A program made the position numbers and the translations under genes. The notes under the pieces are model-generated. The model was not told where the DNA came from. It searched no databases and saw nothing but the letters and a program-made list of their open reading frames with translations. Of a stretch of DNA of 47,465 nucleotides, positions 1-47,465 are shown one piece after another. Position 1 is the first letter of the stretch; every line of letters starts with the position of its first letter. The DNA comes from Geminicoccaceae bacterium (GTDB lineage: Bacteria; Pseudomonadota; Alphaproteobacteria; Geminicoccales; Geminicoccaceae), in assembly GCA_023512415.1 (NCBI GenBank), contig JAILZQ010000004.1, positions 1-47,465 of the forward strand. Reading direction: 5' to 3'.

Positions 1-52
1 CCGTTCGCGGGGCCGCCGAGGCGCTCTTCCGACCACCTCCCCCCGACCAGCG

Positions 53-604
53 GTGAGTTGGCGGATGCGGTACTGCACCAGCTGCGCCGGCCGTCTCGAG
101 CTGGCTCGGCCGGAAGGCGACGATCGGGAGCGCCACGTTTGCAGCAGCTGCGGCATGATCCATTACCGCAACCCCAAGGTCGTGGTCGGCGCCCTGTGCA
201 GTTGGGGTGACCGTATCCTCTTGTGCCGACGCGCGATCGAGCCGCGTGCCGGCTTCTGGACGATCCCGGCGGGTTATCTCGAGCTCGGCGAGTCCGCGGA
301 GGAGGGCGCCCGCCGGGAAGCGTGGGAAGAGGCACGGGCCGACATCGAGATCGAGGGGCTGATCGCCGTCTACAGCGTACCGCGAGCCGAGCAGGTGCAG
401 CTACTCTACCGGGCCAGGCTCCTGCACCCGAAGGTCGCACCGGGGCCGGAGAGCCTCGACGTCCGGCTCGTCGAGTGGACGGAGATACCCTGGAACGAAT
501 TGGCCTTTCCCACCGTCGACTGGGTCCTCCGCAGAGGCCGGGAGTTGCACGGCAGGCCCGGACCGCTCGTCACCGTGTTCAATCCCTCGGATCACGAGAG
601 CTGA
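53..604 (+). CDS. Nudix hydrolase with N-terminal zinc ribbon
   Basis: Hydrolyses a nucleoside diphosphate linked to another group; the substrate cannot be read from sequence. The N-terminus carries four cysteines in two CxxC pairs (C8/C11 and C30/C33), a zinc ribbon as in the NADH-pyrophosphatase-like and ADP-ribose-type Nudix branch. The Nudix box is near residues 74-97: [11 protein letters not shown], then REAWEEARA. Length 183 aa is normal for a zinc-ribbon Nudix protein. The start is GTG at 53; an ATG at 65 would remove four residues and keep all cysteines. It stands alone, with a 206-bp gap to the next gene. Nudix family membership is firm; the substrate is unknown. Confidence 0.9.
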
Positions 605-691
605 GGGGTCCGGCCGAGCGCTTGACAGCGCCGGCGATCATGGTACCCGGCTCCACCATGTTGCGTGGTCAAACCTCGGCGGGTCTGGCGC

Positions 692-712
692 GCGACCGAC
701 GACGTCGGTCGC
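692..712. other. Perfect 9-bp hairpin between Nudix and GNAT genes
   Basis: GCGACCGAC (692-700), loop GAC, GTCGGTCGC (704-712). A second, imperfect hairpin follows at 737-758 (CGAC...CCTT, loop CCG, AAGG, GTCG). No run of T follows either stem, so this is not a classical intrinsic terminator. It could be an operator or a structured leader of the downstream gene. Confidence 0.4.
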
Positions 713-810
713 AAGTCGAACTCACGCGCAGCTGATCGACCAACCTTCCGAAGGGTCGGTATCTCGGCTGGCGCGACGCCATCGTCTCTCCGGCTCCGGA
801 TCCGGCCACC

Positions 811-1479
811 ATGCTTCAACTCCGTCTCGAATGCGACGCCGACGAAGCCGCTGTAGAAGCGCTGCTGGATTCGGCCTTCGGGTGCGACCGAAGGCGGAAG
901 ATCTCCTACCGTTATCGTACGGGAATCCCGCGCGTCGACGCTTTGTGCCTGATCGCGGAAGAGGCTGGGCGTCTCGTCGGCACCATCCGCTATTGGCCGA
1001 TCCGGTTGGACGACACGCCGGCGCTTCTCCTGGGCCCGGTCGCGATCGATCCGAGCCGAAGGGCCGTGGGTATCGGCCGCGCGTTGATCTTCGAAACACT
1101 GGCCCGAGCGGCGGACCTCGGCTGGAAGCTGGTCTTCCTCGTCGGCGACCGTGATTATTACCGGCGCTTCGGCTTCGCCCAGGTCCCGCCCTCGGTCATC
1201 ATGCCGGGGGAGGACCCGTCGCGCGTTCAGTGGCGGGGTCTGGCAGGTGCGGAGCTCCCGCCTTCAGGTGGCGAGCTCCTGCGCGCCGATGGCACGCCCA
1301 TCCAACCAGCGGAGCAAAGGCTCACGGATCGCCGACAGCCCTTTGTAAGAAGCGACGGGATCGGGCATCTCGCGCAGTCGGGCGGCGAGCGCGGCGGCGA
1401 TCCCCGGCGAGCGGGCTACCTCCTCCAGGAGGACCACATGGGTCTTGACCGTGAACAAGATGGCGCGGGTCTCCGGTAG
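811..1479 (+). CDS. GNAT-family N-acetyltransferase with run-on C-terminus
   Basis: Acetyl-CoA-dependent N-acetyltransferase of the YhbS-like GNAT group. The acetyl-CoA pyrophosphate loop is visible as RRAVGIGRALI near residues 89-99, preceded by the strand LLLGPVAIDPS. It is followed by the typical DRDYYRRFGF motif near residue 113. Family members usually end at about 160-175 aa, but this frame runs to 222 aa. The last 65-70 residues are low in hydrophobic residues and lie antisense to the 3' end of the DUF3445 gene, so the tail is probably not a folded part of the enzyme. A lost stop codon or a small indel could explain it. The substrate is unknown. Confidence 0.8.
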   Translation: MLQLRLECDADEAAVEALLDSAFGCDRRRKISYRYRTGIPRVDALCLIAEEAGRLVGTIRYWPIRLDDTPALLLGPVAIDPSRRAVGIGRALIFETLARAADLGWKLVFLVGDRDYYRRFGFAQVPPSVIMPGEDPSRVQWRGLAGAELPPSGGELLRADGTPIQPAEQRLTDRRQPFVRSDGIGHLAQSGGERGGDPRRAGYLLQEDHMGLDREQDGAGLR

Positions 1480-2160
1480 TCTTCGTAAAGTCTGCCGCTC
1501 GACACGCAGCCAAAGTGATCGACCGGCACGATCGACATCGAGCTCACGCAGATGATCGGACCGGTCCGGCCGGCAAAGCTCGGGCGTCGAGGTCAACGTC
1601 CAGTTCGCCCGCCAGACCGGGCGGTCCACCTCGAGCGTGCGGAAGAACCGATCGACCGGCGAACCCAGCCGGTCGGCGAACCCGGGCACCGGTCCGTGGA
1701 TGTCACCCACCGAGCGGCCGATTTTGTCCGCGAGTCTCCAGTGCAAGGGGAAGCACAGGTGCCCCGCGCGCAGCTGGTACGATCCGTCTGGGCTTTCGGC
1801 GAGGACCAACAGATCCTCCTGGATCACGCAGCCGCAAGACAGCAGCGGGTCCGGAGCATCGAGGCGGACGATTTCACCCGTCGACCGCACCCGGAGCCCT
1901 TCGCTCACCCGCTCGAATCGCGCGCCCGCGTGGAAGGCGAGCCAGTCGACCACGAGCCCGAGGACTTCGCGGCAGGCCGGTTCCGCTTCAGGCAACATCT
2001 CGTAGACCAAGGCTCGGCGCTCGGCGCTGAGCCTGCGGCGCTCGCCGACTTCCTCTTCCCAGCGATCGTCGAGGACGAGCCAATGTCGCGCGTCGAGGGC
2101 CCGGAGACCCATCGAGAGCTTCCAAGGCCCCTCGAGGAACTGGAGCGGTATCGTGGACAT
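1264..2160 (-). CDS. DUF3445 / heme-dependent oxidative N-demethylase-like protein
   Basis: 298 aa, resembling the DUF3445 family, whose characterised relative is the alpha subunit of heme-dependent oxidative N-demethylase (oxidative removal of a methyl group from dimethylamine-type substrates). Family hallmarks are the N-terminal block with GLRALDARHWLVLDD, and the central DLLVLAESPDGSYQLRAGHLCFP followed by WRLADKIGRSVGDIHGPVPG. The C-terminal part contains LRVERQTLRRLPETRAILFTVKT and ends SYKGLSAIREPLLRWLDG, which looks like a natural end. It is convergent with the GNAT gene and overlaps its frame by 216 bp. No partner demethylase subunits lie nearby, so the reaction is inferred from family only. 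Confidence 0.82.
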   Translation of the reverse strand: MSTIPLQFLEGPWKLSMGLRALDARHWLVLDDRWEEEVGERRRLSAERRALVYEMLPEAEPACREVLGLVVDWLAFHAGARFERVSEGLRVRSTGEIVRLDAPDPLLSCGCVIQEDLLVLAESPDGSYQLRAGHLCFPLHWRLADKIGRSVGDIHGPVPGFADRLGSPVDRFFRTLEVDRPVWRANWTLTSTPELCRPDRSDHLRELDVDRAGRSLWLRVERQTLRRLPETRAILFTVKTHVVLLEEVARSPGIAAALAARLREMPDPVASYKGLSAIREPLLRWLDGRAIGAQELAT

Positions 2161-2273
2161 GCCTCGATCGAGCGGCGACCGGCCACCTTGTCAAGCCATG
2201 CCGCCGGGCGCCGTCGCCTCCGGCGAGCCGACACGTTGCCGCAAAGCGCGGGATGGCCTAGAGCCTCCCTCGC

Positions 2274-2350
2274 CGGGGCGTAGCTCAGCCTGGTAGAGCG
2301 CCAGCTTTGGGAGCTGGATGTCGCGTGTTCGAATCACGCCGCCCCGACCA
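2274..2350 (+). tRNA. tRNA-Pro(TGG)
   Basis: 77 nt, full cloverleaf read by eye. Acceptor CGGGGCG pairs with CGCCCCG; the D stem is GCTC/GAGC. The anticodon stem CCAGC/GCTGG holds loop TTTGGGA, giving anticodon TGG. The T stem is GCGTG/CACGC with loop TTCGAAT. The 3' CCA is encoded. The first base pair C1-G72 is typical of bacterial proline tRNAs. The livF reading frame begins immediately downstream and is open back through the tRNA. Confidence 0.97.
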
Positions 2351-2381
2351 CGACTCCGCGCCTCTCCTCGAGCTCCGCGCC

Positions 2382-3065
2382 GTGTCAGCGGGGTACAGCT
2401 CCGGGCAAGTTCTGTTCGATCTCGACCTCACGGTGGGAGAAGGCGAGGTCGTGGGCCTGGTCGGCCGGAACGGGATGGGCAAAACGACGACGCTCTTGAC
2501 GATCATGGGCCGTATCCGAGCCCGGTCCGGATCGATCGTGTTCGGCGGCGTGCGGCTGGAGGGCTTGCCACCGTTCCGGATCGCCCGACTCGGCATCGGC
2601 CTCGTGCCCGAGGGTCGGCAGGTCTTCGCGAACCTCACGGTGCGGGAAAATCTGCTCGCGACCGCCCGAGACCCCGCCGGCGACCTCCCCGGCTGGACGT
2701 TGGAGGAGGTGTTCCGTCTGTTCCCACGCTTGGCGGAGCGCGTCGACCAGCTCGGCGATCGGCTTTCCGGTGGCGAGCAGCAAATGCTCGCCATCGGCCG
2801 CGCGCTCATGGCGAACCCGCGGCTCCTGCTACTCGACGAAGCGACCGAGGGCCTGGCCCCGCTGGTGCGTCGAGAGATTTGGCGCGTGCTGGGTGATCTG
2901 AAGAAGCGGGGGCATGCGATCCTGGTCGTGGACAAGGACGTCGTGGCCCTGGCCTCCGTAGCGGACCGTTTCTGTGTCTTGGAAAAGGGCCGGCTCGTCT
3001 GGCAGGGGCCTTCGAGGGCCCTGCTTGCCGATCGCGACAGCCTGGAACGTCATTTGGGCATTTGA
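2382..3065 (+). CDS. livF: Branched-chain amino acid type ABC transporter ATPase (LivF-like)
   Basis: One of the two ATPases of a Liv-type importer, located on the cytoplasmic face of the membrane. It has Walker A GRNGMGKTT, signature LSGGEQQMLAIGRALM and Walker B LLLLDEATEGLAP. At the switch position it has VVDKDV rather than the VEQN common in LivF. The start is uncertain. Similarity to LivF seems to begin at LLELRAVSAGY, just 13 bp after the tRNA, but this region has no ATG, GTG or TTG before GTG 2382. Upstream in-frame starts (TTG 2307, GTG 2325) lie inside the tRNA. From GTG 2382 the protein is 227 aa and lacks most of the first strand. It overlaps the convergent CoA-transferase gene by 16 bp. 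Its partner genes livKHMG lie 1.3 kb downstream. Confidence 0.88.
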   Translation: MSAGYSSGQVLFDLDLTVGEGEVVGLVGRNGMGKTTTLLTIMGRIRARSGSIVFGGVRLEGLPPFRIARLGIGLVPEGRQVFANLTVRENLLATARDPAGDLPGWTLEEVFRLFPRLAERVDQLGDRLSGGEQQMLAIGRALMANPRLLLLDEATEGLAPLVRREIWRVLGDLKKRGHAILVVDKDVVALASVADRFCVLEKGRLVWQGPSRALLADRDSLERHLGI

Positions 3066-4273
3066 CGTCGCCGGTTGCGGGGAAGCGCGCCGCTTTCTTC
3101 CGCCCGGCGACGCAGCTCGGGTGAAACCCTTTCGGTTCCCAGAACCTCCTCGGTGTGCTCGGCGAAACGAGGTGGCCCGCTGCGGACCACCGGCTCGCTC
3201 CTGTCCGGCTTGATGGGCGTGGCCATCGCTCGATAGTCACCGATCTCGAGGATCATCCGTCGATGCGCGGTGTGCGGATGCGTGGTCGCCGCGCGCAGCC
3301 CGAAGATCGGCCCGGCCGGCACGCCGGCATCGATCAACCTCTGCCAGAGCTCGCCACCGTCGTGTCGGGCGAGAACACGCTCGAGCGCCTCCTTGAGCGC
3401 TGCTCGGTTCACGACACGCGCGGCATTCGAGGCGAACCGCGGATCTTCGGCGAGTTCGGGCGCTCCGATGATCTCGCAAAGGCGGTGGAACGCCCGCTCG
3501 TTGCCAACGGCGAGGAAGAGCGGAACCGTTCCGGTCCGGAACGCGTCGTACGGACTGATGTTGGGATGCGCGCTGCCCGTCAGCTCCGGCTCCTTCCCGG
3601 ACAGAAAGAAGTTGGCGGCGTGCGGATGCATCATCGCATGACCACAGTCGAAGAGGCTCACGTCGAGATGCTGGCCCCGACCGGAGCTCTGGCGCTCGAT
3701 CAGCGCCATGAGGATCGCGATTGCCGCGTAGAGGCCGGTTCCGATGTCGACGAGCGGGATCCCGATTCGGACGGGTCCGCTCTCGGGCGATCCGTTGACG
3801 GAAAACATGCCGACGAGGCCCTGAACGACCGCGTCGTAACCGGGACGACCGCCCAGAGGACCGTCGGGGCCGAACCCGGTGATGCTGCAGTGGACGAGTC
3901 GGGGAAACCGCTCGGTCAAATAAGCACGCCCGATCCCCCACCCCTCGAGGGTTCCGGGCTTCAGGTTTTCGACGAGCACGTCCGCGCCTTCGAGCAGCGC
4001 GAGCAGCAACTCCCGGCCCGCGGCCTTCGTGAGATCGATGCCGATGGACCGTTTGTTCCGGTTGACACCGAGGAAGTAGGAGGCGTCACCGTCGAGGAAG
4101 GGGGGGCCCCAGTCGCGCGTCTCGTCGCCTTGTGGCGGCTCGACCTTGATCACGTCGGCGCCGTGGTCACCCAGGATCTGCGTGCAGAAGGGTCCTCCCA
4201 AGACTCGGGTGAGATCGACGACCGTGAGGCCGGAGAGCATACCCGATCCCGGGCGCTGGCGACCACTGGACAT
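3050..4273 (-). CDS. CaiB/BaiF family (class III) CoA-transferase
   Basis: Transfers CoA between carboxylic acids through an aspartyl-CoA thioester intermediate; the acid pair cannot be predicted. The 407-aa length is normal. The N-terminal block is LTVVDLTRVLGGPFCTQILG followed by GADVIKVEPPQGD and NRNKRSIGIDL. The catalytic aspartate is probably D176 in PLVDIGTG. Further conserved parts are ITGFGPDGP and GRPGYDAVVQG. Start ATG 4273 has GAAGG a few bases upstream; M12 is an alternative. It sits on the opposite strand between livF and livK. This suggests, but does not prove, that the imported substrate is handled as a CoA thioester. Confidence 0.92.
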   Translation of the reverse strand: MSSGRQRPGSGMLSGLTVVDLTRVLGGPFCTQILGDHGADVIKVEPPQGDETRDWGPPFLDGDASYFLGVNRNKRSIGIDLTKAAGRELLLALLEGADVLVENLKPGTLEGWGIGRAYLTERFPRLVHCSITGFGPDGPLGGRPGYDAVVQGLVGMFSVNGSPESGPVRIGIPLVDIGTGLYAAIAILMALIERQSSGRGQHLDVSLFDCGHAMMHPHAANFFLSGKEPELTGSAHPNISPYDAFRTGTVPLFLAVGNERAFHRLCEIIGAPELAEDPRFASNAARVVNRAALKEALERVLARHDGGELWQRLIDAGVPAGPIFGLRAATTHPHTAHRRMILEIGDYRAMATPIKPDRSEPVVRSGPPRFAEHTEEVLGTERVSPELRRRAEESGALPRNRRRQMPK

Positions 4274-4421
4274 GGAGTACCTTCATGGAGGCGGGCCGGA
4301 CCACTGCCGTTGCCCCCATCTAGGCCCGACCGGCGAGAAGTGCCAAGCGGGGACTGGAGAACCGGGCCCGCCTCTGGCGAGTTCGGACCCGCGGGGTTCG
4401 GAGGTTGGGGGAGGTCCGATC

Positions 4422-5585
4422 GTGCGCGTCGCCACGGCGTCCATCGTTGCTGCCGCCTTGTCGGTTTCCGTCGCGCAAGCCGAAGAGCTGCGGATCGGCT
4501 TCATGGCGACGTTCACCGGCCCCGGTGCCAATCTGGGTCAGCATCTACGCGACGGGTTCTTGCTGGGTGTCGAGCACGCGGGGGGACGGCTCGGAGGTCT
4601 CGAGACGCATGTGATCGTCAGCGACGATCAACTCAAACCGGATATCGCGCGGCAGGAGGTCGACAAGCTTTTGACCCGCGACAAAGTTCATTTCGTCGTG
4701 GGCGTCGTTTTCTCCAATGTCTTGATGGCCATTTACAAGCCCGTCATCGAATCCGGGGCTTTTTTGATTTCGGCGAATGCCGGGCCGTCGCCGATCGCTG
4801 GCGCCCTGTGTTCCGAGCGTTTCTTCTCGACATCTTGGCAGAACGATCAAACCCATTCCGTGATGGGAAAATATGCGCAGGACAAAGGGTTCGCCCGCGT
4901 CTTTCTTTTGGCCCCGAATTACCAAGCGGGGAAGGATGCGCTTAACGGCTTCAAGCGGTATTACAAAGGCACGATCGTGGACGAAATTTTTACACCATTG
5001 GGCGCGGTCGATTTTTCCGCGGAGATCGCCAAGATCCAGGCCCTGAAGCCCGAGGCCGTGTACGCGTTCATGCCGGGCGGCTCGGGCATTGCACTTATCA
5101 AACAATATGCCCAGGCGGGTCTGAGCAAACAGGTCCCGTTCCTCTCCGCCTTCACCGTGGACGACACCTCCCTCCCGGCCGTGGGCGCGTTGGCCGATGG
5201 GATGGTTTCGGCTTCGCAATGGGCAGTGGACCTGAAAAATCCGGCCAACGAGCGGTTCGTTGCCGCATTCCGTGCGCGCTTCGGCTACGTGCCCTCCTAC
5301 TTCGCCGCACAAGCCTACGATGCCGCTCAGTTGGTCGATGCCGGGATCAAAGCCACCGGCGGTCGGCTCGACGACAAGGCCGCTCTCCGGGATGCGCTAC
5401 GCCGTGCGCAGTTTCCGTCGGTGAGGGGCCGGTGGAAGCTCAACGCGAACCATTTTCCCGTGAGCGATTTTTACTTGGTGACGCCCGGGACGCTCGGTGA
5501 CGGTACCCGCGCGATGGTTCACGGGGAGCTCGTTTTCGCCGATTACGCCGATGAAAATGCCAAAGACTGCCCGATGCGTTGGTAA
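4422..5585 (+). CDS. livK: ABC transporter periplasmic substrate-binding protein (LivK-like)
   Basis: Periplasmic receptor that delivers ligand to LivHM. The chosen GTG start at 4422 has a strong Shine-Dalgarno sequence, GGGGGAGG, about 7 bp upstream. From there the protein has a 20-residue signal peptide (MRVATASIVAAALSVSVAQA, then EELRIGF), giving 387 aa. The open frame extends upstream to 4146, but that part is antisense to the CoA-transferase. The body is a type I periplasmic binding fold of the Peripla_BP_6 kind, with LRIGFMATFTGPGANLG, VVGVVFSNV and the C-terminal PSYFAAQAYDAAQLVDAGI. The ligand could be a branched-chain or aromatic amino acid, an amide or an organic acid. It opens the livKHMG operon. 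Confidence 0.92.
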   Translation: MRVATASIVAAALSVSVAQAEELRIGFMATFTGPGANLGQHLRDGFLLGVEHAGGRLGGLETHVIVSDDQLKPDIARQEVDKLLTRDKVHFVVGVVFSNVLMAIYKPVIESGAFLISANAGPSPIAGALCSERFFSTSWQNDQTHSVMGKYAQDKGFARVFLLAPNYQAGKDALNGFKRYYKGTIVDEIFTPLGAVDFSAEIAKIQALKPEAVYAFMPGGSGIALIKQYAQAGLSKQVPFLSAFTVDDTSLPAVGALADGMVSASQWAVDLKNPANERFVAAFRARFGYVPSYFAAQAYDAAQLVDAGIKATGGRLDDKAALRDALRRAQFPSVRGRWKLNANHFPVSDFYLVTPGTLGDGTRAMVHGELVFADYADENAKDCPMRW

Positions 5586-5606
5586 CGAGGCTCCGGAGAG
5601 GCAAAC

Positions 5607-6536
5607 TTGGATGGATCGCTGCTTCTCGTTCAATTATTGAACGGGATTCAGGTCGGCATATTGTTGTTCTTGGTCGCCTCGGGCTTGACCTTGGTCTTCG
5701 GGATCCTCGACGTCATCAATTTGGCACATGGCGCCCTGTTCATGGTCGGAGCTTATGCTGGAGCTCTCGCCGCGGTCGGCACGGGCTCCGTAGTTTGGGC
5801 GCTGATCGCCGCCCCGATCACCGCGCTGCTGGTCGGCATCGCCCTCGATCGGCTCGTTCTCCGTCAACTCTACGATCGGGATCATCTCGATCAAGTGCTC
5901 GCCACGTTCGGTTGCCTGTTGTTCTTGAACGAGCTCGCGCGGGCCGTTTTCGGCCCGGCCGCTCGTCCTTATCCGTTGCCAACACTCCTCGAGGGAAGCA
6001 TAGGCCTACCGGGAGGCGTGAGTTACCCGGTTTGGCGATTGGCGATCATCCTCGTGGGCTGTCTCACGGCAGCCGGCCTGAGCTTCGTTCTCGTGCGGAC
6101 CCGCTTCGGCATGCTCGTGCGCGCGGCTGCCACCAACGCACCGATACTCGAAATGCTCGGGGTGGACGTTCGGCGTTTGTGCCTTCTCACGTTCGGCATG
6201 GGGGCCGCACTCGCCGGCTTCGCCGGCGCGATGGCCGGGCCGATCGTGGCGATCCAGCCCGGGATGGGCGATCAGGTCTTGATCCTCGCTTTCGTCGTGA
6301 TCGTCACCGGGGGCACCGGCTCGGTCCGCGGCGCCCTCGCCGGGTCACTGTTGGTCGGGCTCGCCGACACGCTCGGGCGATCCTTCCTGACCGATCTCGC
6401 GCGTTTGGTCTTGCCCCCGGCGCCCGCCGCCCAGTTCGGCCCCGCCATCGCCTCGATGATGGTCTACCTGGTGATGGCTGTGGTCCTCCTCGTGAAGCCA
6501 CAAGGCCTGCTCCCCGTCCGGGGCTCCCATCGTTGA
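5607..6536 (+). CDS. livH: Liv-type ABC transporter permease (LivH-like)
   Basis: First inner-membrane channel subunit of the importer, 309 aa, with about eight hydrophobic segments. LivH hallmarks are QLLNGIQVGILLFLVASGLTL at the N-terminus, IINLAHG-like DVINLAHGALFMVGAY, and near residue 175 NAPILEMLGVDVRRLCLLTF. The C-terminal block is VVIVTGGTGSVRGALAGSLLVG. Start TTG 5607 has GGAGAGG about 6 bp upstream; the nearby ATG at 5611 is out of frame. It lies 21 bp behind livK and shares 4 bp (TTGA) with livM. Confidence 0.93.
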   Translation: MDGSLLLVQLLNGIQVGILLFLVASGLTLVFGILDVINLAHGALFMVGAYAGALAAVGTGSVVWALIAAPITALLVGIALDRLVLRQLYDRDHLDQVLATFGCLLFLNELARAVFGPAARPYPLPTLLEGSIGLPGGVSYPVWRLAIILVGCLTAAGLSFVLVRTRFGMLVRAAATNAPILEMLGVDVRRLCLLTFGMGAALAGFAGAMAGPIVAIQPGMGDQVLILAFVVIVTGGTGSVRGALAGSLLVGLADTLGRSFLTDLARLVLPPAPAAQFGPAIASMMVYLVMAVVLLVKPQGLLPVRGSHR

Positions 6537-7489
6537 GAGAGCGGCGCCGACCGCTGGTTTGGAGCTCGACTGCGGTCGCGTTTTTCGTCGCCGTCGCCGT
6601 AGCACTTCTGGCTTTCGGTACCGTCGGGGAAAGCTTTTACATCAGGCTCGTCAATCGTGCCATGATCTTCGCGCTAGCGGCCCTGGCGCTCCACCTCCTC
6701 GTCGGCGTCGCGGGCCTCGTCAGCCTCGGCCAAGCGGCGTTTCTCGGGGTTGGAGCCTATGCAGTCGGCATCCTGGCGGAGCATGGTGTTCACGACGGGG
6801 TGGTGCATTGGCTGGTCGGCGTCGCTGCGGCCGGCCTCACGGCACTGCTCATCGGTGCGCCGAGCTTGCGCACACGGGGGGTCTCTTTCATCATGATTAC
6901 TTTGGCATTTGCCCAGATGTTGTATTTCGTGGCGAATTCGCTCAGCCGATACGGTGGCAACGACGGCCTCACCATTTGGGTACCAAGTCGTTTTCCCGGT
7001 GGGCTCTCCTCGTCGAAGCCCGAAACGTTGGCCTGGTTGTCGTTCGTCATCCTGCTCTTTGCCTATCTCGGCTTGGTCCGACTTCGTGCGTCTCGATTCG
7101 GCCGGATCCTCCGCGGGGCCAAAGAGAACGAGCGTCGCATGTCGGCTTTGGGCTTCGCCGTGCAGCGATACCGGCTGGCCGCCTTCGTCCTGTCCGGCGC
7201 GCTCACCGGTTTGGCCGGCGCCATGCTCGCCAATCTGACCGAGTTCGTGGCACCGGCGTACATGTCGTGGCATCGCTCCGGCGAACTGCTGGCCATGGTC
7301 GTTCTGGGCGGCTCGGGCCATCTGCACGGAGCCGTTGCGGGAGCCTTTCTTTTCGTGTTCATCGAGGAGACCCTTTCGCGGTTCACGAGTCATTGGGCTT
7401 TGGTCTTTGGTCCCTTTCTGGTCTTGGCGGTTCTGACCGACCGAGGCCGAACGTTGCGGAGGCTCACCAGGGGGATCCGGGACCATTGA
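6533..7489 (+). CDS. livM: Liv-type ABC transporter permease (LivM-like)
   Basis: Second channel subunit, 318 aa. It starts at TTG 6533, which overlaps the livH stop (TTGA), so translation is probably coupled. LivM features include ALALHLLVGVAGLVSLGQAAF followed by GVGAYAVGIL. Mid-protein is the long loop with NDGLTIW, then GRILRGAKENERRMSALGF, the cytoplasmic coupling region contacting the ATPases. The end has VVLGGSGHLHGAVAGAFLFVF. The open frame continues upstream of 6533 through livH, but that part is out-of-frame shadow. Confidence 0.93.
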   Translation: MRERRRPLVWSSTAVAFFVAVAVALLAFGTVGESFYIRLVNRAMIFALAALALHLLVGVAGLVSLGQAAFLGVGAYAVGILAEHGVHDGVVHWLVGVAAAGLTALLIGAPSLRTRGVSFIMITLAFAQMLYFVANSLSRYGGNDGLTIWVPSRFPGGLSSSKPETLAWLSFVILLFAYLGLVRLRASRFGRILRGAKENERRMSALGFAVQRYRLAAFVLSGALTGLAGAMLANLTEFVAPAYMSWHRSGELLAMVVLGGSGHLHGAVAGAFLFVFIEETLSRFTSHWALVFGPFLVLAVLTDRGRTLRRLTRGIRDH

Positions 7490-8244
7490 CAGCTCTACTT
7501 CAGGGTCGAGGACTTTCGAAGCGTTTCGGCGCCGTCGTCGCTACCGCGGATCTCGACATCGAGGTCCGCTCTGGAGAGATCCACGCCGTCATCGGCCCGA
7601 ACGGAGCCGGGAAGTCCACACTCCTGAGCCTGTTGTCCGGCGAGATCCGGCCCGACTCGGGTCGGATCTTGCTCGACGGCCGGGACGTCACGCGAATGCC
7701 GGTCCACCGGCGCGCCCGGCTCGGCCTCGGCCGGACCTTTCAGGTTTCGAGCGTACTCGCGAGCTTCACCGTCCTCGAAAACGTGGCGATCGCGATCCAG
7801 GCGCGGCTGCGGAGCGGCTGGCGCCTGCTCAAGCCAGCCGACACCGATCCCGAGTTGAACGAACCTGCGAGGCTCGTCTTGGAGCGCTTGTCGCTCCTCG
7901 AGTTGGCCGACCGCCGGGCAGCGGAGCTCGCCCATGGGGAGCGGCGATTGCTCGAACTCGCGGTCACGCTCGCCACCAAGCCGAAATTCCTTCTTCTCGA
8001 CGAGCCCTTCGCCGGTGTGGCAACCGGGGATGGCGAGCGCCTCGTACGGGTCCTCGACCTGGCGCGGCGCGAGTTCGGTTTGCTGCTCGTGGAGCACGAC
8101 ATGCAGGCTGTCTTTCGGCTTGCCGATCGTGTCACGGTCCTGGTGCAGGGCCGATGCATCGCGACTGGTACGCCCACCGAAGTTCGCGCCGACCGTGCGG
8201 TCCGCGCGGCCTACCTCGGCGAACCTCGAGGAGGCACGGACTAG
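7486..8244 (+). CDS. livG: Liv-type ABC transporter ATPase (LivG-like)
   Basis: Second ATPase of the importer, 252 aa, starting at TTG 7486 and overlapping the livM stop as TTGA. It has Walker A GPNGAGKST, Q-loop GRTFQVSSVL and a degenerate signature LAHGERRLLELAVTLA, as is usual for LivG. Walker B is FLLLDEPFAGV and the switch histidine is in VEHDMQAVF. It is the last gene of the livKHMG operon. The second ATPase needed for a LivF/LivG heterodimer is the livF copy at 2382. A weak hairpin GGGACT-AGGA-AGTCCC at 8254-8269 may end the transcript. Confidence 0.93.
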   Translation: MTALLQGRGLSKRFGAVVATADLDIEVRSGEIHAVIGPNGAGKSTLLSLLSGEIRPDSGRILLDGRDVTRMPVHRRARLGLGRTFQVSSVLASFTVLENVAIAIQARLRSGWRLLKPADTDPELNEPARLVLERLSLLELADRRAAELAHGERRLLELAVTLATKPKFLLLDEPFAGVATGDGERLVRVLDLARREFGLLLVEHDMQAVFRLADRVTVLVQGRCIATGTPTEVRADRAVRAAYLGEPRGGTD

Positions 8245-8764
8245 GAGGAGACGGGGACTAGGAAGTCCCTTGCAGCGGAACTGCTGCTCTTCGCCTACCC
8301 GCGACGGGGGCTCGAACCGTGCGTGGGTGGGAGCGACCGCTGCTCCTCTCCCTCGCATGTCGGACCCTGCCGCGCCGCGGCCCGTGGCGAAGGTCGAGTT
8401 CACCCCGGTGCCGCCGAGAAGCGCTCAGCGAGGCGCGTCACGGTCTCTCTGTCGTCCGCCGGCCCCGGACCGCAGGAGCGCAGCTCCGTTTCGGCGCGCG
8501 CGTCGAGAGGAGTCGATTTCGCGTTTTCATAGTGCTGCCGGGTGCGACGCCGAAGGGTCCGACGGTTCCGCGCCCGACCGCGCAATTCCAGGCCTTCCTT
8601 CAGCCTCGGGGCACGCGTGACACTTACGTCTCGAGCGCTTCCGCGCTGCCAATCTCCAAGTGAATCCTTCGGTACGAAGACTCCGTCCCCGATCAGGGAT
8701 GATCGCAGTGCAAAGCTCTCGCTCGGCCGCCCGTGGCCCCCCAGCTCCCCTCCGAACCTCTCTG
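8245..8764. other. Gene-less stretch between livG and the type I secretion genes
   Basis: 520 bp lying between the 3' ends of livG (plus) and the HlyD-like gene (minus). Several short open frames cross it on both strands, but all are arginine-rich and resemble no family. A short hairpin lies at 8254-8269. Nothing else was recognised. Confidence 0.6.
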
Positions 8765-10138
8765 TCAACGCTCGGTCAGAGCGCGATCCTTCGCCTTGAT
8801 GAGCGGCTTCATCAGGTAGTGCAGTACTGTTTTTCGACCCGTCAGAACATCGATCTCAGCGGTCATGCCGGGAATGATCGTCAACGGGTGATCGTCCGTC
8901 CCCAAATGATTTTGATAAGTCCGTATTCTCACGCGGTAGAAGCTCTCCCCACGCTCGTTCGTTATCGTATCCGCACTGATATCTTCTACCTGCCCTTTCA
9001 GGCCGCCGTAAATCGAATAGTCGTACGCGGTTATCTTCACCGTCGCGCTGAGGCCAGGTCGAATGAACGCGATGTCCGATGGTCTCACATGCGCTTCCAG
9101 AAGGAGAGTATCCTCGAGAGGCACGATTTCGAGAATATCCTGTCCAGGTTGTACGACACCGCCAATCGTATTGATTTTGATCTGTTTGATCGTTCCCCGA
9201 AGCGGAGCCCTCACCTCCGTGCGCCGTACTCGATCCGCTCCGGCTTGCACGATCTCGCGTATCCCGGCGAGTTCCGCTGCCTTCTGCGTGAGCTCCTCTT
9301 GCGCTTGCGCCCGAAAACTCGAGTATGCCCTTTCGACCTTCTGATTGGCCTCGCGGATCGCCGCCCGTACACGCACGATGGCCGCTCGCGTGCCGTCGAC
9401 CGCCCCCCGAAGATCGTTGACCTCTCGCTGCAGCTTGATGAAGATGGATTGTGACATGTCGCCACGGCGCGCCGCGGGTTCCGCCAGGCGCAGTTCCTCC
9501 CTGGCCAGTTCCAGGGAACGTTCGTACTGCGCGAGCTTCGTTTCGAGTTCCCTCAGCTCTTGTTCGCGTTGCTGGGCCTGGCTTCTCAGGATTTGAACCT
9601 CTTTGTCGAGGTTCTCCTGGCGGCTGGCGAACAGCATCAGCTCCTTCTCGGCCACTTCACGCGCCTCGGCCAGGACCTCCGGCGGAAAGACGAGCTTCAC
9701 GTCCTCGATTTCGGCATTCAATCGCGCGATCGCCGCAAGGAGTGCCAAGTAGCGGGCCCGCTTCTCGCGGTAATCACTCTCGGCACGCACGTTGTCGATA
9801 CGGAGCAGAACCTGTCCTTCCTCGACGACCTGCCCCTCACGAACGAAGAGCTCTGCAAGAATACCGCCTTCCAAATTTTGGATGACCTGAATTTGACGCG
9901 ACGGAATGACACGACCTTCGGCCCGCGTTACTTCATCGATCAGGGCCCAATTCGCCCATGCCAAGAACGCCCCGAAGAATGCGACCACGGTGAGGAGCAG
10001 GAGATGGCTGAAACCCCGGGGTCGCAACCGGTCGGCTGCCGCCGCGCCGGCGACGAATTCCGCGAGTTCGGCGTCGATCGCGCGCCTGCGCGGCCGTCCA
10101 GCGAGCAAGACGATCGTGCCCACGTCAAGTCTCCCCAC
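8765..10138 (-). CDS. Type I secretion membrane fusion protein (HlyD family)
   Basis: Periplasmic adaptor linking the ABC exporter to the outer-membrane channel. The 457-aa protein has a short cytoplasmic N-terminus, one transmembrane helix near residues 44-66 and the conserved block GRVIPSRQIQVIQNLEGGIL. A lipoyl-like half motif follows in VREGQVVEEGQVLLRID. Residues from about 120 to 300 form a long charged coiled coil rich in E, R, Q and L. The C-terminal beta-barrel part contains VRAPLRGTIKQIKINTIGGVV and IVPLEDTLLLEAHVRPSDIAFI. It overlaps the 3' end of the exporter gene by 14 bp, so the two are one operon. Confidence 0.95.
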   Translation of the reverse strand: MGRLDVGTIVLLAGRPRRRAIDAELAEFVAGAAAADRLRPRGFSHLLLLTVVAFFGAFLAWANWALIDEVTRAEGRVIPSRQIQVIQNLEGGILAELFVREGQVVEEGQVLLRIDNVRAESDYREKRARYLALLAAIARLNAEIEDVKLVFPPEVLAEAREVAEKELMLFASRQENLDKEVQILRSQAQQREQELRELETKLAQYERSLELAREELRLAEPAARRGDMSQSIFIKLQREVNDLRGAVDGTRAAIVRVRAAIREANQKVERAYSSFRAQAQEELTQKAAELAGIREIVQAGADRVRRTEVRAPLRGTIKQIKINTIGGVVQPGQDILEIVPLEDTLLLEAHVRPSDIAFIRPGLSATVKITAYDYSIYGGLKGQVEDISADTITNERGESFYRVRIRTYQNHLGTDDHPLTIIPGMTAEIDVLTGRKTVLHYLMKPLIKAKDRALTER

Positions 10139-12392
10139 GGATCTGCCCGGCCGCTAGGGCCTTGAGGACCTTGTCCTTCGGACCGTCCGCCACCACCCGG
10201 CCACCCTCCATGACGATGAGTCGCTCGACGAGGACGAGCAGGGAGGCCCGGTGCGTCACCAACACCAGGGTCCTTCCCGTCAGCTCCCGAGCGATCCGCT
10301 GGATGAAACGAGCCTCCGCACCGTTGTCCATGGCACTCGTCGGCTCGTCCAAGACGAGAACGGGAGGGTCGAGAAGCAAGGCTCTGGCTATCGCCACGGC
10401 TTGCCGTTGCCCGCCGGACAACATTTCACCGCGCTCTCCGACGTTCAGATCGTAACCCGCCGGGTGGCGACCGACGAAATCTTCGACGCCCGCGGTGAAC
10501 GCAGCGCGCAACACGGCCGCATCGTCGACGAACGGCGCGCCGAGCGTAATGTTCTCGCGGATGGAGCCCTGAAAAAGAACGACATCCTGGGGGACGCATC
10601 CGATATTGCGGCGAAGATCGGCGGGATCGATCTGCCGGATGTCGACCCCGTCGAGCAGGACCGCACCCGTATCGGGCTCGTAGAGACCGAGAACGAGCTT
10701 TTCGACCGTCGACTTGCCCGACCCGATCCGACCGATGAGGCCGACCCGCTCGCCCGGAGCGATGCGAAACGACACGTCGCTCAACGCCGGCAGCTTCTGC
10801 CCAGGATAGCAGAACGACACGCCCTTGAACTCGATCGCCCCCTTGACCGCCGAACGATGAACGAAGACGCGACCCGGCGGGCGTTCCGTGGGCAGCTGCA
10901 TGATGCCGTTCAGCGTGTCCAGAGATGTGCGCGCCTGATGGTAGCGCGTGAGTACGGCCGCAACTTGACCGAGCGGTGCCATCGCGCGGCCCGCGAGGAT
11001 GCTACACGCGATCAGTCCGCCCATCGTCAGACGACCTGCCCCGATTTCGTACACACCTACGACGATCACGCCGACGTAAACGCCATTACCCACCAAGTTG
11101 GCGAAATTGACCGTGATCGCCGAAAGGAGGCGGCTCTGGTTGGCGGACTCCGCCGTCGCCCCGACCAAATTTTCCCACGCCCGCTGCATTCTGCCCTCGG
11201 CGCCGATACTCTTGATGGTCTCGAGGCCGTTGATCGCCTCGACGAGAACGCCGTGCTTTTGCGATGTCTCACGGAAGGTCCGTCGAACGACGCGGTTCAA
11301 GGGAACTTGCAACAGCAGGCCCACCCCGATCACGAGTGGGATCCCAGCGAGCGGCACGAGGGCGACGACACCGCCGATGAGCCATATGATCGTGACGAAC
11401 AGAACCACGAAGGGAAGATCGACCAGACTGGTCAAGGTGGCGGACGTGAAAAAGTCCCTCAGCGTCTCGAATTCTCGAAGATTGCTCGCAAATGCGCCCG
11501 CGGAGCGAGGACGCGCTGCCATTCGGATCCCCAGAACGTGCTCGAAGATCCTACTTGCCAACTTGATGTCGGCGATCTTGCCGGCCGCGTCGACGAAATA
11601 ACCACGCAAAATTTTGAGGAGAAAATCGAAACCCAGAACCACGATCATGCCGATCGTGAGCACCCACAGCGTCTCCAACGCATTATTGGGCACGACCCGA
11701 TCGTACACGTTCATCGCGAACAGGGAGGTGGCGATCGCGAAACAGTTGATCAGGACGGATGCAAGCACCACCTCACTGTAAATCGGCCATTGCCGAATGA
11801 TCGTCGACCAGAACCAGTGCTCCGTTTTATCGTGGAGCGATTCCCGATCGCCCGAGACGAATCCTGATGTTGGTTTGGTAAAGAATGCGTAGCCGGAATA
11901 ATGCGAACGAAGTTCGTCCACACTCAGGGTGATCTTTCCGCCTCCGGCTTCGGGAAGCAGCAGCTCGTAACGATCAGGCGCTTCCCGTCGCAGCAAGACC
12001 GCGGCACGGCGATTGCGAAACAGCAGAACGCAAGGAAGGACGAGATCGTCGATCGCTTCCAAGGGTCGGCGAAGCAACCGGGTGCTGAGCCCTGCCCGCT
12101 CGGCCGCCCTCGGGAACAAATCGGGCGTGAGCAGGCCGTCCACGAGTGGCAGCCCGGCCGTCAAGGCTTTCGCCGACGCGGGACGCTCCAACAGGTGCGT
12201 CAGAGCGACCAGGCAACCGAGGAGCGGGTCGTCCACAGCGGCGTCGGGATGCCGAATGCGCCACTCGGCAGTGCCGGGTCCCGCCGCACGCGGAACCTCC
12301 GGCGGCGCGGAACGCCCCCCCGGCGGCACCGTCTCGTTTTCGGCCGGCGCAGATTGGCCGGACGGGGACGAGCTTTGCGCGAACTCCGTCAT
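10125..12392 (-). CDS. Type I secretion ABC exporter, permease/ATPase
   Basis: Inner-membrane exporter of about 755 aa (LapB/LssB type). Domain order: a disordered Ser/Pro/Glu-rich head, then a C39-like domain at roughly 50-180. That domain begins DPLLGCLVALTHLLERPAS and appears to lack the catalytic Cys/His set, so it probably binds substrate without cutting it. A six-helix transmembrane domain follows, then the nucleotide-binding domain. The latter has Walker A GRIGSGKST, signature LSGGQRQAVAIARALLL, Walker B VLVLDEPTSAMD and switch VTHRASLL. ATG 12392 is preferred; GTG 12395 or GTG 12416 are alternatives. The TolC partner is divergent at 12699. No RTX substrate lies in the window. Confidence 0.94.
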   Translation of the reverse strand: MTEFAQSSSPSGQSAPAENETVPPGGRSAPPEVPRAAGPGTAEWRIRHPDAAVDDPLLGCLVALTHLLERPASAKALTAGLPLVDGLLTPDLFPRAAERAGLSTRLLRRPLEAIDDLVLPCVLLFRNRRAAVLLRREAPDRYELLLPEAGGGKITLSVDELRSHYSGYAFFTKPTSGFVSGDRESLHDKTEHWFWSTIIRQWPIYSEVVLASVLINCFAIATSLFAMNVYDRVVPNNALETLWVLTIGMIVVLGFDFLLKILRGYFVDAAGKIADIKLASRIFEHVLGIRMAARPRSAGAFASNLREFETLRDFFTSATLTSLVDLPFVVLFVTIIWLIGGVVALVPLAGIPLVIGVGLLLQVPLNRVVRRTFRETSQKHGVLVEAINGLETIKSIGAEGRMQRAWENLVGATAESANQSRLLSAITVNFANLVGNGVYVGVIVVGVYEIGAGRLTMGGLIACSILAGRAMAPLGQVAAVLTRYHQARTSLDTLNGIMQLPTERPPGRVFVHRSAVKGAIEFKGVSFCYPGQKLPALSDVSFRIAPGERVGLIGRIGSGKSTVEKLVLGLYEPDTGAVLLDGVDIRQIDPADLRRNIGCVPQDVVLFQGSIRENITLGAPFVDDAAVLRAAFTAGVEDFVGRHPAGYDLNVGERGEMLSGGQRQAVAIARALLLDPPVLVLDEPTSAMDNGAEARFIQRIARELTGRTLVLVTHRASLLVLVERLIVMEGGRVVADGPKDKVLKALAAGQIRGET

Positions 12393-12698
12393 CACACATG
12401 ATCCACCGGCGGGCACTCCCTTTCGGTCGGGGAGACGGGCGGCACCTTATGTGCTTTCCCGGGCACAAACCACGCTCTCGAACCAGCCGCACTGCCGAAG
12501 CGGTCCCGGAATCCGACCGGTCCAGCGGCAAGCGGCCGACGGCGCAAGCACTTGCGTGGCCACGCCAGGCGCCGCGGGGACGATCCGGTCATCGGCCACT
12601 CCGTTGACGCATCCTCGGGCCCGCACTATCAGCCCGAGGGGTTAACGTAGTCTCTACAAAGGCTTCTGCGCGACCTCAAGCATCTGGGCCGACGAACG
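12393..12698. other. Divergent intergenic region of the secretion locus
   Basis: About 300 bp between the oppositely transcribed exporter and TolC genes, so it must hold both promoters. It contains a symmetrical dyad at 12543-12556 (listed separately). No confident -35/-10 pair was found. Short open frames here look like shadows. Confidence 0.55.
12543..12556. promoter_or_regulatory. Candidate operator dyad between exporter and tolC genes
   Basis: CGCAAG, centre CA, CTTGCG: a perfect 6-bp inverted repeat with a 2-bp centre in the shared promoter region of the divergent secretion genes. A single symmetrical regulator site here could control both directions. No regulator gene is adjacent. Function is inferred from position only. 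Confidence 0.3.
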
Positions 12699-14225
12699 AT
12701 GAGGCTGCCGCCACACACTACGCGTCCGGGTCGCTTCAAGCTCCCCGTGCTGTTGGCCTCGGCCGCGGTCGCATTGGCTGCGGACCCGTCGTCCGCGGGA
12801 TCGATCACCGACACGGTGCGCGCTGCCCTGTCCTCGAACCCCGACATCGCCATCGTGAAGGCCGATCGTCGGGCCGTGGATCAAGAGCTGCGTCAGGCGC
12901 GGGCAGGCTACCTGCCTTCGCTCGATCTGCGCGGCGGGGTCGGCATCGAGGCCGCGACCACGCCGGCCACCCGCCGGCGCGGTCCGGGTAGCACCAATGC
13001 CACGCAGCAAACCAGGACCGAAGCACAGCTCAAGCTCTCGCAGATGTTGTTCGATGGCTTCGCCACTCAGGCCGAGGTCGAGCGGCAAACGGCAAGGGTC
13101 GACAGTGCCGCATATAGGGTCCAGGAGGCTGCCGAATTCGTTGCCGTCGACGCCATCGAGGCTCATCTCGACATTCTCCGCAATCAGCAGATCGTAGCCC
13201 TGAACCGCGAAAACGTCGCGGCGCACGAGCGCATTCTGCGGCAGGTTCGGAGCCTCGAGAGAGCCGGCCGGGCGGACGTCGCCGACGTCCAACAGACGGA
13301 GGCTCGTCTCGCCAACGCACAGGCCGCGCTCGCCCAGGCGAATGGGGCGCTCGCCGACGCTATCGCGCTGTACCAACGGGTGGTGGGGCGCGATCCGGAA
13401 GCCCTCTCCCTCGATCCGCCACCGACATCGGCGTTGCCCAAGGATCGCGAAACCGCAGCGGCTCTCGCCTCGATGCAGAGCCCGACGGTTTTGATCGCCG
13501 CTGCGGACGTCGACGTCGCCGCCGCGGAGCTGCGCGGTTCTCGGGCGGGCTATTATCCTCGAATCGACGCGGAACTCACCGCGCAAAGTTTCCGCAATGT
13601 CGATGGGGCAGAGGGGCACGACAGTTCGGCGTCCGCGATGTTGGTGCTTCGATACAATCTGTTTCGCGGAGGTGCGGATGTCGCGCGGGAGCGGGAGGCG
13701 TTCCACCGCCTGAACGAAGCACGAGCGAGCTTGGTGAAGCAGCGGCTGAAGGCCGAAGAGCAGGCGCGACAATCCGTCAATGCTTACGAAACAGCGAGGG
13801 CCAGGGTAGCGGCTCAGCGAGCACGCGTCGAAGCGCAACGTCGCACCCGCGACGCCTATGTCTCGCAGTTCGAGCTCGGCCAGAGGGATCTGCTCGACGT
13901 GCTCGACGCGGAGAACGAGCTATTTTTGGCCCGCGTTCAGCTCGTCACCGCCGAGTTCACCGAGCGCTTTGCAATCTACAAGATCCTGGGCGTGACCGGA
14001 ACATTACTCGACACGTTGGAGATCGCGCGTCCGAGAGAGCACATCAACGTCTATCGCTCGCCCCAGCGACAGCAGACGCCTTTGGTGATCAAAGAGAAGT
14101 CACAGCAGCTGGTTGAACCGCGGGCAGAGCCTCGAGCCATCCGGGACACCAACGCCGGGGAGCCTCCGGCAAGTGCGATCGACGGAGCTGACGTGATCAA
14201 TCGGCCGCCGAGCGCGCGACGGTGA
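12699..14225 (+). CDS. TolC-family outer membrane efflux/secretion protein
   Basis: Outer-membrane channel and periplasmic tunnel of a type I system, 508 aa. A signal peptide covers about residues 1-33 (hydrophobic LPVLLASAAVALAA). The two-fold repeat of TolC is visible. The first half has YLPSLDLRGGVG, QTRTEAQLKLSQMLFDGF and long Ala/Gln/Arg helices. The second half has RAGYYPRIDAELTAQS, AMLVLRYNLFRGG and the periplasmic hairpin YVSQFELGQRDLLDVLDAENEL. A hydrophilic tail of about 60 residues follows the last helix. It is divergent from the exporter and adaptor genes, completing the three-part system. Confidence 0.95.
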   Translation: MRLPPHTTRPGRFKLPVLLASAAVALAADPSSAGSITDTVRAALSSNPDIAIVKADRRAVDQELRQARAGYLPSLDLRGGVGIEAATTPATRRRGPGSTNATQQTRTEAQLKLSQMLFDGFATQAEVERQTARVDSAAYRVQEAAEFVAVDAIEAHLDILRNQQIVALNRENVAAHERILRQVRSLERAGRADVADVQQTEARLANAQAALAQANGALADAIALYQRVVGRDPEALSLDPPPTSALPKDRETAAALASMQSPTVLIAAADVDVAAAELRGSRAGYYPRIDAELTAQSFRNVDGAEGHDSSASAMLVLRYNLFRGGADVAREREAFHRLNEARASLVKQRLKAEEQARQSVNAYETARARVAAQRARVEAQRRTRDAYVSQFELGQRDLLDVLDAENELFLARVQLVTAEFTERFAIYKILGVTGTLLDTLEIARPREHINVYRSPQRQQTPLVIKEKSQQLVEPRAEPRAIRDTNAGEPPASAIDGADVINRPPSARR

Positions 14226-14475
14226 TCCGGGACAAGATACGCGATCACAACGTCTTCGCCGAACGGTGCGAGCGCGCACGGCTGCGGGCGCTGACGCCGC
14301 GCGCCCATGGCCTGCTCGGTCGGAGCGTGAAGAGCCGTGGCGCGTACGGAGCTCCGCTTTCCTGACCAATTCATAACCGGGTATGCGATTCTTGCCGGAA
14401 ATCCGGCCGTTTCGTCGATTTTCAACGATGTCATGAAACACGACTCGCGAGGCTCTGAAGTGCCGGAGCGAGCTC

Positions 14476-14880
14476 ATGACGAAGTCGGCTTTTACCGATC
14501 TTTCGATCCAACGTGAGCAGGACAGAGAGCAGGCCCTCGGTTCCCTCGAGCGTCTGGCAGAAGACAGCCTGCCTTGCTTCGGGGCTACCGTGGGCCCGGT
14601 GACCGGCTGGACCGGGGACACCCCGGAGCAGGTGCCCGTCCTCCGACTCCAGGATCTGATCGCCGACGAGAGAGGGGATATCGTGATCACTGTCGGCGAG
14701 GGCTTGCGCACCATCGTGCTCGAAGCGGACGCACAGATCGTGAGTCGAGGAATCCTGCCAGGAGCGGACATCGGAAATGAACGCGGTGTCGGTACTTGTT
14801 CCTATCTTTCCTTGGACTCCGGAGCGACATTGTACTTCTCCCTGGACGTCGAGGTGCTCGTGAGCGAGGCAAAAGGCTGA
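14476..14880 (+). CDS. Small acidic protein of unknown function beside the secretion locus
   Basis: 134 aa, resembling no family I know. Start ATG 14476 has GGAG seven bases upstream, which supports real translation. The first 40 residues are polar and helical in character (QREQDREQALGSLERLAED). The rest is rich in alternating hydrophobic and acidic residues suggesting beta-structure, for example VLRLQDLIADERGDIVITVGE and SGATLYFSLDVEVLV. Two cysteines are present and there is no signal peptide. The opposite-strand frame is low in structure and looks like a shadow. It lies 250 bp behind tolC. It might be a secreted cargo or accessory factor of the type I system, but this rests on position and composition only. 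Confidence 0.6.
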   Translation: MTKSAFTDLSIQREQDREQALGSLERLAEDSLPCFGATVGPVTGWTGDTPEQVPVLRLQDLIADERGDIVITVGEGLRTIVLEADAQIVSRGILPGADIGNERGVGTCSYLSLDSGATLYFSLDVEVLVSEAKG

Positions 14881-15116
14881 GCAACGCCGTGCGATCTTTT
14901 CTCCCCGACCGGACGCGCGGCGGGCCGTGAACGGCGGGGCGCCGTGTTCCTTCGGTCGCGCCGGCCGCGATATGCTCTGTGGATCCGGCGCCCGGGCTTG
15001 CTGCGCTTGGAGCCACGCGGTAACCGAATATTGGCGATTCGAGCGCAAATTCGGGGCGGGCGACGGTCGTTACCGGGGTGCCGAATCCGACTTGGAGCTG
15101 CGATGGGCGGTGGGCG

Positions 15117-16667
15117 ATGAGCGTGAGGGGGAGTGGCGGCAAGCTCGTTCGTCACCCGTTGGTGTTGGTCGTGTTGGATGGCTGGGGATGGCGGGAAGAG
15201 CGTGAGGACAACGCCGTCGCTCTCGCGGACAAGCCCTGCTTCGACGAGCTTTGGACAAGCTCGCCGCGGTGTCTGCTTCGAACCGACGGGCCGGAGGTCG
15301 GGTTGCCGGAAGGGCAGTTCGGCAACTCCGAGGTCGGACACCTCAACCTGGGTGCCGGCCGGATCGTCGTGCAAGATCTCCCGCGGATCGACCGCGCGAT
15401 CGCCGACGGAACGCTGGCGCGACACCCTCTGATCGAAAAAGCGGCCGGTCTGGCGAGGAGCGCGGGCTCACGGGTGCACGTCTTGGGCCTGGTTTCAACC
15501 GGAGGCGTGCATTCTCATCAGGCCCACATCGCCGCACTCGCCGAGGCGTTCGCGAGCCGCGGGTGCGAAGTCGTCGTGCATGCGTTCCTCGACGGACGCG
15601 ACAGCCCCCCACGGTCCGCCGAGCGCTTTCTCGCGATGTTGGAGGACCGGCTCGGCGCGATCGGCAACGCCTCCGTGGGATCCCTGTCCGGTCGCTATTG
15701 GGCAATGGACCGCGATCGGCGGTGGGACAGGACCGCGCGCGCCACCGCTACCCTCGTGAACGCATCCGGCTCCCGATACCCGAATTGGCGGGAGGCTCTC
15801 GCCGAAGCTTATGTGCAAGGGCGGACCGACGAGTTCGTCGAGCCCTGCGTCCTTGGTTCGTATTCTGGAATGAGAGACGGGGACATTCTGGTCTGTGCGA
15901 ATTATCGAGCCGATCGCGTGCGGCAACTTCTTTTCACTCTCCTGCAGGGCGGACCGGAAGGCTTTCCATCGCCACGACGCATCACGTTCGCGATGGCGAT
16001 CGGGATGACGAGATATTCTGACGAGCTTGCACGGCATATGGGGGAGTTGTTCCCACCTCAATCCATGAAAAACATTTTGGGAGAGGTGCTTTCGAACTCT
16101 GGACTCCGACAGCTTCGGCTGGCCGAGACCGAAAAGTATCCACATGTCACTTATTTTTTCAACGGCGGCCGGGAAGAGCCATTCGATGGTGAAGTTCGGA
16201 TCTTGGTTCCGTCCCCCAAGGTTGCAACCTACGATTTGCAGCCCGAGATGTCGGCGGGTCCACTCACCGAGCGCTTCGAGAAAGCGATCGCGGTTGAGGA
16301 TCTCGACTTCGTTCTCGTCAACTTCGCGAATCCCGACATGGTCGGCCACACGGGGAATCTCGAAGCGGCGATCCGCTGCGTCGAGTTCGTGGACCAATGT
16401 CTGCGGAGGATGGTCGCTGCGGTTCGAGCGGCGGACGGTCAGCTCTTGATCACGGCGGACCACGGAAACTGTGAGCTGATGCGCGATCCCGAGACCGGGC
16501 AACCTCACACCGCTCATACGACCAACCCGGTTCCCTGCATGCTCGTGGGCGGCCCCACCCGCGCCGAGCTCCGGGATGGTCGTTTGGCAGACGTCGCCCC
16601 GACGATCTTGGAACTGCTGGGGCTTGCTGTTCCCCCCGAAATGACCGGCTCTTCCCTCCTACGATGA
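15117..16667 (+). CDS. gpmI: 2,3-bisphosphoglycerate-independent phosphoglycerate mutase
   Basis: Interconverts 3- and 2-phosphoglycerate in glycolysis and gluconeogenesis through a phosphoserine intermediate, using two Mn ions. The 516-aa length is normal. VLDGWG holds metal ligand D21, and the nucleophile is S71 in GNSEVGH. Also visible are VSTGGVHSH, FLDGRDSPPRSAE, GRYWAMDRDRRWDR, NYRADRVRQ, NFANPDMVGHTGN and TADHGNCE, i.e. the full set of active-site blocks. ATG 15117 is chosen over GTG 15078 because family proteins begin just before the VLVVLDGWG strand. It is the first gene of a five-gene operon and overlaps envC by 4 bp (ATGA). Confidence 0.97.
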   Translation: MSVRGSGGKLVRHPLVLVVLDGWGWREEREDNAVALADKPCFDELWTSSPRCLLRTDGPEVGLPEGQFGNSEVGHLNLGAGRIVVQDLPRIDRAIADGTLARHPLIEKAAGLARSAGSRVHVLGLVSTGGVHSHQAHIAALAEAFASRGCEVVVHAFLDGRDSPPRSAERFLAMLEDRLGAIGNASVGSLSGRYWAMDRDRRWDRTARATATLVNASGSRYPNWREALAEAYVQGRTDEFVEPCVLGSYSGMRDGDILVCANYRADRVRQLLFTLLQGGPEGFPSPRRITFAMAIGMTRYSDELARHMGELFPPQSMKNILGEVLSNSGLRQLRLAETEKYPHVTYFFNGGREEPFDGEVRILVPSPKVATYDLQPEMSAGPLTERFEKAIAVEDLDFVLVNFANPDMVGHTGNLEAAIRCVEFVDQCLRRMVAAVRAADGQLLITADHGNCELMRDPETGQPHTAHTTNPVPCMLVGGPTRAELRDGRLADVAPTILELLGLAVPPEMTGSSLLR

Positions 16668-17797
16668 CGAGCTGGCGACGCTTCTTCTTGCTCTTGGGCA
16701 CCGCTGGTGTCGTGCTTTCGGCGTGGCCTGGCGGGTCGGAGGCGTTTCCCGAAGCATCGGAAGCCGACGCATCTGCCGTCGAGCGGACCAGCGCGCGCGT
16801 GCGAGCTGCCATCGCAGCTGCAGAGAAGCTCGCCGAAACACACAATGCCGCCCGTGCCGAGTTGGAGCAATTACGAAGCGCTTTTCAAGGCTCGAGGGAA
16901 CGTTTGGCGCTCCTGGCTTCGGAGTTCGCGGAGAAAGGAGCGATGCGAGACTGGGCACGGCGATGCATCGTGGCCCAGCGAGAGGTCGCAGTTGCCGTCG
17001 CCCTCGAACAAATGAGGCGCGATCGTCTGAACGCTTCCACGCGGTCCACGTTCTCCATGTCGGCTCGAGGCGCAATCTCGTTGCTGCGTATCCAGCGCAA
17101 ATGCTCTTCGATAGGGTCCCGTGAGCGGACGTCACCTTCGCCCGCAGAGATCGCCGCCCTCACGAGGAGCGTCGACGAGCTCCGTTCGCAGCTCGAGCGA
17201 AGCGAGGCTCGGGTCGAGAGAACGCGAAGCGAACTGGAGGAGGCAGTTTTTCGAGTCGAGGAGGCGGAGCGCCGGCGTGTAGCCGCCCTCAACCGCCTCC
17301 AGCGCAAGAAGCGATCCGCGGCGCTTGCAGATGGAGCCGAAGCTGTCGGCCTCCCGCCAACGAGGGCTGGTCTGCGCTCGCCTTCTGGTGAAGCAACCGG
17401 CGCCGAGTCCCGCTTTCGTCTGCCGCTGCGCGAGGCGATCGCGCAGCGGTTCGGCGAGCGCCGCGGTGGGCAGCGCCCGCAAGGCCTGGTGTTGTCCACC
17501 GATCGGCCGCAGCCCGTGCTCGCGCCCGGTGCCGGGGTGGTGGCTTACGCTGGACCGTTCCGCGACATCGGGCTGCTCTTGATCATCGAACATCGGAATG
17601 CCTATCATTCCCTGGTGATCGGAGCTTCCAGGCTCGAAGTGCGGGCAGGGGACGTGGTGACCGAGGGGCAAGCCGTCGGCTGGTTGGACTGGAGCCCATC
17701 GGGACGCATGGATCTCTATCTCGAGCTGCGGCGCGTCGGGGAGCCCGTCGATCCCATGCCGGTTTTGTCGGCAAACGAGGGCGAGGTCGAAGGCTGA
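16664..17797 (+). CDS. envC: EnvC-like murein hydrolase activator with degenerate LytM domain
   Basis: Periplasmic regulator that activates cell-wall amidases at division. 377 aa: signal peptide about 1-27, two coiled-coil stretches (about 40-120 and 160-215), and a C-terminal LytM/M23 domain from about 245. The zinc ligands of active M23 peptidases are missing. The position of the first His/Asp motif reads PQGLVL and the second HxH reads YHSLVIG, although LYLELRR is kept. A non-enzymatic activator role as in EnvC fits. Neighbouring genes gpmI and ctpA overlap it on both sides (ATGA and TGATG), a layout I know from other alphaproteobacteria. Confidence 0.87.
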   Translation: MTSWRRFFLLLGTAGVVLSAWPGGSEAFPEASEADASAVERTSARVRAAIAAAEKLAETHNAARAELEQLRSAFQGSRERLALLASEFAEKGAMRDWARRCIVAQREVAVAVALEQMRRDRLNASTRSTFSMSARGAISLLRIQRKCSSIGSRERTSPSPAEIAALTRSVDELRSQLERSEARVERTRSELEEAVFRVEEAERRRVAALNRLQRKKRSAALADGAEAVGLPPTRAGLRSPSGEATGAESRFRLPLREAIAQRFGERRGGQRPQGLVLSTDRPQPVLAPGAGVVAYAGPFRDIGLLLIIEHRNAYHSLVIGASRLEVRAGDVVTEGQAVGWLDWSPSGRMDLYLELRRVGEPVDPMPVLSANEGEVEG

Positions 17798-19107
17798 TGC
17801 GGTACGCGATCTGCAAGTTGGGTGCGGCGGCGCTGCTCGGGGCAGCGGTGGGGTTCGTCCTCGCGCCTTCCGCGCTGACCGGTGCCCCGGCGGCCTCCTC
17901 GAGTGAGACGTTTCGCGCGCTCAAGCTCTTCGGCGACGTGTTCGAGCGCGTGCGTGCGGAGTACGTCGAGGAAGTCAGCGACCAAGCTCTCATCGAGTCG
18001 GCGATCAACGGAATGCTGGCGGCCCTCGACCCGCATTCGGCCTATCTCGACGCGAACCGCTATCGCGACATGCAGGTACAGACCCGCGGCGAGTTCGGTG
18101 GCCTCGGGATCGAGGTCACGATGGAGAACGGGCTCGTCAAGGTCGTCTCACCGATCGACGATACACCTGCCCACAAGGCGGGCGTCCAGGCCGGCGACTT
18201 GATCAGCCACATCGACGGCGAGCCCGTGAACGGGCTCAGCCTCGGCGAGGCCGTCGAGCGCATGCGGGGGCCGGTCGACACGAAGATCCAACTGCGGCTG
18301 ATCCGAAAGGGGCGCGACGAGCCCATCGACGTCACCCTCACCCGCGCGGTGATCAAGATTTCTCCCGTTCGGGCGCGGATGGAGGGGGACATCGCATATG
18401 TCCGGCTCACGACGTTCAACGAGCACACCGGCACCGCGATGCGCGAAAAAATCGAGGAGCTCAAACGCCAACAGCCGGGCAAGATTCGCGGGTTCGTCCT
18501 CGACCTCCGGAACAACCCCGGAGGTTTGTTGGACCAGGCGGTCGCCGTTGCCGACGCCTTTCTCGATCGAGGCGAAATCGTGTCGACCCGGGGGCGTCGG
18601 ACGGACAGCATCCAGCGCTTCAATGCCCGCCCGGGAGATCTGGCCGAAGGTCTGCCCATGGTGGTTTTGATCAACGGAGGCTCCGCGTCGGCCTCGGAGA
18701 TCGTCGCAGGTGCGCTCCAAGATCACCGGCGAGCAATCGTCATGGGAACGCCCTCTTTTGGGAAAGGTTCCGTACAAACGATCATGCCGATCGCTGGACA
18801 GGGAGCGATCCGGCTGACTACGGCACGTTATTACACGCCGTCGGGAGCTTCGATCCAGGCGAAGGGAATCGTTCCGGACATCGAAGTTCACGAGGCGAAC
18901 GTCGAGTTGGTCGACGACATACCCGGGCGGCGTGAGGCCGATCTCCGCGGTCGGCTCAAGAACGACAAAGAAACCTCGACCAAGCCTGGCGGCGAGCAAG
19001 GGAAATCTTCCAGCACGCTGGATATCCGAGACTACCAGTTGGCGCGGGCGATCGATCTCCTTCGCGGTATCGCTCTCTACGAAGGTCGGAACACGGCACA
19101 GCGGTGA
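17797..19107 (+). CDS. ctpA: S41-family C-terminal processing peptidase
   Basis: Periplasmic serine protease cutting C-terminal ends of envelope proteins, including wall hydrolases. 436 aa with an N-terminal hydrophobic signal or anchor (residues 6-24). A PDZ domain lies at about 95-180 (GGLGIEVTMENGLVKVVSPI). The Ser/Lys catalytic pair is S298 in GGSASASE and K323 in PSFGKGSVQT; their 25-residue spacing equals that of E. coli Prc (S430/K455). LDLRNNPGGLLDQAV is the classic core motif. The start ATG shares one base with the envC stop (TGATG). Confidence 0.96.
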   Translation: MRYAICKLGAAALLGAAVGFVLAPSALTGAPAASSSETFRALKLFGDVFERVRAEYVEEVSDQALIESAINGMLAALDPHSAYLDANRYRDMQVQTRGEFGGLGIEVTMENGLVKVVSPIDDTPAHKAGVQAGDLISHIDGEPVNGLSLGEAVERMRGPVDTKIQLRLIRKGRDEPIDVTLTRAVIKISPVRARMEGDIAYVRLTTFNEHTGTAMREKIEELKRQQPGKIRGFVLDLRNNPGGLLDQAVAVADAFLDRGEIVSTRGRRTDSIQRFNARPGDLAEGLPMVVLINGGSASASEIVAGALQDHRRAIVMGTPSFGKGSVQTIMPIAGQGAIRLTTARYYTPSGASIQAKGIVPDIEVHEANVELVDDIPGRREADLRGRLKNDKETSTKPGGEQGKSSSTLDIRDYQLARAIDLLRGIALYEGRNTAQR

Positions 19108-19158
19108 CCCGCTGCGGCAACTCCCGGAGCCATCACCGAGGAGCCGCGGGGTCGCAGC

Positions 19159-20166
19159 TTGAAAGGAGTACGATCGCCACGGCTCCCTTGGCTCGTAGCG
19201 GCGGCTCTCCTCTCGGCAACGGCCATGGGCGGAGCGTTGGTGATCGTCGAGAGCCCCACGTCGGAAGGGAGAGAGACGCTCGAAACGCTTGTCCGCGTGG
19301 CGGAGGGGCGGGAGGCGACCCTGCCACCGCTAACGACAAGCGACAGAGGGCAGCGCTTACCCGCGGCCGGTGGACCGCCGCTGGTCCTCGACCCAACCTT
19401 GTTCGAGGCTACGCCGCACGGTTTCGTGCCGCGGATCGCGCCCGACGGCCGGCAGCCGTGGAACGCCCATCGACGACGAGCCCCGCCCGCCCGAGGACCC
19501 CGCGTGGCCATCATCCTGGTCGAGATCGGGCTCGACGAAAAAGCATCGGCATCGGCCTTGGCGGCCGGCTTTCCGGTGACCTTGGTGGTCTCGCCCTACG
19601 CGGATGGCGAGCGAGGATGGTATCGATCGGCACGCTGGGCCGGGCACGAGACGCTTCTCCAGCTTCCCGTTCGCCCCCTCGGGTTCCCGACCGACGACGC
19701 TGGGCCTCTGTCGCTCGAGCCGGACGCGACGCCCAATTCGCGACTGGACGTCGTCCTGGCGCGCGGCATCGGGTATCTCGGCGTTTTCGTTGCTGCGGGT
19801 CAATTCGCGGCACGACCGGCGGCATTCGATCCGATCGCCGGCGCTCTGGCTAGCCGTGGCTTGGCACTAGTAGAAGTCGGCTCGGGGGTTCTAGAGCCCC
19901 TCGCGCGGTATCAGCGGCTCCCTTATCTGAACCTGTCGAAAGCCGTCGATCGAGAACCTTCGCCCGAGGCGATCGACGCCGCGCTCGCGGCCCTCGAGGT
20001 TCGAGCCCGCGAAGACGGATTCGCCGCAGGCTATGGGCGTCCCTTCGCGATCACGATCGAGAGACTTGTGCACTGGGCGGCAGGTCTCCATTCACGAGGT
20101 GTGTCATTGGTCGGTGTCGGAGAGCTCCTCGACAGAGCGGTCGAGGGGAAAGGTTCGAAGCCATGA
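19159..20166 (+). CDS. Divergent polysaccharide deacetylase family protein (YibQ-like)
   Basis: 335 aa, resembling the divergent polysaccharide deacetylase family (DUF610/YibQ), a NodB-related fold of uncertain activity exported to or anchored in the periplasm. A membrane segment lies at residues 10-30. The catalytic-fold part begins at RVAIILVEIGLDEKASA and contains FPVTLVVSPYADG, HETLLQLPVRPLGFPTDDAGP and YLGVFVAAGQFAARP. The usual acid residue of the first motif (DDxG) is replaced by EIG here. TTG 19159 is chosen because the next start (ATG 19225) would cut the membrane segment. It overlaps rppH by 4 bp. Genome neighbours are ctpA and envC, as in other alphaproteobacteria. Confidence 0.87.
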   Translation: MKGVRSPRLPWLVAAALLSATAMGGALVIVESPTSEGRETLETLVRVAEGREATLPPLTTSDRGQRLPAAGGPPLVLDPTLFEATPHGFVPRIAPDGRQPWNAHRRRAPPARGPRVAIILVEIGLDEKASASALAAGFPVTLVVSPYADGERGWYRSARWAGHETLLQLPVRPLGFPTDDAGPLSLEPDATPNSRLDVVLARGIGYLGVFVAAGQFAARPAAFDPIAGALASRGLALVEVGSGVLEPLARYQRLPYLNLSKAVDREPSPEAIDAALAALEVRAREDGFAAGYGRPFAITIERLVHWAAGLHSRGVSLVGVGELLDRAVEGKGSKP

Positions 20167-20660
20167 CGTCGGACTCGGGTTATGAAGAGACACCGGAGCC
20201 CAAAGTCGGCTATCGACCGTGTGTGGGGATCTTCTTGATCGGCCCCACGCGCGAGGTGTTCGTCGGTCAGCGCAGAGACACGCGGGAGGCCGCGTGGCAG
20301 ATGCCACAGGGCGGGATCGATCCCGGCGAGGCCCCGGTCGATGCCGCGCTTCGTGAGCTCAAGGAGGAGATCGGCACCGACCGAGCCGAGCTCTTGCGAC
20401 AGAGCGCGATTTGGCGCTCGTACGATCTTCCCGCAGAGATCGCCGGACGGATGTGGAGCGGGCGCTACCGCGGGCAGACCCAGAAGTGGGTGGCCTTGCG
20501 GTTCCTCGGTACCGACGCCGACATCGTCCTGGACACACCACACGCCGAGTTTTCGGCCTGGCGTTGGGTAGCCGCCGACCGGCTGCCAGAGCTCGCCGTC
20601 TCGTTCAAACGCTGCGTCTATCTCAGTGTCGTCGACGAGTTTCGCCACCTCCTGGTTTGA
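20163..20660 (+). CDS. rppH: RNA pyrophosphohydrolase
   Basis: Removes pyrophosphate from the 5' triphosphate end of mRNA, starting RNase E-dependent decay. 165 aa. RppH features are YRPCVGIFLIGPTREVFVGQR at the start (read as two blocks), WQMPQGGIDPGE, the Nudix catalytic stretch RELKEEIG, and near residue 107 GQTQKWVALRF, followed by FSAWRWV. These, especially GQTQKW, separate RppH from other Nudix enzymes. The start ATG overlaps the upstream stop (ATGA), and it is the last gene of the gpmI operon. Confidence 0.95.
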   Translation: MTSDSGYEETPEPKVGYRPCVGIFLIGPTREVFVGQRRDTREAAWQMPQGGIDPGEAPVDAALRELKEEIGTDRAELLRQSAIWRSYDLPAEIAGRMWSGRYRGQTQKWVALRFLGTDADIVLDTPHAEFSAWRWVAADRLPELAVSFKRCVYLSVVDEFRHLLV

Positions 20661-21957
20661 CGGCGTGGTCCCCGCTCCACCCGTCTATCGGCGGTGTTCC
20701 GAGGCTCGAGCCTGGCCCGTCGGTCCACCCGCTTTCCGGCTGTGAGCGATCGAGGACAGAACCACTCGGCGCAGACCCCTCTCGGTCGGGCTAGGCTCGA
20801 GCCCATTCCCGTTCGCAAGCCTCTCCCGCGCACTCGATGACCGCTCCAGAGGTTGAAAAGGTCTGGAGATAGTCGCGGGCCTCGCTCCGAGGTCGAGGGC
20901 CTGGCCGGTCCGGTTGTTATCGAACTAGACAGAGCATCTGCCGAGCTGAAAGGACCGAACGAGAGCGGCCCATCGACGACGAAAGGCGGTCGATTTTTTG
21001 CCCGAGCGTCACGATCCCATTTAAGTCGTGCCGCATGGTTCCAACGAGTCGGTGGGCGAAAACGCGGTGGGTCACCTCGAAAGAGAGGAGGGCAAGACCA
21101 GCTGACCCCTCGTAGGCCCCCTCCTGGGTAACGCAGCGCATCAACGCCCGTGCTCTGGATTCGCTCGGCCAAAGCTGCGCCACGTGCTCGGCGATGAACT
21201 CACCAACCGCCAACGATTTTCAGATCGGAACTTCGTCGACGAAAAGTACGCGCCCCTCGCGCGCAAGCCGGATCGAGCCGTCCCAACGATCCGCGATCCC
21301 CCTCGGACGAACCCGAAATATCAAGCCCGCTAGCCGCCTCGCTAGCCCGAGTTGGAAAGATGCCGCCGAACTCGCCTGCCCCCTATGCGCAGGGTCAACT
21401 CTGCCAGCCGGCCGAGGTTTCCCGGTTCGCGGTCGCTTGCGAAAAAAGGTCGTGCAGGGCTTTGCGGTGCGCCATAGTTATAATATTGCATAGCATTTTC
21501 TACACTACACCCATCGCCTTTGCACGTCCCCCCTTCTGTTGCGCCGCTTTGCCGTTGCACTTAAAGTGACACAGCCGACTTGGGGGCAACGAAAACGAGC
21601 TCCTCGTCCACGAGAGTGGCGTCCAGGGAACGCTAATTGCGAGATGGCAACATCCTACTGGCCGACCGGCGACCCTGAAATCCACTCTCGGTCGGCGTTG
21701 TTCGTGATGGCCGAGCTCGAGGCGTCGCGCCGGTCCCTTGGATCGAGGGGGCGAATCGACTGGCCTCACGGCGGTCGCGGACCAGCCCCTCCACCCCGAG
21801 TGTCAGCCGAGCGATCCATGAGGGGGGCGGCAATGACAAAGGGGGCGGTTATGACGGATAGAGTCATCGGTGGGTACGGGCGCCGCGGCGCATTGGATCG
21901 GGCCTTTTTCGGCGCAAATCGAGTTCGACGGGCAACCAGTCAGGGGAGGTAAGTCGC
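20661..21957. other. Gene-poor 1.3-kb stretch
   Basis: Largest stretch without a confident gene. On the minus strand two frames look slightly protein-like. One is 20917-21213 (98 codons, beginning MAVGEFIAEHVAQLWP). Just upstream of it, ending near 21225, is a start-less frame ending REGRVLFVDEVPI. Neither matches a family I know; they may be remnants of a decayed gene. From about 21470 to 21540 the DNA becomes AT-rich and contains a perfect TATAAT at 21479-21484 without a good -35. A tandem 18-bp repeat follows at 21823. A 45-codon frame from ATG 21818 ends 5 bp before the next gene. Confidence 0.5.
21823..21858 (+). repeat. Two tandem 18-bp direct repeats upstream of the cyclase gene
   Basis: Unit 1 (21823-21840) begins GGGGGCGGCAATGACA and unit 2 (21841-21858) begins GGGGGCGGTTATGACG; they differ at three of the first 16 positions. 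They lie about 100 bp before the cyclase start. An 18-bp period is near two helical turns, so both copies face a similar side of the DNA, as for a tandemly binding regulator. They could also be chance similarity. Confidence 0.45.
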
Positions 21958-23019
21958 ATGCGCAACATCGCGCTCTTCGTCGGTGCAATTGTGGGCATTG
22001 CTGTCTTTAGCAGTGGCCAAAGCAATGCGTGCACAGCGGACAATTGGCAGGCCTGCAAGGGCAAGCCGTGGGTCGACGGCGACGTTATGGAAACGCCTTT
22101 GGGCTCGAAGTGGTGGCCGCACCCGATCTGGGGAGCGGGAGACGAGGCGGGCTCGACCAACTGGTACGCCAAGCGTGAGGTCGTGCTGCGGGCGCTGCGC
22201 GAAGCCGACAAGGGCAAGGTGTACAAACTGGGGCAGCCCTACGACAGCGAGATGCCGCTGTTCGGCTCCCGCCGCTTCGCCCTGCGTATTCCAGGGACCC
22301 CGACCGGTGGGCCGTTCGGCGCGAACAAAATCGTCTGGCACGACGAGTTCCTGGCCACCGAGATCGGCCAGGTTGGTACGCAGTTCGACGGTCTCGGGCA
22401 CATTGGCGTCCAGGTGGGAGCGCCGGGCGACAAGACGAACATGCGCTTTTACAATGGGTTCACGGTGGCCGAGATCGGCAATGCCTACGGTCTTAAGAAA
22501 CTCGGGGCAGAAAAACTGAGGCCCATCGTGGCGCGCGGCATCCTCCTCGACATCGCCGGCGCCAAGGGCGTCGAGATGCTCGATGCCGGCTACGAGATCA
22601 CCATGGCCGACGTCCGCCTCGCCCTTGAAAAGCAGGGCATGAAGGACTTCCGGTTCGCCGAGGGTGACGCGATCGCGTTCTACACGGGTTGGTCGAAACT
22701 CTGGAAGAAGGACAACGCCAAGTTCAATTCCGGTGAGCCCGGTTTCGGCATGGAGGTGGCGCGCTGGATGGCCGAAACCGTCAAGGTCGGCGTCACCGTC
22801 GCCGACACTTGGGCGGGCGAGGTCGTTCCCAATCCCGATCCGGCTTGCGCTTTCTGTGTCCACACCTACTTGCAGACCCGCCACGGTATCGTTCATCAGG
22901 AGAACGCAAAGCTCGACGAGCTCGTCGCCGACCGTGTTTGGGTGTTCACTTACATTTATAGTCCCGCCCCGATCGTGGGGGCGACGGGGTCGATCGGCGC
23001 GCCGATCGCGATCGATTGA
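21958..23019 (+). CDS. Exported cyclase-family protein (kynurenine formamidase-like fold)
   Basis: 353 aa with a signal peptide (about residues 1-24, MRNIALFVGAIVGIAVFSSG), so probably periplasmic. The body resembles the cyclase family (PF04199), metal-dependent hydrolases related to kynurenine formamidase and isatin hydrolase. In that family the metal site is HxGTHxDxxxH. Here residues 138-148 read QVGTQFDGLGH, so both early histidines are glutamine, while D144 and H148 remain. GTQ is common in the long subfamily. Other conserved parts are ARGILLDIAG, FAEGDAIAFYTGW and the C-terminal VHTYLQTRHGIVHQEN. Start ATG 21958 has GGGGAGG 8 bp upstream. It is a single gene ended by a strong terminator. 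Substrate unknown. Confidence 0.85.
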   Translation: MRNIALFVGAIVGIAVFSSGQSNACTADNWQACKGKPWVDGDVMETPLGSKWWPHPIWGAGDEAGSTNWYAKREVVLRALREADKGKVYKLGQPYDSEMPLFGSRRFALRIPGTPTGGPFGANKIVWHDEFLATEIGQVGTQFDGLGHIGVQVGAPGDKTNMRFYNGFTVAEIGNAYGLKKLGAEKLRPIVARGILLDIAGAKGVEMLDAGYEITMADVRLALEKQGMKDFRFAEGDAIAFYTGWSKLWKKDNAKFNSGEPGFGMEVARWMAETVKVGVTVADTWAGEVVPNPDPACAFCVHTYLQTRHGIVHQENAKLDELVADRVWVFTYIYSPAPIVGATGSIGAPIAID

Positions 23020-23047
23020 CGCGGCCCCCACGTTTCACGTCGACAAG

Positions 23048-23076
23048 AAAGGGGGCGGCACAGTGCCGCCCCCTTT
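23048..23076 (+). terminator. Strong hairpin terminator after the cyclase gene
   Basis: AAAGGGGGCGGCA (23048-23060), loop CAG, TGCCGCCCCCTTT (23064-23076): a perfect 13-bp stem 28 bp after the cyclase stop. The A/T ends of the stem supply a short TTT, followed by the mixed GGTTCTGTTG. It fits an intrinsic terminator, possibly bidirectional. Confidence 0.8.
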
Positions 23077-23110
23077 GGTTCTGTTGCGGGCCGGTTCGGT
23101 GGTCAGCGGC

Positions 23111-23761
23111 ATGGATGTTTCGCCTGTTGTTCTCGTCGAGGGCTTGCGCCTTTCCGTAGGTTCGCGAGTCCTTCTCGGCCTCGATCGGTGGGAGGTTCGT
23201 CCGGCCGAACGCGTGGTCGTGCTCGGACCGTCAGGCAGCGGTAAGACGACCTTCTTGCATGTCCTCGCCGGCCTCCGATCGGCAGACGCGGGCCGCGTCG
23301 TCGTGGATGGCGAGGAGCTCGGGCGACTGTCCGAAGCTCGCCGGGACGTGTTCCGCGGACGACGCATCGGTTTCGTTCACCAAACCCTGCACTTGGTGGC
23401 GGCTCTCACGGTCCTCGACAATCTTCGCCTCGCAGCATTCGTGGTCGGCAAGCGCGTCGCCGACGAACATCTCCTCGCCCTTCTCGCGAGCGTCGGCCTC
23501 CGGGATCGGTCCCGAGCGCGTACGTTCGAGCTCAGTCACGGAGAGGCGCAGCGGGTGGCTATCGCTCGAGCGCTGGTCAACGATCCGTGCCTCGTCCTCG
23601 CCGACGAGCCCACATCGGCGCTGGATGACCGAAACGCCCGGCAGATCCTCGATCTCCTCCTCGCAACGACAGCCACGCGGGGCGCTGCCCTCGTGGTCGC
23701 AACCCACGACATGCGCCTCCTGCCAGCCTTCGATCGGCGTCTTGAGCTGGGCCGCGAGTGA
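23111..23761 (+). CDS. ABC transporter ATPase (LolD/MacB-like)
   Basis: 216 aa, ATPase of an FtsX-type ABC module. Walker A is GPSGSGKTT, the Q-loop is in VHQTLHLV, and the signature is LSHGEAQRVAIARAL with His in place of the second Gly. Walker B is [13 protein letters not shown] and the switch histidine is in VATHDMRLL. ATG 23111 is chosen; GTG 23099 is possible. It overlaps the permease gene by one base (TGATG) or by four if the permease starts at GTG 23758. With the permease and DUF3299 gene it forms a three-gene module. The substrate is inferred only from analogy. Confidence 0.92.
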   Translation: MDVSPVVLVEGLRLSVGSRVLLGLDRWEVRPAERVVVLGPSGSGKTTFLHVLAGLRSADAGRVVVDGEELGRLSEARRDVFRGRRIGFVHQTLHLVAALTVLDNLRLAAFVVGKRVADEHLLALLASVGLRDRSRARTFELSHGEAQRVAIARALVNDPCLVLADEPTSALDDRNARQILDLLLATTATRGAALVVATHDMRLLPAFDRRLELGRE

Positions 23762-24957
23762 TGACGCTGACCCGGCTGTGCCTCGCGTACCTTCGACTGC
23801 GCGTCGGGACGACGTTGCTGAACGTCTCGCTGGTGGCACTGGGCGTTGCGATCGTCTCTTCGATTCTGCTCGTCGGCAGTCAGCTACGGGATCGAGCGGA
23901 GCGGGAGATCAGGGGCGTCGATTTGGTGGTCGGTGCCAAGGGAAGTCCGCTCCAGCTCATTTTGTCGGCGGTGTTTCAAATCGATATCCCGTCCGGTAAC
24001 GTGCGTCTCGCCGAGGTCGCGTCTCTTCGCACGCATCCCCTGGTAGCGAGCGCGATACCGCTCGCCATGGGCGACAACGCGGGCGGCTACCGAATAGTCG
24101 GCACCGAGCCCCACTTTCTTCACGAGCGGGGGATCTCGATCGCTGCCGGGAGGCCCTGGCAAGCGCCCATGGAAGCGGTACTCGGCTCCGAGGTCGCGCG
24201 GGCAACCGGTTTGCGACCGGGCGCGAGTTTCGTCGGCTCGCACGGCCTGGTCGGCGGATTCGCCCATGCCGAGCATCCCTATATCGTCGTCGGAATTGCG
24301 AACCCTACGGGCACAGCTGCCGACCGACTGATCCTGACGTCTCTGGAGAGCGTTTGGCGCGTTCACGCACCCCGGAGCACCGGCAGTTCGACCGAGAGCC
24401 ACGAGCACGAGGACGGCGAGATCACAGCCCTCCTGATCCGATACCGAACGCCGCTCGCCGCCGTCCAGCTGCCCAGGCTCGTCAACGCGCGGCCGATGCT
24501 GATCGCCGCTGTCCCGGCCGTCGAGGCGGCGCGTCTTTTGAGTATCGTCGGGTTCGGCCTGGAGGCGCTTCGCCTTCTCGGCTCGGCGCTCCTGGTTCTG
24601 GCTGCCCTTTCGGTGCTCGTAGCCTTGACCAATGCTCTCTCGGATCGACGCGCCGATCTGGCGCTCATGCGGGTCCTGGGCGCCACCCGAGGCCTCCTCA
24701 TTCGCGCTCTCCTCCTGGAGGCGCTCCTTCTGACTGCAGCAGGGCTCGTGCTCGGGTTCCTCCTGGCACACCTCTCGCTCGAGTTCCTGATCCGTCTGCT
24801 GCCGGAAGCGCGAGCAACGGGCCTGTCGGGTTTCACGATAGCTCCCGATGAGATCATGCTGGCTCCAGCGGTCTCGTTGCTGGCAATCGGCGCGGCTGCG
24901 ATACCGGCTCTGCGCCTGTATCGGTCGAACCTCGTTGAGACGTTAGCTCGTGGGTAG
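23761..24957 (+). CDS. FtsX-like ABC transporter permease with His-rich periplasmic loop
   Basis: About 398 aa in MacB/FtsX topology: one N-terminal membrane helix (about 20-40), a large periplasmic domain, then three C-terminal helices (about 260-290, 310-340, 365-385). The family motif near the end reads ALMRVLGATRGLLIRALLLEA. The periplasmic part is unusually rich in histidine, including SHGLVGGFAHAEHPY and SHEHEDGE near residues 214-221, immediately before the conserved EITALLIRYR. Such loops are typical of metal handling. GTG 23758 is an alternative start one codon upstream. It is coupled to the ATPase in front and the DUF3299 gene behind. Confidence 0.92.
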   Translation: MTLTRLCLAYLRLRVGTTLLNVSLVALGVAIVSSILLVGSQLRDRAEREIRGVDLVVGAKGSPLQLILSAVFQIDIPSGNVRLAEVASLRTHPLVASAIPLAMGDNAGGYRIVGTEPHFLHERGISIAAGRPWQAPMEAVLGSEVARATGLRPGASFVGSHGLVGGFAHAEHPYIVVGIANPTGTAADRLILTSLESVWRVHAPRSTGSSTESHEHEDGEITALLIRYRTPLAAVQLPRLVNARPMLIAAVPAVEAARLLSIVGFGLEALRLLGSALLVLAALSVLVALTNALSDRRADLALMRVLGATRGLLIRALLLEALLLTAAGLVLGFLLAHLSLEFLIRLLPEARATGLSGFTIAPDEIMLAPAVSLLAIGAAAIPALRLYRSNLVETLARG

Positions 24958-24967
24958 GCTACAGCTG

Positions 24968-25480
24968 ATGAAAAGCGTTTGGCCGCTGTTGTTCCTCGGT
25001 TCGGTTCTGACGATCGGCGCGCCGGAAGACTGCCGTGCCTTCACCATCGGACAGCAAGTTTTCCCCCTCGGGGGCGACCACGACCCGAAGATGCTGGAAC
25101 GCGCCGGTGTGGTCTCGTGGGACACGCTTCGCGAGCTCGACGTGACCTACGAGACCAAGGGTCCGGGCATGACGGACTTCCGGACGAGTTTCACGTCCGC
25201 GCTTCTGGAGCTCGACGGGAAGACCGTGAAATTGATCGGTTTCATCTATCCCTTGGAGGCAGCCGAACAGCATCAGCGGTTCCTGCTCTCGGCCTATCCA
25301 CCGAGCTGCCCGTTCTGCTTGCCCGGAGGGGCTACCGAGATGGTCGAGGTGCTCGCCAGCGCCCCGGTCAAGTTCACCTACGATGCGCTCGTGCTGCAAG
25401 GCCGGTTCGAGCTGCTTCGTGACGATCCTTCCGGTCTGCTCTATCGCCTCCACGACGCCCGCCCCGTGGTCTTGAACTGA
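24968..25480 (+). CDS. Exported DUF3299 protein
   Basis: 170 aa from ATG 24968; GTG 24950 overlapping the permease stop is an alternative. The signal peptide is about residues 1-24 (MKSVWPLLFLGSVLTIGAPE). The DUF3299 hallmarks are VKLIGFIYPLE and the PPSCPFCLPGG motif with C114 and C117, then VEVLASAPVKFTYDALVLQGRFEL. In other bacteria DUF3299 proteins accompany exactly this ATPase/permease pair, in loci linked to zinc acquisition (zrg genes of Vibrio, from memory). The CxxC could bind metal or be redox-active. I infer a periplasmic metal-related accessory role. Confidence 0.87.
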   Translation: MKSVWPLLFLGSVLTIGAPEDCRAFTIGQQVFPLGGDHDPKMLERAGVVSWDTLRELDVTYETKGPGMTDFRTSFTSALLELDGKTVKLIGFIYPLEAAEQHQRFLLSAYPPSCPFCLPGGATEMVEVLASAPVKFTYDALVLQGRFELLRDDPSGLLYRLHDARPVVLN

Positions 25481-25484
25481 TAGG

Positions 25485-25498
25485 CGGAGCGCGCTCCG
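25485..25498. terminator. Perfect palindrome after the DUF3299 gene
   Basis: CGGAGCGCGCTCCG, 4 bp after the stop codon; it can fold as a 5-bp stem with a CGCG loop. Followed by ATTGG, with no T run. Possibly a weak terminator or processing site of the ABC module transcript. Confidence 0.35.
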
Positions 25499-25653
25499 AT
25501 TGGACCGGGCGTTCGAGGCGCTCGTTGGGGTTCGAAACGTTTGGGCGGCATGTTGCCAGGCTTGGCATCGTCGGAACTGCCGACGCGAGTGCGCGCCTAA
25601 GGGTATCCGATGCCCTCTGGCGAGTCTTCGCCCGGGAACCTACGTTGGTGGGC

Positions 25654-26244
25654 ATGAGCGTTCCGGTCAGAGGATATTTCGGTGTCGGGGCGGAGGGGAT
25701 CAGCAAGCCGGGAAACCTGGGAGCGCTGGTCCGAACCGCGCACGCTTTCGGTGCGAGCTTCCTCTTCTTCGTGAATGCCTATTGGAGGATACGCGAGGCG
25801 ATCTCCGATACCTCCAAGGCCGAACGCAGTGTTCCCTTGTTCGAGGCTCCTTCGGCCGGGGAGCTGGTTCTGCCGCGTCGGTGCAAGCTCGTCGGGGTGG
25901 AGCTGACCGAGGATGCCATACCATTGCCCAGCTTCCGACATCCCCCGAATGCCGCTTACGTCTTCGGCCCGGAGCGCGGCTCTCTTTCGCCGGAGATGAC
26001 GGCGCGTTGCGATTGGGTGGTGCGGATCCCGACCCAATTCTGCCTCAATCTCGGCGTCGCTGTGGCGATCGTTCTGTACGACCGGTTGCTTTGCTATGGG
26101 CGGTGCGCGGAACGCCCCGTGCAGAGCGGGGGGCCGAGCGAGCAGCTGCCGCCGCATGTTCACGGCCGACCGGTTTTCCGACGGAACCTCGACGGACCGG
26201 AAAAGCGTGCAATCCCCGCCACCGACGGAGGGTCGAAAGGGTGA
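25654..26244 (+). CDS. TrmH/SpoU-family (SPOUT) RNA methyltransferase
   Basis: Transfers methyl from S-adenosylmethionine to RNA, probably 2'-O of a tRNA or rRNA nucleotide. From ATG 25654 it is 196 aa. The three SPOUT motifs are visible: NLGALVRTAHAFGA (motif 1, with the RNA-binding Arg), AAYVFGPERGSLSPE (motif 2) and IPTQFCLNLGVAVAIVLYDRL read as IPTQFCLNLG plus AVAIVLYDRL (motif 3, trefoil knot). The open frame extends to 25525, but the extra 43 residues have no family counterpart. It overlaps the next gene by 4 bp (GTGA). The exact target nucleotide cannot be told. Confidence 0.9.
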   Translation: MSVPVRGYFGVGAEGISKPGNLGALVRTAHAFGASFLFFVNAYWRIREAISDTSKAERSVPLFEAPSAGELVLPRRCKLVGVELTEDAIPLPSFRHPPNAAYVFGPERGSLSPEMTARCDWVVRIPTQFCLNLGVAVAIVLYDRLLCYGRCAERPVQSGGPSEQLPPHVHGRPVFRRNLDGPEKRAIPATDGGSKG

Positions 26245-26786
26245 GCGGTGCACCCGATCCCCGCTTCACGGGTCTGCTCGCCCGTACGGCGCTGATCGCG
26301 CTGATCGGGCTGCTCGTCGTCCCAAATGCCGCGCTCGCCGCCTTCGTCGAGCGATTCCGAGATTGGAGCCTTTATGTCCACGAGGAAGCGAACACGAGGA
26401 TCTGCTTCATCGTGTCGACGCCGATCAAGCAGGAAGGTACCTTTTCCCGCAGGAGCCAGCCGCGCCTCTTCGTGACTCAGTTCGGAGGCGAGAACCCGCG
26501 ACAAGAGGTTTCGGTCGATCCGGGATACACCTACCGGAAAGGAAGTACCGTCGAGGCTGTGGTCGGCGGTTCGCGCTTCGAGCTCTTCACGGAGCGCGAC
26601 CGCGCCTGGGCCGTCGACGCCGCCGAGGATGCCCGACTCATCGAGGCCATGCGCCGAGGCAACCAGATCCAACTTCGGGGCACGTCCGTTCGCGATACGT
26701 GGTCGCTCGACACCTACTCGTTGGCTGGCTTCACCGCCGCGCACCGCGCCATGACGGAGGCATGCCGCAATGCCTCGAAGCGCTGA
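26241..26786 (+). CDS. Invasion-associated locus B (IalB) family protein
   Basis: 181 aa, exported. GTG 26241 overlaps the upstream stop as GTGA. A signal peptide ends near residue 33 ([17 protein letters not shown], then AFVERF). The mature part matches the IalB family: [65 protein letters not shown] and the ending [15 protein letters not shown]. The name comes from Bartonella, but the family is widespread in free-living alphaproteobacteria and its molecular role is unknown. Its 3' end overlaps rlmN by 17 bp; the rlmN ribosome-binding site GGAGG lies inside it. Confidence 0.87.
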
Positions 26787-27918
26787 GACCGGGAAGGGCA
26801 AGCCCTACCTCGTCGGGATGAGCCGCGCGGAGCTCGCCCATTGGCTGGAGATGTTGGGCGAATCACCGCAGGCTGCTTGGCTTCGGGCACGCCAACTTTT
26901 CCACTGGCTCTATGCCCGTGGCGCCTCCACGCCGGCGGCCATGACCTCGTTGCCGAAGGATCTACGGCGGGTCATCGAAGAAAACGCCGACGTCGCGCGG
27001 CCGGGTATCGTCGCCGAGCAAACCGCCGCCGATGGCACCCGCAAATGGCTGCTCCGTCTTCGGGACGGGAAAGAGGTCGAGACGGTCTTCATACCCGAAG
27101 ATGATCGAGCGGCCTTGTGCGTTTCTACACAAGTCGGTTGCAGCCTGTCCTGCAAGTTCTGTCATACCGGTACGATGCGGCTCGCTCGCAACCTCACCGC
27201 TGGCGAGATCCTCGCACAGATCTTGGTGGTCCGTGATGTGTTGGGAGATTGGCCCTCCCCTCGCGAGGGGCGCCGCCTCACCAATGTCGTCATCATGGGA
27301 ATGGGTGAGCCCCTGTTGAACTACCGGGAGGTCGCTGCGGCCTTCCGCATCGTCATCGATGGCGAAGGCATCGGCATTTCCCGGCGAAGGATCACTCTGT
27401 CGACGTCGGGCGTCGTGCCACGCATCGAGCCATGGGGCCGGGAGCTCGGAACAGGCCTCGCGATCTCGCTCCACGCGGTGCGCGACGATCTGCGAGACGA
27501 GCTCGTTCCGATCAATCGCAAGTGGCCGATCGCTGAATTGTTGGACGCCTGCCGCCGCTATCCCGTTCGCCGCCCCGTTACGTTCGAATATGTGATGCTG
27601 CGGGGCGTGAACGACTCGGACGCCGATGCCCGCGAGCTCGTCCGTCTCTTGCGCGGCTTGGCAGCGAAGGTCAATCTGATCCCCTTCAATTCTTGGCCCG
27701 GGGCGCCCTTTCGTTGCTCCACCCCCGAGCGGATCCGGAGCTTCGCATCCATCGTCGAAGCCGCAGGCTATCCGAGCCCGGTGCGGTCACCTCGTGGGCG
27801 CGACATTTTGGCCGCCTGTGGTCAGCTCAAGACGGCCCTGGCTCGCCCCGTGCCCACTGCCGTCCCGCCCGCCGACGCCGCCGTGCGCGAACCCAGCCCT
27901 GCGCCCCTCTCGGTTTGA
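26770..27918 (+). CDS. rlmN: 23S rRNA (A2503-C2)/tRNA (A37-C2) methyltransferase
   Basis: Radical-SAM enzyme that methylates C2 of A2503 in 23S rRNA and A37 in some tRNAs. 382 aa. The iron-sulfur cysteines are C124, C128 and C131 in [12 protein letters not shown]. The two further cysteines that form and resolve the methyl-protein intermediate are C117 (ALCVSTQ) and C350 (AACGQL). Also visible are [34 protein letters not shown] and [13 protein letters not shown] proline/alanine-rich tail follows residue 358. ATG 26770 has GGAGG about 8 bp upstream. It is convergent with phoB. Confidence 0.97.
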
Positions 27919-28010
27919 TGGCCCGACCAAGCCTCCCGAACCGACCCGATGCCTCCCGCCTTGCCACCGGTCGGGTTTCGTGCAGCCGGAGCTGGCAGGA
28001 CAAATCCGTC

Positions 28011-28718
28011 TCAGCGCGACGGAGCCGTGGCGAATTTGAGGTCGAGAGCATAGCCCTCGGCACGAACGGTCCGTAGAAGATCGGGCTCGCCCGCCGCGTT
28101 GAGCGCGCGACGCAAGCGACGAATCGTCGCATCCACCGTTCGGAGCTCGATGTCGAGGTCGCCGCCCCAGACCCGATCGAGGAGCTGGGCCCGACTGAAG
28201 ACCCGACCGGGATTCTCGAGGAAATATCGCAAGAGGCGAAACTCCGTCGGCGAGAGATGGACCTCTCGGGCGCCGCGGAAGACACGATGCGCCGCGAGAT
28301 CGAGCCGCAGGTCCTGGAACTCGAGGACCTGATCGGTGAGCGCTGGACGAACCCGCCGGAGCACCGCTCGAATCCGCGCGATCAGCTCGGCCGGGGAGAA
28401 CGGCTTGGTCACGTAGTCGTCTGCGCCCAACTCGAGGCCTCGGAGGCGGTCGGGCTCCTCGGTCCGAGCCGTCAGCATGACTACTGGCACATGCGCCTGC
28501 TCCGGCCGCCGCCGGATCCGCCTCAGCAATTCCAGCCCGGAAAGTTGAGGGATCATCCAGTCGACGACGACCAAGTCCGGCGTGCGTTCCGCCAACAACG
28601 TGAGCGCTTCCTCGCCGTCGAACGCCTGAGCGACCTCGAAGCCTGCCGCCTCCAAATTGTAAGCCAGCAGCTTCTGTAGGGCCGCTTCGTCCTCCACGAT
28701 CAGGATGAGCGGCTTCAC
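28011..28718 (-). CDS. phoB: Phosphate regulon response regulator
   Basis: Transcription factor that binds Pho boxes when phosphorylated by PhoR. 235 aa from GTG 28718. The receiver domain has the acidic pocket VEDE (E9, D10), phosphoacceptor D53 in VVVDWMIP, and the Lys in VTKPFSP. The C-terminal winged helix has VHLSPTEFRLLRYFLENPG, the OmpR/PhoB fold, and ends LRTVRAEGYAL. GTG 28727, overlapping the phoU stop as GTGA, is an alternative start; 28718 has better Shine-Dalgarno spacing (GGTGGAG, 8 bp). It is the last gene of the phoR-pst-phoU-phoB operon. Confidence 0.96.
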   Translation of the reverse strand: MKPLILIVEDEAALQKLLAYNLEAAGFEVAQAFDGEEALTLLAERTPDLVVVDWMIPQLSGLELLRRIRRRPEQAHVPVVMLTARTEEPDRLRGLELGADDYVTKPFSPAELIARIRAVLRRVRPALTDQVLEFQDLRLDLAAHRVFRGAREVHLSPTEFRLLRYFLENPGRVFSRAQLLDRVWGGDLDIELRTVDATIRRLRRALNAAGEPDLLRTVRAEGYALDLKFATAPSR

Positions 28719-28723
28719 GACCG

Positions 28724-29425
28724 TCACTCCACCTCGTGCCTCGGCCGGTTGATCTGCGTGCCGTGTTTGATGAAAACGATCTTTTCGGCAATGTTTGTCG
28801 CATGATCTGCAATGCGTTCCAGGTTCTTTGCAATGAACAACACATCTATACACGAACTTATGGTCCTCGGATCTTCCAGCATGTAAGTGACCAATTCTCG
28901 GAACAGACTCGTGTATAGCTCGTCCACCTCACTGTCGCGATGCCAAACAGCGGTTGCTTTGTCCGCGTCGCGCTCGACATAGGCATCGAGGACGTCTTTG
29001 ACCATCGACAGACAGGATTGGCCGATCCGTGGCAGCTGCTGGATCGGCCGCAATTCCGGGTGTTCGGACAGACGCTGAGATCGCTTGGCAATACTGACCG
29101 CGTAATCGCTCATTCGTTCGAGATCGTTGGTGATCTTGAGCGCCATCGCGATCATCCGAAGATCGATCGCCATTGGCTGACGCAAAGCCAAAAGCTTGAT
29201 GGCGTCCTGATCGATACTTTCCTCGAGATCGTCGATCCGGCGATCCGTCTCGATCACTTTCGCCGCGAGCTCCACGTCCCGCTCGGCGAGGGCCCGTACC
29301 GCGTCGGCGACCTGCCGTTCCGCCAGGCCTCCCATCTCGACGATCGCGCCCGTCAGCCGCGACAGCTCCTCGTCGAACGCCCGAACGATGTGCTGATGCT
29401 CGAGAGCCTCGGTCTGCTTGGGCAT
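28724..29425 (-). CDS. phoU: Phosphate signalling protein PhoU
   Basis: Helical protein that signals phosphate sufficiency from PstSCAB to PhoR. 233 aa with the two symmetrical three-helix repeats. The first contains LLALRQPMAIDLRMIAMALKI and ends DLERMSDYAVSIAKR. The second contains DPRTISSCIDVLFIAKNLERI and ends DHATNIAEKIVF. These E/DxxxD-type motifs are the metal-cluster sites. It lies 10 bp behind pstB and its stop region overlaps or touches the phoB start. Confidence 0.96.
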   Translation of the reverse strand: MPKQTEALEHQHIVRAFDEELSRLTGAIVEMGGLAERQVADAVRALAERDVELAAKVIETDRRIDDLEESIDQDAIKLLALRQPMAIDLRMIAMALKITNDLERMSDYAVSIAKRSQRLSEHPELRPIQQLPRIGQSCLSMVKDVLDAYVERDADKATAVWHRDSEVDELYTSLFRELVTYMLEDPRTISSCIDVLFIAKNLERIADHATNIAEKIVFIKHGTQINRPRHEVE

Positions 29426-29435
29426 GACCCCTCCT

Positions 29436-30251
29436 TCAGCCGAACCGACCCGTCAGATAATCGCTCGTCCGCTGATGGCGGGGTCGCGTGAAGAGCTCGG
29501 TGGTCGGACCGTACTCCACAAGCTCGCCGAGGTACATGAAGGCCGTATAGCTCGAGACGCGCGCCGCCTGTTGCATGTTGTGCGTGACGATGAGGATCGT
29601 CACGCTGCCGGCCATCGAGATGATGAGATCCTCGATGCTGGCCGTCGCGATCGGGTCCAGCGCCGACGTCGGCTCGTCGAAGAGAACGATTTCTGGGTCC
29701 GTTGCGAGAGCGCGAGCGATGCAAAGGCGCTGCTGTTGGCCGCCGGAGAGGGCGGTCCCGGGCTCCTCGAGCCGGTCCTTGACCTCCTCCCAAAGAGCTG
29801 CCCCGCGGAGCGCCGCCTCGACCCTCCCGTCGAGTTCGCTTCGGGCTTTGACCCCCCGCACGCGCAATCCGTACGCGACGTTCTCGTAGATGGACTTGGG
29901 AAACGGATTCGGTTTCTGGAAGACCATCGAGATCCGCATCCGCACCTCGATCGGGTCGATGTCCGAACTGACGATGTTGACGTCATCCGGGTAAAGACGA
30001 ATTTCGCCCTCGTACCGAGTGTGGGGTGTCAGATCGTGCATCCTGTTGAAGCACCGCAGGAGCGTCGACTTCCCGCACCCCGAGGGGCCGATGAGCGCGG
30101 TCACCGCATGCTCGTAAACAACCATGTCGATGTTCTTGAGTGCCTGCAGGTTCCCATAATAAAAGTTCAGCCCCCGAATTCTGCTCTTTACCTTGGGATC
30201 GGCACTCACCGACTGGGTAGCGAACGGCACCGCGGTGACTACAGCGGACAT
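29436..30251 (-). CDS. pstB: Phosphate ABC transporter ATPase
   Basis: ATPase powering high-affinity phosphate uptake. 271 aa from ATG 30251. Walker A is GPSGCGKST (55-63), the Q-loop is [15 protein letters not shown], the signature is [15 protein letters not shown], Walker B is [13 protein letters not shown] and the switch is [20 protein letters not shown] with CFNRMHDL is specific for PstB. An upstream run-on of the frame lies inside pstA and is not coding. It sits 8 bp after pstA. Confidence 0.97.
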
Positions 30252-30259
30252 CGGCCCTC

Positions 30260-31216
30260 TCACCAAGTGATCCTTTTGCGCAACCGGTAGCGCAGGTAGA
30301 TGGCGAACCCGTTCATCGCCAACGTCAAGACGACGATCACGATGCCCGCCGCCGCAGCGTTGGCATGAAATGCTGTGCCCGGTCGTGAAACCCAATTGAA
30401 CATTTGAATCGGTAGAACCGTGAAGCCCGACCAGAGCCAGTCGAAGCTCACGAACGGCGGCTTCGTGCTGATGGGCGGGTCCGGCAGATAGGCGATGAAC
30501 GTCAGCGCGCCGATCGTAATCAACGGCGCGGTCTCGCCGATCGCGCGGGCGAGTCCGATGATCACGCCCGTCGCGATGCCGGGGATCGAATAGGGCAACA
30601 CGTGGTCTCGGGTTGCCTGCCAGCGTGTCGCTCCCACCGCGTAGGCCGCCTCCCGGATCGTGTGCGGCACGGCGCGGACGGCCTCTCGGGTAGCGACCAC
30701 GACCACGGGCATGATCATGAGCGCGAGTGTGAGACCGGCGGAGAGAATACTTTGCCCGAATCCCAGGGCATAGACGAAGAGACCTAATGCCAAGAGGCCG
30801 TACACTATCGACGGCACAGCGGCCAGATTGCTCACGTTGATTTCGATCAACGTGGTCACCCAGTTGCGTGGTGCGTACTCCTCGAGATAAATGCCCGCGG
30901 AGACAGCGAGTGGCACTCCGATCGCGGCCGTGACCATCATCACGAGACAGGTTCCGACCCAGGCCGAGAGAATCCCGGCTTCCGCCGCGCGGCGAGACGG
31001 AAAACTCAGGAAAAAGTCGGGTGTCAGCCGATGATATCCGTCCATCACCAAATCGACGAACAGCGCCAGGAGCGTGACCACACCCACGGAGGTGGCAAGG
31101 AAGCCCACGACGGCGAACACGATGTCCCACCGTCGCCGCCGGACGACATTCGCCCGGATTTCGGCGACACCGGGAACCGCCGCCTCGACCGCGATCGACG
31201 GCGAGATGCTGGCCAT
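30260..31216 (-). CDS. pstA: Phosphate ABC transporter permease PstA
   Basis: Inner-membrane channel subunit, 318 aa from ATG 31216, which shares one base with the pstC stop (TGATG). It has six membrane helices. The family block [20 protein letters not shown] is followed by the ATPase-contact loop [20 protein letters not shown] and by [19 protein letters not shown]. The first 25 residues are cytoplasmic and include RRRRWD before helix 1. The open frame upstream of 31216 is a shadow within pstC. Confidence 0.96.
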
Positions 31217-32133
31217 CAGTAGGCCTCCCGGAAGCGCATCCGCAGAAGGTGCGCGAGAATGTTGAAGAGCAGCGTGATCAAAAGGAGCACGAGCCCCGCT
31301 GCAAAGATGGACTGGTAGCCGATCGAGCCGTGCGGCAAATCTCCGAGCGCGACCTGGACGATGTAGGCCGTGATCGTTGCCGCCGGTTCGGTCGGGTCGA
31401 GCGTGAGGTTGGGCTGTTGCCCGGCGGCGATCGCGACGACCATGGTCTCCCCGGTCGCACGTGCGATCCCCAGCACGAACGCTGCGGCGATCCCCGAGGC
31501 CGCCGCCGGCATGACGACCCGAAGCGTCGTTTGGAGCCGTGTCGCCCCGCAAGCGTACGACGCCTCCCTTAAAGCGTTCGGCACGGCGCGCATGGCGTCC
31601 TCGCTCACCGAGCCGACGTAAGGCACGATCATGATCCCGATCACGATGCCGGGGCTCAAGACGTTGAACCCCGGGAGATCGGGGATGACGTTCTGCAGGA
31701 GCGGAGTGACGAACAACAGCGCGAAATACCCGTACACGACGGTCGGCACGCCTTCGAGCAGTTCGAGGAACGGCTTGACCGACTCCCGCACTTTGACCGG
31801 CGCGAACTCGGAGAGGTACAACGCCACCATCAGACCTAGCGGCACCGCGACCAGCAGCGCGACCCCCGCCGCCAGCAGAGTACCGCACAGGAGGGGCAAA
31901 ATCCCGTAGCGAGCCTCGGCGAAGAGCGGGGTCCACATCGTGTCGGTCAAGAAGTCGACGATCGACACGCGCTCGAAAAATCCGGCGGATTCATAGACGA
32001 GCACGACGACGATGGCTGTCGTCACGGCCACGGCCGAGGTGGCACAGATGAACAGGAACGCTTCGACCAATCGTTCCTTGATGTCGCGATGATGGATGCG
32101 CGGGCGGATCAACGAGCGCTGCGCCGATGGCAT
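31216..32133 (-). CDS. pstC: Phosphate ABC transporter permease PstC
   Basis: Inner-membrane channel subunit, 305 aa. Helix 1 is at about residues 25-48. The PstC blocks are [21 protein letters not shown] followed by TVVYGYFAL, then [19 protein letters not shown], the coupling loop [19 protein letters not shown] and the transport motif [20 protein letters not shown] 32133 has GAGG 9 bp upstream. It is separated from pstS by 69 bp holding a strong hairpin. Confidence 0.96.
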
Positions 32134-32149
32134 GATCGGAACCTCACGG

Positions 32150-32174
32150 GTCGGCCGGGTCGAGCCCGGCCGAC
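32150..32174 (-). other. Strong hairpin between pstS and pstC
   Basis: GTCGGCCGGG (32150-32159), 5-nt loop, CCCGGCCGAC (32165-32174): a perfect 10-bp GC-rich stem in plus-strand letters. Beside it at 32175-32189 is TCTCG-AGATG-CGAGA, a second small hairpin. There is no T run, so RNA processing, 3'-end protection or partial attenuation is likelier than full termination. Either would make pstS transcript more abundant than pstCAB. Confidence 0.6.
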
Positions 32175-32202
32175 TCTCGAGATGCGAGATGACCCAGATG
32201 TC

Positions 32203-33195
32203 TCAGGATTTCAGCTCGCGCTGGAGGAGCTCCATGATCTGCACGCCCACCTCGGGAACGCCGCCGAAGACGGTTCCGGTCTTGCGCTCCTGGAACCGCG
32301 CCCACGCAGCCTTGTAGGCGGCGTCGGGCAGGGGCGTATATCCGACTTCCCGAGCCAAGCTGGCACCGTTGACCAGGTAGAATTCGACGAATTCGGCAAC
32401 CTCCGGACGCTCAGCCGCCTTCCGGTTGACATAGATGAAGAGGGGCCGCGAGAGGGGCTGATACGAGCCGTCGATGACGTGCTCCATGCTCGGTTCGACC
32501 GGCTTACCCGTCTTCGGGTTGACGATTTTGACGGTTTTCACCTTCCCCGGGTTCTCGTGGACATAGGCGAAGCCGAAGAAGCCGAGCGCGAACTTGTCGC
32601 CGGAGACGCCTTGGACGAGGATGTTGTCATCTTCGCTCGCCGTGTAGTCGCCGCGGCTCGACTTCGCCTTACCGACCACCGCCTCGGTGAAGTAGTCGAA
32701 GGTCCCGGAATCAGCGCCTGCCCCATAAAGGGACAACTTCGCATCTGGCCAGTCCGGCCGAACCTGCTTCCAGTTGGTGATCTTACCCTGGGCCGCCGGC
32801 TCCCAGATCTTTTTGAGCTCGTCGACGGTCATGACCTCCGCCCAATTGTTCTGCGGATGGACGACCACGGCCAGGGCGTCGAAGGCCACCGGCAACTCGA
32901 TGTAGTCGACGCCGGCCTGCTTGCACGCCTCCATCTCCTGCGCGAGGATCGGGCGGGACGCGTTTGAAATATCGGTCTCGCCGCGGCAGAACTTTTTGAA
33001 GCCACCGCCGGTGCCGGAGATGCCGACCGTCACCCGGACGGCTCCCTTCTTCGCCTTTTGGAACTCCTCGGCGACCGCCTCGGTGACCGGATAGACCGTG
33101 CTCGAGCCGTCGATCTTCACCTCCGGTGCCGCGAACGCGACCTGAGAGGCGAAGAGGGCGCCGGCCGCGGCGCCACCGAACAGAGCGAACTTCAT
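32203..33195 (-). CDS. pstS: Phosphate ABC transporter substrate-binding protein
   Basis: Periplasmic high-affinity phosphate receptor, 330 aa from ATG 33195, with GGAGG 7 bp upstream. The signal peptide is [22 protein letters not shown], then [14 protein letters not shown]. Phosphate-contact blocks are [38 protein letters not shown] and [18 protein letters not shown] Pho box lies about 60 bp upstream, within the end of phoR. The frame extends to 33222, but the extra residues precede the signal peptide and are unlikely to be translated. Confidence 0.97.
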
Positions 33196-33254
33196 CGCGA
33201 TGCCTCCGTCGAGAGTCGTCACCGCGGCCTCTATGCCGGCGGCCGGTGCCGCTT

Positions 33255-34697
33255 CTATGACGGAATCTTGACAGAATGATGATCGACGACCTCGGCGGGT
33301 ATTGGCAGGAGTACCGCGAACCGCGAACCACGACCGAGCTCGCTTTCGATCGCCAGATGGCCCTGATGCCGACGGACGATATGCTTGACGATCGCCAGGC
33401 CGAGCCCCGTGCCACCGACCCTGCGCGAGCGCCCCTTGTCGACCCGGTAAAACCGCTCGGTGAGCCGCGGCAAATGTTCAGGCGGAATGCCTTCGCCCTG
33501 GTCGATGACGGCGATCTCCACAGCCGGGCGCCCGGCGACGGGTCCTGCACTCGGCGGAGCAGCGTCGAGCAAACGCACCGTGACCCTCACCTCTTTGTCG
33601 GGCCCACCGTACTTGATCGCATTGTCGACGAGGTTGCCGAAAAGCTGGTGGAGCTGATCGGCATCGGCGACGATCTCGGGCAACGCCGAAGGCGCATCGA
33701 AGACCAGCCGGACCCTTGCCGCCTCGGCCATCGGCCGCATTCGGGCCAACGTACCCTCGAGCACGTCGGCGAGGGAAACCCGCGCGGCGGGGGGGCGGCG
33801 CGCAGCGAGCTCGATCTGAGAAAGCGAGAGGAGGTCGTCGACCAGGCGCTTCATGCGGGCGGCTTCTTCGGCCATGGTCGCGAGGAACATCTCCCGCGCC
33901 GCCGGATCGTCGCGCGCTGGCCCGCGCAGGGTCTCGATGATCCCGATGATCGCCGCGAGCGGTGTCTTGATCTCGTGGCTGGCATTGGCGACGAAGTCCG
34001 AGCGCATCCGCTCGATCATGAGCTGCTCACTCTGCTCCCGCAAAGCGAGGACGGCCCCCCGCCCCCCTTCTGGTCTCTCGATCGGTTGGATCCTCACGGC
34101 GAACAGCCTGAGCCGATCGTCGACCGGACTGAACACGACCGTGCTCGCGGTCGCGGAGGCGATCGCGGCGTTCAACGCGGCGACAACCCCGGGATCGCGG
34201 GTCGCCCGCGCGAACGGAACGTCGACCCGTTCCAGGTTGAAGGTACGGCGGGCTGCGGGATTGGCATCAACGATCGTGCCGCGCGCATCGACCACCAGAA
34301 TCCCATCTGGGAGTGCGTCGAGGACCGCCGACAGAAGGCGAGCCTGCGCGGCCGCTTGGCGCTCCGCCCGACGAGCCCGTCGAGCGAGCTCCACGGCCGG
34401 CCACATGATCCACTCGAGAGCCGAGCCGAGGACGAGCGCGGGCCGTTGACCTTCTTCCCCGCCGCTCAGGCCGATCATCCATCGCGCGAGCGCCCCCGCC
34501 TGCGCAACCCACTGCCGGGCGATGAGGTGAGCGGTCACGATCCCGGCGAGTACCGCGCCCGAAACGGCCCAGACGCTGTCTACACCGAACGCGATCGCGA
34601 CCAGGACGGTGACTACTGCCGGGGAGGAGCCGAGCGCCGTGTCGCGGACGAGGCTGACGGCCGGCGCCGGCCCGCGCAAACGCTGCGGCGCCGCCAC
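33255..34697 (-). CDS. phoR: Phosphate regulon sensor histidine kinase
   Basis: Membrane-bound kinase that phosphorylates PhoB in phosphate shortage. 480 aa: two hydrophobic segments at about residues 26-60, a charged linker, and a PAS domain at about 118-220 (LLSAVLDALPDGILVVDARG). The HisKA phosphoacceptor is H241 in NASHEIKTPLAAI. ATP-binding boxes are N (LFGNLVDNAIKYGG), G1 (VIDQGEGIP), F (LTERFYRVDKG) and G2 (VGGTGLGLAIVKHI). GTG 34697 has GAGG about 6 bp upstream. It starts 8 bp after the acetoacetyl-CoA synthetase gene, and its final codons contain the pstS Pho box. Confidence 0.95.
   Translation of the reverse strand: MAAPQRLRGPAPAVSLVRDTALGSSPAVVTVLVAIAFGVDSVWAVSGAVLAGIVTAHLIARQWVAQAGALARWMIGLSGGEEGQRPALVLGSALEWIMWPAVELARRARRAERQAAAQARLLSAVLDALPDGILVVDARGTIVDANPAARRTFNLERVDVPFARATRDPGVVAALNAAIASATASTVVFSPVDDRLRLFAVRIQPIERPEGGRGAVLALREQSEQLMIERMRSDFVANASHEIKTPLAAIIGIIETLRGPARDDPAAREMFLATMAEEAARMKRLVDDLLSLSQIELAARRPPAARVSLADVLEGTLARMRPMAEAARVRLVFDAPSALPEIVADADQLHQLFGNLVDNAIKYGGPDKEVRVTVRLLDAAPPSAGPVAGRPAVEIAVIDQGEGIPPEHLPRLTERFYRVDKGRSRRVGGTGLGLAIVKHIVRRHQGHLAIESELGRGSRFAVLLPIPAEVVDHHSVKIPS
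33257..33274 (-). promoter_or_regulatory. Pho box for pstS inside the 3' end of phoR
   Basis: On the minus strand: CTGTCAA-GATT-CCGTCAT. Two 7-bp half sites with a 4-bp spacer match the E. coli-type consensus (CTGTCAT, 4 bp, CTGTCAT) at 6 of 7 positions each. It lies 61 bp upstream of the pstS ATG and covers phoR codons V-K-I-P-S and the first base of the stop codon. No good -10 is visible at the expected distance. Confidence 0.7.
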
Positions 34698-34705
34698 TGC
34701 GAGCC

Positions 34706-36646
34706 TCAGCTCCGCAGCTCCGGCAGGTCGCGGAACAGATCGAGGGCCTGCGGATTGGCGAGCGCTTCCACGTTGGCGACGGATCGCCCGTGGATGACAT
34801 CGCGTACGGCGAGTTCACTGATCTTTCCGCTCATCGTTCGCGGGATGTCGGCTACTTGAACGATCTTGGCCGGCACGTGCCGCGGTGTCGTGTTCTCACG
34901 GATCCTTCGGCGGATCCGCTCCCGGAGACTATCGTCGAGGACGATGCCCTCGCGTAATTTGACGAACAAGACCACCCGGATGTCACCCTCCCACTCCTGA
35001 CCGACGCAGACCGATTCGAGCACCTCGTCGATCTGTTCGACCTGCCGGTAGATCTCGGCCGTGCCGATCCGCACCCCGCCCGGGTTCAACACCGCATCCG
35101 ACCGCCCGTAAATCACGATGCCGCCGTGCTCGGTGAGCTCGGCCCAATCGCCGTGACACCAAACGCTTGGAAACCGGGCGAAATAGCTTTTGCGATAGCG
35201 GCTTCCGTCGGGATCGTTCCAGAAACCTATGGGCATCGAGGGAAAGGGCTTCGTGCATACGAGCTCACCACGCTGGCCGCGGACCGGCCGGCCCTGCTCG
35301 TCGAAAATGTCGACCGCCATGCCGAGACCACGCATTTGGATCTCGCCCCGCCATACCGGGCCGGCGGGATTGCCGAGCACGAAGCACGACACGATGTCGG
35401 TCCCGCCGGAGATCGAGGCCAAATGCACGTCCTTTTTGATCTTGCCATACACGTAGTCGAACGATTCAGCGAGCAGCGGGGAACCCGTCGACAAAATCGC
35501 TTTGACGCTGGTCAAATCGTGGCTAGCGATCGGCGTCGCACCGGCTTTCTCGAGGGCCTGGAGATACTTGGCGCTGGTTCCGAGGATCGTGATCCGCTCC
35601 CGCTCCGCCAGATCCCAGAGGACCTCCGGCCCCGGGTGGAAAGGAGAGCCGTCGTAGAGAACCAAGGTAGCCTCGCTCGCCAGTCCCGAGGCGAGCCAGT
35701 TCCACATCATCCACCCGCAGGTGGTATAATAAAAGAGTCGCTCGCCCGGTCGGAGATCGCAATGAAAGCGGTGCTCCTTGAGATGTTGCAGAAGTGTGCC
35801 ACCCTGGCCGTGCACGATCGGTTTGGGCATACCGGTCGTGCCCGAGGAGTAGAGCACATAGAGTGGGTAATCGAAGGGTAGCTGCTCGAAGCGAAGGGGT
35901 TCCGGCTCGCGGGCAAGAAAGTCGGGCAGCAAGACGGCGTTGCGGATCGCGCCGATCTCCGGCCGCTCGTCGAGAAACGGCACGACGACGACTTTTTCGA
36001 CGCTTTTCAACTCGGCGACGACCTCGGCGAGCTTCGGGCGGATATCGATCCGTTTGCCTCCGTAGAAATAGCCATCGACGGCGAGCAAGATCTTGGGCTC
36101 GATCTGACCGAAGCGGTCGAGTACGCCGCGTACCCCGAAATCGGGTGAGCACGACGACCAGATGGCGCCGACGGCCGAAGTGGCGAGCATGCCGATGATC
36201 GTCTCGGGAAAATTGGGAAGATAGCCGGCGATTCGGTCGTCGAGCCCGACCCCCTCGCGGCGGAACGCGGTAGCGAGACGTTCGACCAAAAACCAGAGAT
36301 CATCCCAACTCAACTCCCGGCGGCGGCCGTCTTCCCCGACGAAGACGATCGCCGGGGTATTGTCCCGACGACGCAACAGGTTTTGGGCGAAGTTGAGGCG
36401 TGCGCCGGGGAACCAGCGCGCGCCGGGCATCGCGTCGGGGTTGTCGAGAACACGCTCGGCCTGCCGGCTCGCGACCACGCCGCAACTGTTCCATACCTCT
36501 CGCCAGAACGCTTCCGGATGATCGATCGACCAGCGCCAGAGCGCGGCCACCGCGTCCGGGCCGGCGAAGCCCCGCTCGGCTGCGAAGCGGGCGATCTGCG
36601 TGCCCGCTGCTCGTTCCGGGTCCGGTCGCCAGATCGGCTCACCCAT
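34706..36646 (-). CDS. aacS: Acetoacetyl-CoA synthetase (acetoacetate-CoA ligase)
   Basis: Activates acetoacetate with ATP and CoA, linking ketone body or polyhydroxybutyrate breakdown to central metabolism. 646 aa from ATG 36646, the usual length. Adenylation motifs are [18 protein letters not shown] (A3), [11 protein letters not shown], the A8 region [21 protein letters not shown] and the catalytic Lys in [15 protein letters not shown] (A10). The N-terminal ACAS_N-like block includes [11 protein letters not shown] and [12 protein letters not shown], typical of acetoacetyl- rather than acetyl-CoA synthetase. It is divergent from the DUF3047 gene and 8 bp ahead of phoR. Confidence 0.93.
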
Positions 36647-36709
36647 CCTATTCTCCCGACCACCCTGTCCCACCAGCCTCCTGGCCCATTGTTCGGAGTG
36701 CCGCGCGAA

Positions 36710-37420
36710 ATGCAACCGAAGGACCGCCTCGGCCGGCGCCGCCTGCTCCTCGCAGCCGCGACGATCGGCCTCTCGCCGACCGCTCGGATCGCCGCCGCGC
36801 TCGACCCGAACCTCGAGACCGACGGTTGGCGCGAGATGAAATTTCGCGACAAACCGCAGAACCGGTATCGGCTCGACAGCGATGGTAGCATCCTCGTCGA
36901 GAGCCGAGCTTCGGTCTCGGTCGCGTGGCGGGATCTGAGGGCGGACCCATTACGCACACCGATCCTGCGCTGGCGATGGCGGCTCGAACGGGCGGTCCCC
37001 GCCACCGATCTCACGCGCAAGGGCGGCGACGATCGCTCGCTCTCGGTCTACCTCGCCTTCGCGTGGGTGCCCGAGCGGGCGAGCCTGTTGGAGCGGAGCG
37101 TGCGAGGGATCTTGAGCGCGCTCGCCGGGCAAGAACTGCCGGGGCGCCTCCTCACCTATGTCTGGGGTGGCGACGGGCGCGCCGACGGCTGGTTCGACAA
37201 CCCCTATTTGCCGGCCGGGGCCAAGCTCCGGGTGCTGCGCGACGGGACGGCACCCCTCGGCGTTTGGCTCGAAGAGCGGGTCGACGTGCTCGCCGACTAC
37301 CGAGCCGCGTTCGGCGAGGATCCGCCACCGGTCGAACGGATCGGAGTGGGCGCCGACAGCGACGATACGGCGAGCGAAGCCCGCGGCGCGGTTCGCGACT
37401 TCAGCTGGTCTCCCACGTAA
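36710..37420 (+). CDS. DUF3047 protein with Tat-like signal
   Basis: 236 aa. It begins [20 protein letters not shown], a twin-arginine-like or ordinary export signal, so the protein is probably periplasmic. The body matches DUF3047, an all-beta family of unknown function. It has [46 protein letters not shown]-type wording ([24 protein letters not shown]), then LTYVWGG and [21 protein letters not shown], ending [12 protein letters not shown]. The conserved Asp-rich ends might bind metal or sugar. It is divergent from aacS with 63 bp between and convergent with the next gene. Confidence 0.87.
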
Positions 37421-37449
37421 TGCCTCGGGGCTGCTCCGGCTCAACCCGA

Positions 37450-38682
37450 TCATCGCGTCGAGCTGCCGAGCGCCCCTCTCGGCCGCTCGAACAAGAACTC
37501 ACGGCCGACTTTGACCCTCGGCACACCGTCGTACGCGATCACGTCGGCAGTGGCATAGGTCTCGCTCCAGCGCTCTGGAAGATACGAGCCCGTCCCGATG
37601 ATGTCGATCGGTGCCCGTACGCTCGCCATCAGCTTGCACTTCTGTGGTGAGAACCCCGAGCTCGCAATGATCTTGACGTTCTTGAAGCCGGCGGCGTCGA
37701 GCTGCTCGCGCATGTGGAAGATCGCCGCGGCGGTCACCCCGGTCCCCGTGAGCCAAGCCAACTCCTCGGGGGTGCGATAGGTTCGGATCGCTTGTGGCGC
37801 GTGGCGCTCGAGGACCGCGTAGGACGCGGCCACATCGAGCCCCTCCAAGAACCGACCGCCGTGGGTGTCCAGCCGGATACCGAGCCGCCCTTCGGCGGCG
37901 AGTTCCGGAAACCGGTGGCAGACCTCCAGGGAGTCCGTAACTTCACGACCGAAATAGTCGACCAGAACGTAGAGCGGGTCGTCGGGGAAGGTCGCATGGA
38001 ACATTTCAGCAGCGCGCACCGTCGAACCCGCATAGCCGATCAGGGCATGCGGCATCGTGCCGAGCCCCCGCGTGCGGCCGAAGAAATGCGCGGTCGCATC
38101 GGTGGCGTTGCCGATGAAGCCCACCGCGTTGGTCTCGGCCCGGGCGCGCTTGGAGCCGACGCTCGCGGCATAGGCCATCATTTCGGCCATCTCGAGCCCC
38201 GCACAGTGACGAGCATCCATCGCAAGAAAGGCAACGTAGGGCAAATCGGTGCACATCGAATAGGCGTTGAACGCCGCGACGCATGTAGCGCCGATTTTTT
38301 GTAGGAGATTGGTCTCGAGATCGACGAGATGGCGGAACGAGCCGGTGACGTACATGAGCGGTTCGCCCGCGCCGACCCATGCACCTTCCTCGAACAAGAG
38401 CTCGACCTCGAAACTCGTATCCCGCTCTCGCGCGACCCGAGCGAGCCATTCGATCGCGAGGCGCGGTGCGGACACGACGGGGCGACGCAAAAAAATCGCG
38501 TACGTTACGCGACAATCCCCGAATCGCTCGATGATCGCCTTGGTCTTACGGAAATAAGCGTCGCTGTGTCGCGCGATCTCGTCACCCAGCGGGTGCGAGG
38601 CGGTCAGCGGTTGCTGGCTCCCGATCGAAGAGGAACCCACCTCGGGATTCGCTCCTCGCTGCAGCTCGCCGTCGCTTCTCAC
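37450..38682 (-). CDS. pncB: Nicotinate phosphoribosyltransferase
   Basis: Makes nicotinate mononucleotide from nicotinate and PRPP in NAD salvage. 410 aa from GTG 38682, which overlaps the DAHP synthase stop as GTGA. The frame is open up to 38844, but that part is antisense-like and inside the neighbour. Family features are [32 protein letters not shown], the substrate loop [41 protein letters not shown] and [12 protein letters not shown]. It is convergent with the DUF3047 gene. Confidence 0.9.
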
Positions 38683-40055
38683 GAGGCGGCGGCCACCCGC
38701 TGCGAGCGGCGCTCTTCCTTGAGCGCCTCCGCCATGATGAAAGCGAGCTCGAGGCTCTGCTGACCGTTCAGCCGAGGGTCGCACTGGGTGTGGTAGCGCG
38801 AGGCCAGGCACGCCTCGGTCACGGCTTGGGAGCCGCCGAGGCACTCCGTGACGTCGTCACCGGTCATCTCGAGGTGGATGCCGCCCGCGTGCGTTCCCTC
38901 GGCCTTGTGGATCGCGAAGAAGCTCTCGACTTCGGCACGGATCCGGTCGAAGGGTCGCGTCTTGAAGCCGTTGGTCGTGACCGTGTTGCCGTGCATCGGA
39001 TCACAAGCCCAGATCACCGCACGACCCTCCCGGCGGAGCGCGCGGACGAGCGGTGGGAGCTTGGCCTCGATCTTGTCGGCCCCCATTCGGCTGATGACGG
39101 TGAGCCGGCCGGGCTCGTTCTTCGGGTTGAGCACGTCGCAGAGCCGCAACAGCTCGTCGACCGTGATCGAGGGTCCGGCCTTGACCCCCAGCGGGTTGGC
39201 GATCCCGCGGCAGAACTCGACATGCGCACCGTCGAGCTGGCGGGTCCGATCACCGATCCACAGGAAATGCGCCGAGGTGTCGTAGATCCGCCCGGTCGTC
39301 GAATCGACCCGCGTCATCGCCTGCTCGAAGCCGAGCAAAAGCGCTTCGTGCGAGGTGTAAAGTGTAGTTCGCGCGATCTCGGGTGTCGTCGTGTCCGAGA
39401 TCCCGCAGGCACGCATGAAATCGAGGGTTTCACTGATGCGATCGGCCAGATCTCGGTAGCGCTGACCCCACGGCGAGCGCGCGACATTGTCGATCATCCA
39501 GGTGTGGACCCGAGTGAGCGAGGCGTACCCACCTTCGGTAAAGGCTCGCAACAGGTTCAAGGTCGCGGCGGCCTGCGTGTAGGCACGTAACATCCTTGTC
39601 GGGTCGGGTCGGCGCGCCGTCTCTTCGAATTCCATCGCATTGACGATGTCGCCGCGGTATACGGGCAGCTCGCGATCACCCTGCCGCTCGGTGGGCGAGG
39701 ACCGCGGCTTGGCGAACTGCCCGGCGATCCGGCCGACCTTGACCACCGGCAATCCGGCGCCGAAGGTCAAAACCACCGCCATCTGCAAGAACACACGTAA
39801 CCAGTCGCGGATCTTGTTCGCGTTGAACTCGGCGAAGGCCTCCGCGCAATCCCCACCCTGCAAAAGGAACGCGCGCCCGGCTGCAACCTCGGCGAGCTTT
39901 TCCTGAAGGGTACGGGCCTCTCCGGCGAAGACGAGCGGGGGGTAGGTGGCGAGCTCGCGCTCGACCGCTGCCAGCAGAGCCTCGTCCTCGTACGTTGGCA
40001 TCTGTCGCGCCGGCTTGCCGCGCCAGCTGTCCGGCGCCCAGGTCCCGATCGTCAT
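38679..40055 (-). CDS. 3-deoxy-7-phosphoheptulonate (DAHP) synthase, class II
   Basis: First enzyme of the shikimate pathway, joining phosphoenolpyruvate and erythrose 4-phosphate. 458 aa, the class II (plant-like) length. Motifs are [40 protein letters not shown], the metal and substrate blocks [20 protein letters not shown] read as [38 protein letters not shown], and [18 protein letters not shown]. Its start lies 31 bp after gor; its stop overlaps pncB by 4 bp. Confidence 0.96.
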
Positions 40056-40086
40056 CGTCGTCCCCGCTCGAGGCCTTCTTCCCCGC

Positions 40087-41481
40087 TCACGTTTCCACCG
40101 GTCGCCACATCGTGACGAGCTCCTCGGCGGCGGTCGGATGCAACGCGACCGTGGCGTCGAATTGCGCCTTGGTCGCCCGGCAGGTCAAGGCCACAGCGAA
40201 CCCCTGCACGATCTCCGCCGCCTCGCCGCCGACGAGGTGGATGCCGAGGACCCGGTCGTCCTCGGCATCGACCACGAGCTTCATGAACACGCGTTGCTCG
40301 CCACCACCGAGGGTCGCGAGCATCGGTCGAAAACGGGTGCGGAAGATTTTGACCCGTCGCCCTAAAGCTTCGGCCCGCTGTTGCGGCAGGCCGACGGCGG
40401 CCGCCTGCGGCAAGCTGAAGACCGCGGTCGGCACCGTCTCGTAGTTCACGGTCGTCGGGTTGGCGTTGAACAATAGCTCGGCCACGGCGCGCCCCTCGGC
40501 AATCGCCACCGGCGTGAGATCGTGTTGCGCCGCATCGAGGCCGTGCCCGGCATGGTCCGTGCAATCGCCGACCGCGAAAAGGCCCTGAACCGCGGTCCGA
40601 TAGCCGGCGTCGACGGGGATCGAGCCATCGGCCGCAAGTCGGATGCCCAGGGACTCGAGGCCGATCCCCGACGTGTTCGGGATCGGCCGCCGTCCGGTAG
40701 CGAGGAGCACGCGATCCGTCTCCAAGGCCTCCTTCGAGGTCTCGAGGACGAACCCGCCCTCGACCGGTACGATCCGCTCCGGCCGAGCCTGCGCGAGGAG
40801 CCGAACGCCGGCTCCTGCGAGCGCGGCCGCGACCTCCCGCCGGAGTTCGTGGTCGAAGCCTCGGAGTGGCTCTTCCCCGCGGAAGACGAGTGTAACTTCC
40901 GATCCGAGGGCCCGGAGAATACTCGCGAGCTCGACACCGATATAACCGGCCCCGACCACGGCCAGCCGCCGTGGCAGCGGATAAACCTCCTCCAAGAGCT
41001 CGTCCGAGGTCACGGCATGCTGGAGCCCCGGGATCTCGGGCAGACTCGGCCGTGCTCCCACGGCTACCAACACCTTGTCCGCCGACAGCTCGACTCCATC
41101 GACCTCGACGCGGAACCCGTCGCCGGTCCTGCCGATGATCCGCGCCCGGCCATGCAAGAGCCGCACGCCGGCGCTCGCCAGCATGTCGACATAGACGCGG
41201 TTGAGCCGCGCGATCTCGGCGTTACGTGCCTCGAGCAACGCTTCGAAGTCGAGCCGCGGCTCGCCGAGCCGCCAGCCGTAGCCGCGGGCGGCGCGGAACA
41301 ACTCACGGAAATGGCCGCCCAGATGCATGAGCTTCTTCGGCACACAGCCGCGCAACACGCAGGTGCCGCCGATCCGACCGGCCTCGGCGATCGCGACCCT
41401 GGCGCCATAATGGGCCGCACGCCGGGCACAGGCGACTCCGCCCGACCCCGCACCGATCACGAAAAGATCGACGTCGGCCAC
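40087..41481 (-). CDS. gor: Glutathione-disulfide reductase
   Basis: NADPH-dependent flavoprotein that reduces oxidised glutathione. 464 aa. FAD-binding [16 protein letters not shown]; redox disulfide C41/C46 in [13 protein letters not shown], the glutathione-reductase form. The NAD(P)H fold [15 protein letters not shown] is followed by an acidic-free VFRGEEPLR, consistent with NADPH. The FAD site is [10 protein letters not shown] and the catalytic His/Glu pair is in [10 protein letters not shown]. Trypanothione or mercuric reductase are less likely given these motifs. It is 7 bp after the upstream dehydrogenase gene. Confidence 0.93.
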
Positions 41482-41488
41482 GTGATTC

Positions 41489-42970
41489 TCAACAAATTCC
41501 GCCGAGGCTCACATACTTGATTTCGAGATACTCCTCGATCCCGTACTTCGAGCCTTCCCGGCCGAGCCCGCTCTCTTTGACGCCCCCGAACGGAGCGACC
41601 TCGTTCGAGATGATACCGTCGTTGACGCCCACGAGTCCGACCTCGAGCGCTTCGGCTACGCGGAACACCCGGCCGATGTCACGTGCGTAGAAATACCCGG
41701 CCAATCCGACGTCGGAATCGTTCGCCATGGCGATCACCTCTTCCTCGGTGCGGAAGCGGAACAACGGAGCAACCGGCCCGAAGGTCTCCTCGCGCGCGAT
41801 GAGCATGGAGGAGTTGCAGTTCGCGAGCACGGTCGGCTCGTAAAAGCGCCCGCCGAGCGCGTGGCGCTTGCCGCCGATCGTGACGACCGCCCCTTTGGCC
41901 TCGGCGTCGCTCACGTGCTGCTCGACCTTGGCCACCGCGGCATCGTCTATCAGCGGCCCGATCTCCACCCCGGGCTCGGTCCCTGGGCCCACTTTGAGCC
42001 GCGCCACCGCGTCCGCGAGCTTCCGCGTGAATCCCTCGAAGACACCTTCTTGAACATATATCCTGTTGGTGCAGACACAGGTTTGCCCACAGTTACGGAA
42101 CTTGCAGAGGATTGCACCTCGTACCGCAGCATCGATATCGGCGTCATCGAACACGATGAAGGGCGCATGTCCCCCGAGCTCCATGCTGACTCGCTTGACC
42201 GTATCGGCCGCTTGTTTCAAGAGAATTTTACCGACTTCGGTCGAGCCCGTGAACGAGAGCTTGCGAATCGCTTTGTTGGTCGCGAGCTCGGTACCGACGA
42301 CGCTCGACGGGCCGGTGACCACGTTGAAGACGCCCCTCGGCACACCCGCTCGTTCGGCGAGCTCGGCAAGCGCGAGCGCCGAGAAGGGCGTAGCCGAGGC
42401 CGGTCGCACGATCATCGTGCAGCCGGCCGCGAGACCGGGAGCGCATTTTCGGGTGATCATTGCATTCGGAAAGTTCCACGGCGTGATCGCCGCGCAAACA
42501 CCGACCGGCTGTTTCAACACCAAGATCCGCCGTGAGGCGACCGTTTGCGGGATCACGTCGCCATAGACCCGCTTGGCCTCCTCGGCGAACCACTCGATGA
42601 ACGAAGCACCGTAAGCGATCTCGCCCTTGGCCTCCGCCAACGGCTTTCCCTGCTCACGTGTCATGATGTAGGCGAGGTCGTCGGTGTGCGCGGTGACGAG
42701 CTCGAACCAGCGCCGCAGGATCGCCGCTCGCTCTTTGGCCGTCTTGGCCCGCCATGCGGGGAGCGCTCGCTCGGCCGCAGCGATCGCTCGGCGGGTTTCC
42801 TCGAGCCCGAGCGAGGGCACGGTGCCGATCACGCGCCCGGTTGCCGGGTCGCTTACCGGAGTGGATTTACCGTCGTGGGCCGCGATCCATTCGCCGTCGA
42901 CGTAGCAGTTCTCGCGAAACAGAGCGCGGTCCGCGAGCCGCGCTCGCACGTCGTCGAATGCCGTCGCCAT
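41489..42970 (-). CDS. gabD: NAD(P)-dependent succinate-semialdehyde dehydrogenase
   Basis: Oxidises succinate semialdehyde (or a related semialdehyde) to the acid. 493 aa. The catalytic Cys is C298 in [10 protein letters not shown], general base E264 in MELGGHAPF, and cofactor loop [11 protein letters not shown]. The cofactor Lys of the usual VKPA motif is Arg here (IVRPASATP), which could alter the NAD/NADP preference. The GabD-type ending reads [15 protein letters not shown]. No other GABA genes are nearby, so the substrate is assigned by resemblance. It lies between recA (74 bp upstream) and gor. Confidence 0.9.
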
Positions 42971-43044
42971 TCTCGTTTCCCCCGTTCAACCGGCTGCGTG
43001 GCTCGCGCTGCGTTGCCGTCGGTCGGCGGCGTCGAACCGCGGCT

Positions 43045-44109
43045 TCACTCCTCGACGGTCCGGTCTTCGTCCAGCAAGGCCATCGTCACTCCACCCACGC
43101 CGGCTCGCTCGCGAATCGCCTTCTCCAGCTCGGCCGCAGCCTCCGGATGCTCCTTGAGCCAAGCCTTGGCGTTCTCGCGACCCTGGCCGATCCGCTGACC
43201 GTTCCAAGCGAACCAAGAGCCCGACTTCTCGACCAGACCAGCCTTGAGACCCAGGTCGATCAGTTCACCGGTCTTCGAGATTCCCTCCCCGTACATGATG
43301 TCGAAGTCCACCACACGAAACGGCGGCGCGACCTTGTTCTTGACGACCTTGACGCGCGTCTGATTCCCGATGGGCGCGTCCTTCTCCTTGATCGAGCCGA
43401 TACGGCGAACGTCGAGCCGAACGCTGGCATAGAATTTGAGTGCGTTGCCTCCGGTCGTGGTTTCGGGGCTACCGAACATCACGCCGATCTTGCTGCGGAT
43501 CTGATTGGTGAAGATCAGAAGGCATTTCGACCGACTGATGGAGGCGGTGAGCTTCCGCAGCGCCTGGCTCATCAACCGCGCCTGCAACCCGGGTAGCGAT
43601 TCCCCCATCTCGCCCTCGAGCTCGGCCTTCGGCACGAGAGCGGCCACGCTGTCCACCACGATGACGTCGATTGCGCCGGACCTCACCAGCGTGTCGGCGA
43701 TCTCCAGGGCCTGTTCACCGGTGTCGGGCTGCGAGATCAACAGTGCGTCGAGATCCACGCCGAGCTTACGCGCATAGCCCGGGTCGAGGGCGTGCTCGGC
43801 GTCGATGAAGGCACAGGTCCCTCCCGCCCGCTGCGCTTCGGCGATGACGTGCAAGGTCAGGGTCGTCTTACCCGAGCTTTCGGGGCCGTAAATCTCGACC
43901 ACGCGACCGCGGGGCAAACCACCCACCCCGAGCGCGATGTCCAGGCCGAGCGAACCGGTGGAGACGACCTCGATCTCGACCGGTGCGCTCGATTGGCCGA
44001 GACGCATGAGCGAGCCCTTGCCGAAGGCTCGCTCGATCTGCGCGATTGCGGCGTCGAGCGCGCGCTGGCGGTCGCTGCCCTCGCGGCGGCTGACGACGGC
44101 TTCGGCCAT
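43045..44109 (-). CDS. recA: Recombinase RecA
   Basis: ATP-dependent strand-exchange protein and SOS co-protease. 354 aa from ATG 44109; the open frame upstream to 44322 has no RecA similarity. Walker A GPESSGKT is at 75-82. Walker B is [11 protein letters not shown]; loop L1 is [21 protein letters not shown] (two blocks) and L2 includes [23 protein letters not shown] in parts. The monomer-contact N-terminal helix reads [20 protein letters not shown] sigma-70-like promoter lies 38 bp upstream. No standard SOS box was seen. Confidence 0.98.
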
Positions 44110-44146
44110 GTCCGATCCCCGGTCCGATGCGTGCGATGTCGTCTCG

Positions 44147-44175
44147 CTTATAGAGGAGCGGCGGCCTCGGGCCAA
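44147..44175 (-). promoter_or_regulatory. Candidate sigma-70 promoter of recA
   Basis: Minus strand: TTGGCC (44170-44175), 17-bp spacer, TATAAG (44147-44152). The -10 ends 37 bp before the recA start codon. Spacing is optimal; the -35 matches TTGACA at four of six positions. Confidence 0.5.
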
Positions 44176-44194
44176 TGGGCACGCTGCCGTGTTT

Positions 44195-45130
44195 TCAACC
44201 ACGACGTGAGGCCAAGGCCCCCGGCAACACGATCGATCCCACTGCGGCGAGGACCAGGAACAGCGCGACCAGCTCCCTGAGGCCCACGGGTTCGCCCAGG
44301 AGCCATGCCGAACTCGCGACACCCACGACGGGGATCGCGAGTGTGCTCAACGAGGCAGCGATCGCCGGCAACAGCCGGACAATCCGCAGGAACGTGGTGA
44401 AGCAGAAGACGAGCGCGACGAACACCACGTACAGCAAGGCGAGGACGCCCTGGACGGTGACCCGTTCGGGATCCGGCCAATCCCCGAGCCAGAGCCAAAC
44501 AACGAAAATGGGAACCCCACCCGCGAGCAATTGCCAGCCCGAGAGCGCCATCGTGCCGATCCGCCAGTCGAACGCTTTGGTGGCGACCGTCTGGACCGCC
44601 CAGACGAACGCCGCCCCCAGAATGAGCAGAGCGCCGAGCGGTTCCTGGCCGAGACGGGCCAGATCGGGCCCGATCAGGACGAGGAGGCCAATCGTGCCGA
44701 GAACGAGCGCGAGCCCGAGGAGCGCCGTCGGCCGCTCCCGCAGAAAGACGATCGACAGCAGGGTCGCCCAGATCGGCATGGTGAACGCGACGATCGCCGC
44801 CCGCCCGCCCCCCACCCAGAGCAGCCCGTAGGCTGTCAGCATGTGCCAGAGCGTCACGCCGAAGAACGATATCCCGAGGTGCGGCAGAACGAGGCGGCGC
44901 TCGAGCATGATCGGCTCTCCGGCGAGCCTGGCGAGGACCAACAGCGTCAGCCCGGCGCCGACGACCGAGACGAGCCGGAAGGTCCAGGGTTCGAACTCGC
45001 TCACGGCCAACTTCATGGCCGGCCAGTTCGCACCCCAGAGAACAGTGACCGCGACGATCAGGAGCGCGAGCTTGGTCCGAGAGGTCCCGGATCCGGCCCG
45101 GGCCGGGGCGAGCGCCAGCGATGTCCGCAT
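44195..45130 (-). CDS. EamA-family (DMT) transporter
   Basis: Inner-membrane exporter or exchanger of the drug/metabolite transporter superfamily, 311 aa. About ten hydrophobic helices form two EamA repeats: first [17 protein letters not shown] to about residue 155, second [21 protein letters not shown] onward. Each repeat has the family's Trp-containing first helix and ends in a helix-rich Gly/Leu segment ([18 protein letters not shown] in the second). The substrate is unknown; amino acids or metabolites are typical. It stands alone upstream of recA with 85 bp between. Confidence 0.92.
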
Positions 45131-45241
45131 ACCCGCGCAGCCCTCCGCGCCGCTTCGGCGAAAGCCGAAGTTAGCCGCGCGCTTCGTAAGGCGCAGGCGG
45201 ACGCAGCGCGCACCTGCGTTGCGCCGAGGAGAGACGTCGGT

Positions 45242-45430
45242 TCAGAAGTCGGAGCAGCGGCCACCCCGTTCCCAATCACCGTAGCGGGTGGGCTCCGGCC
45301 CGGATGGCCCGTCGACCTCGCCGGGGAGCTGAACCGGACCGCGAAGAACCAGGCTCGGGCCCGCGGGCGGGGCCGCCGGCTCGGCCGGCCGCGGCTCGAA
45401 GCCTTCCGGCGGAGGGGCGGCCTCGCTCAC
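45242..45430 (-). CDS. DUF1674 protein, succinate dehydrogenase assembly factor 4-like
   Basis: 62 aa from GTG 45430, which overlaps the DUF1476 stop (GTGA). The family signature is the C-terminal GPEPTRYGDWERGGRCSDF, nearly identical in wording to DUF1674/SDHAF4 proteins (GPEPTRYGDWE, then xDF at the end). The N-terminal 40 residues are Pro/Ala/Glu-rich and disordered. In mitochondria SDHAF4 helps flavinated SdhA join SdhB; a similar complex II assembly role is inferred. The frame is open to 45466, but the extra residues lie inside the neighbour. Confidence 0.85.
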   Translation of the reverse strand: MSEAAPPPEGFEPRPAEPAAPPAGPSLVLRGPVQLPGEVDGPSGPEPTRYGDWERGGRCSDF

Positions 45431-45750
45431 TCCTGCATGACCTGCTGCTTGGCGATGGTCTCGCATTCGTCGAGATGCTTCTTGAGCAGGTGGTCGGAAA
45501 GGCTCTTTCCGGCCTTGGCGAGATCGGCCTTCACTTTGGTGAAGATATCCTCGTCACCGGGCAGATCGAAATCGGCCATCACGACGTCCTTGGCATAGGC
45601 CAGAGCATCATCACCCTTGAGGCCGAGATGCTCTTCGGCGAGCCACAGTCCGAACAGCTTGTTGCGCCGGTTGCGAATCTTGAACGCGAGTTCCTGCTCG
45701 TGCTTGAATTTCGCTTCTTCGGTGCGCTCGCGCTCGTTGAAGCTGCTCAT
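45427..45750 (-). CDS. DUF1476 protein, F1-ATPase inhibitor (zeta subunit)
   Basis: 107 aa, highly charged and helical, matching the alphaproteobacterial zeta subunit that blocks ATP hydrolysis by F1Fo-ATP synthase. It begins MSSFNERERTEEAKFKHEQEL, the inhibitory helix (in two blocks: FNERERTEEAKFKHEQEL and AFKIRNRRNKLFGLW). It continues with AEEHLGL and AYAKDVVMADFDLPGDEDIF. The family is practically restricted to Alphaproteobacteria, a strong taxonomic marker. It is divergent from the NRDE gene and coupled to the DUF1674 gene. Confidence 0.95.
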   Translation of the reverse strand: MSSFNERERTEEAKFKHEQELAFKIRNRRNKLFGLWLAEEHLGLKGDDALAYAKDVVMADFDLPGDEDIFTKVKADLAKAGKSLSDHLLKKHLDECETIAKQQVMQE

Positions 45751-45847
45751 CGGCTGCGGCCCCCTTGGTCGCTCGTTCGCTGCCGCTCATATAGGTGGCG
45801 CGTCGAGCCCCCGCCACCGGGCATCCCGTCGCGAGCGTCGAAAACCC

Positions 45848-46612
45848 GTGTGCACCGTCGTCCTTCTCCACCGTCCGCAGCACGATTGGCCCTTGCTCTT
45901 GGCCGCGAACCGGGACGAGCTCGTCACGCGCCCGGCTCGGCCGCCAGGCCGACATTGGCCCGACCGTCCGGAAGTCCGCGCCGGGCTCGATCTCGCCGCC
46001 GGCGGCAGCTGGCTCGGCGTCAACGATCGGGGCCTGGTAGCCGCCGTGCTCAACCGCGTGGGCACACTCGGGCCCGTCGCGGGTAAGCGGTCGCGCGGCG
46101 AACTCGTGCTCGAGGCCCTCGACCACGCGGATGCCCCTTCCGCAGCTGCAGCACTCGCCGACCTCGACCCGGCTGCCTATCGCCCCTTCAACCTCCTCCT
46201 CTGTGACGCACGCGATGCCTTCGTTTTGAGGCACGCCGGGCACGGTGCAATCTGCGTCGTCCGGCTGGGGCCGGGTCTCACCCTCCTCACTTCGCGCGAG
46301 CCGAACGATCCCGCCTGCGCACGGATCCGCCGCTATCGCCCGCTCTTCGGTTCGGCCGAAGTACCGGACCCCGTACGGGGTGACTGGTCGGACTGGCAGC
46401 TCTTGCTGGCGAGTCGCGCGAGCACGACGGGCGATCCGCGCGACGCCCTCTGCGTCGTAACCGACGGTCCCTACGGTACCGTGAGCGCGAGCCTCCTCGC
46501 CGTTCCCGCGGGGCCGGAGCGCGCGACGGTCTTTCTGCATGCCGAGGGAAGGCCGGGCGAGACCCCCTTCGAACCCGTCGCGTACCGAGGACCGTGCTCG
46601 ACCGCTGGCTAG
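45848..46612 (+). CDS. NRDE-family (TANGO2-like) protein
   Basis: 254 aa from GTG 45848, giving the family's MCTVV start with Cys at position 2, as in Ntn-type NRDE proteins. The name-giving motif is LAANRDELVTRPARPPG, followed by GLDLAAGGSWLGVNDRGLVAAVLNR. The human relative TANGO2 is linked to heme or lipid handling, but the bacterial role is unknown. The long opposite-strand frame here is a shadow. It meets the next gene tail to tail; the two stop codons share the palindrome CTAG. Confidence 0.92.
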   Translation: MCTVVLLHRPQHDWPLLLAANRDELVTRPARPPGRHWPDRPEVRAGLDLAAGGSWLGVNDRGLVAAVLNRVGTLGPVAGKRSRGELVLEALDHADAPSAAAALADLDPAAYRPFNLLLCDARDAFVLRHAGHGAICVVRLGPGLTLLTSREPNDPACARIRRYRPLFGSAEVPDPVRGDWSDWQLLLASRASTTGDPRDALCVVTDGPYGTVSASLLAVPAGPERATVFLHAEGRPGETPFEPVAYRGPCSTAG

Positions 46613-47465
46613 CGTCCGGTCAGGAGCAGGATCTTGCCGATGTGCGCACTGGTTTCCATCAGCGCGTGCGCTTCGGCCGCTCGCTCGAGCGGAAAGGTGC
46701 GGTAGACGGGCACATGTACTCGGCCTTCCGCGAACAGCGGCCAGACCCGGGCTTCGAGAGCCCGGGCGATCGCCCCTTTTTGCTCGACGCTACGCGGCCG
46801 CAGGGTCGACCCTGTCCAAGTCAGCCGCTTGATCATGAGCCGGGTGAAATCTGCTGTGATGGTCGAGCCTTCGAGCCACGCGATTTGGACGATGCGGCCC
46901 TCGATTGCGGCCGCCTCCATGTTGCGGGCAACGTAACCACCGCCCACCATGTCGAGGATCAGATCGACACCACGACCTCCGGTAGCTTTTTTTACCGCGG
47001 TAACGAAATCCTCCTCGCGATACACGATCGCCAGATCCGCGCCCAGCCTTCGACAAGCTTCCGCCTTGGCGCCGTTGCCCACGGTCGTGAACACGGTTGC
47101 GCCGAACGCCTTGGCGAGCTGGATCGCGGTCACGCCGATCCCCGAACTTCCGCCGTGGACGAGAAAGGTCTCGCCAGCGGAAAGGCGGCCCCGCTCGAAC
47201 ACGTTGGTCCACACGGTGAAGAAGGTCTCCGGCACGCCACCGGCGACCTCGACCGGCACACCCGGCGGCAGCGGAAGGGCCTGCGGCTCGGGGACGGGGC
47301 AATATTCGGCATAGCCTCCGCCGGCCACCAGCGCGCAAACGAGGTCCCCCTCACGAAACCGATTGGTTCCAGGTCCGCAGGCGACGACTCGGCCGGCGAT
47401 CTCGAGACCGGGAATCTCCGTCACGCCGGGCCGCGGCGGATAGCCACCCTGCCGTTGGAGAACAT
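46609..47465 (-). CDS. Zinc-type quinone oxidoreductase / NAD(P)H dehydrogenase, partial
   Basis: Truncated by the right edge: the frame continues to the last base (LQRQGGYPPRPG read from the edge, then VTEIPGLEIAGRV). At least 285 codons are present. Medium-chain dehydrogenase fold of the QOR/PIG3 type: nucleotide-binding FLVHGGSSGIGVTAIQLAKA, GGRGVDLILDMVGG, and the ending PLERAAEAHALMETSAHIGKI (two blocks). Catalytic zinc ligands are absent, as in quinone reductases. Likely reduces quinones or enones with NADPH. The N-terminal 40-50 residues are missing from the window. Confidence 0.92.
   Translation of the reverse strand, partial: VLQRQGGYPPRPGVTEIPGLEIAGRVVACGPGTNRFREGDLVCALVAGGGYAEYCPVPEPQALPLPPGVPVEVAGGVPETFFTVWTNVFERGRLSAGETFLVHGGSSGIGVTAIQLAKAFGATVFTTVGNGAKAEACRRLGADLAIVYREEDFVTAVKKATGGRGVDLILDMVGGGYVARNMEAAAIEGRIVQIAWLEGSTITADFTRLMIKRLTWTGSTLRPRSVEQKGAIARALEARVWPLFAEGRVHVPVYRTFPLERAAEAHALMETSAHIGKILLLTGR

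Follow-up and report, generated by a model that had tools for sequence, protein, structure and literature searches.

Introduction

The closest described systems are zrgABCDE of Vibrio and PA4063–PA4066 of Pseudomonas aeruginosa, modules of a kind to which both import of zinc and export of pyochelin-cobalt have been ascribed. The zrg genes for the DUF3299 protein, permease, ATPase and DUF2796 protein (ZrgA) of V. parahaemolyticus are upregulated 76- to 206-fold upon zinc limitation (PMC9817125), PA4063–PA4066 is Zur-regulated, and export of pyochelin-cobalt has been proposed for this operon (PMC11481552).

Here, we analyze a three-gene locus in a 47,465-nt stretch of DNA (the whole of it termed the window), whose ATPase, permease and DUF3299 protein belong to the same families as ZrgC, ZrgB and ZrgE, respectively. 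The likeness to Vibrio, which we drew through families and type Z loci with the Vibrio sequences themselves lying outside our alignments, extends to DUF3299 proteins that are homologous by profile and to conserved permease residues common to type Z permeases encoded beside ZrgA genes. Like a Zrg module, the window has a DUF3299 partner and a MacB-like FtsX permease adjoining a LolD-like ATPase; unlike one, it has neither a gene for the zinc-binding protein ZrgA (DUF2796) alongside nor a recognisable Zur box, its DUF3299 protein carries CPFC rather than C-x-H, and its permease falls into a separate clade. The P. aeruginosa operon likewise combines a split MacB-like ATPase and permease with an OB-fold DUF3299 protein (PA4066, PDB 4hsp), but its ZrgA homologue, PA4063, has no counterpart in the window, and it is under Zur control. 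We put the probability at about one half that the trio belongs to a branch of the Zrg/PA4064–4066 modules, termed type C, that does without ZrgA and handles a transition metal in the periplasm. The papers found by our literature searches contain no description of this ZrgA-less clade, which spans named Pseudomonadota and Bacteroidota genomes.

Results

Gene organization and family assignment

At this locus, genes for an ATPase resembling LolD, a permease of MacB fold and a DUF3299 protein that has an OB fold and looks secreted stand together:

23048..23076, (+) strand, GC-rich inverted repeat between a cyclase gene and the ATPase gene (from the sequence)
23111..23761, (+) strand, LolD/MacB-type ABC ATPase, ZrgC-like, 216 aa (PF00005, 1e-29)
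23761..24957, (+) strand, MacB-fold FtsX-type permease, type C relative of ZrgB, 398 aa (MacB_PCD PF12704, 5.9e-15; FtsX PF02687, 3.8e-11)
24968..25480, (+) strand, DUF3299 OB-fold protein, ZrgE-like, with a signal-like N-terminus, 170 aa (PF11736, 27 bits; cut-off, 22)

The first-pass annotation of this DNA had described a translationally coupled trio, and both the genes, all with Pfam matches, and their tight coupling were borne out: the ATPase stop and the permease ATG overlap in TGATG, and the DUF3299 gene starts either at the ATG at 24968, 10 nt past the permease stop, or at an alternative GTG at 24950 that overlaps the permease gene. Among 80 named relatives, the ATPase gene lies on the same strand within 500 bp of the permease gene in 73, a DUF3299-like gene in 74 and both in 70, with a median ATPase–permease gap of −4.

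The top NCBIfam model for the ATPase is LolD (TIGR02211), at 184 bits against a cut-off of 307.75, while LolCE (TIGR02212) reaches 20.3 of the required 362.45 bits; since both cut-offs were missed by far, membership in LolCDE was rejected. The MacB equivalog (NF007826) was rejected on the same ground (106 versus 966 bits for the ATPase alone, which is a protein distinct from the permease). The trio shares permease fold and ATPase family with the MacB/LolCDE/HrtBA superfamily, but differs from it in these scores and in its DUF3299 partner, and may differ in the conserved D-H-H-D-H set of its permease (see below). It is improbable that we are dealing with a metal-unrelated envelope housekeeping device, e.g., for lipoprotein release or lipid handling: LolD as the best-scoring ATPase model, LolCDE among the fold relatives and, in the window's genus, a housekeeping gene context free of Zur boxes and nearby metal genes would suit such a device, whereas the LolD and LolCE scores, the Fur, COG0523 and MerC neighbours of relatives and the conserved His and Cys sets speak against it.

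Permease fold and conserved residues

The permease model (pLDDT 91.3) has MacB (5gko) as its top PDB match (TMq 0.70), with LolCDE and HrtBA (a heme exporter by its entry title) among further fold relatives. The predicted MacB/LolCDE-like fold agrees with the original assignment of an FtsX permease served by a LolD-like ATPase. The accompanying generalization that FtsX permeases do not usually move ions proved too broad, since HrtBA exports heme and the P. aeruginosa homologue is a proposed pyochelin-cobalt exporter. A mechanochemical device working on metal-loaded envelope proteins, as the first-pass annotation suggested, is conceivable.

A MacB-like exporter of a metal–chelator complex, whose permease dimer would expel a metallophore with help from the periplasmic protein, as proposed for PA4064/PA4065 and pyochelin-cobalt, can draw on the fold matches to MacB (the best) and HrtBA and on the mutant, feeding and metal-content data for P. 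aeruginosa (PMC11481552). In that report, however, pyochelin export persisted in PA4065 mutants, no MacA-type adaptor was recognised among representatives of the 45 commonest clusters of neighbouring genes at 80 loci (judged by eye on the first 150 residues, with five clusters Pfam-checked), and export leaves the swap between ZrgA and permease loop (see below) unexplained. We consider this reading unlikely, if the strongest of the alternatives. The 18 window proteins scanned gave no match to the HlyD family.

Alignments of the permease revealed five conserved residues and a variable loop in the MacB-like periplasmic domain:

24073..24075, (+) strand, conserved Asp105 (periplasmic domain)
24241..24243, (+) strand, conserved His161
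24265..24267, (+) strand, conserved His169
24322..24324, (+) strand, conserved Asp188
24364..24366, (+) strand, conserved His202, directly ahead of the variable loop
24367..24423, (+) strand, variable loop, residues 203–221, His-rich in many relatives

In the permease tree, a single branch divides type C from type Z, the ZrgA-bearing clade (support 97; trees were built by quick methods with SH-aLRT only, here leaving out L243 and L187). The first set of 112 loci comprised 109 after removal of three without a permease (L019, L024 and L025), i.e., 40 of type C and 69 of type Z; 60 regions, approximately one per genus, came from 106 genomes with a match, with three genera repeated (one four times). 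The second set comprised 60 regions out of 112 matching genomes from one family in another class of the phylum, with several genera repeated. Regions were picked without sight of their neighbourhoods, although the match lists did show frame lengths. The 85-row permease alignment counts one gene twice (L049/L015). The full D105/H161/H169/D188/H202 set occurs in 168 of 169 loci from both clades (108/109 in the first set and 60/60 in the second).

The histidines described as clustered in the periplasmic domain are present as SHEHEDGE (residues 213–220, inside the variable loop), but they do not exceed chance on this one sequence: HxH arose in 21% of shuffles, and the cluster was therefore rejected as significant on its own. 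The window's loop has two His only, that of its sister L017 has one, and a count below two is seen in 11 of 40 type C loops. The cluster gains meaning because relatives have loops of differing length at this place, many of them with a marked excess of His.

The DUF3299 protein

We know of no role for the DUF3299 component of Zrg/PA4063–4066. In the window, the protein has an N-terminus that looks signal-like (signal peptide judged by eye), and its model (pLDDT 85.4) finds PA4066 (4hsp) as the top PDB match, with an E-value of 8.3e-6, in line with the predicted OB fold. The previously reported CPFC motif is confirmed by sequence and alignment:

25307..25318, (+) strand, CPFC motif, DUF3299 residues 114–117

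Cys114 is found in 58/58 aligned type C proteins, and at position 117 there are 56 Cys and 2 His. Among 37 type C proteins encoded beside first-set loci, 21 have Cys and 12 have His as the second ligand, with exceptions (CPYY in two, CPYQ in one, one other) that break a simple ligand rule. All 62 of 62 type Z proteins carry C-x-H, and the type C and canonical proteins are homologous (hhalign probability 97, E-value 5.9e-11). This preference for Cys or His at the CxxC position suggests a putative metal site; permease and DUF3299 protein alike thus conserve residues that could, in principle, bind metal.

A CxxC in a secreted-looking protein also brings to mind a thiol-disulfide device, in which the motif would serve as a redox centre and the ABC module would drive or reset it. 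The replacement of the second Cys by His in 12/37 sampled type C proteins, the invariant C-x-H of type Z and best fold matches to PA4066 and OB folds rather than thioredoxin make this very improbable. A point against the favoured metal-handling reading is that, in V. cholerae, knockout of zrgE alone left growth with zinc chelators unaffected (PMC9820375).

ZrgA and the His-rich loop nearly exclude each other

The DUF2796 partner that the first-pass annotation had proposed as a check (ZrgA, PF10986) was found in 0/6 genomes of the window's genus and near 0/80 named and 0/40 sampled type C loci (for sampled loci, within the fetched stretch, mostly 4–6 kb on either side). ZrgA was called with a profile seeded from five PF10986 matches; a rescan of 21 of the 56 first-set matches, mostly weaker ones, returned PF10986 for 21/21, and the 14 second-set calls were made by the profile alone.

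Within the type Z clade, a His-rich permease loop (at least two His, a threshold fixed on part of the first set) and ZrgA hardly ever occur together. In the first set, such a loop occurs in 0/54 loci with ZrgA versus 10/15 without (Fisher, 9e-9), and in the second set in 1/14 versus 33/46 (Fisher, 2e-5), which gives 1/68 ZrgA-positive versus 43/61 ZrgA-negative loci overall; the remaining 18 of the 61 have neither. The family behind the second set was picked for already showing both states, and it supplied 11 of the 69 first-set type Z loci, so that this set is no fully independent replicate. Phylogenetically independent contrasts agree, yet are few (4–5 concordant pairs against mostly 0 and occasionally 1 discordant pair, with a median p of 0.125 in the sign test; tree without L337, L234 and L274). 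L198 and L201, whose contigs end near the permease, are included in the counts and left out of the trait-pair tests.

Zinc regulation and neighbouring genes

The zinc link had been expected to appear as a Zur box upstream and as DUF2796 or ZIP partner genes, and this direct prediction fails in the window's genus. No Zur box is recognisable at the trio in genomes of the genus, while the lineage box is present at znuCA in 6/6. With a matrix built from these six znuCA sites alone, the best 21-mer in the window scores 10.2, compared with 33–36 for the source sites and 10.2–20.7 for 20 shuffled windows, so Zur control through a box at the trio was rejected. The same matrix, run on the genomes, found the znuCA box in 6/6 and one weaker extra site, away from the trio, in G003; a general E. 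coli-like Zur core gave only weak matches. Nothing in the genus pointed to control of the trio by Zur. A ZIP gene had no match in the window's own genome but is present in 5/5 congeners.

The zinc link of the window's trio rests on relatives' loci. The claim that related trios are zinc-regulated is borne out by the Vibrio zrg and PA4063–4066 reports, and genes for Fur-family (26/80), COG0523 (24/80) and MerC (22/80) proteins lie within 7 kb of named type C loci. For Fur, ~0.6 would be expected (0.57 per Mb × 1.006 Mb searched), based on 55 genes in 96.5 Mb of 20 type C genomes that were hand-picked and lean towards Fur-bearing loci; Pedobacter contributes 18 of the 26. In a less selected sample, genes for Fur, COG0523 or MerC turn up close to 15/40 type C loci; there are none in the window or in the four congeneric loci read.

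A true zinc importer, with ZrgBC bringing zinc into the cytoplasm and ZrgA or the His loop acting as binding protein, would account for the need for zrgA in growth under zinc limitation, reported for a V. cholerae znuA background (PMC9820375) and for V. parahaemolyticus (PMC9817125). It fits poorly with a fold of MacB/LolCDE-type ABC proteins, with a zinc content that was not lowered further by PA4065 deletion (PMC11481552), and with the missing Zur box at the trio in the window's genus; we regard it as doubtful, somewhat more so than metal–chelator export.

A model for periplasmic metal handling

For the favoured reading, a ZrgA-independent module handling a transition metal in the periplasm, we infer metal identity, direction and mechanism as follows. 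The ATPase would power mechanotransmission movements of the periplasmic part of the permease. D105/H161/H169/D188/H202 and the His-rich loop, which is minimal in the window but long in many relatives, would gather or retain a transition metal, with zinc the likeliest candidate, and so fill in cis the role that ZrgA has in trans in the type Z clade. The DUF3299 protein, with its Cys/His pair on an OB fold, would take up or give the metal. Overall, the module would handle metal in the periplasm, with transport across the inner membrane possible and not required.

More tentatively, Zrg-type modules in general might be periplasmic metal-transfer machines whose His-rich collector is either separate (ZrgA) or built into the permease, with ATP-driven transfer among collector, D-H-H-D-H centre and DUF3299 Cys/His site needing no membrane crossing; type C would be the form with the collector in cis.

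New here are the D-H-H-D-H conservation in the permease, the Cys/His position in DUF3299 and the near exclusion of ZrgA and loop. The exclusion, the five permease residues and the Cys/His exchange supply named residues and natural swaps for deciding among import, export and periplasmic transfer, and a ZrgA-less version with an in-permease His-rich loop in many relatives offers a concrete route to testing metal handling.

Distribution and upstream region

Pfam DUF3299 matches in only 4/5 congeners had suggested that G004 lacks the trio, but a profile search found the permease there. Permease matches in 372 of 387 genomes of the class were not used as a presence count: many of the matches listed cover the C-terminal part only, as expected of other FtsX permeases. 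The DUF3299 protein had no matches in phages, and a plasmid search with the permease returned 118 records, all with less than 60% identity and with coverage of the query short of 80%.

No known RNA family matched at 21500–26000, and the fold of the inverted-repeat region (23020–23111) has a z-score of −1.87. Not clear in L015, hairpins resembling the repeat at 23048..23076 are seen by eye in L014, L016 and L017.

The trio and its setting

The first-pass annotation had described an ABC ATPase, an FtsX permease and a DUF3299 protein as a translationally coupled trio, and Pfam supports all three genes at the positions listed below, with the stop codon of the ATPase gene overlapping the start codon of the permease gene (TGATG).

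12699-14225, TolC-type outer membrane efflux protein (PF02321), ~9 kb upstream of the trio
21958-23019, cyclase-family gene (PF04199) immediately upstream of the trio, its product signal-like at the N-terminus
23048-23076, GC-rich inverted repeat between the cyclase-family and ATPase genes
23111-23761, + strand, ABC ATPase (PF00005)
23761-24957, + strand, FtsX-type permease (MacB_PCD plus FtsX)
24968-25480 (alternative start GTG 24950), + strand, DUF3299 protein (PF11736; 27 bits vs cut-off 22)

LolD was the best-scoring model for the ATPase, yet at 184 against a cut-off of 307.75, and the permease missed the LolCE cut-off (20.3 vs 362.45). The structural model of the permease (pLDDT 91) matches MacB, LolCDE, HrtBA, YbbAP and BceAB, with MacB (5gko) the best match (TMq 0.70). 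Downstream lie a SpoU-type methylase gene and one of rlmN type.

The permease was found in 6/6 genomes of the genus, and the order cyclase-ATPase-permease-DUF3299 is maintained in four congeneric loci (L014-L017), across which the cyclase gene is 83-92% identical. As a putative secreted, metal-dependent hydrolase, its product may be a client of the trio.

Relationship to Zrg-type modules

The window's trio is, in our view, a real and widely distributed form of a module that is known but poorly understood. According to published work (PMC9817125, PMC9820375, PMC8561739, PMC4176598, PMC5387054, PMC6103462, PMC10957091, PMC11481552), zinc limitation raises zrg genes, ZrgA (DUF2796) and its P. aeruginosa counterpart PA4063 bind zinc, and the structure of PA4066 (DUF3299) offers no clue to its role. 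PA4064/4065 has been modeled as a split MacB and proposed to export pyochelin-cobalt (PMC11481552); a word search of that paper's main text returned no "histidine." Titles and abstracts returned by the literature searches, with most subscription journals outside their coverage, yielded no description of a ZrgA-less clade or of a His-rich permease loop.

Among permeases from class and phylum genome samples, one branch (SH-aLRT 97, quick tree methods) separates the window's clade (type C) from a second clade (type Z), with ZrgA adjoining 0/40 and 54/69 permeases, respectively. Residues D105, H161, H169, D188 and H202 are all kept in 108/109 of these loci, across both clades, and in 60/60 loci of a second set. 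The single exception is the type C permease of L186 (genome G281), in which H161, H169 and H202 are all lost (DRQDQ) and beside which no DUF3299 match lies.

The DUF3299 proteins of the two clades are homologous (hhalign probability 97), and for the model of the window's protein (pLDDT 85) PA4066 (4hsp) alone among PDB matches has an E of at most 0.001; OB folds come next. Type Z proteins carry a C-x-H motif (CIH 52, CLH 7, CVH 2, CSH 1; n = 62). The first Cys is present in 58/58 proteins of the named-genome alignment, and the second motif position is Cys or His in 33/37 sampled type C proteins: CPFC 14, CAFC 5, CPYC 1 and CFFC 1, or CPFH 7, CPYH 4 and CAYH 1, the remainder being CPYY 2, CPYQ 1 and one other. 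Because Cys and His interchange at this position, the motif would suit metal ligands better than a disulfide. No DUF3299 match was obtained at 3 loci of type C and 7 of type Z. Since matches accompany 14/14 ZrgA-positive vs 25/46 ZrgA-negative loci of the second set (L294, L295, L296, L298, L302, L303, L306 and others), the module may also shed DUF3299.

ZrgA and the His-rich loop

A loop of variable length lies between permease H202 and T222. It holds at least two His in 29/40 type C loci (maximum 21); the window's loop has two, within SHEHEDGE, and its nearest sister one. Within type Z, at least two His occurred in 0/54 loci with ZrgA vs 10/15 without (Fisher 9e-9) and, under the identical scoring rule, in 1/14 vs 33/46 of the second set (Fisher 2e-5), which comprises 60 loci of one family that shows both states and overlaps the first set; both tests ignore relatedness. 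With the loop columns excluded from tree building, 4-5 independent pairs differed in the expected direction and mostly 0, at times 1, in the opposite one, the second trait being unchanged in 8-9 pairs (2-3 counted from the loop's side). A smaller tree gave 3-4 expected pairs, 0 opposite and 2-3 without a difference in the second trait. The exclusion is therefore clear as a pattern and, with so few pairs and an underpowered sign test (median P 0.125), suggestive but not proven as correlated evolution.

Zinc regulation and metal genes in the genus

The first-pass annotation had looked to a Zur box and to DUF2796 or ZIP partner genes for a zinc link. A site similar to TATCCTATAACGTTGC upstream of znuA is common to the six genomes of the genus, and a matrix built from these sites scored them at 33-36. 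Its best score over the whole window was 10.2, inside the 10.2-20.7 span obtained with 20 shuffled windows, no score exceeded 12.8 in the four congeneric trio loci, and a genome search with the pattern returned znuCA in 6/6 genomes plus one weaker site in G003. The Zur box sought upstream of the trio was thus not found in this genus. ZrgA (PF10986) is likewise missing in 6/6 genomes, and ZIP was unmatched in genome G000, though 5/6 of the genus have it. Since neither ZrgA nor Zur control was found, we do not claim membership of a full ZrgABCDE system; the relationship to Zrg-type modules is secure.

ZnuA is encoded once or twice per genome, and of the two Fur-family proteins in each genome one adjoins znu. 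A second ZnuA-type gene (G000:C191:1617-2432), with no lineage Zur box detected in the surrounding 6 kb, perhaps serves another metal. In G009, a genome of the window's family, permeases of types C and Z are both apparently present by score (440 and 199 bits; G009:C62:530046-531272 and G009:C57:139925-141163).

Neighbors of type C loci

A permease-alignment scan of named genomes gave at least 519 loci, of which the best 80 span Bacteroidota, Beta-, Gamma- and Alphaproteobacteria and others. In 70/80 the permease has both an ATPase gene and a DUF3299-like gene on its own strand no more than 500 bp away, and ZrgA is matched at 0/80 loci. Neighbors within 7 kb include Fur-family (26 loci), COG0523/CobW (24), MerC-domain (22) and TonB receptor (20) genes, and the members of these neighbor clusters matched the respective families by Pfam (26, 29, 22 and 24 members); according to PMC2770081, COG0523 includes a zinc-linked subset. 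Twenty of the named genomes, chosen by us, held 55 Fur-family matches in 96.5 Mb, a rate that predicts ~0.6 for the searched 1.006 Mb vs the 26 loci observed, which are non-independent (18/26 Pedobacter; the others Cyclobacteriaceae 1, Flammeovirgaceae 1, Nitrosomonadaceae 1 and further betaproteobacterial 5). In the less selected genome samples, Fur, COG0523 or MerC lay near 15/40 type C and 20/69 type Z loci; profiles detected none in the window or the four congeneric loci. For the type C clade we consider a role with transition metals likely, for the window's organism less certain; the mechanism proposed for the module is one that we infer.

The MerC-domain protein is a recurrent, unexplained partner (22/80 named loci; L055 7715-8158 and 21 others). 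In Pedobacter relatives, as many as three DUF3299-like genes follow the permease in tandem (L055 10168-11501; also L058, L059, L065, L066 and L068).
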